A stretch of 33,998 nucleotides of DNA, taken from assembly GCF_001982615.1 (NCBI RefSeq), contig NZ_MLCO01000274.1, positions 1-33,998 on the forward strand, written 5' to 3'. Shown here one piece after another: positions 1-33,998 of this stretch (positions are counted from its first letter, which is position 1; each line of letters opens with the position of its first letter). A program made the position numbers and the translations under genes. Origin of the DNA: Teichococcus deserti. Its GTDB lineage: Bacteria; Pseudomonadota; Alphaproteobacteria; Acetobacterales; Acetobacteraceae. Under the pieces are notes generated by a model that worked only from the letters and a program-made list of their open reading frames with translations, searched no databases and was not told where the DNA came from.

Positions 1-771
1 CTCTACACCCCCCCCGCCGGCCCGCCCGGCCCCGGCGGGCTGGAGGTGGAGGGCCTGGTCACGACCGCCTTCCCCGGCCGCGGCCTGGACCTGTCGATCC
101 GCCCCGGCGAGATCGTGGGCCTCGCCGGGCTGGTCGGCGCCGGCCGCACCTCGCTGGCCCGCGCGCTGTTCGGCATCGACCCGCCCCTGGCCGGCGAGGT
201 GCGGCTCGACGGCCGCCGCCTGGCGATCCGCTGGCCCGGCGACGCGGTGGCCGGCGGGATCTACCTGGTGCCGGAGGACCGCAAAAAGGACGGGCTGGTC
301 CTCGACATGCCGATCGCCGAGAACATCACCCTGGCCAGCGCGTCGCACTATGCCCATGGCGGGCTGATCGACACCGCCGCCGAGGCCCGGGCGGCCGAGG
401 CGCAGCGGGCCAGCTTGCGCATCAAGACGCCGGACTGCCAGGTGCGGGCGGGCACGCTGTCGGGCGGCAACCAGCAGAAGGTGGTGCTGGGCAAGTGGCT
501 CAGCATGGCGCCGAAGGTCATCCTGTTCGACGAGCCCACCCGCGGCATCGATGTCGGCGCGAAAGGCGAGATCTACGCGCTGATGCGGGCGCTGTCGGAT
601 CGCGGCGTCGCCATCCTGATGATCTCCTCCGACATGGAGGAGGTCTTAGGCGTCAGCGACCGCATCCTGGTGATGCATGAAGGCCGCATCAGCGGCGGGC
701 TGGACCGCGACGCCTTCAGCGAGCAGGCGGTGCTGCGGCTGGCCATCGGCCATGAGATGGAGCGCGCATGA
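1..771 (+). CDS. Sugar ABC transporter ATP-binding protein (RbsA/MglA type), C-terminal part, 5' truncated
   Basis: This is the second nucleotide-binding half of a two-domain sugar ATPase; the frame is open to the first base, so the N-terminal ABC domain lies outside the window. Visible motifs are a Walker-A-like GLVGAGRTS (the Lys replaced by Arg, usual for the second domain of RbsA proteins), the signature LSGGNQQK, Walker B VILFDEPTRGIDVG, and ISSDMEE where the switch His would be. It would sit on the cytoplasmic face and power uptake of a monosaccharide or polyol with the permease that follows. Its stop overlaps the permease start by four bases (ATGA), so the two are translationally coupled. 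The substrate cannot be read from sequence. Confidence 0.93.
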   Translation, partial: LYTPPAGPPGPGGLEVEGLVTTAFPGRGLDLSIRPGEIVGLAGLVGAGRTSLARALFGIDPPLAGEVRLDGRRLAIRWPGDAVAGGIYLVPEDRKKDGLVLDMPIAENITLASASHYAHGGLIDTAAEARAAEAQRASLRIKTPDCQVRAGTLSGGNQQKVVLGKWLSMAPKVILFDEPTRGIDVGAKGEIYALMRALSDRGVAILMISSDMEEVLGVSDRILVMHEGRISGGLDRDAFSEQAVLRLAIGHEMERA

Positions 772-1757
772 GCAAGAAGGAACTCGGCCTGGCCGTGCTG
801 CTGATCGTCATCGGCGGCATCACCGCGGCGCTGAACCCGCTGTTCCTCTCCGGGGTCAACCTGCTGAACATGGCCAATCTGATCGGCCTCTTCGGCATCT
901 TCGCCATCGGCCAGGGGCTGATCATCATCACCGGCGGCATCGATCTGTCCGTCGGCTCGATGTTCGCGCTGCTGGGCGTGGTGCTGGTCGACCTTCTCGT
1001 GAACTTCGAGCTGGCCTGGCCGCTGGCGGTGCTGGCGGTGATCGGGCTGGGATTGCTGCTCGGCCTGCTGCACGGGCTGCTGGTGACGCGGATCCGGCTG
1101 CAGCCCTTCGTCGTCACGCTGTGCGGGCTGCTGATCTATCGCGGCATCGCCCGCTACTACACCGAGGATTCGACCAGCGGCTTCGGCTATGCCGGCGACA
1201 TCGACACCATCACCTGGCTGGCCTCGGGCCGCAGCTTCGGCATCCCGCATCCCTTCATCATCATGCTGCTGGTCGCCGGCATCATGGCGGTGGTGCTGCA
1301 CCGGACCGTCTTCGGCCGGTATCTCTACGCGGTCGGCCGCAACGAGGAAGCCGCGCGGCATTCCGGCATCGACACCAACAAGGTGATCACCGGTGCCTAT
1401 CTGCTGGGCGGCGCGCTGGCCGGGCTGTCGGGGGTGCTGCTGGTCTTCTACACCTCCTCGGTCTCGCCATCCTCCTTCGGCAATTTCTACGAGCTCTACG
1501 CCATCGCCGCCGCCGTGCTGGGCGGCTGCTCGCTGCGCGGCGGCGAGGGCAGCATCCTGGGCATCGTGCTCGGCACCGTGCTGCTGCAGATCCTGCAGAA
1601 CCTGGTGAACATCCTGGGCATCCCCTCCTCGCTGAACTTCGCGGTGATGGGCGGCGTCATCCTGCTCGGCGTCATCGCCGACCAGCAGCTGGGCCAGCGC
1701 AAGCAGCGCATCCAGCTCAGCCGGGCGCAGGGGACGGCGGCGGCGCCGGCGGAATAG
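768..1757 (+). CDS. Sugar ABC transporter permease (RbsC/AraH family)
   Basis: A 329-residue inner-membrane protein of the BPD_transp_2 family, which forms the channel of ribose/galactose/AI-2 type importers. About eight to ten hydrophobic helices are visible. The family hallmark GQGLIIITGGIDLSVGS is at about residues 45-61, and the conserved cytoplasmic loop GRYLYAVGRNEEAARHSGI is near residue 185. Length is normal for the family (about 320-340). The start overlaps the ATPase stop (ATGA). No periplasmic binding protein is seen downstream, so it is probably upstream of the window. The nearby LacI regulator and two dehydrogenases may act on the imported compound, but they are on the other strand and this link is inference. 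Confidence 0.93.
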   Translation: MSKKELGLAVLLIVIGGITAALNPLFLSGVNLLNMANLIGLFGIFAIGQGLIIITGGIDLSVGSMFALLGVVLVDLLVNFELAWPLAVLAVIGLGLLLGLLHGLLVTRIRLQPFVVTLCGLLIYRGIARYYTEDSTSGFGYAGDIDTITWLASGRSFGIPHPFIIMLLVAGIMAVVLHRTVFGRYLYAVGRNEEAARHSGIDTNKVITGAYLLGGALAGLSGVLLVFYTSSVSPSSFGNFYELYAIAAAVLGGCSLRGGEGSILGIVLGTVLLQILQNLVNILGIPSSLNFAVMGGVILLGVIADQQLGQRKQRIQLSRAQGTAAAPAE

Positions 1758-1774
1758 CCCCCGGCCGTCGCCTG

Positions 1775-2176
1775 TCAGAGCAGGCGGCATTCCAGCTTCA
1801 GCGCTTGCAGGAACTGCGCCGGGCCGGGCGCGCCGGCGCCGGGGCTGGGGATCTGGATGGTCGCCATGATCAGCTTGGCCTGGCTCCCCGCGGTCAGGGT
1901 GAAGCCGGGCTGCACCCTGGCGAAGCTGATCTTGCCGATCGGCGTGATGTCCAGCACCCGCACCCCGAGGCGCTGGCCGCCGGCATGCCGGTTCTGGAAC
2001 AGCACGTGGTACTCGACCTGGGCGCCGCCGCGGGCGCCCGGCACGAGGTTGGTATAGGCGCTGTTGGCCACCAGGCTGCCGTCGCAGAACTGCGCCTGCT
2101 GCGCCGCGGCGGGGTTCAGGCCCAGGGCAACGGCGAGGGCGACGGCAAGGCCGGTCAGGGGAGGCAGGCGGGACAT
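1775..2176 (-). CDS. Small secreted protein of unknown function
   Basis: A 133-residue protein that I do not recognise. Starting at the internal ATG (2176) rather than 33 bases upstream gives a classical signal peptide: MSRLPPL, a hydrophobic stretch of about 12 residues, then AAA-Q near residue 26. The mature part has no obvious catalytic motif; it is rich in beta-type residues and has only two Cys, one near the start (FCDGS) and one at the end (LECRLL), which could pair in the periplasm. It converges on the ABC permease with a 17-base gap. The upstream esterase is on the same strand but separated by a strong hairpin, so the gene is probably transcribed alone. Confidence 0.6.
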   Translation of the reverse strand: MSRLPPLTGLAVALAVALGLNPAAAQQAQFCDGSLVANSAYTNLVPGARGGAQVEYHVLFQNRHAGGQRLGVRVLDITPIGKISFARVQPGFTLTAGSQAKLIMATIQIPSPGAGAPGPAQFLQALKLECRLL

Positions 2177-2249
2177 GGTGGAGCGTCTCCGACGGGGCGA
2201 TGGCGGCATGGTGCCGCGCCGCCCGACGTACCGCCATGCCGTGTTTCCT

Positions 2250-2282
2250 ATCGCGCCGATAGGGCAGCCCCATCGGCGCGAT
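2250..2282 (-). terminator. Hairpin downstream of the esterase gene
   Basis: Two 11-base arms, ATCGCGCCGAT (2250-2260) and ATCGGCGCGAT (2272-2282), are perfectly complementary, and the loop can pair further through GGG/CCC around a CAG tip. It starts a few bases after the esterase stop and precedes the small secreted gene on the same strand. No T-tract follows, so it may be an attenuating or mRNA-stabilising hairpin rather than a full Rho-independent terminator. Confidence 0.55.
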
Positions 2283-2287
2283 GCGGC

Positions 2288-3343
2288 CTACCGCCCCAGA
2301 TGCCGGTCGAAGAAGCCGGCGATCTCCAAGAAGGCCTCCTGCACCTCGGGGATGCGGTCGTCGCGGTAGAACTGCGCATGCGACTGCCCCTCATAGACCT
2401 GCAGCGAGGCCTCCACCCCGGCCTGGCGCAGCGCGCGGTGCATGCGCGCCGTGTTGCTCAGCAGCAGGTCGCGGGTGCCGGTGGTCAGGATGGTCGGCGG
2501 GAAGCCGCGCACATCGCCATAGACCGGCGACAGCAGCGGGTCGGCCAGGTCGTGCCCATTGGCGTAGAAGCGGGTCGCCGCGTCGCAGAAGCCGTCCGGC
2601 GAGACCAGGACATTGTCCACCATGGCATTGGTCTGGAAGCTGTCGCCCTGCTTCGTCACATCGGCCATCGGCGTGCCGGGGGCGATGGCGCCGGGCATGG
2701 GCAGGCCCTCGGCCTTGGCACGCAACATCATCGACAGCGTCAGCGCGCCGCCGGCCGAGCTGCCGAAGACCGCGAGGTTCGCCGGCGGCACCATCCGCGT
2801 CGCCGCCTTGTAGACGGTGACCGCATCGTCCAGCGCCGCCGGGAAATAGGCCTCGGGCGGCATGCGGTAGTCGACGGCGATGACCTTCATCCGGGCGAAG
2901 CCGGCCAGGAACATCGCCTCGGGCAGCGCCGCCTCGCGCGGGTTCAGCACGTAGCAGCCGCCATGCACATGCACCGCCAGACGGTTCCGATTGGCTTCGG
3001 GGATCTCGGCCGGGGTGATGGTGTAGGCGCGGACGCCGTCGATGGTGGTGGGCTCGATGGCCAGCTTCAGGCGGCCCGCGATGGCCTGGACCAACGGCGC
3101 CGCGGTGGCGGCGGTGCCGTCGGACAGCTGGCGCCAGCCCTCCGGCGTGGTCGGCGGCTTGTCCCAGTTGGTGCGCAGCGGCTGGGCGATGATCGCCTGC
3201 ATGGCCGGGCTGACCGTGCCGGGGACCGGCAGGCTCTTGGCCGGGGCCTCGCGCGGGGCGAGCGGCGCCTGCGCCTGGACAGGGGACACGATCAGCCAGG
3301 CCGCGGCAGCCGGCGCAGCCAGGCGAAGCAGATGGGCTCTCAT
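2288..3343 (-). CDS. Secreted alpha/beta hydrolase, acetyl-esterase/HSL-like
   Basis: A 351-residue esterase of the hormone-sensitive-lipase branch. The catalytic elements are all visible: oxyanion loop HGGC at 127-130 (HGGG in most relatives), nucleophile Ser196 in GSSAG, acid Asp292 in TGTRD, and His322 in SHAQF. The ATG at 3343 is preceded by GGGAGGAA and begins a signal peptide (basic MRAHLLR, hydrophobic AAPAAAAWLIV, cleavage near AQA-Q), so the protein is probably periplasmic; the frame is open 67 codons further upstream, but that part looks non-coding. It should hydrolyse short acyl esters. It may serve the nearby catabolic genes, but this is not shown. The Cys in the oxyanion loop is slightly unusual. 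Confidence 0.85.
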   Translation of the reverse strand: MRAHLLRLAAPAAAAWLIVSPVQAQAPLAPREAPAKSLPVPGTVSPAMQAIIAQPLRTNWDKPPTTPEGWRQLSDGTAATAAPLVQAIAGRLKLAIEPTTIDGVRAYTITPAEIPEANRNRLAVHVHGGCYVLNPREAALPEAMFLAGFARMKVIAVDYRMPPEAYFPAALDDAVTVYKAATRMVPPANLAVFGSSAGGALTLSMMLRAKAEGLPMPGAIAPGTPMADVTKQGDSFQTNAMVDNVLVSPDGFCDAATRFYANGHDLADPLLSPVYGDVRGFPPTILTTGTRDLLLSNTARMHRALRQAGVEASLQVYEGQSHAQFYRDDRIPEVQEAFLEIAGFFDRHLGR

Positions 3344-3680
3344 GGACAAGATTCCTCCCGCGGGCCTGTGCCCGGCCCTGCGGGGAAAGGTTCGATCTTT
3401 TGCCGGTCGTTGCGCCAGGAAAAAGCGGCTCCCTGCGTCAGGGCCGGGCTGCCGGCGGCGCCGCGCGGCCAGGATCCTGACGTATTCGTCGCTCAGCGGG
3501 TGGTCCTTCGTCCTCGTGGACAGTTCGACGAGCCGGTCGCGCATCAGCGCAGCGTCACGCTGCGGCGCGGTCTGCGCGATCAGAGGGCTCGGACCGTCGC
3601 GCCCTGATCCCCAGGGCCGACGTCCATGGAGGCCAGCGATGACGCCCCTGCCGGAAGCAGGACGGCGGAATCCCTTGGCC
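3344..3680. other. Intergenic region between esterase start and lacI-type gene stop
   Basis: About 337 bases with no convincing gene. It must hold the promoter of the minus-strand esterase and the end of the lacI-type transcript. I see the esterase ribosome-binding site next to 3343, but no clear promoter boxes, no hairpin with a T-tract and no repeat. Confidence 0.5.
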
Positions 3681-4685
3681 TCAGCCCGCCGGCAGGAAGC
3701 TGCCGCGCGGCACCAGCTCCGCCGGCAGCCGCAGCGCGCGGGCCGGCTGCGGGTCGCCTTCCAGCCGCGCCTGCAGGATCTCGATGGTGGCCGCGATCAT
3801 CGCCGCCACCGGCTGGCGCAGCGTCGTCAGCGCATAGCCCGGCCAGCCCGCCATCGGGATGTCGTCGAAGCCCAGCACCGCGACATCCTGCGGCACCCGC
3901 CGCCCGGCCGCGTGACGCAGCGCGTCCATGCCGCCCAGCGCCAGGATGTCGTTGGCGAAGAAGATGCCGTCGGCGCCGCCCGCCTGCAGCGCCGCCCGAT
4001 GCCCGGCCTCGTAGGAAAAGTCGCCGGCCGCAATGCGCCGCGGCGCGCGCAGCCCCCGCGCCGCGAAGGCCGACAGAAAACCGCGCTCGCGTTCCTGGCT
4101 GGTCGAGGTGTCGGGGCGGCCGGCCACGAAGACCAGCTCCTGCCGGCCGGCCTCCAGCAGCGCCTCGGCCGCCAGGCGGGCACCGCCAGCATTGTCGCAG
4201 GCGACGCTGTCCAGCGGCGTGGGGCCGGAGGCGGTGCGGTTGAACAGCACCGCCGCCCGCCCGTCGCCCAGCCAGTGCGCAGCACCCGCCGAGGACAGGC
4301 TGGCCGAGGTGAGCACCACCGCATCCACCTGGTACTGCCGCAGCCGCGGCAGGCAGGCATCGGCCTGCTGGCCGGGGGGAACGGTCAGCAGCAGCGCCTC
4401 GAAGCCGGCGGCCTGCAGCGCCAGCGTCATCTGCTCCAGCACCGCCGGGTAGAAGGGGTTCTGCAGCTCGCCCATCACCAGGCCGACGATGCGGCTGCGA
4501 CGGCGGGTGAGCGCGGCGGCGATGCCGTTCGGGCGGTAGTTCGCCGCCGCCGCCGCCTCCAGGATCCGCGCCCGCATCGCCGGTGCCACCGAGGCGGCCG
4601 GGTCGAAGGCGCGGCTGACCATGGACTGGGAAACGCCGAGCTGCCGCGCCAGGTCGCGCGCGGTCACGGCGCTTCCCATGGCCAT
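3681..4685 (-). CDS. LacI-family transcriptional regulator
   Basis: A 334-residue repressor. Residues about 7-60 form the LacI helix-turn-helix and hinge (VTARDLARQLGVSQSMVSRAF, then YRPNGIAAAL). Residues about 65-330 are a periplasmic-binding-protein-like effector domain with family landmarks IVGLVMGELQNPFYPAVLEQM, DGIFFANDILALGGMDAL and VAVLGFDDIPMAGWP. It starts one base after the hisD stop, so it is in the same transcript, the second ATG (4679) being an alternative start. Two palindromes with a central CG lie upstream of that transcript (6009-6046) and are the obvious candidates for autoregulation. The effector is unknown; a sugar, polyol or sugar acid would be usual for this family. Confidence 0.93.
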   Translation of the reverse strand: MAMGSAVTARDLARQLGVSQSMVSRAFDPAASVAPAMRARILEAAAAANYRPNGIAAALTRRRSRIVGLVMGELQNPFYPAVLEQMTLALQAAGFEALLLTVPPGQQADACLPRLRQYQVDAVVLTSASLSSAGAAHWLGDGRAAVLFNRTASGPTPLDSVACDNAGGARLAAEALLEAGRQELVFVAGRPDTSTSQERERGFLSAFAARGLRAPRRIAAGDFSYEAGHRAALQAGGADGIFFANDILALGGMDALRHAAGRRVPQDVAVLGFDDIPMAGWPGYALTTLRQPVAAMIAATIEILQARLEGDPQPARALRLPAELVPRGSFLPAG

Positions 4686-4686
4686 C

Positions 4687-5970
4687 TCAGGCGTTCTTGC
4701 CGCCGTAGCGGCGCACGCGGATATCCGCCTGGGCCTGGTGGCCGGCGAAGTTCTCGATGGCGCAGAGGCGCGAGCAGTATTCGCCGACCATGGCGCTGGC
4801 CTCCGGCTTCACCTCCTGCCAGGTGCAGGTCTTGATGAACTTGCCGACCCAGAGCCCGCCGGTGTAGCGGGCGGCCTTCTTGGTGGGGAGCGTATGGTTG
4901 GTGCCGATCACCTTGTCCCCATAGGCCACATTGGTCTCCGGGCCCAGGAACAGCGCGCCGTAGTTGCGCATGTTGTCGCGGAACCAGCGCGGGTCGCGGG
5001 TCATCACCTGGACATGCTCGGAGGCGATGTCGTCGGCGACCTGCAGCAGCTCCTCGTCGGTGTCGCAGAGGATGACCTGGCCATGGTCGCGCCAAGCGAC
5101 CGAGGCGACGTCGGCGGTCGGCAGCGTCTTCAGCTGGCGCTGGATCTCTTCCTCGATCCCCTCGGCGATCTTCTTGGAGGTGGTCAGCAGCACCGCCGGC
5201 GAGGTCGGGCCGTGCTCGGCCTGGCCCAGCAGGTCGGTGGCGCAGATCTCCACGTCGGAAGTGTCGTCGGCGATGATCAGCGTCTCGGTGGGGCCGGCGA
5301 AGAGGTCGATGCCGACGCGGCCATAGAGCTGGCGCTTGGCCTCGGCGACGAAGGCATTGCCGGGGCCGACCAGCATGTCGACCGGCTTGATCGTCTCGGT
5401 GCCGATCGCCATCGCCGCCACCGCCTGGATGCCGCCCAGCAGATAGATCTCATCGGCGCCAGCCAGGTGCATGGCGGCGACGGTGGCGGCAGGCGCCACG
5501 CCGTTCAGCGGCGGGGTGCAGGCTATGACCCGCGGCACGCCGGCGACCTTGGCGGTGAGCACCGACATGTGGGCGCTGGCCACCATCGGGTAGCGGCCGC
5601 CGGGGATGTAGCAGCCGACGCTCTCGACCGGGATGTGCTTGTGGCCCAGCGTCACGCCCGGCAGGGTCTCGACCTCGACATCCTGCATCGAGGCGCGCTG
5701 CACCTCGGCGAAGCGGCGGATCTGGGTCTGGGCGAACTTGATGTCCTCGATCACCTGGGCCGGCAGGCTGTCGACCAGCTCCTGGATCTGGGCGGCGGAC
5801 AGGCGGAAGCTCTCCGGCGACCACTTGTCGAATTTCTGCGACAGCTCGCGGACGGCGGCGTCGCCGCGGGCCTCGACATCGGCCAGCAGCCCCTCGACGG
5901 TCTGGCGGACCTTGCGGTCGTATTCGGCGGTCTCGGCCGCCTCGGCGCCCTTTTTCAGATAGCGGATCAT
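4687..5970 (-). CDS. hisD: Histidinol dehydrogenase-family enzyme, probably catabolic (HpsN-like possibility)
   Basis: A 427-residue zinc- and NAD-dependent dehydrogenase of the HisD fold. By family alignment the zinc ligands are Gln250, His253 (GQAEHGP), Asp352 ([10 protein letters not shown]) and His411 (FAGHQAQ), and the catalytic Glu318-His319 pair (ASEHVQ) is present, so the enzyme looks intact. True HisD makes histidine from histidinol. Here the neighbours are an SDR, a LacI regulator and a sugar transporter, not his genes. HisD homologues with such neighbours include HpsN, which oxidises dihydroxypropane sulfonate to sulfolactate, so a catabolic alcohol-to-acid role is more likely. Start ATG 5970 is preceded by GAGGGAG; the frame continues upstream into the operator region, which argues against an earlier start. 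Confidence 0.85.
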
Positions 5971-6008
5971 GGCGTGTCTCCCTCTTGGCGCGGGGAGGCT
6001 GCGCCTGC

Positions 6009-6024
6009 TTGCATACGGATGCAA
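6009..6024. promoter_or_regulatory. Putative LacI-family operator, proximal copy
   Basis: TTGCATACGGATGCAA: the six outer bases on each side are exactly inverted (TTGCAT/ATGCAA) about a central CG, the standard layout of LacI-family operators. It lies about 40 bases upstream of the hisD start on the minus strand. A second copy follows at 6031-6046. Confidence 0.65.
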
Positions 6025-6030
6025 GGGCTT

Positions 6031-6046
6031 TTGCATCCGTATGCAA
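6031..6046. promoter_or_regulatory. Putative LacI-family operator, distal copy
   Basis: TTGCATCCGTATGCAA is the exact reverse complement of the 6009-6024 site, again with a central CG. The two centres are 22 bp apart, about two helical turns, so two repressor dimers could bind the same DNA face. Together the arms could also form a 16-bp hairpin with a GGGCTT loop, but no T-tract follows, so a terminator is less likely. Confidence 0.65.
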
Positions 6047-6057
6047 TCACAGCACGA

Positions 6058-6822
6058 TTACTCGGCTGTCCAGCCGCCATCGACCATCAGCGCGCTGCCG
6101 GTCATCAGCGCCGAGGCATCCGAGGCCAGGAAGACCACCGCCCCCATCAGATCCTCGACCTGGCCGACCCGGCCCAGCTTGATCTTGCCCAGCACCCAGT
6201 CGCGGAAGGCCGCATCCTCGAAGAAGGGGCGGGTCAGCGGCGTCTCGATGAAGGTCGGGCAGAGCGTGTTAACCCGGATGCGATGCGGGCCGAGCTCGAT
6301 CGCCATGGCCTTGGTCATACCCTCCATGGCGTGCTTGCTGGCGCAGTAGACGCTGCGCCGCGGCCCGCCGACATGGCCCATCTGCGACGACAGCTGGATG
6401 ATCGAGCCGCCCTGCCCCGCCGCCACCAGCCGCCGCGCCACCGCCTGGGCGATGAAGAAGGCGCCGCGCACGTTCAGCGCCATGACGGCGTCGTAGTCCT
6501 CGGGCGCGACCTCGAGGAAGGGCGCCGGGCGGTTGGTGCCGGCATTGTTGACCAGGATGTCGAAGGGCGGGCGGGTGGACAGCGCCTCGGCCACCGCCGC
6601 CGGGTCGCTGGCGTCCAGCGGCAGGGCCTCGGCGCTGCCGCCGGCCTTGCGGATGGCGCCCGCGGCGGCCTCGATCTCGGCCGTGCCGCGGGCGGCCAGC
6701 GCCACATGCGCGCCGGCCTCGGCAAGCGCCGCGGCGGCGGCCAGGCCGATGCCGCGCCCGGCGCCGGTCACCAGCGCCCGGCGGCCGTCGAGGCGCATCG
6801 AGGGGGTCTTGGGCAGCTGCAT
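6058..6822 (-). CDS. SDR-family NAD(P)-dependent oxidoreductase
   Basis: A 254-residue classical short-chain dehydrogenase. The nucleotide-binding motif TGAGRGIG is at 19-26, NNAG at 92-95, and the active site is Ser146, Tyr159, Lys163 (YCASK). Length and C-terminal LMVDGGWTAE are typical. Start ATG 6822 has a GGGAG box about nine bases upstream; the 44 codons further upstream that stay open look non-coding. It precedes the hisD-like gene by 87 bases, which contain the two operators. A likely role is oxidation or epimerisation of a hydroxyl on the same substrate that the HisD-like enzyme handles; the substrate is not known. The paired arrangement resembles DHPS (sulfopropanediol) pathways, but sugar-alcohol pathways fit equally. 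Confidence 0.9.
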   Translation of the reverse strand: MQLPKTPSMRLDGRRALVTGAGRGIGLAAAAALAEAGAHVALAARGTAEIEAAAGAIRKAGGSAEALPLDASDPAAVAEALSTRPPFDILVNNAGTNRPAPFLEVAPEDYDAVMALNVRGAFFIAQAVARRLVAAGQGGSIIQLSSQMGHVGGPRRSVYCASKHAMEGMTKAMAIELGPHRIRVNTLCPTFIETPLTRPFFEDAAFRDWVLGKIKLGRVGQVEDLMGAVVFLASDASALMTGSALMVDGGWTAE

Positions 6823-7134
6823 GGTCACGTTCTCCCGTTTCGGTTGTGCCGCCAGTATGCCCGGATGCGGGCTTCCGGCTACCGGCGGGCTTCGCGCGGG
6901 TCGCGTTCGCCTTGTGGTTGCAGGCGGTGCGGGGCCTGCGGGAAACCTCGCCAAAACCTTGAAATCTCAAAAATATTGCAGAATTAGGCCGTGTCTTTCG
7001 GCGTTTCGGGCACCTTGTTTCTCTTTTTTTTAAACAATGTCTCCATTCTTAATACGTTTCAAAAGCGAAAAACCTTTCCTGATTTCGCGCATAGGTGGTA
7101 GGAAATGCGCGTCCAGATTGTGGGGAACCAAGAG
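6823..7134. other. Divergent, AT-richer promoter region between the SDR gene and ctrA
   Basis: About 312 bases without a gene. The part at 6950-7080 is clearly more AT-rich than the rest of the window, as expected for the promoters of ctrA (+) and the SDR operon (-). TTAA occurs at 7030-7033 and 7049-7052, but the spacer is 15 bases rather than the 7 of a full CtrA box. No GANTC motif was seen close to the start. A CGGATGC at 6862-6868 resembles half of the LacI-type operator found before hisD. Confidence 0.5.
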
Positions 7135-7881
7135 ATGCGCGTACTTCTGGTTGAAGACGATCTCACCACCGCGCGCGGCATTTCGATGATGCTGAAGGCA
7201 TCCTCGATGATCGCCGACACCGCCGGAACGGGCGAAGAAGCGCTCGAGCTCGCCGGCCTCTATGATTACGACATCATCATCCTCGACATCATGCTGCCGG
7301 ATATGGAGGGGTATGAGGTGGTGCGGCGGCTGCGCGGCAACCGGGTCGAAACCCCTGTGCTGGTGCTGTCGGGCCTGTCGCGGCCGCAGGCCAAGGTGAA
7401 GGCCTTCGGCATGGGCGCCGACGACTTCATCACCAAGCCTTTCGACCAGCAGGAGCTGATGGCGCGGCTGCAGGCCATCATCCGCCGCGCCAAGGGCTTC
7501 AGCCAGCCAACCCTGTCGGTGGGCTCGCTGACGCTGAACCTGGGCTCGCGCGACGTCCGCGTCGCCGACCGCGAGGTGCATCTGACCGGCAAGGAATACG
7601 CCATCCTGGAGTTGCTGACGCTCCGCAAGGGCCTGGTCCTGACCAAGGAGGTGTTCCTCAATCACCTCTATGGCGGCATCGACGAGCCCGAGGCGAAGAT
7701 CATCGATGTCTTCATCTGCAAGCTGCGCAAGAAGCTGGCCCAGGCCGGGGCCGGCGACCTGATCGGCACCGTCTGGGGCCGCGGCTATGTGCTGCGCGAC
7801 CCGGCCAATCTCGGCGCCCGTTTCCCGGTGGCCGACATGCCGCCGGCCCCCGCGCCGAACCAGCCGCAGGTCGCGGCCTGA
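7135..7881 (+). CDS. ctrA: Cell-cycle response regulator CtrA
   Basis: A 248-residue OmpR-type regulator whose sequence closely follows Caulobacter Ctr[10 protein letters not shown] at the start, phospho-acceptor Asp51, TKPFDQQE at the end of the receiver, and the near-invariant DNA-binding stretch [17 protein letters not shown], then [13 protein letters not shown] and [11 protein letters not shown]. The protein ends in Val-Ala-Ala; in Caulobacter a terminal Ala-Ala is needed for ClpXP degradation. Family alignment and a GGGGA box eight bases upstream select ATG 7135; an in-frame ATG at 7105 would add ten unusual residues. It is transcribed away from the SDR gene and converges on the che operon, whose first gene encodes the phosphotransferase ChpT expected to phosphorylate it. 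Confidence 0.96.
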
Positions 7882-7890
7882 GCCGGAACA

Positions 7891-7918
7891 CCCCGCCCTG
7901 GTCGCATCCAGGGCGGGG
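7891..7918. terminator. Bidirectional hairpin between ctrA and cheR
   Basis: An 11-bp perfect stem, CCCCGCCCTGG (7891-7901) with CCAGGGCGGGG (7908-7918), and a six-base loop. It lies between two converging stops (7881 and 7942), so it can end both transcripts. A T-tract is lacking on both sides. Confidence 0.65.
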
Positions 7919-7941
7919 CGCCCGCTTGCAGGAGGCCTGGC

Positions 7942-8754
7942 TCACAGCAGGCTGCGGTTCTCCGCCAGGCCATAGGCGCCGCGCTCGCCGGTGACGGGGA
8001 CCAGCCGCTCGGTCAGGCCCAGCACCGTCTCGGCGCCGCCGAGATAGAGCACCCCATCCGGCGCCAGCTGCGCCGCCAGGGCGTTCATCACCTTGCCCTT
8101 GGTCGGCGGATCGAAATAGATCAGCACATTGCGGCAGAAGATGACGTCGAAGCGGCCCAGCGCCTTGTGGTCGCCCAGCAGGTTGCGCTCCTCGAAGCGG
8201 GCCATGCCGCGCAGGTCCGGCGAGACGCGCCACTTGCCGCTTTCCTGCCGGAAGTATTTGACCAGCATCTGCACCGGCAAGCCGCGCTGCACCTCGAACT
8301 GGGTGAAGACGCCGTCGCGGGCGCGGTCCACCACCTCCCGCGACAGGTCGCTGCCGAAGATCTCGGCATCCTTGATGCCCAGCTCGCGCAGCACCATCGC
8401 GATGGAATAGGCCTCCTGCCCGGTCGAGCAGGCGGCCGACCAGATGCGCAGCCGGTGCCCGGGCGGTCGCGCGCCCTGCAGCTTCGGCAGCAGCCGCTTC
8501 AGATGCTCGAAAGGCTTGCCGTCGCGGAAGAAGCTGCTTTCGTTGGTGGTCAGCGCCTCGGTGACGGTGCGCGCCAGCGCCTCGGCCCGGGCGTCGCGCA
8601 GGCGGATGGCCAGCGCGTCCATGTTGACGATCCCCTCCTGCTTCAGGATGGGCGCCAGCCGCGTGTCCAGCATGTATTCCTTGTCCGGCGTCAGCACGAT
8701 GCCGGAGCGCGCCTTCACCAGCGCCGCGATCGAGGCGAAGCTATCCGCGTTCAT
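7942..8754 (-). CDS. cheR: Chemotaxis protein-glutamate O-methyltransferase CheR
   Basis: A 270-residue cytoplasmic methyltransferase that adds methyl groups to glutamates of chemoreceptors using S-adenosylmethionine. The N-terminal CheR helical domain (residues 1 to about 75, ending TTNESSFFRDGKPFEHL) is followed by the SAM-binding domain with WSAACSTGQEAYSIAM and FDVIFCRNVLIYFD. Its start overlaps the cheB stop by four bases (ATGA), so adaptation enzymes are made together. It is the last gene of the chpT-che operon and ends at a hairpin shared with ctrA. No cheD or receptor gene is in the cluster. Confidence 0.95.
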   Translation of the reverse strand: MNADSFASIAALVKARSGIVLTPDKEYMLDTRLAPILKQEGIVNMDALAIRLRDARAEALARTVTEALTTNESSFFRDGKPFEHLKRLLPKLQGARPPGHRLRIWSAACSTGQEAYSIAMVLRELGIKDAEIFGSDLSREVVDRARDGVFTQFEVQRGLPVQMLVKYFRQESGKWRVSPDLRGMARFEERNLLGDHKALGRFDVIFCRNVLIYFDPPTKGKVMNALAAQLAPDGVLYLGGAETVLGLTERLVPVTGERGAYGLAENRSLL

Positions 8755-10325
8755 GCCATTCCTCCGGCGGTCAGGCCCGCCGCGCCGAATTGCGTCAAGA
8801 CCTTCTCCGCCAGTTGCTCGGGCGGCAGCAGCATCTGGGCGAGGCCGGCCTTGGCCACCGCCCCGGGCATGCCCCAGACGACGCTCGAAGCTTCGTCCTG
8901 GGCGAAGACCGTGCCCCCCGCCGCCGCCACCGCCTTGCAGCCCAGCATGCCGTCCTGGCCCATGCCGGTCAGGATCACCGCCAGCACGCGCCCCTCGCAG
9001 GCGGCGACCACGCTGCGCAGCATCGGATCCACCGCGGGTCGGCAGAAATTCTCCGGCGGATCGGCGGTCAGCCGCGCCGTCAGCGCGCCGCCCGCATTCT
9101 CCACCAGCAGGTGCCGGTCACCCGGCGCGACATAGATCCGGCCGGGCTGCAGCGGCGCCTTGTCGGTCGCCTCCGCCGCCGGCGGGCCGCCGAGCCGGGA
9201 CAGATGGTCGGCCAGCATGGCCGTGAAGCCGGCCGGCATGTGCTGCACCACCACGATCGGCACTGGCACCGGCGCGGTCAGCCGGCGGACGAAGGCGGCC
9301 AGCGCCTGCGGGCCGCCGGTGGAGGAGCCGATCGTCAGGATGCGCGGCCGCCGCGGCGGCCCGGCCGGGCGGGGCGCCAGGCTGGGTGCTGCCGGCGGCG
9401 GCGCCATCGGCGTCGCGGCCGGCAGCCCCACGCCCGGCAATCCACTGGGCAATCCACTGGGCAGTCCACTGGGCAATCCACCGGGCAATCCCGTTGGCAA
9501 TCCCGCCGGCAGGCCGCGCACCGGCAGCGCCGGCGGCAGGCCGAGCGGCCCGACCTGGGCCGGCATCGTCGTCGTCACAGCCACCGGCGGCGGCACGGCC
9601 GGCGTCGCGGCCGCCGGCGGCGGAGCAGCGGCGGCAGCCGGCGGCCCGGCCGGGCGCGCCAGCGGACGCTGCGGCAGAACCGGCGGCGGCGGCACCGGAC
9701 GGGGCGCAGCGCGCATCCGCGCCCAGCCCTTCACCTTGGCCAGCAGGTCGGCGCGGAAGGCGGCGTCGTTCATGCCGCCGCCGCCGGCCGCGCTGGGCTT
9801 GGGCACATAGTCGACGGCGCCGGCGCGCAGTGCGGCCATGGCGGTGCTGGCGCCGTGCTCGGTCATGGCGCTGGCCACGATCACCGCCAGCCCCGGCTGC
9901 AGCTTCAACAGCAGCGGCAGGGCGGTGATGCCGTCCATCACCGGCATCTCCAGATCCAGCAGCAGCACCTGCGGCCGGGCGACCGAGGGCATGGCCTGGA
10001 TCGCCTCCAGCGCCTGCTGCCCGTCGCCGGCGCGGCCGATCACCTGGATCGCCGGATCGCTTTCCAGCAGCCTGGCATAGGCGGCGCGGACGGTGGCGCT
10101 GTCGTCGCACAGCATGACGCGCACCAGCGGCCCGGTCGGCGCCAGCGCCGCCGCCGCCGCCGGAGACGCCGCCGGAGACGCCACGGGAGACCCCGCCGGA
10201 GAGGTCCCGGCCGCCGCCGGCAGGCTGCCCGCACCCGCGCCCTCCGGCGCCAGCGTCGCCGCCCCCGCCGTGCCGGTGGCCCCGGCCGCGGCGGGGGTCG
10301 CCCGGCCCGGCAGCGGCAGGGTCAC
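8751..10325 (-). CDS. cheB: Chemotaxis response regulator protein-glutamate methylesterase CheB with long Ala/Pro linker
   Basis: A 524-residue CheB, much longer than the usual 350. Residues 1 to about 66 are an Ala/Pro/Gly-rich extension; 67-200 are the receiver with Asp124; about 205-325 are a low-complexity Pro/Ala linker with a GLPS repeat; 326-520 are the methylesterase with the triad Ser335 (GSSTGG), His362 (QHMPAGF) and Asp458 (GMGQDGM). It removes methyl groups from receptors when phosphorylated by CheA. The start overlaps the cheY stop by four bases, which supports keeping the extension. The linker length is odd and probably loosens coupling between receiver and esterase. Confidence 0.94.
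   Translation of the reverse strand: MTLPLPGRATPAAAGATGTAGAATLAPEGAGAGSLPAAAGTSPAGSPVASPAASPAAAAALAPTGPLVRVMLCDDSATVRAAYARLLESDPAIQVIGRAGDGQQALEAIQAMPSVARPQVLLLDLEMPVMDGITALPLLLKLQPGLAVIVASAMTEHGASTAMAALRAGAVDYVPKPSAAGGGGMNDAAFRADLLAKVKGWARMRAAPRPVPPPPVLPQRPLARPAGPPAAAAAPPPAAATPAVPPPVAVTTTMPAQVGPLGLPPALPVRGLPAGLPTGLPGGLPSGLPSGLPSGLPGVGLPAATPMAPPPAAPSLAPRPAGPPRRPRILTIGSSTGGPQALAAFVRRLTAPVPVPIVVVQHMPAGFTAMLADHLSRLGGPPAAEATDKAPLQPGRIYVAPGDRHLLVENAGGALTARLTADPPENFCRPAVDPMLRSVVAACEGRVLAVILTGMGQDGMLGCKAVAAAGGTVFAQDEASSVVWGMPGAVAKAGLAQMLLPPEQLAEKVLTQFGAAGLTAGGMA
9436..9507. repeat. 12-bp tandem repeat (6 copies) inside cheB
   Basis: The unit GGCAATCCACTG runs from 9436 in six head-to-tail copies: the first two are identical, the third has one change, and the last three diverge in their final bases. 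Read on the coding strand each unit encodes Gly-Leu-Pro-Ser or a close variant in the CheB linker. Unit length is a multiple of three, so copy-number changes would keep the frame. Confidence 0.9.
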
Positions 10326-10714
10326 GGCTCGGCTTCTTCGGCGACCAGGCCCAGCTGCACCAGCTTGCCGGTCAGGATCGCGTCGTCGAAAGGCTTCATG
10401 ATGTATTCCTGCGCGCCGGCGCCGAGGGCGGTGACGATGCGGTCGAACTCGCTCTCCGTCGTGCAGAGCATGATCACCGGCTCGTCCGGGCCGAATTCGG
10501 CGCGCGCCGCCTTGAGGAATTCCAGCCCGTCCATCACCGGCATGTTCCAGTCCAGCAGCACCAGCTTCGGCAGGCTGGCGCGGCAGGATTCCAGCGCCTG
10601 CTGCCCGTCCTCGGCCTCGCTGACCTGGAAGGCATGGCGCTCCAGGATGCGGCGCGCCGCCTTGCGCACCACGCGGCTGTCATCGACCACCAGGCAGGTC
10701 TGCGGGGCCTCCAT
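10322..10714 (-). CDS. cheY: Single-domain response regulator, CheY
   Basis: A 130-residue stand-alone receiver: acidic pair at 11-12 (VVDDS), phospho-Asp55 (LLDWNMPVMDG), switch Thr in MLCTTE and Lys in YIMKPFDD. It would carry the CheA signal to the flagellar motor, or act as a phosphate sink. Several in-frame starts exist; AAGGAGG lies seven bases before ATG 10714, while the ATG at 10720 sits directly against it, so 10714 is chosen. It begins 13 bases after the cheW stop and its stop overlaps the cheB start (ATGA). DivK- or CpdR-like function cannot be excluded from sequence alone, but the che context favours CheY. Confidence 0.9.
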   Translation of the reverse strand: MEAPQTCLVVDDSRVVRKAARRILERHAFQVSEAEDGQQALESCRASLPKLVLLDWNMPVMDGLEFLKAARAEFGPDEPVIMLCTTESEFDRIVTALGAGAQEYIMKPFDDAILTGKLVQLGLVAEEAEP

Positions 10715-10727
10715 CACCATCCCTCCT

Positions 10728-11261
10728 TCACCCGATCGCCAGGATGCGATCGACATCGAGCACGATCAGCAGCCGGTCGTCCTGGCGGTGCACCCCGCGC
10801 GACACCTCGCGCCAGACCGGGTCCAGGGTCGGCGGATTGCCGGCGAAGCCGTCGCCAGGCAGCGGCACCACCTCCCCCACCGCGTCGGAGAGCAGGCTGT
10901 AGAGCTCGCCCGCCTGCTCGACGACGACGCTCATCGGCGGGCCGGCCTTGGGGTTGCGCTCCGGCAGGCCGAGGCGCCGGCGCAGGTCGATGGCGGTGAC
11001 GATGCGGCCGCGCAGATTGAGGCTGCCCGCCACCTCGCGCGGCGCCAGCGGCACCCGGGTGATCGATTGCGAGGCCAGGATGTCGCGCACCGCCAGCACC
11101 GGTACGCCGCACAGCTGCCCCGCCACCGTCAGCGTCAGGAACATTTCTGCAGCACTGTCGCCCAGGCCCACGGCCCGCGCCGCCACCGCGGCCGCCGCAT
11201 TGCCCGCCTGGCCGCCGGATCCCGGCCGCGCCGCGCCGCCGGGCTGCATCTCGCTCTGCAC
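10728..11261 (-). CDS. cheW: Chemotaxis coupling protein CheW
   Basis: A 177-residue scaffold that links chemoreceptors to CheA. Residues about 38-175 form one CheW domain, with the family pattern FLTLTVAGQLCGVPVLAVRDIL, a loop SLNLRGRIVTAIDLRRRLGL, and the terminal strand LLIVLDVDRILAI. The first 37 residues are a Gly/Ala-rich tail. The start is GTG at 11261 with GGAG six bases upstream; an ATG at 11249 is an alternative four codons in. It lies 48 bases after cheA and 13 before cheY in the same operon. Confidence 0.92.
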   Translation of the reverse strand: MQSEMQPGGAARPGSGGQAGNAAAAVAARAVGLGDSAAEMFLTLTVAGQLCGVPVLAVRDILASQSITRVPLAPREVAGSLNLRGRIVTAIDLRRRLGLPERNPKAGPPMSVVVEQAGELYSLLSDAVGEVVPLPGDGFAGNPPTLDPVWREVSRGVHRQDDRLLIVLDVDRILAIG

Positions 11262-11309
11262 TGGCTTCTCCTTTCTTGCTGCTACGGCCCTGGTTCCGAC
11301 GGCATCGCG

Positions 11310-13991
11310 TCAGGCCATGGCCGGCGCTGGCAGATGCTGCTGCAGCGCCGCCAGCAGGGCATCGCGGTCGGATTTTCCGACATAGTCAGTGAAGCCGGCG
11401 GCGATGGCCTGGCGCACCTGCTCGGGCTCGACCCGGCCGGACAGCGCGATCATTGGCAGCGCCTGCCAGGGACCTTCGGCGCGCACCGCCCGCGCCAGGC
11501 CGATCCCGTCCAGATCGGGCATCTCGATGTCGGAGACGATGATATCGAACATCGCCCCCTGCTCGCGCAGCTGCAGCGCCTGGTTGCCGGTGTCGACCGC
11601 GACCACGTCGTAGCCGCAGGCGGTCAGGCCCGGTACCAGCAGGTGGCGGAAGAAGGCGCTGTCCTCGACCAGCAGCAGGCGGCGCACCAGCTGCGCCAGC
11701 GAGGGCGGGCGGAACCAGTCGTCGCCCGCCTGACGCAGCCACCAGGCGCAATCCATCACATCGGTCACCTTGCCGCCGATCACCGCGCTGCCCAGAAAGC
11801 CCGGCATCTCGCTGGGCCCCTCGATCAGCAGATGCGCCTCGACCACGTCGAGGATGCTGTCGACCATCAGCCCCATGGCGCGGTCGCGGTCGTTGAAGAC
11901 CAGCACCGCCTGGCGCCGCCCGGGCTCCGGCGGCATCCAGCTGCCCGACATCGGCACCAGCGGCATCAGCTTGCCGCGATACTGCACCAGGGTCTTGCCG
12001 CCGGAATGCTCGATGCTCTCGACCGGAAGATCCTCGAGCCGTGCGACGAGCCCCAGCGGCACCGCCTTCGGCGTGTCGTCGCCGGCGCGGAACAGCAGCA
12101 GCGCCGTGCGCTCGGTGGAGCGCTGGCCGCGCAGCCCTTCCGGCCCGCGCGCCGCATCCTCGCTCGGCCCGTCGGCGCCGACGCCCGTCGCGCGCGCGAT
12201 GCCATTGGGATCGAGGATCATGATGACGCTGCCATCGCCCAGGATGGTGTTGCCGCTGAACATGGTCACATGCCGCAGGATCGGCGCCACCGGCTTGACC
12301 ACGATCTCCTCGGTGTCGAAGACCTTGTCGACGATGATGCCGAAGACATTGGCGCCGACCTGGGTGACCACGACGAAGCCTTCATCGGCCTTGCCCCCCT
12401 CCTGGCCAGCCGCCATCTCCAGCTGCAGCAGGTTGGACAGCGAGACCAGCGGCAGCAGCCGGTCGCGCAGCCGCATCACCGGCGTCGCATGGATCCGCTC
12501 GATCTGCGCGCCTTCGCTGCTGCCGCCGGCGCGCACCAGCTCGACCACGCCGATCTGCGGGATGGCGAAGCGCTCGCCGCCGGCTTCCACGATCAGCGCC
12601 GAGACGATGGCCAGGGTCAGCGGGATCTTGATGTAGAAGGTCGTGCCCTTCCCCTCGACCGAGCGCAGGTCGATGGTGCCGCCGATCTTCTCGACATTGG
12701 TCTTCACCACATCCATGCCGACGCCGCGACCGGAGACCGAGGTCACCGCCGCCGCCGTCGAGAAGCCGGCGCGGAAGATGAAGTGCTGCACCTCGCGCTC
12801 GCTCATGCCCGCGAGCTCGGCCTCGGTGGTCAGCCCCTGGCTCAGCACCTTGGCCTTGATCTTCTCGACCGAGAGGCCGCGGCCGTCATCGCCGATCTCG
12901 ATGATGATATGGCCGCCCTCGTGATAGGCGTTCAGCAGGATGCGGCCGATCTCGGGCTTGCCGGCGGCGCGGCGCTGCTCGGGATTCTCGAGGCCGTGGT
13001 CGCCGCTGTTGCGCACCATATGCGTCAGCGGGTCCTTGATCAGCTCCAGCACCTGGCGGTCGAGCTCGGTCTCGGCGCCCTTCATCACCAGCTCGATCTT
13101 CTTGCCCAGCTCGTTGGCCAGGTCGCGGACGATGCGCGGCAGCTTCTGCCAGGCATTGCCGATCGGCTGCATGCGGGTCTTCATCACCCCCTCCTGCAGC
13201 TCGGAGGTGATATGCGACAGCCGCTGCAACGGCACGGTCAGCGCCGCGTCGCTGCGGGCGCGCACCAGCTGCAGCAGCTGGTTGCGGGTCAGCACCAGCT
13301 CGCTGACCAGGGTCATCAGGTCTTCCAGCACGTCGACGGCGACGCGGATGGTCTGCGGCGGCGCTGCGGCCGCGCCAGCGGCGGGGGCCGCCGCGCCACC
13401 GGCCGCAGGGGCCGCGCCGGCGGCGACGGCCGGGGCAGGCTCGGGCTCCTCCTTGGCCGCCGGCGCAGCAGCCGCGGCCGGCGGCGGTGCCACGGCCACC
13501 GGCTCGCTCGGCATGGCGTCGAAAGCGGCTTCGGCCGCGGCGGCGGAGGCCTCGGGCGAGGTGTCGGCGGCGGCGGCGGCGGCCGGCGTCGGTGCCGCGG
13601 CGGCCGCCGCCGATTCGCCCCGCCAGGCGGCGTCCAGCCGGGCGATCAGCGCGGTGTCGTCGCCGCCCGGCTCGCTGCCCGTCGCCTCCAGCCCGGAGAC
13701 GATGCTCTTCAGGCAGTCCAGCGCCGAGAGGATCAGCGTGATCCCCTCCGGCGTCACCAGCAGCGAACCCTCGCGGTAGCGGCCCAGCACGTTCTCGGCC
13801 GCATGCGCCACCTTCTCCAGCCGCGACAGGCCGAGGAAGCCGCAGGTGCCCTTGATGGTGTGGACGTTGCGGAAGATCTCCGACAGCGTCGGCCGGTCGT
13901 CCGGCGCCTTCTCCAGCTTCAGCAGCGCCACGTCGAGCGCCGCCAGCCCCTCATTGGTCTCGGTCAGGAAGTCGGCGAGAAGGTCGTCCAC
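11310..13991 (-). CDS. cheA: Hybrid chemotaxis histidine kinase CheA with two CheW-like domains and a C-terminal receiver
   Basis: An 893-residue kinase. In order: Hpt domain with His44 (NVHTIKGTCGF), Ala/Pro linker about 125-212, dimerisation domain, HATPase with N-box (MVRNSGDHGLE, Asn328) and G boxes (GDDGRGLS, SGRGVGMDVV), a CheW domain about 465-600, a second CheW-like segment about 625-755, and a receiver about 770-890 with Asp821 (VSDIEMPDLDG). GTG 13991 is preferred: it gives the family start MDDLLADFLTET and has GGGGA five bases upstream; a TTG at 14006 is the alternative. It phosphorylates CheY and CheB. The fused receiver may act as a phosphate sink or regulate the kinase. Confidence 0.95.
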   Translation of the reverse strand: MDDLLADFLTETNEGLAALDVALLKLEKAPDDRPTLSEIFRNVHTIKGTCGFLGLSRLEKVAHAAENVLGRYREGSLLVTPEGITLILSALDCLKSIVSGLEATGSEPGGDDTALIARLDAAWRGESAAAAAAPTPAAAAAADTSPEASAAAAEAAFDAMPSEPVAVAPPPAAAAAPAAKEEPEPAPAVAAGAAPAAGGAAAPAAGAAAAPPQTIRVAVDVLEDLMTLVSELVLTRNQLLQLVRARSDAALTVPLQRLSHITSELQEGVMKTRMQPIGNAWQKLPRIVRDLANELGKKIELVMKGAETELDRQVLELIKDPLTHMVRNSGDHGLENPEQRRAAGKPEIGRILLNAYHEGGHIIIEIGDDGRGLSVEKIKAKVLSQGLTTEAELAGMSEREVQHFIFRAGFSTAAAVTSVSGRGVGMDVVKTNVEKIGGTIDLRSVEGKGTTFYIKIPLTLAIVSALIVEAGGERFAIPQIGVVELVRAGGSSEGAQIERIHATPVMRLRDRLLPLVSLSNLLQLEMAAGQEGGKADEGFVVVTQVGANVFGIIVDKVFDTEEIVVKPVAPILRHVTMFSGNTILGDGSVIMILDPNGIARATGVGADGPSEDAARGPEGLRGQRSTERTALLLFRAGDDTPKAVPLGLVARLEDLPVESIEHSGGKTLVQYRGKLMPLVPMSGSWMPPEPGRRQAVLVFNDRDRAMGLMVDSILDVVEAHLLIEGPSEMPGFLGSAVIGGKVTDVMDCAWWLRQAGDDWFRPPSLAQLVRRLLLVEDSAFFRHLLVPGLTACGYDVVAVDTGNQALQLREQGAMFDIIVSDIEMPDLDGIGLARAVRAEGPWQALPMIALSGRVEPEQVRQAIAAGFTDYVGKSDRDALLAALQQHLPAPAMA

Positions 13992-14104
13992 GGCGTTCCC
14001 CGGCAATCGGCTTGAAGGCGGCAGCGTTGGATGGCGTCATCCGCAGCCTGGGGGCGCCGTGCCGAAGAAAGCGTAAAGCCCGCGGGGCAGTTGGTGGCTC
14101 CGTC

Positions 14105-14761
14105 TCAGCTCCGGCCGGATTCGTTGCTTCCCGAGTCGGCGGGTGCCGACTCGACCGGCACCAGCAGCAGCGCCGCCGCCGCCTCCGTCCCCGCCGTCCC
14201 CGGCTCCAGCCGCGCCGCCCAGCCGGCCAGCCCCGCCAGCCGCAGCAGCATCCGCCCCAGCACCTCGCGCGGACCGCCGGGGCCGTCGCCCTCCAGCACC
14301 GGCGCCAGGCTGGCAGGCCAGGCCGCCAGCCGCCCGACCGGGCGCAGCCGCAGCCCGGCCTCCCAGCCGCCATCCGGCGCGGTCGCCCGCACCGTGCCGC
14401 CGCGCGGCAGCGCCTCCCCCGCCAGCATGGCGGCAACCAGCAGCAGCTGCGCCACCGGCGCCGGCAGCGCCGCCCCGGCCGGCAGGGCCGACAGGTCCAG
14501 CGTGGCGCGGCCGCCGGCCAGCATCCCCTCCAGCAGGCTGCCCACCTCCGACAGGGCCAGCGGCCCGGTCCCCGCCCCGCAGGCGGCGCGCCAGAATTTC
14601 AGCCGCCGGCGCAGCTCGGCGGCGGCGTCGCGCGCCAGCTCCCCCGCCTCGGGCTCGTCCGCCAGCAGGTCGATGGCGCCGGCCACCGTGCCCAGGGGCC
14701 CCACCAGGTCGTGGCACAGGCGCGCGCAGAGGTCCTGCGCCAGCATCGCTTCCGCATCCAT
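14105..14761 (-). CDS. chpT: Histidine phosphotransferase ChpT
   Basis: A 218-residue protein that matches the ChpT family: an N-terminal helix with LCARLCHDLVGPLGTVAGAI (His17 the likely phospho-acceptor), a second long helix LRRRLKFWRAACG, and a degenerate ATPase-like C-terminal domain with no intact nucleotide-binding boxes. In Caulobacter, ChpT passes phosphate from CckA to CtrA and CpdR. Here it is the first gene of the che operon, 113 bases before cheA, and ctrA is at the other end of the cluster. ATG 14761 is chosen; a TTG two codons earlier is possible. A GTTAAC and a small palindrome sit upstream (14817-14837). Confidence 0.87.
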   Translation of the reverse strand: MDAEAMLAQDLCARLCHDLVGPLGTVAGAIDLLADEPEAGELARDAAAELRRRLKFWRAACGAGTGPLALSEVGSLLEGMLAGGRATLDLSALPAGAALPAPVAQLLLVAAMLAGEALPRGGTVRATAPDGGWEAGLRLRPVGRLAAWPASLAPVLEGDGPGGPREVLGRMLLRLAGLAGWAARLEPGTAGTEAAAALLLVPVESAPADSGSNESGRS

Positions 14762-14816
14762 GGCCAAGATCGCTCCGCTTCCTGCCGCGCCCTAGCCCGT
14801 CCGGGCTTCACGGGGG

Positions 14817-14837
14817 GTTAACATCACGCTTCCGTGA
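14817..14837. promoter_or_regulatory. Possible regulatory site upstream of the chpT-che operon
   Basis: GTTAAC (14817-14822), a sequence like a CtrA half-site, is followed by TCACG-CTTC-CGTGA (14824-14837), a 14-base inverted repeat. Both lie in the 158-base gap between chpT and the divergent DUF3553 gene. No full TTAA-N7-TTAA box is present, so the CtrA reading is tentative. Confidence 0.3.
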
Positions 14838-14919
14838 CTGTACGGCAGCATGGCGCGGGCTGGCCGCGGCTGCCAGCCTCGGTCACCTTCCTCCGCCAAC
14901 CGATGCAAGACTCTGAAGA

Positions 14920-15090
14920 ATGACCCTGCTCGAGCCCGGCATGCTGGTGCGCCACCCGACCCGGCCGGAATGGGGCCTGGGCCAGGTCCAGTCGGTGGTG
15001 GGCAGCCGCGTCACCGTGAATTTCGAGCATGCCGGCAAGCTGCTGATCAACGTGGCCCAGATCGCCCTCGACGTGGTCGACGAGGCATGA
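14920..15090 (+). CDS. DUF3553 domain protein
   Basis: A 56-residue protein; the sequence LEPGMLVRHPTRPEWGLGQV followed by VTVNFEHAGKLLIN is the DUF3553 pattern seen alone or fused to helicases in alphaproteobacteria. It probably folds as a small SH3-like/CarD-type beta barrel and may contact nucleic acid or a partner protein, but the role is not known. Its stop overlaps the start of the TauE-like gene by four bases (ATGA), which confirms that it is translated. A weak GAAG box precedes the ATG. Confidence 0.85.
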   Translation: MTLLEPGMLVRHPTRPEWGLGQVQSVVGSRVTVNFEHAGKLLINVAQIALDVVDEA

Positions 15091-15842
15091 CGGCAGCCCT
15101 GGCCGCGGCCTGGGCCCAGCTCGGCTGGGGCTCGCTGGCGGTGGCCGGCTTCGCCACCCTGATCGCCGGCCTGATGCGCGGCTATTCCGGCTTCGGCACC
15201 GCCATCCTGCTGGCGCCGGTCTATTCGACGCTGTGGGGTCCGCGCGCCGGCGTCCCCGTCATGCTGCTGATGGAGCTCTTCGTCTCTGCCTATCTGCTGC
15301 CGCGCGCCTTTGCCCAGGCCAACCGGCGGGTGATCTTCTCCATGGGGGGCGCCGCCATCCTGGCCACGCCGCTCGGCGCCTATATCCTGTTCGTCGCCGA
15401 TGGCGCGGTGCTGCGCCAGGCGATCGGCGGCTTCGTGCTGGTCTTCGGCCTGCTGCTGATGTCGCCCTGGCGCTACCACGGCAGCCGGCCGCTCGGGCTG
15501 AACCTGGCGATCGGCACCGTCTCAGGCCTGCTGAAGGGCGCCACCGGCATGTCCGGCCCGCCGGTCATCCTCTACCTGCTTTCGGGGCCGGAAGCCGCCG
15601 CCCAGCACCGGGCGAACCTGATCCTGTATTTCGGCCTGATCGGCATCGTCGCGGTGATCCCGCCGCTCTGGGGCGGGCTGATCGGCTGGCCGGTGCTGCT
15701 GCTGACCGCGCTGATGCTGCCCGTCCTGCTGGCCGCCGTCCCGGTCGGCGCCCGGCTGTTCCACGTGCTGCCGATCGCCTGGTATCGCCGCCTGGCCCTG
15801 GTCGCCCTGGTGGCGGCCGGGCTCTTCGCGCTGCTCGGCTGA
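15087..15842 (+). CDS. TauE/SafE-family sulfite exporter-like permease
   Basis: A 251-residue inner-membrane protein with about eight helices. Two family motifs are present, one per repeat: RGYSGFGTAILLAPVY near residue 31 and KGATGMSGPPVILYLLS near 150. Members move small anions such as sulfite, sulfoacetate or organosulfonates, but many are uncharacterised. The frame is open far upstream; ATG 15087 is chosen because it overlaps the DUF3553 stop and starts directly before the first helix. Substrate is unknown. It is tempting to relate it to the possible sulfonate-type dehydrogenases at 4687-6822, but they are 9 kb away. Confidence 0.88.
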   Translation: MTAALAAAWAQLGWGSLAVAGFATLIAGLMRGYSGFGTAILLAPVYSTLWGPRAGVPVMLLMELFVSAYLLPRAFAQANRRVIFSMGGAAILATPLGAYILFVADGAVLRQAIGGFVLVFGLLLMSPWRYHGSRPLGLNLAIGTVSGLLKGATGMSGPPVILYLLSGPEAAAQHRANLILYFGLIGIVAVIPPLWGGLIGWPVLLLTALMLPVLLAAVPVGARLFHVLPIAWYRRLALVALVAAGLFALLG

Positions 15843-15937
15843 GCCGCCCCTGAGCCCTCCCGCGCGCGGCGCCCCTTGCATGCCGCCCCCTGCACCGCCC
15901 AAATGACAGACCGTCGTATCCCGTCAGGAACTGCCCC

Positions 15938-16930
15938 ATGATCGATCCGTTCGGCCGGCGGATCAGCTATCTCCGCGTCTCCGTCACCGATCGCTGCGAC
16001 CTCCGCTGCGTCTATTGCATGGCGGAGGATATGAGCTTCCTGCCCAAGGCCGAGATCCTCAGCCTGGAGGAGCTCGAGCGGCTCTGTAGCGCCTTCATCG
16101 GCCTGGGCGTCGACCGGCTGCGCCTGACCGGTGGCGAGCCGCTGGTGCGCCGCGACGTCATGCGGCTGATCCAGAACCTGGGCCAGCGGCTGGGCCCGGG
16201 CGGGTTGCGCGAGCTGACGCTGACCACCAACGGCACCCAGCTGACCAAGTATGCCGAGGGCCTCTTTGCTGCCGGCGTCCGCCGCATCAACGTCTCGCTC
16301 GATTCGCTCGACCCGGCGACCTTCAAGGCGCTGACCCGCTGGGGCGAGATCGGCAAGACGCTGGACGGCATCTTCGCCGCCAAGGCTGCCGGCCTGGCGG
16401 TCAAGATCAACGCCGTCGCCATGAAGGGCGTAAACGAAAAAGAATTCGACCGGATGATCGCCTGGTGCGGGGAGCACGGCTTCGACCTGACCCTGATCGA
16501 GACCATGCCGCTCGGCGAGATCACCGGGGAGCGCAGCGACCAGTACCTGCCGCTCTCCCTGGTCCGCCGCGACCTGCGGCAGCGCTGGACGCTGCAGGAC
16601 AGCGACCATGTCACCGGCGGCCCGGCCCGCTACATGACGGTGGCCGAGACCGGGCAGCGCCTGGGCTTCATCACGCCGATGACCCATAATTTCTGCGAAA
16701 GCTGCAACCGGGTGCGTCTCACCTGCACCGGAACCCTGTATATGTGCCTGGGCCAGGAGGATGCCGCGGATCTGCGCGCCGTCCTGCGCGACCCGGGCAT
16801 CGACGAGGCCGGGTTGCGGGCGGCGATCGAGGCGGCCATCGCCCGCAAGCCGCAGGGCCATGACTTCGTCATCGACCGGCGCCGCGCCCGACCCGCGGTC
16901 GCGCGCCACATGAGCGTCACAGGCGGCTGA
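15938..16930 (+). CDS. moaA: GTP 3',8-cyclase MoaA (molybdenum cofactor biosynthesis)
   Basis: A 330-residue radical SAM enzyme for the first step of molybdopterin synthesis, converting GTP to 3',8-cH2GTP with MoaC. The SAM cluster ligands are Cys20, Cys24, Cys27 (CDLRCVYC); the second cluster is Cys253, Cys256, Cys270 (FCESCNRVR...MC); and the C-terminus ends in the Gly-Gly tail needed for catalysis in this family. AGGAA lies eight bases before the ATG. No other moa gene is near. A protein with a molybdopterin-binding-type sequence is at the right end of the window, but the distance makes this only a loose link. Confidence 0.96.
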
Positions 16931-16933
16931 GAG

Positions 16934-17344
16934 ATGGAAATGGACGGTGTGCGGAATATCGTGGCGTCGCTGTCCATCCCCGGCATGCCGGAATGGACCG
17001 GACTGCTGCTGCTCTGCCTGGGACTGCTCTGTGCCGCCGCCTTCCTGCTGATGCCCTTCAGCGTCTTCGGCGTGAAGGCGCGGCTGGAAGCCCTCGAAGT
17101 GCAGCTGGACGAGATCCAGGGCGAGCTGCGCGAGCTGGCGCTGCGGCTGCAGGAACCCGCCATCAGCCGGCGGCCGGCCGCCTCCACCGAGGAATGGGCG
17201 GAGCCGCCCACGCGGGGGCTGCCGCCGATGACGGCGCCGCGGGAATCGCGGATCACGCCGCCGGTGCCGCCGCCGGCGGCCTGGCCGGAGGCCCATCAGC
17301 CGCGGCGGTCGGAGCCGCGGCTTGATTGGCCGCGGCAGAAGTAG
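16934..17344 (+). CDS. Membrane-anchored coiled-coil protein of unknown function
   Basis: A 136-residue protein starting three bases after moaA, so probably co-transcribed. One transmembrane helix (WTGLLLLCLGLLCAAAFLLMPF, about 21-42) is followed by a short coiled coil (VKARLEALEVQLDEIQGELRELALRLQ truncated here in description to residues about 47-74) and a Pro/Arg-rich tail of about 60 residues. This layout suggests an anchor with a cytoplasmic tail, but I recognise no family. A good terminator follows. Confidence 0.65.
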   Translation: MEMDGVRNIVASLSIPGMPEWTGLLLLCLGLLCAAAFLLMPFSVFGVKARLEALEVQLDEIQGELRELALRLQEPAISRRPAASTEEWAEPPTRGLPPMTAPRESRITPPVPPPAAWPEAHQPRRSEPRLDWPRQK

Positions 17345-17355
17345 GCCGGCAAGGC

Positions 17356-17388
17356 CAGGGGAATGAATTCCCCTGAACCCTTCTTTTT
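17356..17388 (+). terminator. Rho-independent terminator after the moaA operon
   Basis: An 8-bp stem CAGGGGAA (17356-17363) with TTCCCCTG (17368-17375) and a TGAA loop is followed by AACCC and a T-rich run ending at TTTTTT. It lies 12 bases after the upstream stop. Confidence 0.75.
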
Positions 17389-17410
17389 TCTGTCGGTGCT
17401 GCCGTGCGCT

Positions 17411-18043
17411 TCAGCGGGCGCGGGCGGCCTGCGCTATGCTGCGGGTGAAGGCATCCGCATCCATCTCGGTCAGCAGCGCCTTCTGGCGCGCCGGGACGGC
17501 GACGAAGACCTTCAGGAAGCGGCCGGCGGCCACGCCCACGCAGACCTGCTGCCACATCGCGCTGCGGCCATAGGTGCCCTCGATCACCGCGCACTGCATC
17601 GGCGTGCCGCCGGCGACCTCCAGAACATGACGCGACGTCTCGGCCATGCGGCGGCCAGGGGCCGGGCTGGTGGCCTCGGCCACGCCCTCCTCCAGCTTGC
17701 CGGTCACCACGGCGGCCGGAGTGTCCGGCGTCAGCACCGGCTGGCCATGCTCGTAGAGGATCACCGAGGCAATCGCGGCCCGCGCCGCGACGCCGGTCCG
17801 CGCCAGGGTGGCATAGTCCACCGCGCGGCCCTGGCCGGGCGAGCTCGCCTCCATGTCCGTCGTCATGCCGCGGCTGAACCCGGCCGCCTGTTCGGGCAGC
17901 CGGGCCAGCACGATGTCATAGCTGGGCCGCGCCTGCGCGGCCCCGGCGGCGCCGGTCGCGGCCTCCTGGCCAGGCGCGACGCAGCCGGCCAGCAGGCCGG
18001 CGGCGCTCAGCACCAGCCACAGGCCGGGCCCGGCCGCCTTCAA
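17411..18043 (-). CDS. Lipoprotein of unknown function downstream of TerC
   Basis: A 210-residue protein with a lipoprotein signal: LWLVLSAAGLLAGC, lipidated Cys at about residue 21. The frame is open further upstream, but TTG 18043 overlaps the terC stop by four bases (TTGA), places the signal at the N-terminus and has GGGGG nearby, so it is preferred. The mature part has two Cys (MQCAVIEG and QQVCVGVAAG), and repeated mentions of VFVAVPARQKALLTEMD near the end; no known domain was recognised. It probably faces the periplasm from the inner or outer membrane. Being coupled to terC suggests a role in the same process (metal ion handling), but this is inference. Confidence 0.6.
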   Translation of the reverse strand: MKAAGPGLWLVLSAAGLLAGCVAPGQEAATGAAGAAQARPSYDIVLARLPEQAAGFSRGMTTDMEASSPGQGRAVDYATLARTGVAARAAIASVILYEHGQPVLTPDTPAAVVTGKLEEGVAEATSPAPGRRMAETSRHVLEVAGGTPMQCAVIEGTYGRSAMWQQVCVGVAAGRFLKVFVAVPARQKALLTEMDADAFTRSIAQAARAR

Positions 18044-18675
18044 TGCGCGGCCCCCGGTGCCGGCACGGGAAGCCCCAGCGCAAGAGCTGCATTCGCCATG
18101 ATCACGCCCTCCCAAAGCAGTTCAAAGCCGATATAGGCAATCAGCGCGACGCCGACATAGGCGATGATCTTGTAGCGATCCAGCAGCTTTGCCAGCAGCC
18201 CGCCCGCCAGGCCCATCATCACGATGGAGATGCCGAGGCCGACAATCAGCAGCGTCAGGTTGGAGCGCGCCACGCCGGCGACCGCCAGGACGTTGTCCAG
18301 GCTCATGGAGACGTCGGCCAGGATGATCTGCCACAGCGCCTGCAGCAGGCTCTTCTCCTCGGCCTCGGCCTTGGCCTCGCCCTCCTCGGCGCCGCCACGC
18401 CGCAGCTCGCGGAAGAAGGTGAAGGCGATGTAGAGCAGCGCGGCGCCGCCCACCAGGTCGACCCACCAGAGCGACAGCAGCAGCGTGGCGAAGATCGAGA
18501 AGACGATGCGCAGCACCGCCGCGGCGACCACGCCGAACAGCACCGCCTTGCCGCGCTGATGCGCCGGCAGCCCGGCCGCCGCCAGCCCGATCACCACGGC
18601 GTTGTCGCCCGACAGGATGACATTCAGCCAGATGATCTCGGCCAGCGGGCCGAGCATGCCAGTCAGACTTTCCAT
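18040..18675 (-). CDS. TerC-family integral membrane protein, copy 1
   Basis: A 211-residue membrane protein with about seven helices. The two TerC signature segments with acidic residues in the membrane are present: SGDNAVVIGLAAAGLP near 21-36 and ADVSMSLDNVLAVAG near 120. A charged Glu/Lys/Ala-rich cytoplasmic loop lies between. The family includes Mn(II) exporters and tellurite-resistance-associated proteins; metal export is the best guess. ATG 18675 has GGGGGAA upstream. It is a paralogue of the next gene upstream (18932-19579), which is on the same strand but separated by a terminator. A 19-base palindrome is about 140 bases upstream. Confidence 0.9.
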   Translation of the reverse strand: MESLTGMLGPLAEIIWLNVILSGDNAVVIGLAAAGLPAHQRGKAVLFGVVAAAVLRIVFSIFATLLLSLWWVDLVGGAALLYIAFTFFRELRRGGAEEGEAKAEAEEKSLLQALWQIILADVSMSLDNVLAVAGVARSNLTLLIVGLGISIVMMGLAGGLLAKLLDRYKIIAYVGVALIAYIGFELLWEGVIMANAALALGLPVPAPGAAH

Positions 18676-18811
18676 CAAGGATTCCCCCGCACACGAAGCG
18701 CCGAGCCGCGCCAAGAAAGGGCCGTTATGGCCCGCAATTCCGGCGGCACGCTCCGCGAGCGGGCCTGCCCCGTCAAGGCAGCGCCCCCCGGGCGCCTGTC
18801 GGACAAGTGAC

Positions 18812-18830
18812 GGATTCGCAATGCGAATCC
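18812..18830. promoter_or_regulatory. 19-bp perfect palindrome upstream of terC copy 1
   Basis: GGATTCGCA-A-TGCGAATCC: nine-base arms with one central base. It lies between the terminator of one terC and the start of the other. The size fits a homodimeric regulator operator; the pattern is reminiscent of Fur-superfamily boxes (7-1-7 type), which would fit a metal exporter, but this is unproven. The arms also create two GANTC methylation sites. Confidence 0.45.
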
Positions 18831-18869
18831 TGCCCGCGCGGAAACGGGACCGGTGCCGCGGCGGGCATG

Positions 18870-18901
18870 AAAAAGGGCCCGGCAGCCTGGCTGCCGGGCC
18901 C
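18870..18901 (-). terminator. Rho-independent terminator after terC copy 2
   Basis: On the minus strand an 11-bp stem GGGCCCGGCAG/CTGCCGGGCCC (18901-18891 and 18885-18875) with a five-base loop is followed by five T (18874-18870). It is 31 bases after the stop of terC copy 2. Confidence 0.85.
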
Positions 18902-18931
18902 CTTTCCGGGCGGGTGTCGAGGTCGGGGCGC

Positions 18932-19579
18932 TCAGCCGGCCGGCTGGCTGCCGCCGGTGATATAGGGCAGCACCTCGCCGCCGCCGGCCCAGATCATCTG
19001 GATCGAGACATAGAGGATGACCAGCAGGCCAACCCAGGCGATCCAGCGGTAGCGCTCGAGCAGCCGCGCGATGAAGGTGGCGGCCACGCCCATCAGCACC
19101 ACCGAGATGGCCAGGCCCACCACCAGCACCCAGAGATGGTCCTTGGCGGCGCCGGCGACGGCCAGGACATTGTCCAGGCTCATCGAGACGTCGGCCACCA
19201 GGATCTGGATGATGGCGCCCTTCAGGGTCTTGCCCTGGCCCGGGGCGGCGGCGGCCTGCTCCATCTCCGCCTCGGAGACTTCCGGCTGATGGCCGCGCTG
19301 CAGCTCGCGGAACATCTTGTAGCAGACCCAGAGCAGCAGGATGCCGCCCGCCAGCGTCAGGCCGACGATGGCCAGCAGCTGGGTGGTGATGGCGGCGAAG
19401 CCGATCCGCATGATCGTCGCCGCGGCGATGCCCCAGAAGATCGCCTTGCGCCGCTGTTCGGTGGGCAGGCCGGCCGCGGCCATGCCCACGACGATGGCGT
19501 TGTCGCCCGCCAGCACGAGGTCGATCAGCAGGACCTGTCCGAGAGCGATCAGCTCCGGCATGAAAGCCGCCAAATCCAT
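18932..19579 (-). CDS. TerC-family integral membrane protein, copy 2
   Basis: A 215-residue membrane protein, clearly related to the copy at 18040-18675: AGDNAIVVGMAAAGLP near residue 23 and ADVSMSLDNVLAVAGAAKD near 120 carry the conserved acidic residues, with a Gln/Glu-rich cytoplasmic loop between helices three and four. ATG 19579 is chosen because it starts just before the first helix and has GGGGA about ten bases upstream; the earlier open codons look non-coding. It has its own terminator, so the two paralogues are separately transcribed. Likely metal (possibly manganese) efflux by family, unproven. Confidence 0.9.
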   Translation of the reverse strand: MDLAAFMPELIALGQVLLIDLVLAGDNAIVVGMAAAGLPTEQRRKAIFWGIAAATIMRIGFAAITTQLLAIVGLTLAGGILLLWVCYKMFRELQRGHQPEVSEAEMEQAAAAPGQGKTLKGAIIQILVADVSMSLDNVLAVAGAAKDHLWVLVVGLAISVVLMGVAATFIARLLERYRWIAWVGLLVILYVSIQMIWAGGGEVLPYITGGSQPAG

Positions 19580-19777
19580 GAACGCTTGTCCCCATTCCCG
19601 ATGGTGAGCCCGGCGCATAAGGCTGTCTTGAACATTGCACAACAGTCATGCAGGAACATGACAGCTTTGACATGTTTGGCCGGTTGACGGGGCCAGGCCT
19701 GGCGGCCATTCCCCGCCCTCCCGGGCCGCGCGCGTGCCGGCCAGCTCGCCTCCCTCACCCGCGCAGGAGATCGGCCC

Positions 19778-21109
19778 ATGGTGCCGCGCTATTCCCGTCC
19801 CGAAATGGCCGCCATCTGGTCTCCCGAGGCGCGCTACAAGATCTGGTTCGAGATCGAGGCCCTGGCCGCCGAGGCCATGGGCGACCTTGGCACCATCCCG
19901 GCCGAGGCCGCGGCGCTGATCCGCGCCAAGGGCGGCCCGCGCGCCGCCGCCATCTCGGACGCCGACCTGGCGCGAATCGACGAGATCGAGCGCGAGACCC
20001 GGCACGACGTCATCGCCTTCCTGACCTGGCTGGGCGAGGGCATCGGCCCCGAAGCCCGTTTCATGCACCAGGGCCTGACCAGCTCCGACGTGCTGGACAC
20101 CTGCCTGTCGGTGCAGCTGGCCCGCGCCGCCGACCTGCTGCTGGCCGACCTCGACGCGCTGCTGGCCGCCCTGAAGCGCCGCGCCATCGAGCACAAGCTG
20201 ACGCCGACCATCGGCCGCAGCCACGGCATCCATGCCGAGCCCACCACCTTCGGCCTGAAGCTGGCCGGCCATTACGCCGAGTTCAGTCGCAACCGCGCCC
20301 GCCTCGCCGTCGCGCGTGAAGAAATCGCCACCTGCGCCATCTCCGGCGCCGTCGGCACCTTCGCCGCCGTCGACCCGAAGGTCGAGGAATTCGTGGCCCA
20401 GAAGCTCGGCCTGGCCGTCGAGCCGGTCTCCACCCAGGTGATCCCGCGCGACCGCCACGCCGCCTTCTTCGCGACGCTGGCCGTCATCGCCTCGGGCATC
20501 GAGCGGCTGGCGACCGAGGTGCGGCACCTGCAGCGCTCCGAGGTGCGGGAGGCGGAAGAATACTTCCACCCCGGCCAGAAGGGGTCCTCGGCCATGCCGC
20601 ACAAGCGCAACCCGGTGCTGTCCGAGAACCTGACGGGTCTGGCCCGGCTGGTCCGCGGCTATGCCCTGCCGGCTCTGGAGAACGTGGCGCTGTGGCACGA
20701 GCGCGACATCAGCCACTCCTCGGTCGAGCGGGTGATCGGCCCGGACGCCACCATCGCCCTCGACTTCGCGCTGTTCCGCCTGACCGGCATGATCGACAAG
20801 CTGACCGTCTATCCGGAGCGGATGAACGCCAACCTGGAGAGCCTCGGCGGCGTGGCGCACAGCCAGAAGGTGCTGCTGGCGCTGACCCAGGCCGGGCTGT
20901 CGCGCGAGGGCGCCTACCGCGCCGTGCAGCGCGCCGCCATGGCGACCTGGACCGCGCTCGGCTCGGACGACGCCAGGACTTTCCGCGACAACCTGCTGCT
21001 CGATGCCGAAGTGTCGGAGAAGTTCGACGCGGCGACGATCGATCAGATCATCGACCCGCAGCGCGACTTCCGCCACGTCGACACCATTTTCCAGCGCGTC
21101 TTCGGCTGA
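19778..21109 (+). CDS. purB: Adenylosuccinate lyase PurB
   Basis: A 443-residue fumarase-superfamily enzyme that makes fumarate and either AICAR or AMP in purine synthesis. The superfamily signature GSSAMPHKRNP is at 269-279 (flexible catalytic Ser loop), GRSHGIHAEPTTFG carries the catalytic His149, and TSSDVLDT (101-108) binds the substrate. Length matches the Bacillus/alphaproteobacterial type rather than the longer E. coli type. AGGAG is eight bases upstream of the ATG. It is divergent from terC copy 2 (198-base gap) and is followed by a terminator-like hairpin, so it is probably a single-gene unit. Confidence 0.96.
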   Translation: MVPRYSRPEMAAIWSPEARYKIWFEIEALAAEAMGDLGTIPAEAAALIRAKGGPRAAAISDADLARIDEIERETRHDVIAFLTWLGEGIGPEARFMHQGLTSSDVLDTCLSVQLARAADLLLADLDALLAALKRRAIEHKLTPTIGRSHGIHAEPTTFGLKLAGHYAEFSRNRARLAVAREEIATCAISGAVGTFAAVDPKVEEFVAQKLGLAVEPVSTQVIPRDRHAAFFATLAVIASGIERLATEVRHLQRSEVREAEEYFHPGQKGSSAMPHKRNPVLSENLTGLARLVRGYALPALENVALWHERDISHSSVERVIGPDATIALDFALFRLTGMIDKLTVYPERMNANLESLGGVAHSQKVLLALTQAGLSREGAYRAVQRAAMATWTALGSDDARTFRDNLLLDAEVSEKFDAATIDQIIDPQRDFRHVDTIFQRVFG

Positions 21110-21125
21110 CAAAGCAGACAGCAAG

Positions 21126-21148
21126 GCGGGGGGAGGAATTCCCCCCGC
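21126..21148 (+). terminator. Hairpin after purB
   Basis: GCGGGGGG (21126-21133) pairs with CCCCCCGC (21141-21148) around a seven-base loop, 16 bases after the purB stop. Only a weak TTT follows at some distance, so termination may be partial. Confidence 0.55.
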
Positions 21149-21332
21149 GACCTCTAGGTTTGCGCCCCATCTTCTTTCTGGTCCCTGGCCAGGCCAGACC
21201 GCAGGAACAGACACTTACCGGGCTACCTGACACGCGGCTGTGAAGGCCTGGCCATGAAGCGGCCGGGTGTCCGCCACGGTTCTGCCTTACGGACTGGCCA
21301 CCTTCAGGCTCATGTCGAGGAGGAACCCTACC

Positions 21333-21680
21333 ATGCCCGGCTTCCGCAACTTGGCTTTGGCTGGCATGGCCGCAGTCGGCCTGGCGCTGGGGATCACCGC
21401 GCTGCCGGCTCAGGCCCAGACCAACATGGCCCAAACCAACATGGCCCCGACCAACTTGGTCCAGACCAACATGGCCCAGGCGAATGACGGGGTCGTGCTG
21501 GTGCACGACCACTGGCGCCGCGGCGGCTATTACGGCCGGCCGCACTACTACCGCCCGCCGCCGCCCCCGCGCTATTACGGCTATGACCGTCCGCGCTATT
21601 ATCATCCGCCGCCGCGCGTCTACTACCCGCCGCCGCCGCGCTATTACCGCCCGCCGCCGCCGGTCTATTACGGCTACTGA
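21333..21680 (+). CDS. Secreted Tyr/Pro-rich repeat protein
   Basis: A 115-residue small exported protein. AGGAGG is nine bases upstream of ATG 21333, and a clear signal peptide (hydrophobic about 8-24, cleavage at AQA-Q near 30) follows. The mature start has a five-residue repeat of the type QTNMA (four copies), then about 65 residues rich in Tyr, Pro, Arg and His, with motifs such as RYYRPPPP and PVYYGY. Such composition is common in small alphaproteobacterial exported proteins of unknown role; surface or cell-wall binding, or metal binding by His, are possible. Terminators lie on both sides, so it is monocistronic. Confidence 0.75.
   Translation: MPGFRNLALAGMAAVGLALGITALPAQAQTNMAQTNMAPTNLVQTNMAQANDGVVLVHDHWRRGGYYGRPHYYRPPPPPRYYGYDRPRYYHPPPRVYYPPPPRYYRPPPPVYYGY
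21417..21476. repeat. 15-bp tandem repeat in the secreted protein gene
   Basis: Four head-to-tail copies of CAGACCAACATGGCC with a few substitutions, encoding Gln-Thr-Asn-Met-Ala or variants right after the signal peptide. The unit is in frame, so expansion or contraction would not break the gene. Confidence 0.85.
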
Positions 21681-21700
21681 ACAAACAGGAAAAAGCAGAG

Positions 21701-21729
21701 GGCCAGGGGAATTCCGTCCCCTGGCCTTT
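21701..21729. terminator. Terminator between the secreted protein gene and ubiK
   Basis: A perfect 10-bp stem GGCCAGGGGA (21701-21710)/TCCCCTGGCC (21717-21726) with a six-base loop, followed by TTT. It lies between converging stops at 21680 and 21741; the T run favours the plus strand, but both transcripts could end here. Confidence 0.7.
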
Positions 21730-21740
21730 CGTGCTGCCTG

Positions 21741-22046
21741 TCAGACCGGCGCTCCGGGCGACGCATCGGTCGGCTTCTCGGCCAGCCTGGCTTCCAGCTT
21801 CGCGACCCGCTCGGCCAGGGCCGAGCTTTCCTCCCGCGCCCGCCGCGCCACTTCCAGCGCCGCGTCCAGGTCCTCGCGCCGGACCAGCTCCAGGCGCTGC
21901 ACCATCACCTCGACCTGGGACTTGGCCATGGCCTCCACTTCGGCGCGGAGTCCGGCGACCACCGAGAAGGCGCCGCCGGCCATGCCGGCCAGGTCGTCGA
22001 AGAACTTGCCCCGGCGCCCAGCGCCGCCTTCGGAACCGCTATTCAT
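21741..22046 (-). CDS. ubiK: UbiK-family ubiquinone biosynthesis accessory factor (BMFP protein)
   Basis: A 101-residue protein with FFDDLAGMAGGAFSVVAGLR, then VEVMVQRLELVRREDLDAAL and a C-terminal coiled coil ending AERVAKLEARL; this is the BMFP/YqiC pattern. UbiK in E. coli helps ubiquinone synthesis under oxygen and forms trimers that interact with membranes. ATG 22046 is preferred over the longer open frame because GGAGG lies nine bases upstream and the family starts about here. It is divergent from hldD across a 117-base promoter region. Confidence 0.82.
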   Translation of the reverse strand: MNSGSEGGAGRRGKFFDDLAGMAGGAFSVVAGLRAEVEAMAKSQVEVMVQRLELVRREDLDAALEVARRAREESSALAERVAKLEARLAEKPTDASPGAPV

Positions 22047-22163
22047 CCTGCTGACCCTCCATTTGCGGCGCAACTTGCCCGGCCCCGCGCCCGGCGCCTA
22101 TACCCGGCGCGCCCGGCGGGCGACCATGCCCTCCCGCTCGCAAAATCGCGGAAGGACCCGTTG

Positions 22164-23153
22164 ATGTATCTGGTCACTGGCGGCGCCGGTTTCATCGGCT
22201 CCAACCTGGTCGCGGCGCTTTGTGAGCGGGGCGAGGAGGTGATGGTCTGCGACCGGCTGCGGGCGGGCGAGGAAGGGCGCGAGAAGTGGCGCAACCTGGC
22301 GCGCCACGACATCGCCGGCGTCCTGCCCCCGGAGCGGCTGTGGGACTGGCTGGCGGGGAACAAGCCGGAGGTCATCTTCCATCTGGGCGCCATCAGCGCG
22401 ACGACGGTGCGCGACGGCGACCTGGTGGCCGAGAACAACCTGACCCTGACGCTGGCGCTGCACGACTGGTGCGCGCAGTCCGGGGTGCGGCTGGTCTATG
22501 CCTCCTCGGCGGCGACCTATGGCGACGGGGCCGAGGGCTTCGACGACGACCCGGCGCGCGACGCGCTGGCGCGGCTCAGGCCACTGAACCTCTACGGCTG
22601 GTCGAAGCACCAGACCGACCGGCGGATCGCAGCACTCCAGGCGCTGGGCCGGCCGGCGCCGCCGCAATGCGCCGGGCTGAAGTTCTTCAACGTCTACGGG
22701 CCGAATGAATTCCACAAGGGCCGCATGGCCAGCGTGGTGCTGCACAAGTTCCGCCAGATCATGACCGGCGCCCCGGCGACGCTGTTCAAGTCGGATCGCG
22801 AGGGCATCGCCGATGGCGAGCAGCTGCGCGACTTCGTCCATGTCGACGACTGCGTCGAGGTGATGCTCTGGCTGCTGGACCACCCGGAGGCGAACGGGCT
22901 GTTCAACGTCGGCACCGGCACCGCGCGCAGCTTCCTCGACCTGACGCGGGCGATCTATGCGGCGCTGGGCCGCACGCCGGAGATCGCCTTCGTCGAGATG
23001 CCGGTCGATCTGGTGGGCAAGTACCAGTATTATACCCAGGCGCGGATGGAACGGCTGCGCGCCGCCGGCTTCGACGGCAGCGCCACCAGCCTCGAGGACG
23101 GGGTGCGGCGCTACGTTCAGGACTTCCTGACCCAGCCCGATCCCTACCGGTAA
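22164..23153 (+). CDS. hldD: ADP-L-glycero-D-manno-heptose 6-epimerase
   Basis: A 329-residue extended SDR (NAD-binding TGGAGFIGSN at 5-14; SSAATYG at 114-120; Tyr144 and Lys148 in LYGWSKH). The motifs FFNVYGPNEFHKGRMASV and DFVHVDDCV are characteristic of HldD/RfaD, which inverts C6 of ADP-heptose for the lipopolysaccharide inner core. The ATG at 22164 is preferred over the TTG one codon earlier; GAAGGA lies seven bases upstream. It is the first gene of an envelope-related operon; lgt follows after 12 bases. Confidence 0.93.
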   Translation: MYLVTGGAGFIGSNLVAALCERGEEVMVCDRLRAGEEGREKWRNLARHDIAGVLPPERLWDWLAGNKPEVIFHLGAISATTVRDGDLVAENNLTLTLALHDWCAQSGVRLVYASSAATYGDGAEGFDDDPARDALARLRPLNLYGWSKHQTDRRIAALQALGRPAPPQCAGLKFFNVYGPNEFHKGRMASVVLHKFRQIMTGAPATLFKSDREGIADGEQLRDFVHVDDCVEVMLWLLDHPEANGLFNVGTGTARSFLDLTRAIYAALGRTPEIAFVEMPVDLVGKYQYYTQARMERLRAAGFDGSATSLEDGVRRYVQDFLTQPDPYR

Positions 23154-23165
23154 GGCCGCCGCCTG

Positions 23166-23975
23166 ATGCTCTTCGCCATCCCCTTCCCCGCCATCGACCC
23201 GGTGCTGGTCGAGATCGGGCCCTTCGCCATCCGCTGGTACGCCCTGGCCTATATCGCCGGCATCATCATCGGCTGGCGGCTGATGCGGCGGCTGGCGGCG
23301 CTGCAGCCGGTGGCCGCCAGCGCGGAGCAGATCGACGACTTCGTCACCTGGGCGGTGCTGGGGGTGATCCTGGGCGGGCGGCTGGGCTATGTCCTGTTCT
23401 ACCAGACCGACCACTATCTCTCGGCGCCCTGGGAGGCGCTCTACCTCTGGAAGGGCGGCATGTCCTTCCATGGCGGGGCGGCCGGCGTCATCGTCGCCAT
23501 CCTGCTGTTCTGCCGGCGCCAGGGGCTGAACGTGCTGCGCTTCGGCGACCGGCTGACCGCGGTGGTGCCGATCGGGCTGCTGTTCGGCCGGCTGGCGAAC
23601 TTCATCAACGGCGAGCTCTGGGGCCGCGTCAGCGACGTGCCCTGGGCCATGGTCTTCCCGCATGGCGGGCCCGAGCCGCGCCACCCCAGCCAGCTCTACC
23701 AGGCCTTCCTGGAAGGTTTTTGCCTGTTGGTCATCCTGCAGATCCTGGTCCGGATTCCTGCCATCAGGGAACGCCAGGGCTTCGTCGCCGGCGCCTTCCT
23801 GGCCGGCTACGGCGTCGCCCGCATCATCGGCGAGCTCTTCCGCCAGCCCGACGCGCAGCTCGGTTTCCTCTGGGGCGGCGCCACCATGGGCCAGCTGCTG
23901 TCGATCCCGATGGTGCTGGTGGGCGCGACGCTGATGCTGGCGGCCCGCCCGCCGGCCCGACCGGCCACGGCCTGA
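23166..23975 (+). CDS. lgt: Prolipoprotein diacylglyceryl transferase Lgt
   Basis: A 269-residue inner-membrane enzyme that attaches diacylglycerol from phosphatidylglycerol to the lipobox Cys of prolipoproteins, the first step of lipoprotein maturation. The Lgt signature [14 protein letters not shown] lies at 141-154; SFHGG carries His102, and RHPSQLYQ and [16 protein letters not shown] are conserved catalytic regions. About seven transmembrane helices. Twelve bases separate it from hldD and 16 from the methyltransferase gene that follows. The substrates in this window include the lipoproteins at 17411 and 25846. Confidence 0.96.
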
Positions 23976-23991
23976 GGACGGGGCCCGCGCC

Positions 23992-25008
23992 ATGAGCCAG
24001 CAGCGTCCCGAAAGGCTGGACCGCTTCATGGCCCGGGCCGCCACCGCCTATTACGCCGGGCGCGACCCCTTCGGCGCCGCCGGCGACTTCACCACGGCGC
24101 CCGAGATCTCCCAGGCCTTCGGCGAATGCCTGGGCCTCTGGGCGGCGGTGGTCTGGCGCGCCATGGGCCAGCCGGAGCCGGTGCTGCTGGTCGAGCTCGG
24201 CCCCGGCCGCGGCACGCTGATGGCCGATGCGCTGCGCGCGGTCGAGACGGTGATGCCCGAGTTCCGCGAGGCGCTGCAGGTCCACCTCGTCGAGCAGAGC
24301 CCCTCGCTGCGGCTGACCCAGGCGCGCACCCTGCTGCCCAGCGGCGCGGCACCGGCCTGGCACGACGGCATCGACACCCTGCCCGATGGCCCGGCGCTGA
24401 TCCTGGCCAACGAGTTCCTGGACGCGCTGCCGATCCGCCAGTTCGTCCGCCGCGGCGGGGCCTGGCTGGAGCGCCATGTGGCCGGCGGCGCCTTCGTCGA
24501 GCTGCCGCCGGAAGACGCCCCTGCCCTGCCGGCCGAGGCCCCCGAGGGCGCCGTGCAGGAGCTCTGCGAGGCCGGCCTGGCGCTGACCCGCCAGCTGGCC
24601 GCCCGGCTCGCGTCCCAGGGCGGCGCCGCGCTGTTCATCGACTACGGGCCGGCGCGCAGCGGGCTGGGCGATTCGCTGCAGGCGCTCAGCCAGCACCAGC
24701 GCGCCGATCCGCTGGGCCCGGCCGGCAGCGCCGACATCACCGCCCATGTCGACTTCCAGGCCATCGCCGCCGCTGCCCGCGCCGCCGGCGCCAGGATCTG
24801 GGGGCCGCTGCCGCAGGGCCTCTTCCTGCAGAGGCTCGGCCTGATCACCCGCGCCAGCATGCTGGCCCGCAGCCATCCGGCCAGCGCCGGCATGCAGCTG
24901 TCCGCCGCCCAGCGCCTGATCGCCCCCGAAGGCATGGGGCGGCTGTTCAAGGCGCTGGGGCTTTGCCACCCTGAATTGCCCAATCTGCCGGGGTTCGAGA
25001 CCGCATGA
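23992..25008 (+). CDS. SAM-dependent methyltransferase of the MidA/NDUFAF7 family
   Basis: A 338-residue class I methyltransferase. Visible: YYAGRDPFGAAGDFTTAPEISQAFGE (family start, about 20-45), SAM motif VELGPGRGTLMADAL near 67, and LANEFLDALPIRQF near 138. The mitochondrial relative NDUFAF7 methylates an Arg of a complex I subunit, and an analogous role is possible here, unproven. Its stop overlaps the pgeF start by four bases (ATGA). hldD, lgt, this gene and pgeF are a common alphaproteobacterial neighbour set (from memory of the family). Confidence 0.9.
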   Translation: MSQQRPERLDRFMARAATAYYAGRDPFGAAGDFTTAPEISQAFGECLGLWAAVVWRAMGQPEPVLLVELGPGRGTLMADALRAVETVMPEFREALQVHLVEQSPSLRLTQARTLLPSGAAPAWHDGIDTLPDGPALILANEFLDALPIRQFVRRGGAWLERHVAGGAFVELPPEDAPALPAEAPEGAVQELCEAGLALTRQLAARLASQGGAALFIDYGPARSGLGDSLQALSQHQRADPLGPAGSADITAHVDFQAIAAAARAAGARIWGPLPQGLFLQRLGLITRASMLARSHPASAGMQLSAAQRLIAPEGMGRLFKALGLCHPELPNLPGFETA

Positions 25009-25775
25009 CCGCCGAATTCCTGACCGCCGACCCGTTGTCCGGCCTGCCGCATGGCTTCTTCACCCGCCGCGGCGGCGTCTCCACCGGCGGCTTCGCCTCG
25101 CTGAACTGCTCGCTGTCCGGCAAGGACGACCCGGCGGCCGTGGCCACCAACCGGGCCCGCGCCATGGCGGCGCTGGGCCTGCCGGCCGAGGCGCTGTGCG
25201 GGCTGACCCAGGTGCATGGCACCGCGGTCGCCGTGCTGACCGAGGCCGTGCCGGTCGATGCCCGCCCGACGGCGGATGCCATGGTGACCAGGGTGCCCGG
25301 CCTGGCGCTTGGCATCGTCACCGCCGATTGCGGGCCGGTGCTCTTCGCGGACCGCGAGGCCGGCGTCGTCGGCGCCGCCCATGCCGGCTGGCGCGGCGCG
25401 GTGGCCGGCATGCTGGAAGCCACGCTCGACGCCATGGAAGGCCTCGGCGCCAACCGGAAGAAGATCACGGCGGTGGTCGGGCCCTGCATCCGGCAGGATT
25501 CCTACGAGGTCGGCGCCGATCTGCGCGACGCCGTGCTGGCGCGGCAGGAGGCCGATGCGCGCTTCCTGATCCCCGGCCGGCGCGAGGAGCGCTGGCAGTT
25601 CGACCTGGCCGGCTACTGCGCCGCGCGGCTGGTCGCGGCCGGCGCCGGCGTCGTCGCGGTGATCCCCGCCGATACCTTCGCCGAGCCGCAACGCTTCTTC
25701 AGCCATCGCCGGCGTACGCTGGCCGGCGATGGGCCGATCGGCCATCAGCTCTCGGCCATCGCCCTGCCGGGTTGA
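25005..25775 (+). CDS. pgeF: Peptidoglycan editing factor PgeF (laccase-domain/YfiH family)
   Basis: A 256-residue protein of the cytoplasmic multi-copper-like YfiH family, now assigned to editing of peptidoglycan precursors (removing wrongly incorporated serine) in E. coli. Motifs: GFFTRRGGVSTGGFASLN at the start, LTQVHGTAV, TADCGPVLFAD, AAHAGWRGAVAG and GPCIRQDSYEV, which contain the His and Cys that form the metal site. The start overlaps the preceding methyltransferase stop. It is followed by a possible micropeptide and a lipoprotein on the same strand. Confidence 0.93.
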   Translation: MTAEFLTADPLSGLPHGFFTRRGGVSTGGFASLNCSLSGKDDPAAVATNRARAMAALGLPAEALCGLTQVHGTAVAVLTEAVPVDARPTADAMVTRVPGLALGIVTADCGPVLFADREAGVVGAAHAGWRGAVAGMLEATLDAMEGLGANRKKITAVVGPCIRQDSYEVGADLRDAVLARQEADARFLIPGRREERWQFDLAGYCAARLVAAGAGVVAVIPADTFAEPQRFFSHRRRTLAGDGPIGHQLSAIALPG

Positions 25776-25787
25776 GGCCGGCAGCCC

Positions 25788-25859
25788 ATGCCCTATCTGG
25801 TGATGTTCCTCGTGATGGTGATGCTGACCATGCTGGTGTCCTGTTTTGCGCTTCTCTGA
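25788..25859 (+). CDS. Possible 23-residue hydrophobic micropeptide
   Basis: An ATG 12 bases after pgeF opens a 23-codon frame, MPYLVMFLVMVMLTMLVSCF and three more residues, almost wholly hydrophobic, as in one-helix small membrane proteins. It ends 14 bases inside the lipoprotein gene that starts at TTG 25846. It has no strong ribosome-binding site, so it might be a leader for that lipoprotein or a chance frame. Confidence 0.35.
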   Translation: MPYLVMFLVMVMLTMLVSCFALL

Positions 25860-26769
25860 CCTGTTCCGGCGTCTCCTGCCGCTGGCCCTGCTGGCCGTGC
25901 TCTCCGGCTGCGGCAGCTACTATTCCTACTGGGGCAATCCCGGCGGCGACTCGGCCCGGCTGATCCGGCCGCCGGCCTATCGCGTCGCGGTGCCGCGGCC
26001 CACCCAGGCGCTGCTGACCGATGCCGGGGCCGACCGCTTCTCCAACACCCTGGCCGAGGCGCTGCGCGTGGCCGAGGTGCCGGCGGTGGCCCTTGCCGCG
26101 CCCTATCCGCTGGACTGGCCGCTGCGCGTCTCGGCCGAGCGCCGCGGCGACCGGCTGGTGCCACGCTACGAGCTGCTCGACGCCGATGGCGATTCGCTGG
26201 GCTCGGCCGACGGCGCGCCGGTGTCGCTGCGCAGCTGGGGCCTGGAGGAGGAGGCCGCCTTCAAGCAGGTCGCCGACCGCGACGCCAAGCTGGTGGTGCA
26301 GCTGCTGGAGCGGGTCGAGGCGGCGCGCAAGGCGAGCGACCCGCAGGCGCTGGCCGGCCAGGGCGTCATCCGCATCCGGCTGGCCGGCGTGCGCGGCGCC
26401 CCCGGCGACGGCAACCGCAGCCTGAACGACCAGATGCGGAACTTCCTGACCAAGCTCGCCTATCTGCCGCAGGACAATGCCGAGGGCGCGACCTATGCCG
26501 TGCAGGGCCAGGTCGAGGCGGTGAACACCGGCGACAAGCAGCGGATCGAGCTGCAATGGATCGTGACGCGGCGCGACGGCTATGAGCTCGGCCGGGTGGT
26601 GCAGCTGAACGAGGTGCCGCGCGGCTCGCTGAACGGGCTGTGGGGCGATGTCGCCTATGTGGCGGCCGAGCAGGCGGCCAATGGCATCCGGGAGGTGCTG
26701 CGCAACGCCGCCCAGCCGCCCGAGATCACCAATCCGCAGACGCCGCAGGCGACCATCATCCGGCCGTGA
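25846..26769 (+). CDS. Lipoprotein of unknown function
   Basis: A 307-residue protein with a lipobox LAVLSGC (lipidated Cys near residue 22) after the basic FRRLLPLALL signal. A stop at 25825-25827 in this frame forces a start inside 25828-25858, and the TTG at 25846 is the best candidate; it overlaps the end of the possible micropeptide. The mature protein has no recognised domain. It is rich in charged residues, with a conserved-looking region IRIRLAGVRGAPGDGNRSLNDQ and a C-terminal part that predicts mixed beta strands. It may be an outer-membrane lipoprotein, but this is inference. A strong terminator follows. Confidence 0.72.
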   Translation: MRFSDLFRRLLPLALLAVLSGCGSYYSYWGNPGGDSARLIRPPAYRVAVPRPTQALLTDAGADRFSNTLAEALRVAEVPAVALAAPYPLDWPLRVSAERRGDRLVPRYELLDADGDSLGSADGAPVSLRSWGLEEEAAFKQVADRDAKLVVQLLERVEAARKASDPQALAGQGVIRIRLAGVRGAPGDGNRSLNDQMRNFLTKLAYLPQDNAEGATYAVQGQVEAVNTGDKQRIELQWIVTRRDGYELGRVVQLNEVPRGSLNGLWGDVAYVAAEQAANGIREVLRNAAQPPEITNPQTPQATIIRP

Positions 26770-26790
26770 CGCGGGGCGTCTGAAAGCAGG

Positions 26791-26825
26791 AAGGCCGGGA
26801 ACCCCGACAGGTCCCCGGCCTTTTT
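26791..26825 (+). terminator. Rho-independent terminator after the hldD-lipoprotein operon
   Basis: AAGGCCGGG (26791-26799) pairs with CCCGGCCTT (26814-26822) around a 14-base loop, and TTTTT runs 26821-26825. It lies 22 bases after the lipoprotein stop and before the convergent histidine phosphatase gene. Confidence 0.85.
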
Positions 26826-26847
26826 CATGCGCGCGGGGCGGCCAGCC

Positions 26848-27435
26848 TCAGGACAGGTCGAGCGGCTCGAAGCGCCAGGCCTCCTCGCCCTCGGCCGGGG
26901 GCGTGACCCACATCGGCAGGGCGTTGGGCGTGCGGACATTGGCCGGCAGCCCGGCCTCGGCGCGGAAGGCGCGCCACAGCGCGCCATGCGCCACCACCAG
27001 CACCGGCCCGGGCCGGGCCAGGCAGTGGTTGATGGCGGCGACCGTCCGCTGCCGCAGCTGCAGGAAGGTTTCTGCCCCTTCCGGCGTGAATTTCCCCTCC
27101 ACCCAGTCGTCGAACCAGCCAGCCATCGACTGGCCTTCCTGGACACCGAAAGAAACCTCGTGCAGCGGGCCGTGGATCTCGACCGGCAGGCCGAGCGCCG
27201 CGGCCGCCGTCTCGGCGGTGACCTTGGCGCGGCCGAGCGGCGAGGCGACCACGGTCGCGATCTTCCGGCCCTCGGTCGCCTGGGCGGCGATGGCGGCGGC
27301 AGCGCGCTCGGCCTGGGCGATGCCGACCGCGTTCAGCGGGATGTCGACATTGCCCTGGGACAGGCCTTGGGCGTTCCAGTCGGTCTCGCCGTGGCGCAGG
27401 AACCAGAAGGGCTTGCGGATCAGCGTCTCGGGCAT
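26848..27435 (-). CDS. Histidine phosphatase (phosphoglycerate mutase-like) family protein
   Basis: A 195-residue member of the phosphohistidine branch: RHGETDWN carries the phospho-acceptor His15, Arg14 and Glu17; Glu93 (LHEVSFG) is the likely proton donor; His150 (VVAHGALWR) completes the pocket. Family members include cofactor-dependent phosphoglycerate mutases and many small phosphatases; the length and lack of mutase-specific loops favour a phosphatase. ATG 27435 overlaps the GST stop by one base (TGATG), so the two genes are coupled; the frame is open upstream, but only through the GST gene. Confidence 0.88.
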   Translation of the reverse strand: MPETLIRKPFWFLRHGETDWNAQGLSQGNVDIPLNAVGIAQAERAAAAIAAQATEGRKIATVVASPLGRAKVTAETAAAALGLPVEIHGPLHEVSFGVQEGQSMAGWFDDWVEGKFTPEGAETFLQLRQRTVAAINHCLARPGPVLVVAHGALWRAFRAEAGLPANVRTPNALPMWVTPPAEGEEAWRFEPLDLS

Positions 27436-28058
27436 CAGGCCTCGAGGCCTTCGGCGGCCAGCGCGCGCTGCACGGCGGGGCGCGCCAGCATGCGGGCGAA
27501 ATGCGCGGCGACCTTCGGCGGCAGGGTCATGCTCATCCGCTTCACCGCCCAGTAGGCGACGAAGAACAGCGCCGGATCGGCCACCGAATAGCCGGAGGGC
27601 AGCAGCCAGTCGCCGCCCGCCCACTGCTTCTCGATGACGGCGAAGCCCTTCTCGGCGATGCCGCGGCCCTGCTCGATGACCTTCGGCGCGTCGGCCTCGC
27701 TGGGGGCGAAGCGCGCCTGGTTGAACAGGCGGGAGAAACCCTGCGGATGGATGGTGCCGCAGACATAGTCCATCAGCGACAGCGCCTGGGTCTGCTCTTC
27801 CAGCGCGGCGGGCCAGAGGCCGCTGCCCGGGTTGCTGTTGGCCAGCCAGAAGGCGATGGCGGGCCATTCGGTCAGCGCCGTGCCGTCGTCGCGGGTCAGC
27901 GTCGGCACCTTGCCCTTGGGATTGATCGCCTGGAAGTCCGGCTTGTGCTGCGCGCCTTCCTTGAGGAGGGTCGGCACCGCCTCATAGGGTGCGCCGATCT
28001 CTTCCAGGATCACATGGATGCCGAGCGAGCAGGCACCGGGGGAGAAATACAGCTTCAT
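27435..28058 (-). CDS. Glutathione S-transferase, beta-class type
   Basis: A 207-residue GST. SPGACSL holds Cys10, the residue that contacts glutathione in bacterial beta-class enzymes; KVPTL has the cis-Pro; TEWPAIAFWLA is the glutathione-binding edge; His104 (CGTIHPQGFSRLF) matches the second-domain His of that class. GGGAA lies seven bases upstream of ATG 28058. It is co-transcribed with the histidine phosphatase. It may detoxify electrophiles or have a peroxidase role; the substrate is unknown. Confidence 0.92.
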   Translation of the reverse strand: MKLYFSPGACSLGIHVILEEIGAPYEAVPTLLKEGAQHKPDFQAINPKGKVPTLTRDDGTALTEWPAIAFWLANSNPGSGLWPAALEEQTQALSLMDYVCGTIHPQGFSRLFNQARFAPSEADAPKVIEQGRGIAEKGFAVIEKQWAGGDWLLPSGYSVADPALFFVAYWAVKRMSMTLPPKVAAHFARMLARPAVQRALAAEGLEA

Positions 28059-28233
28059 GGCGTGTTCCCGTGGTCGCGGCCGTTTTGGCGGCCCTGATGC
28101 GGCGGGCCGGAGGGTTGCGCCCTTGGAGCGGCGGTCCGGCAGGCCCCGAGCATCGGCGCGGCCGCGGCGGGGCGCAACCCGGCCTCCGTGAATTTCTGAG
28201 CGGCGGGACGTCCCCGCTTCCCCTTGCGGGCAC

Positions 28234-28257
28234 AAAAAAAGGGGCCCGCCGGGCCCC
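28234..28257 (-). terminator. Rho-independent terminator of the F0 atp operon
   Basis: On the minus strand GGGGCCC (28257-28251) pairs with GGGCCCC (28247-28241) around GGC, followed by seven T (28240-28234). It lies 28 bases after the atpF stop. Confidence 0.88.
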
Positions 28258-28285
28258 TTCTCGAAGACGCAAACTGACAGGGAAA

Positions 28286-28792
28286 TCAGGCGGCGCGCAG
28301 CGCCCGCGGCAGGTCGGCGACGGCCGCGTCGATCAGCTTGCCGTCGGTGGCGGCGTCCAGCTGGCTGGCGATGACGTCGCGGGCGGCGGCCGTCGCGATG
28401 GCGGCGGCGGCCTGGCGGACCTCGGCCAGGGCGCCGCTCTCGGCGGCCTGGATGCGCTCCATGGCCATCCGCTCGCGGCGGCGGGCGGCAGCCTCGGCCT
28501 CGGCGGCGGTGGCGGCGGCCAGGCGCTCGGCCTCGGCCTTGGCGCGGGCGATCAGCGCCTCGCCTTCGGCCAGCGCCGCGGCGCGGTCGGCCTCGGCCTG
28601 GCGGCGCAGGGCCTCGGCCTCGGCGCGCAGCCGCGCGGCCTCATCCAGCTCGGCGCGGATCTTGTCGGCGCGGGCGTCGAGGGCCTCGGTCGCCTTGGCC
28701 CAGACCAGCTTGGCGACGAGGGCCGCGAAGATGACGAAGGAGACGGCGACCCAGAACTTCGGGTCCAGCCAGAAATGCTCGTAATGGTGCAT
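28286..28792 (-). CDS. atpF: F0F1 ATP synthase subunit b
   Basis: A 168-residue stator subunit: one transmembrane helix (WVAVSFVIFAALVAKLVW, about 14-31) followed by a long Ala/Glu/Arg-rich helix (about 35-130) that dimerises with b'. It joins F0 to F1 and resists rotation of the rotor. It is 11 bases after the b' gene, the last gene of the operon. The longest helix in the window with such heptad-like Ala content is expected for the family. Confidence 0.93.
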   Translation of the reverse strand: MHHYEHFWLDPKFWVAVSFVIFAALVAKLVWAKATEALDARADKIRAELDEAARLRAEAEALRRQAEADRAAALAEGEALIARAKAEAERLAAATAAEAEAAARRRERMAMERIQAAESGALAEVRQAAAAIATAAARDVIASQLDAATDGKLIDAAVADLPRALRAA

Positions 28793-28803
28793 GGTGACCT
28801 CCC

Positions 28804-29397
28804 TTACGCCTTGCCCTGGGCGGCGAGCGCACGCTCGACGGCGCTGGAGACGGCCGCCTCGTTGCGCAGGCCGGTCAGCCGCTGCACCAGCGCGTTGGTG
28901 GTGTCGGTGGCCACCTCGCGCAGCGCGCCCATGGCGGCGTCGCGGGCGGTGTTGATGCGGGCCTCGGCGGCCGCGATCTGCTCGTTGAGCTTCGCGTTCA
29001 GCGCGGCGGTGCGGGCGGCGGCGTCGGCCTGGGCGGCGGCGCCGGCGGTGGCGATGGCGGCCTGGCTCTCGGCGCGGGCCTTGGCGGTGGCGGCCTGGTG
29101 CGCGACCAGCGCGGCATCGGCCTCGGCCTTGGCGGCGCGGGCGGCCTCGAGGTCGCCCTCGATGCGGCTGCGGCGCTCATCCAGCACGGCGGCGGCCTTG
29201 GGCAGCACGATGCTGGACAGCACGTAGTAGAAGACGCCGAAGATGATCAGCAGCCAGACGACCTGGGCCAGCATCAGCGGGTTGCCGAAGTCGAGCTGCG
29301 GCATGCCCCCCTCGGCCGCCATGGCGGCGGTGGAGACGGCGGTCATGGCCAGCGCGGCAAGGCCGAGCCGGGTGGCTTTGGTGGTCGCGGACTTCAT
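28804..29397 (-). CDS. atpF2: F0F1 ATP synthase subunit b' (second stator subunit)
   Basis: A 197-residue b-type subunit. An extra N-terminal hydrophobic stretch (LGLAALAMTAVSTAAMAAE) that looks like a signal peptide precedes PQLDFGNPLMLAQVVWLLIIFGVFYYV, the membrane segment, and then a long Ala-rich coiled helix. Paired b and b' genes are typical of alphaproteobacteria, cyanobacteria and chloroplasts. Start choice: GAGGA is eight bases before ATG 29397, while the ATG at 29406 directly touches it. Gap to atpE is 76 bases. Confidence 0.9.
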   Translation of the reverse strand: MKSATTKATRLGLAALAMTAVSTAAMAAEGGMPQLDFGNPLMLAQVVWLLIIFGVFYYVLSSIVLPKAAAVLDERRSRIEGDLEAARAAKAEADAALVAHQAATAKARAESQAAIATAGAAAQADAAARTAALNAKLNEQIAAAEARINTARDAAMGALREVATDTTNALVQRLTGLRNEAAVSSAVERALAAQGKA

Positions 29398-29473
29398 CTT
29401 CTGCATCCTCAGGCCGTTCACCCTGTCGATCGATCGGCGCGCCGGACCTCGCGGCACGGCGCGCCGGCCGGGA

Positions 29474-29701
29474 TCAGGTGAACAGGATCAGGAAGGCGAT
29501 CAGCAGCGCGAAGAGCGCCACGGCTTCCGTCAGGGCGAAGCCCAGGATGCCGATCGGGAAGACGGTGTCGCGCGAGGCCGGGTTGCGGGCAACCGAGGCG
29601 ATCAGCGTCGAGAAGATGTTGCCGAGCGCCAGGCCGACGCCGAACAGGGCGAGGACGGCGATGCCGGCACCAATGGCCTTAGCAGCAAGCACGATTTCCA
29701 T
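29474..29701 (-). CDS. atpE: F0F1 ATP synthase subunit c
   Basis: A 75-residue hairpin protein that forms the rotor ring. Helix one has the Gly/Ala pattern [17 protein letters not shown], the polar loop is ARNPASRD, and helix two has Glu59 ([11 protein letters not shown]), the proton carrier. The surrounding sequence is normal for proton-type, not sodium-type, rings (no clear Na-binding Gln/Ser set). The frame is open far upstream; ATG 29701 is the family start. The 85-base gap after atpB probably contains a strong translation start, as c is needed in many copies. Confidence 0.96.
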
Positions 29702-29786
29702 CAGAGTAATCCCTTCGCTGATCTGATGTTGGTCCGCTGGACGCGGGTCCTGGAAAGACGTGGCCCCCTTGTGGGGACTGGCCCCG

Positions 29787-30542
29787 TCAGTGCAGGTGCA
29801 CCGCGTCATGCAGGTAGATGCTGGTCAGGATGGCGAACACATAGGCCTGCAGGAATGCGACCAGGAGTTCGAAGCCGACCAGAAGGACGTTCACGGAGAG
29901 CGGCAGGACCGCGATCACCGGACCGATGAAGCCGAGGCCGCCCAGCAGCACGACGAAGGTCGCAAAAACCTTCAGCAGCACGTGGCCGGCGACCATGTTG
30001 GCGAACAGACGGACCGAGAGGCTGATCGGGCGCGAGAGGTAGGAGACCACCTCGACCGGCACGATGATCGGCGCCAGCCAGAGCGGCGCGCCCTCGGGGA
30101 AGAAGTAGCCGAAGAACTTCTTGCCGTGCAGCGCCAGCGCCACGACCGTCGTCACCAGGAAGACGAGGAAGGCGAGGCCGAAGGTCACGGCGATGTGGCT
30201 GGTATAGGTGAAGGCGAAGGGCAGCAGGCCGATCACGTTGCCGAACAGCACGAACATGAACAGCGCGAAGACGAAGGGGAAGTAGCGCTTCCCCTCATGC
30301 CCCACCTGGCCGGCCACCAGGTTCTCGACGAATTCGTAGAAGGTCTCGGCCAGGGCCTGGAAGCGGCCCGGCACCACGGCGCGCGGCGCCATGCCCCAGG
30401 CCATCAGCGCCACGATCACCACGCAGGCGGCGAGCATGTGGGCGTTGGACTGGGTGAAGTTCACCGCCGCGCCAATCGGCCCGAAGGCGTGGGTCAGCTC
30501 GAACTGGCTCAGCGCGTCGATCGTCTTGCCTTCGGCGGCCAC
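29787..30542 (-). CDS. atpB: F0F1 ATP synthase subunit a
   Basis: A 251-residue membrane channel subunit. The essential Arg is Arg178 in [14 protein letters not shown] (equivalent to E. coli Arg210); other conserved parts are [14 protein letters not shown] and [21 protein letters not shown]. The open frame continues upstream through atpI, but GTG 30542 has GGGAGA six bases upstream and gives the expected N-terminus ([16 protein letters not shown]), so it is the start. It is 23 bases after the atpI stop. Confidence 0.95.
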
Positions 30543-30565
30543 AGCGGCTCTCCCGTATCCGGTGC

Positions 30566-30871
30566 TTATCTCGGAGCGCCGTTCCGCGGGTTGAACAGCC
30601 GATAGACGTTCAACACCCCGGCAGCGCCGCCCACCACGAAGAACAGCATGAAGAGCCAGGGGAACGTGCCAAGCCACCGATCCAGCAGCCAGCCGAGGCC
30701 CGATCCCGCGATCAGCGCGGAGACCACCTCGACACCGGCACGCATGCCGATCCGCAGCGCGCTCCCGGGCAAGGCCTGGGAACCCTCTGCTGCAGCGGCA
30801 TCCGCCTTCTCCAGACCCTGCTTCTGCCGGGCCTGGCGCAGGCGCGCATCGAAATCGTTCTGCTCGTTCAC
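30566..30871 (-). CDS. atpI: AtpI family ATP synthase subunit I
   Basis: A 101-residue protein: polar, charged N-terminus (about 1-38), then two transmembrane helices (VVSALIAGSGLGWLLDRW and PWLFMLFFVVGGAAGVLNVY). AtpI helps c-ring assembly and may carry Mg(II) or Ca(II) in some bacteria. The start is GTG at 30871 with GGGAG about five bases upstream. It is the first gene of the F0 operon; F1 genes are not in the window, as expected in alphaproteobacteria where F0 and F1 are split. Confidence 0.9.
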   Translation of the reverse strand: MNEQNDFDARLRQARQKQGLEKADAAAAEGSQALPGSALRIGMRAGVEVVSALIAGSGLGWLLDRWLGTFPWLFMLFFVVGGAAGVLNVYRLFNPRNGAPR

Positions 30872-31166
30872 CCTCGCTCCCGCTGCGGTTTCCCCCGCCG
30901 GAAGGCTGGACGGCTCGTAAGGGGGCGTTCATGTGGTGTCAAGTGCGCCGGACCGGGCCAGAGGGGTGGAAACCCCTTTCGCCAGTGGGGTTTCACGCCG
31001 ATCGGCCGGCGCCTGCGCAGGCGCTCCGCCACGCCGCCGGCAACCACGGCGGCAGGCCGGCGCGGTTGCCCGGAGACGGGCATCGTGACGGGCGGCAGAC
31101 TAGCCCGGCCGCCGCCCGCCCCCAAGGCTTTTCCGGACCTTCCCCCGGGACGGCGCGGCCGCCGGC
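30872..31166. other. Intergenic region between the GGDEF-EAL gene and atpI
   Basis: About 295 bases, rich in inverted repeats: GTGGAAACCCC (30966-30976) with GGGGTTTCAC (30987-30996), one bulge; the perfect 16-base palindrome GCGCCTGCGCAGGCGC (31009-31024); and GCCGCCG (31033-31039) with CGGCGGC (31047-31053). They could terminate the GGDEF-EAL transcript or control atpI. No gene seen. Confidence 0.5.
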
Positions 31167-33617
31167 TCAGCGCCAGACGGAGTCGGCGGCGGATCCGGCC
31201 TCGGCCGCAACCTCCTGCTCGCCTTCTGCGCCGACCTGGGCGAGCTGGGTCAGCGCCTCCGCCGCCATCGGCCGCCCCAGCAGGAAGCCCTGGGCGGCGT
31301 CGCAGCCGAGGCGGCGCAGCGCCGCCAGCTGCTCCGGCGTCTCGACGCCCTCGGCCACCACCCTGGCGCCCAGGCCGTGCGCGAGGCGCAGGATGGTCTC
31401 GACGATCCAGCTGCTGTTGTCGTCCTCGGCGTGCAGGTCGCGGACGAAGGCGCGGTCGACCTTCAGCACGTCGAAGGGCAGGTGCTGCAGATAGGCCAGG
31501 CTGGAATAGCCGGTGCCGAAGTCGTCGAGGGCCACCCGCACGCCCAGCCGGTGCAGCGCCTGCAGCGCCGCCTGGGCGGCCTCGGCGTTGCGGATGAAGA
31601 CGCCCTCGGTCAGCTCGATCTCCAGCAGCTGCGGCGGCAGGCCGCTGGCCGCCAGCGCCTCGGCCACCAGCTCCACCGCCTGGTCGGAGGCGAAGAGGGC
31701 GGCGGAGAGGTTGACCGCCACCGGCATCTCGACGCCGGCCGAGCGCCAGGCCAGCGCCTGGGCGCAGGCGGCGCGCAGCACGTAGCGGCCGAGGGTGCCG
31801 GCCATGCCCGCCTCCTCGGCGACGGGGACGAAGAGCGCCGGCGGGATGGCGCCACGCGCCGCGTGGTTCCAGCGCAGCAGCGCCTCGCAGCCGATCGGCC
31901 GGCCGCTCTGCAGGCAGAATTTCGGCTGGTAGAGCAGGTGCAGCGCGCCCTCGGCCAGGCCTTCGCGCAGCTCGGCCTCCATCTGGCGGCGCTCCTGCAG
32001 CGCGGTCTCCATGCCCGGGTCGAACAGCATGGCGCGGCCGCGGCCCTCCGCCTTGGCGCGGTAGAGGGCGACATCGGCGCGCTGCTGCAGCAGCTCCACC
32101 GTCTGGCCATGCAGCTGGCCCAGGGCGGTGCCGACGCTGACCCCGCTCTCGATGGTGCAGCCCTCGATCTGGAAGGGATGCGCCATGGCGCGGACCAGCC
32201 GCTCGCCCATGCGCACGGCGTCCTGCGGCCCGGTGACATCGGCCTGGATGATGGCGAACTCGTCGCCGCCGATCCGCGCCAGGGTGTCGGAGCGGCGCAG
32301 GCAGCCGCGCATCCGCTCGACCGCCGCCAGCAGCAGCTTGTCGCCGAGCGGGTGGCCCAGGCTGTCGTTGATCGCCTTGAAGCGGTCGATGTCGACGCAG
32401 TGCAGCGCGAAGCCATGCGCCATGCCGGCGCGGGCCTTGGCCAGCATGGTGTTCAGCCGCACCGCGAAGAGCAGCCGGTTCGGCAGGTCGGTCAGCGGGT
32501 CGTGCTCGGCCAGGTGCCGCACCCGCTCCTCGGCCAGCTTGCGGTCGGTGATGTCGAGGGCGATGAACACCACCCGCCCGGCCGCGCCGCTGCCGTCGGG
32601 CACGGCCACGGCGGTGGTCAGCAGGGTGCGCTCCTCGCCATCCTGGTTCTGCAGCGCGCGCTCCTGGAAGGGCAGCGGCCCGGCGCTGGCCAGGGCGAGC
32701 TCCAGCCGGCCATGCTCGCCGGGCGGCACGCCGCGGGCGGCAGGGCCGTGGAAGCGCGCATGCGCCTCGTTCATGAACAGGTGGCGGCCGAAGCGGTCGA
32801 AGGCGCTGATCATCGCCGGCAGGCTGTCGATCAGCGCGCGCAGCGTGCGCTCGGCCTCGGCCTGGCGCTCGGCGGCGGCCTTGGCGGTGGCCACCGACCG
32901 CCGCACCCGCCGCGTCTCGGCGATCAGCAGCACGACCAGCAGGCCCACCGAGAGCAGCATGCCGGCGCCCGACGCCAGGAAGGTCCAGTTCAGCCGGCGC
33001 ATGCCGCCGACCGCGATGTCGGCGGCCTGCAGCCGGTCCTGGTGCATGTGCAGGTTGGCGATGCGCAGCCGCTCCTGCACCACGCCGATCTGCGGCAGGA
33101 TGCGGCGATAGGCCTCGCGCTCGCCGGCGAAGAGCAGCACCATCTCGCGCTCGATCGCCGCCATGGCCTGCAGCATGGCCGGCAGGTTGTTGCGGATCCG
33201 CTCCAGCTGGGCGTATTCGCTGGGCCGGTCGCCGCTGCCCAGCAGCAGCACGCGGCTGTAGACGACCTCGAACTGCTCCTCCAGCTGGCTCGCCGGCAGC
33301 TCGCCCATCATGTAGCTGCGCAGCCAGGCGTCGAACAGCGCCGCCTCGACCGCCGCATGGCTCGACATCCACAGGCCGGAGCGCTGCATCCGCGCCTCCA
33401 GCCGGTACTGCGCCGCGGCGTTGAACATCGAGACGCCGAGCGAGACGAAGAACAGCAGGGCGGCGATGCCGAGGCCGAGCTGCACGGAGCGCCGGCCATG
33501 CCGCGCCGCCGCCAGCAGCCCGGCCAGCGAGGCGCGCAGGCGCGGGCGCCCCTGCGAAGGGCCGGCGGCCGGCGGCATCGCCTGGGCCGTGGCGCCGATA
33601 TCCCGGGGGGAGGACAT
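31167..33617 (-). CDS. Membrane-bound GGDEF-EAL (c-di-GMP) signalling protein with PAS domain
   Basis: An 816-residue protein. Two transmembrane helices (about 46-66 and 212-233) flank a 145-residue periplasmic sensor; a PAS-like domain is at about 255-360, the GGDEF domain at about 365-530 with intact GGDEF at 450-454, and the EAL domain at about 550-795 with EAL at 578-580, Asn636, Glu668, DDFGTG 698-703, Lys719 and AEGVET. Both active sites look intact, so it could make and degrade cyclic di-GMP. ATG 33617 is the natural start. The upstream neighbour is a molybdopterin-binding-type protein 14 bases away, with which it is probably co-transcribed. Confidence 0.92.
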   Translation of the reverse strand: MSSPRDIGATAQAMPPAAGPSQGRPRLRASLAGLLAAARHGRRSVQLGLGIAALLFFVSLGVSMFNAAAQYRLEARMQRSGLWMSSHAAVEAALFDAWLRSYMMGELPASQLEEQFEVVYSRVLLLGSGDRPSEYAQLERIRNNLPAMLQAMAAIEREMVLLFAGEREAYRRILPQIGVVQERLRIANLHMHQDRLQAADIAVGGMRRLNWTFLASGAGMLLSVGLLVVLLIAETRRVRRSVATAKAAAERQAEAERTLRALIDSLPAMISAFDRFGRHLFMNEAHARFHGPAARGVPPGEHGRLELALASAGPLPFQERALQNQDGEERTLLTTAVAVPDGSGAAGRVVFIALDITDRKLAEERVRHLAEHDPLTDLPNRLLFAVRLNTMLAKARAGMAHGFALHCVDIDRFKAINDSLGHPLGDKLLLAAVERMRGCLRRSDTLARIGGDEFAIIQADVTGPQDAVRMGERLVRAMAHPFQIEGCTIESGVSVGTALGQLHGQTVELLQQRADVALYRAKAEGRGRAMLFDPGMETALQERRQMEAELREGLAEGALHLLYQPKFCLQSGRPIGCEALLRWNHAARGAIPPALFVPVAEEAGMAGTLGRYVLRAACAQALAWRSAGVEMPVAVNLSAALFASDQAVELVAEALAASGLPPQLLEIELTEGVFIRNAEAAQAALQALHRLGVRVALDDFGTGYSSLAYLQHLPFDVLKVDRAFVRDLHAEDDNSSWIVETILRLAHGLGARVVAEGVETPEQLAALRRLGCDAAQGFLLGRPMAAEALTQLAQVGAEGEQEVAAEAGSAADSVWR

Positions 33618-33631
33618 GGGGCGGCGGGCCT

Positions 33632-33953
33632 TCAGCGCACGGCGATGTGGCGCAGCTGCCAGATCGCCCGTTCATGATAGAGGCTGCGGTCGAGCTCCGG
33701 CCGGTCCGACCAGGGATAGAGCAGCCAGAGCGGGCCACGGTCGCGCACCCGCATCGGCTGGCCTTCCAGCCGGGTGACGATGAAGGCGCCTAGCCCGGCA
33801 TCGGAGACCGGGATCGAGGTGGTGTAGCGGTTGATCGCCTCGGCCTCGAGCACGCTGCCCAGGCATTCCACCGCATCCAGCAGCCGCTGCAGCGGGATGC
33901 CGGAGAAGTTGCGCGGGCCGCGGTCCCAGGGGGTCACCGTGCGCAGCTGGGCC
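33632..33953 (-). CDS. Molybdopterin-dependent oxidoreductase-like protein, C-terminal part, truncated by contig end
   Basis: The readable part (about 107 residues) has the pattern of short oxidoreductase-molybdopterin-binding-domain proteins: TPWDRG...FSGIPLQRLLDA, then IPVSDAG, RDRGPLWLLYP and YHERAIWQLRHIAVR at the end. I name it from that motif order alone. The upstream portion is missing: beyond 33954 the sequence folds back on itself, so the frame there is not real. The gene leads into the GGDEF-EAL gene after 14 bases; such small proteins are often found next to sensor or GGDEF genes. Confidence 0.65.
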
Positions 33954-33998
33954 TGGCCCAGCTGCGCACGGTGACCCCCTGGGACCGCGGCCCGCGCA
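33910..33998. repeat. Perfect 44-bp inverted repeat at the right end
   Basis: Bases 33910-33953 and 33955-33998 are exact reverse complements around a single central T (33954). The left arm is coding sequence that fits its family (TPWDRGPRNFSG), while the right arm is a mirror copy that reaches the last base of the window. This is best explained by a fold-back at the end of an assembled contig. Confidence 0.9.

Follow-up and report, generated by a model that had tools for sequence, protein, structure and literature searches.

Among the closest described systems to the locus studied here is the CckA-ChpT-CtrA phosphorelay of Caulobacter, Brucella, and Rhodobacterales. Mutants of P. inhibens in cckA, chpT, and ctrA express the eight genes of a che cluster, without exception, at levels up to 32-fold lower, and in R. 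rubrum ctrA, cckA, and chpT are co-located with flagellar operons, an arrangement said to need further attention (PMC12363192, available in part). The genes chpT, cckA, and divL have been reported in only 27 to 36% of Rhodospirillales genomes (excerpts of PMC8116508), and chpT orthologues are absent from some groups (excerpts of PMC2877005). The full CtrA site is given as TTAA(N7)TTAA with TTAACCAT as a variant, and an N6 spacing is given for CtrA sites in R. sphaeroides and Magnetospirillum (excerpts of PMC6180460). On the chemotaxis side, the che1 operon codes for five proteins, including CheA1, CheW1, CheY1, and CheR1 (excerpts of PMC8561660); the CheA of A. brasilense and of A. caulinodans carries two CheW stretches and a receiver, and alphaproteobacterial CheAs of this kind are assigned to class F5 (excerpts of PMC10542144).

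The locus described here lies in a 33,998-nt stretch of Teichococcus deserti (family Acetobacteraceae; contig NZ_MLCO01000274.1), hereafter the window. It resembles the R. rubrum arrangement (PMC12363192) in that relay genes are clustered with motility genes, and it differs from the known phosphorelay in that ctrA and chpT enclose an entire che operon. The available part of the R. rubrum paper (PMC12363192) deals with one genome and its flagellar operons, with no che bracket, che loss, or cheA box. In the literature that we searched, to which most subscription papers do not belong, we found no description of a che bracket or of a box before cheA.

Gene content and identity of the relay proteins

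Gene identity, gene order across families, and box conservation were computed. The genes and strands are as claimed in the original prediction, with ctrA on the forward strand converging on chpT-cheA-cheW-cheY-cheB-cheR on the reverse strand (14761 to 7942) and chpT beginning at the ATG at 14761, the start given there (Table 1). All five che products scored above the cutoff for their own Pfam families. The cheA gene more likely starts at the GTG at 13991, where its relatives begin with MDDLL, and with this start the chpT-cheA gap measures 113 nt. The junctions that follow, from cheA-cheW onward to cheR, are 48, -29, -4, and -4 nt, and ctrA and cheR stand tail to tail with their ends 60 nt apart.

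TABLE 1 Features of the chpT-che-ctrA locus, in positions of the window
Feature	Coordinates	Strand	Description
Two TTAA sites 5' of ctrA	7029..7054	+	15 nt apart, not N7; possible CtrA half-sites, weak
ctrA	7135..7881	+	Response regulator, receiver and winged helix; NF045991 365.4 bits (cutoff 350); PF00072, PF00486
cheR	7942..8754	-	Chemoreceptor methyltransferase; PF01739 186 bits
cheB	8751..10325	-	Methylesterase with receiver; PF01339 207 bits, PF00072
cheY	10322..10756	-	Single receiver; PF00072 92 bits
cheW	10728..11261	-	PF01584 93.5 bits
cheA	11310..13991	-	Hpt, dimerisation, HATPase, two CheW stretches, C-terminal receiver; longest ORF to 14006
Element TTTACGCTTTCTTCG in the chpT-cheA gap	14063..14077	-	86 nt ahead of the cheA start, measured from its first base
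chpT	14105..14761	-	Histidine phosphotransferase; PF10090 54.8 bits (cutoff 22.9)
Palindrome TCACG-N4-CGTGA, then TTAAC, upstream of chpT	14817..14837	-	Genus-level site
Presumed DUF3553-type gene	14920..15090	+	Divergent from chpT; frequent chpT neighbour in other loci

CtrA exceeded the cutoff of the CtrA equivalog model (Table 1) and has an Asp at residue 51, as read from the translation. ChpT stayed below two NCBIfam ChpT equivalogs (84.5 bits for a cutoff of 225 and 55.5 bits for a cutoff of 240), which by name are models of the Caulobacter type and of the Brucella/Rhizobium type. Its H19 D20 pair is invariant in 40 of 40 aligned ChpTs, and the AlphaFold2 model (mean pLDDT 94) had Caulobacter ChpT 4fmt as its best PDB match (TM 0.75), followed by 4fpp and by 4qpj/4qpk. 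The latter two are a phosphotransferase with and without receiver domain, which we take to be that of Brucella. A profile made from the ChpT alignment matched 4qpj at 1.3e-63, and the other structural matches were also found by sequence. The locus thus shares with the described phosphorelay the ChpT fold, the invariant His-Asp pair, and a CtrA over its family cutoff.

Within its genome, the window chpT is the sole stand-alone PF10090 match found; two further matches are weak and fall in frames of 741 and 905 aa that also match a CckA model. The Caulobacter CckA model, the one used here, gave 15 matches at E ≤ 1e-60, the best of 325 bits for a cutoff of 1000, and none over that cutoff, which sets this genome apart from the known relay.

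Distribution of the chpT-che-ctrA gene order

PF10090 had matches in 49 of 58 relatives at E ≤ 1e-3, where some hits were histidine kinase fragments, and in 166 of 289 genomes of the class at E ≤ 1e-8. For gene order we used 140 chpT loci from 76 families, hand-picked for family breadth (40 plus 100), so that the shares below are not unbiased; the same-genus loci L004 to L016 are related to each other, and the bins rest on our own score thresholds. The full bracket, chpT followed by cheA and further che genes and then by a converging ctrA, occurred in 45 loci from 25 families. Another 30 loci had chpT followed by cheA with ctrA out of view (in 10 of these <7 kb of sequence remained), and 18 had chpT and ctrA converging with no che gene labelled between them; among these, an unclassified ORF of L053 resembles a receiver, and ca. 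2.9 kb separates chpT from ctrA in L089. Part of the che set alone was present in 16 loci (followed by ctrA in nine and without it in seven), cheA was >1.5 kb from chpT in three, and neither che nor ctrA lay near chpT in 25, to which three loci with sequence ending within 1 kb must be added. A cheA-type start was also seen in two loci binned as partial che (L055 and L105) and in one binned as having none (L037). Counted per family, chpT is followed by cheA in 41 of 76, and ctrA converges downstream of chpT in 43 of 76.

In the organism-named set of 80 loci, where many Bradyrhizobium loci end <1 kb from chpT and carry little information, the full bracket was found in Azospirillum (L171 and L180), Nitrobacter (L189), Tepidicaulis (L236), and a Rhodobiaceae MAG (L224). 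Parvibaculum (L192 and L198) had chpT converging directly with ctrA, and Rhizobium (L219, L229, and L233) had a lone cheY between chpT and the converging ctrA.

Since it recurs in many families, the gene order is not due to chance. The original prediction had looked to the Rhodospirillales for a comparison of gene order; the linkage of chpT, ctrA, and che is real, its recurrence is far wider than that order, and the link is much older than had been supposed. The likeliest history is an ancestral locus from which the che genes were later lost. The order might instead be an old accident retained with no coupling between the genes, and moaA and a DUF3553-type gene, which have no known link, do remain near chpT in several loci. 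We consider this unlikely, given that the order persists over many deeply diverged families and that ahead of cheA stands a box, specific in its spacing, for the protein that the flanking ctrA gene encodes (see below).

Three genomes of the window's family (G017, G025, and G032) had FlhA and a CtrA relative, while a stand-alone chpT was not found; the bracket was absent from the 8 kb viewed around ctrA in each. The CtrA relative lies on the contig of flhA in G017 and G032 (L155 and L157, ≤4.7 and ≤11.5 kb apart), and G025 has a CheB-like gene ca. 3.4 kb from its CtrA relative. Conversely, G009, a genome of the same genus as the window and rated 100% complete, kept the whole chpT-che-ctrA locus (L012) and had no FlhA or FliF match, suggesting either that the system need not serve flagella alone or that the loss is recent. 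The search for FlhA covered the 58-genome set, and that for FliF covered 11 genomes. The window genome itself gave two FlhA and two FliF matches (contigs C570, C171, and C166), possibly from two flagellar systems.

A putative CtrA-type box ahead of cheA

The chpT-cheA gap has a median length of 144 nt (79 loci with a cheA-type start found within 900 nt). In families other than that of the window, it typically contains a sequence like TTTAC-N6-TTTAAC, that is, TTAA-N7-TTAA with one mismatch. Taking one locus per family and dropping L070 and L105 from the gap counts as doubtful, TTAA-N7-TTAA with ≤1 mismatch was present in the gap of 30 of 40 families outside the window's, and not found in that of the other 10; 200 shuffles (dinucleotide preserving, as throughout, with 20, 60, or 200 per test) gave a mean of 3.79 and a maximum of 10. 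Counted per locus, 42 of 56 gaps outside the window's family had the box at this threshold (mean 5.9 and maximum 10 in 60 shuffles). Among the named loci the figure was 13 of 19, without shuffles and with some genomes shared with the family set, and the six lacking it at ≤1 mismatch (L175, L189, L207, L210, L213, and L240) include Nitrobacter and Thalassospira. When the spacing was varied from N3 to N12 across the 40 families, N7 gave 30 matches, N6 14, and N9 12, and the rest 2 to 5.

CtrA-type sites are also enriched elsewhere in the locus. Exact CtrA-type sites were found upstream of chpT in 10 of 141 loci (mean 0.5, maximum 3) and upstream of ctrA in 13 of 71 (mean 0.9, maximum 2), and the variant TTAACCAT upstream of ctrA in 23 of 71 (mean 0.8, maximum 3; 20 shuffles in each case). 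That such boxes are enriched in relatives before each of the genes chpT, ctrA, and cheA is a further likeness to the CckA-ChpT-CtrA phosphorelay.

The loci in which cheA lies apart from chpT help to assign the box to a gene. In four of five (L054, L114, L165, and L166), a box with ≤1 mismatch lies 108 to 120 nt upstream of cheA, and the fifth (L029), which is independent of the other four, has one with two mismatches; none of the five has a ≤1-mismatch box within 250 nt after chpT. Judged by its placement, the box is more probably an element of cheA than one of chpT. In the 18 loci where chpT and ctrA converge with no che gene between them, the box was found in one, a weak control considering that 16 of the 18 segments are <120 nt and four are <20 nt. 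The conserved box in the gap, together with its presence upstream of displaced cheA genes, suggests that cheA is probably under its own CtrA-controlled promoter. Confidence in a separate cheA promoter is lowered by the fact that the CheAs of the four concordant loci cluster together, with support, in the CheA tree, so that these loci may represent a single event.

It had been proposed that chpT is the first gene of the che transcript, and a single chpT-cheAWYBR transcript, in which the dose of ChpT would track che expression, is a possibility that we hold tentatively and with more doubt than belief. Arguing for it, chpT and cheA are on the same strand in the window, the later che junctions overlap, and the palindrome that the genus conserves ahead of chpT points to a chpT promoter. 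Across families, however, the proposal is weakened by the putative CtrA-type box in the gap (and, with the caveat of the single clade, by the box that accompanies displaced cheA), by the length of the gap, by terminator-like hairpins in 8 of 77 gaps (mean 1.65 and maximum 5 in 20 shuffles), and by the many loci where chpT has no adjoining che genes. Clear terminator-like hairpins stand directly after chpT and ahead of cheA in L058, L122, and L147.

The box could also serve some other factor, as a promoter or operator whose likeness to a CtrA site is incidental, a reading that we doubt. TTAA sites are simple, and in the window's family the right half of the element reads TTCGC despite a nearly unchanged CtrA recognition helix. 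Against this, N7 is the published CtrA spacing (PMC6180460, available in part) and the dominant one among the spacings compared, and the smaller rise at N6 has its published parallel in R. sphaeroides and Magnetospirillum (same source, same limits).

The altered element in the family of the window

The window's family departs from this pattern. TTAA-N7-TTAA with ≤1 mismatch was found in none of its 21 gaps, and the best match in the window gap has three mismatches. At the place that matches the box of other families, the window gap reads TTTAC-N6-TTCGG, and TTTAC-N6-TTCGC with ≤2 mismatches occurs in 18 of the 21 gaps of the family (60 shuffles: mean 1.2, maximum 4); in same-genus gaps the element takes the form TTTAC/TTCAT...CTTCGC between chpT and cheA. 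The element TTTACGCTTTCTTCG is, on sequence comparison, an altered form of the putative CtrA-type box of the other families, and TTAA-N7-TTCG in L028 is a possible intermediate. In the family's CtrA, the Leu that precedes the recognition helix is replaced by Ala or Val and the stretch leading to the wing is shorter; the recognition helix itself is nearly unchanged. A change in CtrA as the cause of the altered box was considered and is unproven: family f94 (L112 and L151) also has the Ala yet keeps TTAAC.

The window element was also rejected as a genome-wide motility motif, with one exact and one 1-mismatch copy versus seven matches of the reversed control. The exact copy is the one in the chpT-cheA gap, and the genome scan revealed no regulon with the window form of the element. 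The 113-nt window gap contained no terminator-like site, a sigma-70 promoter scan of it found none, and it offered no match by eye to the consensus of sigma-54 or sigma-28 promoters. With an altered box and no terminator-like site, read-through from chpT into cheA is possible in the window, and to this extent the single transcript of the original prediction may still apply there.

Upstream of chpT, the palindrome TCACG-N4-CGTGA was present with ≤1 mismatch in the window and in 13 of 13 same-genus loci, and exact in 12 of these 14; TTAAC follows it closely in 8 of the 14. It was discarded as a class-wide site, as 14 of the 16 loci (out of 141) that have it at ≤1 mismatch are the window and its genus.

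CheA lineage and the C-terminal receiver

A midpoint-rooted tree with 56 rows placed 48 CheAs in one group (SH-aLRT 99) that broadly tracks taxonomy, with exceptions that include the split family f63. The tree left out own-genome CheA-like proteins of lower score (L048 to L051). Two CheA-like proteins of the window genome (on C278 and C219) fall outside this main group, as do Sphingomonas-type and a few other chpT-linked CheAs, which have long branches and an unsure placement. Contig C13 of the window genome carries a partial CheA (L046) that groups with the chpT-linked CheAs of the family, a duplicate or broken copy; there was no PF10090 match on this contig.

The window CheA combines an Hpt and a kinase with two CheW domains and a receiver, the domain set of CheA in an F5-class operon. 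It shares the two CheW stretches and the receiver with the Che1 system of Azospirillum brasilense, and chpT is followed by cheA in Azospirillum itself (L168, L171, and L180); the likeness to F5/Che1 is one of domain makeup and not of a class model. Of 122 CheA ORFs, a number that counts in overlapping loci and copies of the window, 102 carry a C-terminal receiver, and several of the others are cut by the end of the locus.

Possible direct cross-talk between CheA or its receiver and the CtrA relay had also been suggested. In such cross-talk, ChpT and the Hpt or receiver of CheA would exchange phosphoryl groups, feeding the state of the chemoreceptors to CtrA. By eye, the CheA receiver retains its Asp and Lys, and the frequency of the receiver, along with a genome in which the best match falls so far short of the Caulobacter CckA cutoff, would suit such cross-talk; effects of A. 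brasilense Che1 and CheA on cell length appear among the titles in the reference list of PMC8100600 (available in part). We nonetheless find it highly improbable. The first helix of the receiver (DDSPFFRN type) is, by eye, unlike that of CtrA, and receiver-less CheAs also adjoin chpT (L030, L215, L228, and L235), which means that the linkage does not require a receiver, though all of these CheAs are outside the main group. A broader scenario, in which the receiver-bearing CheA of an ancestral alphaproteobacterial unit traded phosphoryl groups with ChpT while CtrA drove cheA from the box in the gap, and later loss of che left chpT and ctrA tail to tail with the relay turning into a cell cycle controller, seems to us hardly more plausible.

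Proposed regulation and significance

We consider it probable, with some reservation, that the bracket is an old locus whose che operon is transcribed from a separate, CtrA-controlled promoter within the chpT-cheA gap, and that the coupling between relay and chemotaxis is transcriptional. Weighing against it are the altered box of the window's family, the other families without a box, the loci with neither che nor ctrA close to chpT, and the three relatives that have FlhA but no bracket around ctrA. The locus would be an old alphaproteobacterial motility control in which chpT and ctrA bracket a five-gene che operon, with cheA-cheW-cheY-cheB-cheR as a transcription unit of its own. CtrA~P, made through ChpT, would bind the TTAA-N7-TTAA-type box and set che expression, giving the order CckA-type kinase, ChpT, CtrA, and che. 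In the window's family, where the box would now be TTTAC-N6-TTCGC, CtrA may control cheA in a changed way, or read-through from chpT may have taken over part of this control. Promoter activity, CtrA binding, the direction of regulation, and the ancestral bracket with later che loss are what we infer in this model. The P. inhibens mutant data fit transcriptional coupling by analogy, though the che genes are located elsewhere in that organism.

On the practical side, the conserved neighborhood means that chpT can be sought by position in genomes. The gene order and the conserved box suggest that the CtrA relay was assembled around a che operon; the adjoining chpT and ctrA seen in some rhizobia and in other bacteria would then be a remnant left after che loss. 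The finding bears on how a motility regulator turned into a master regulator of the cell cycle.
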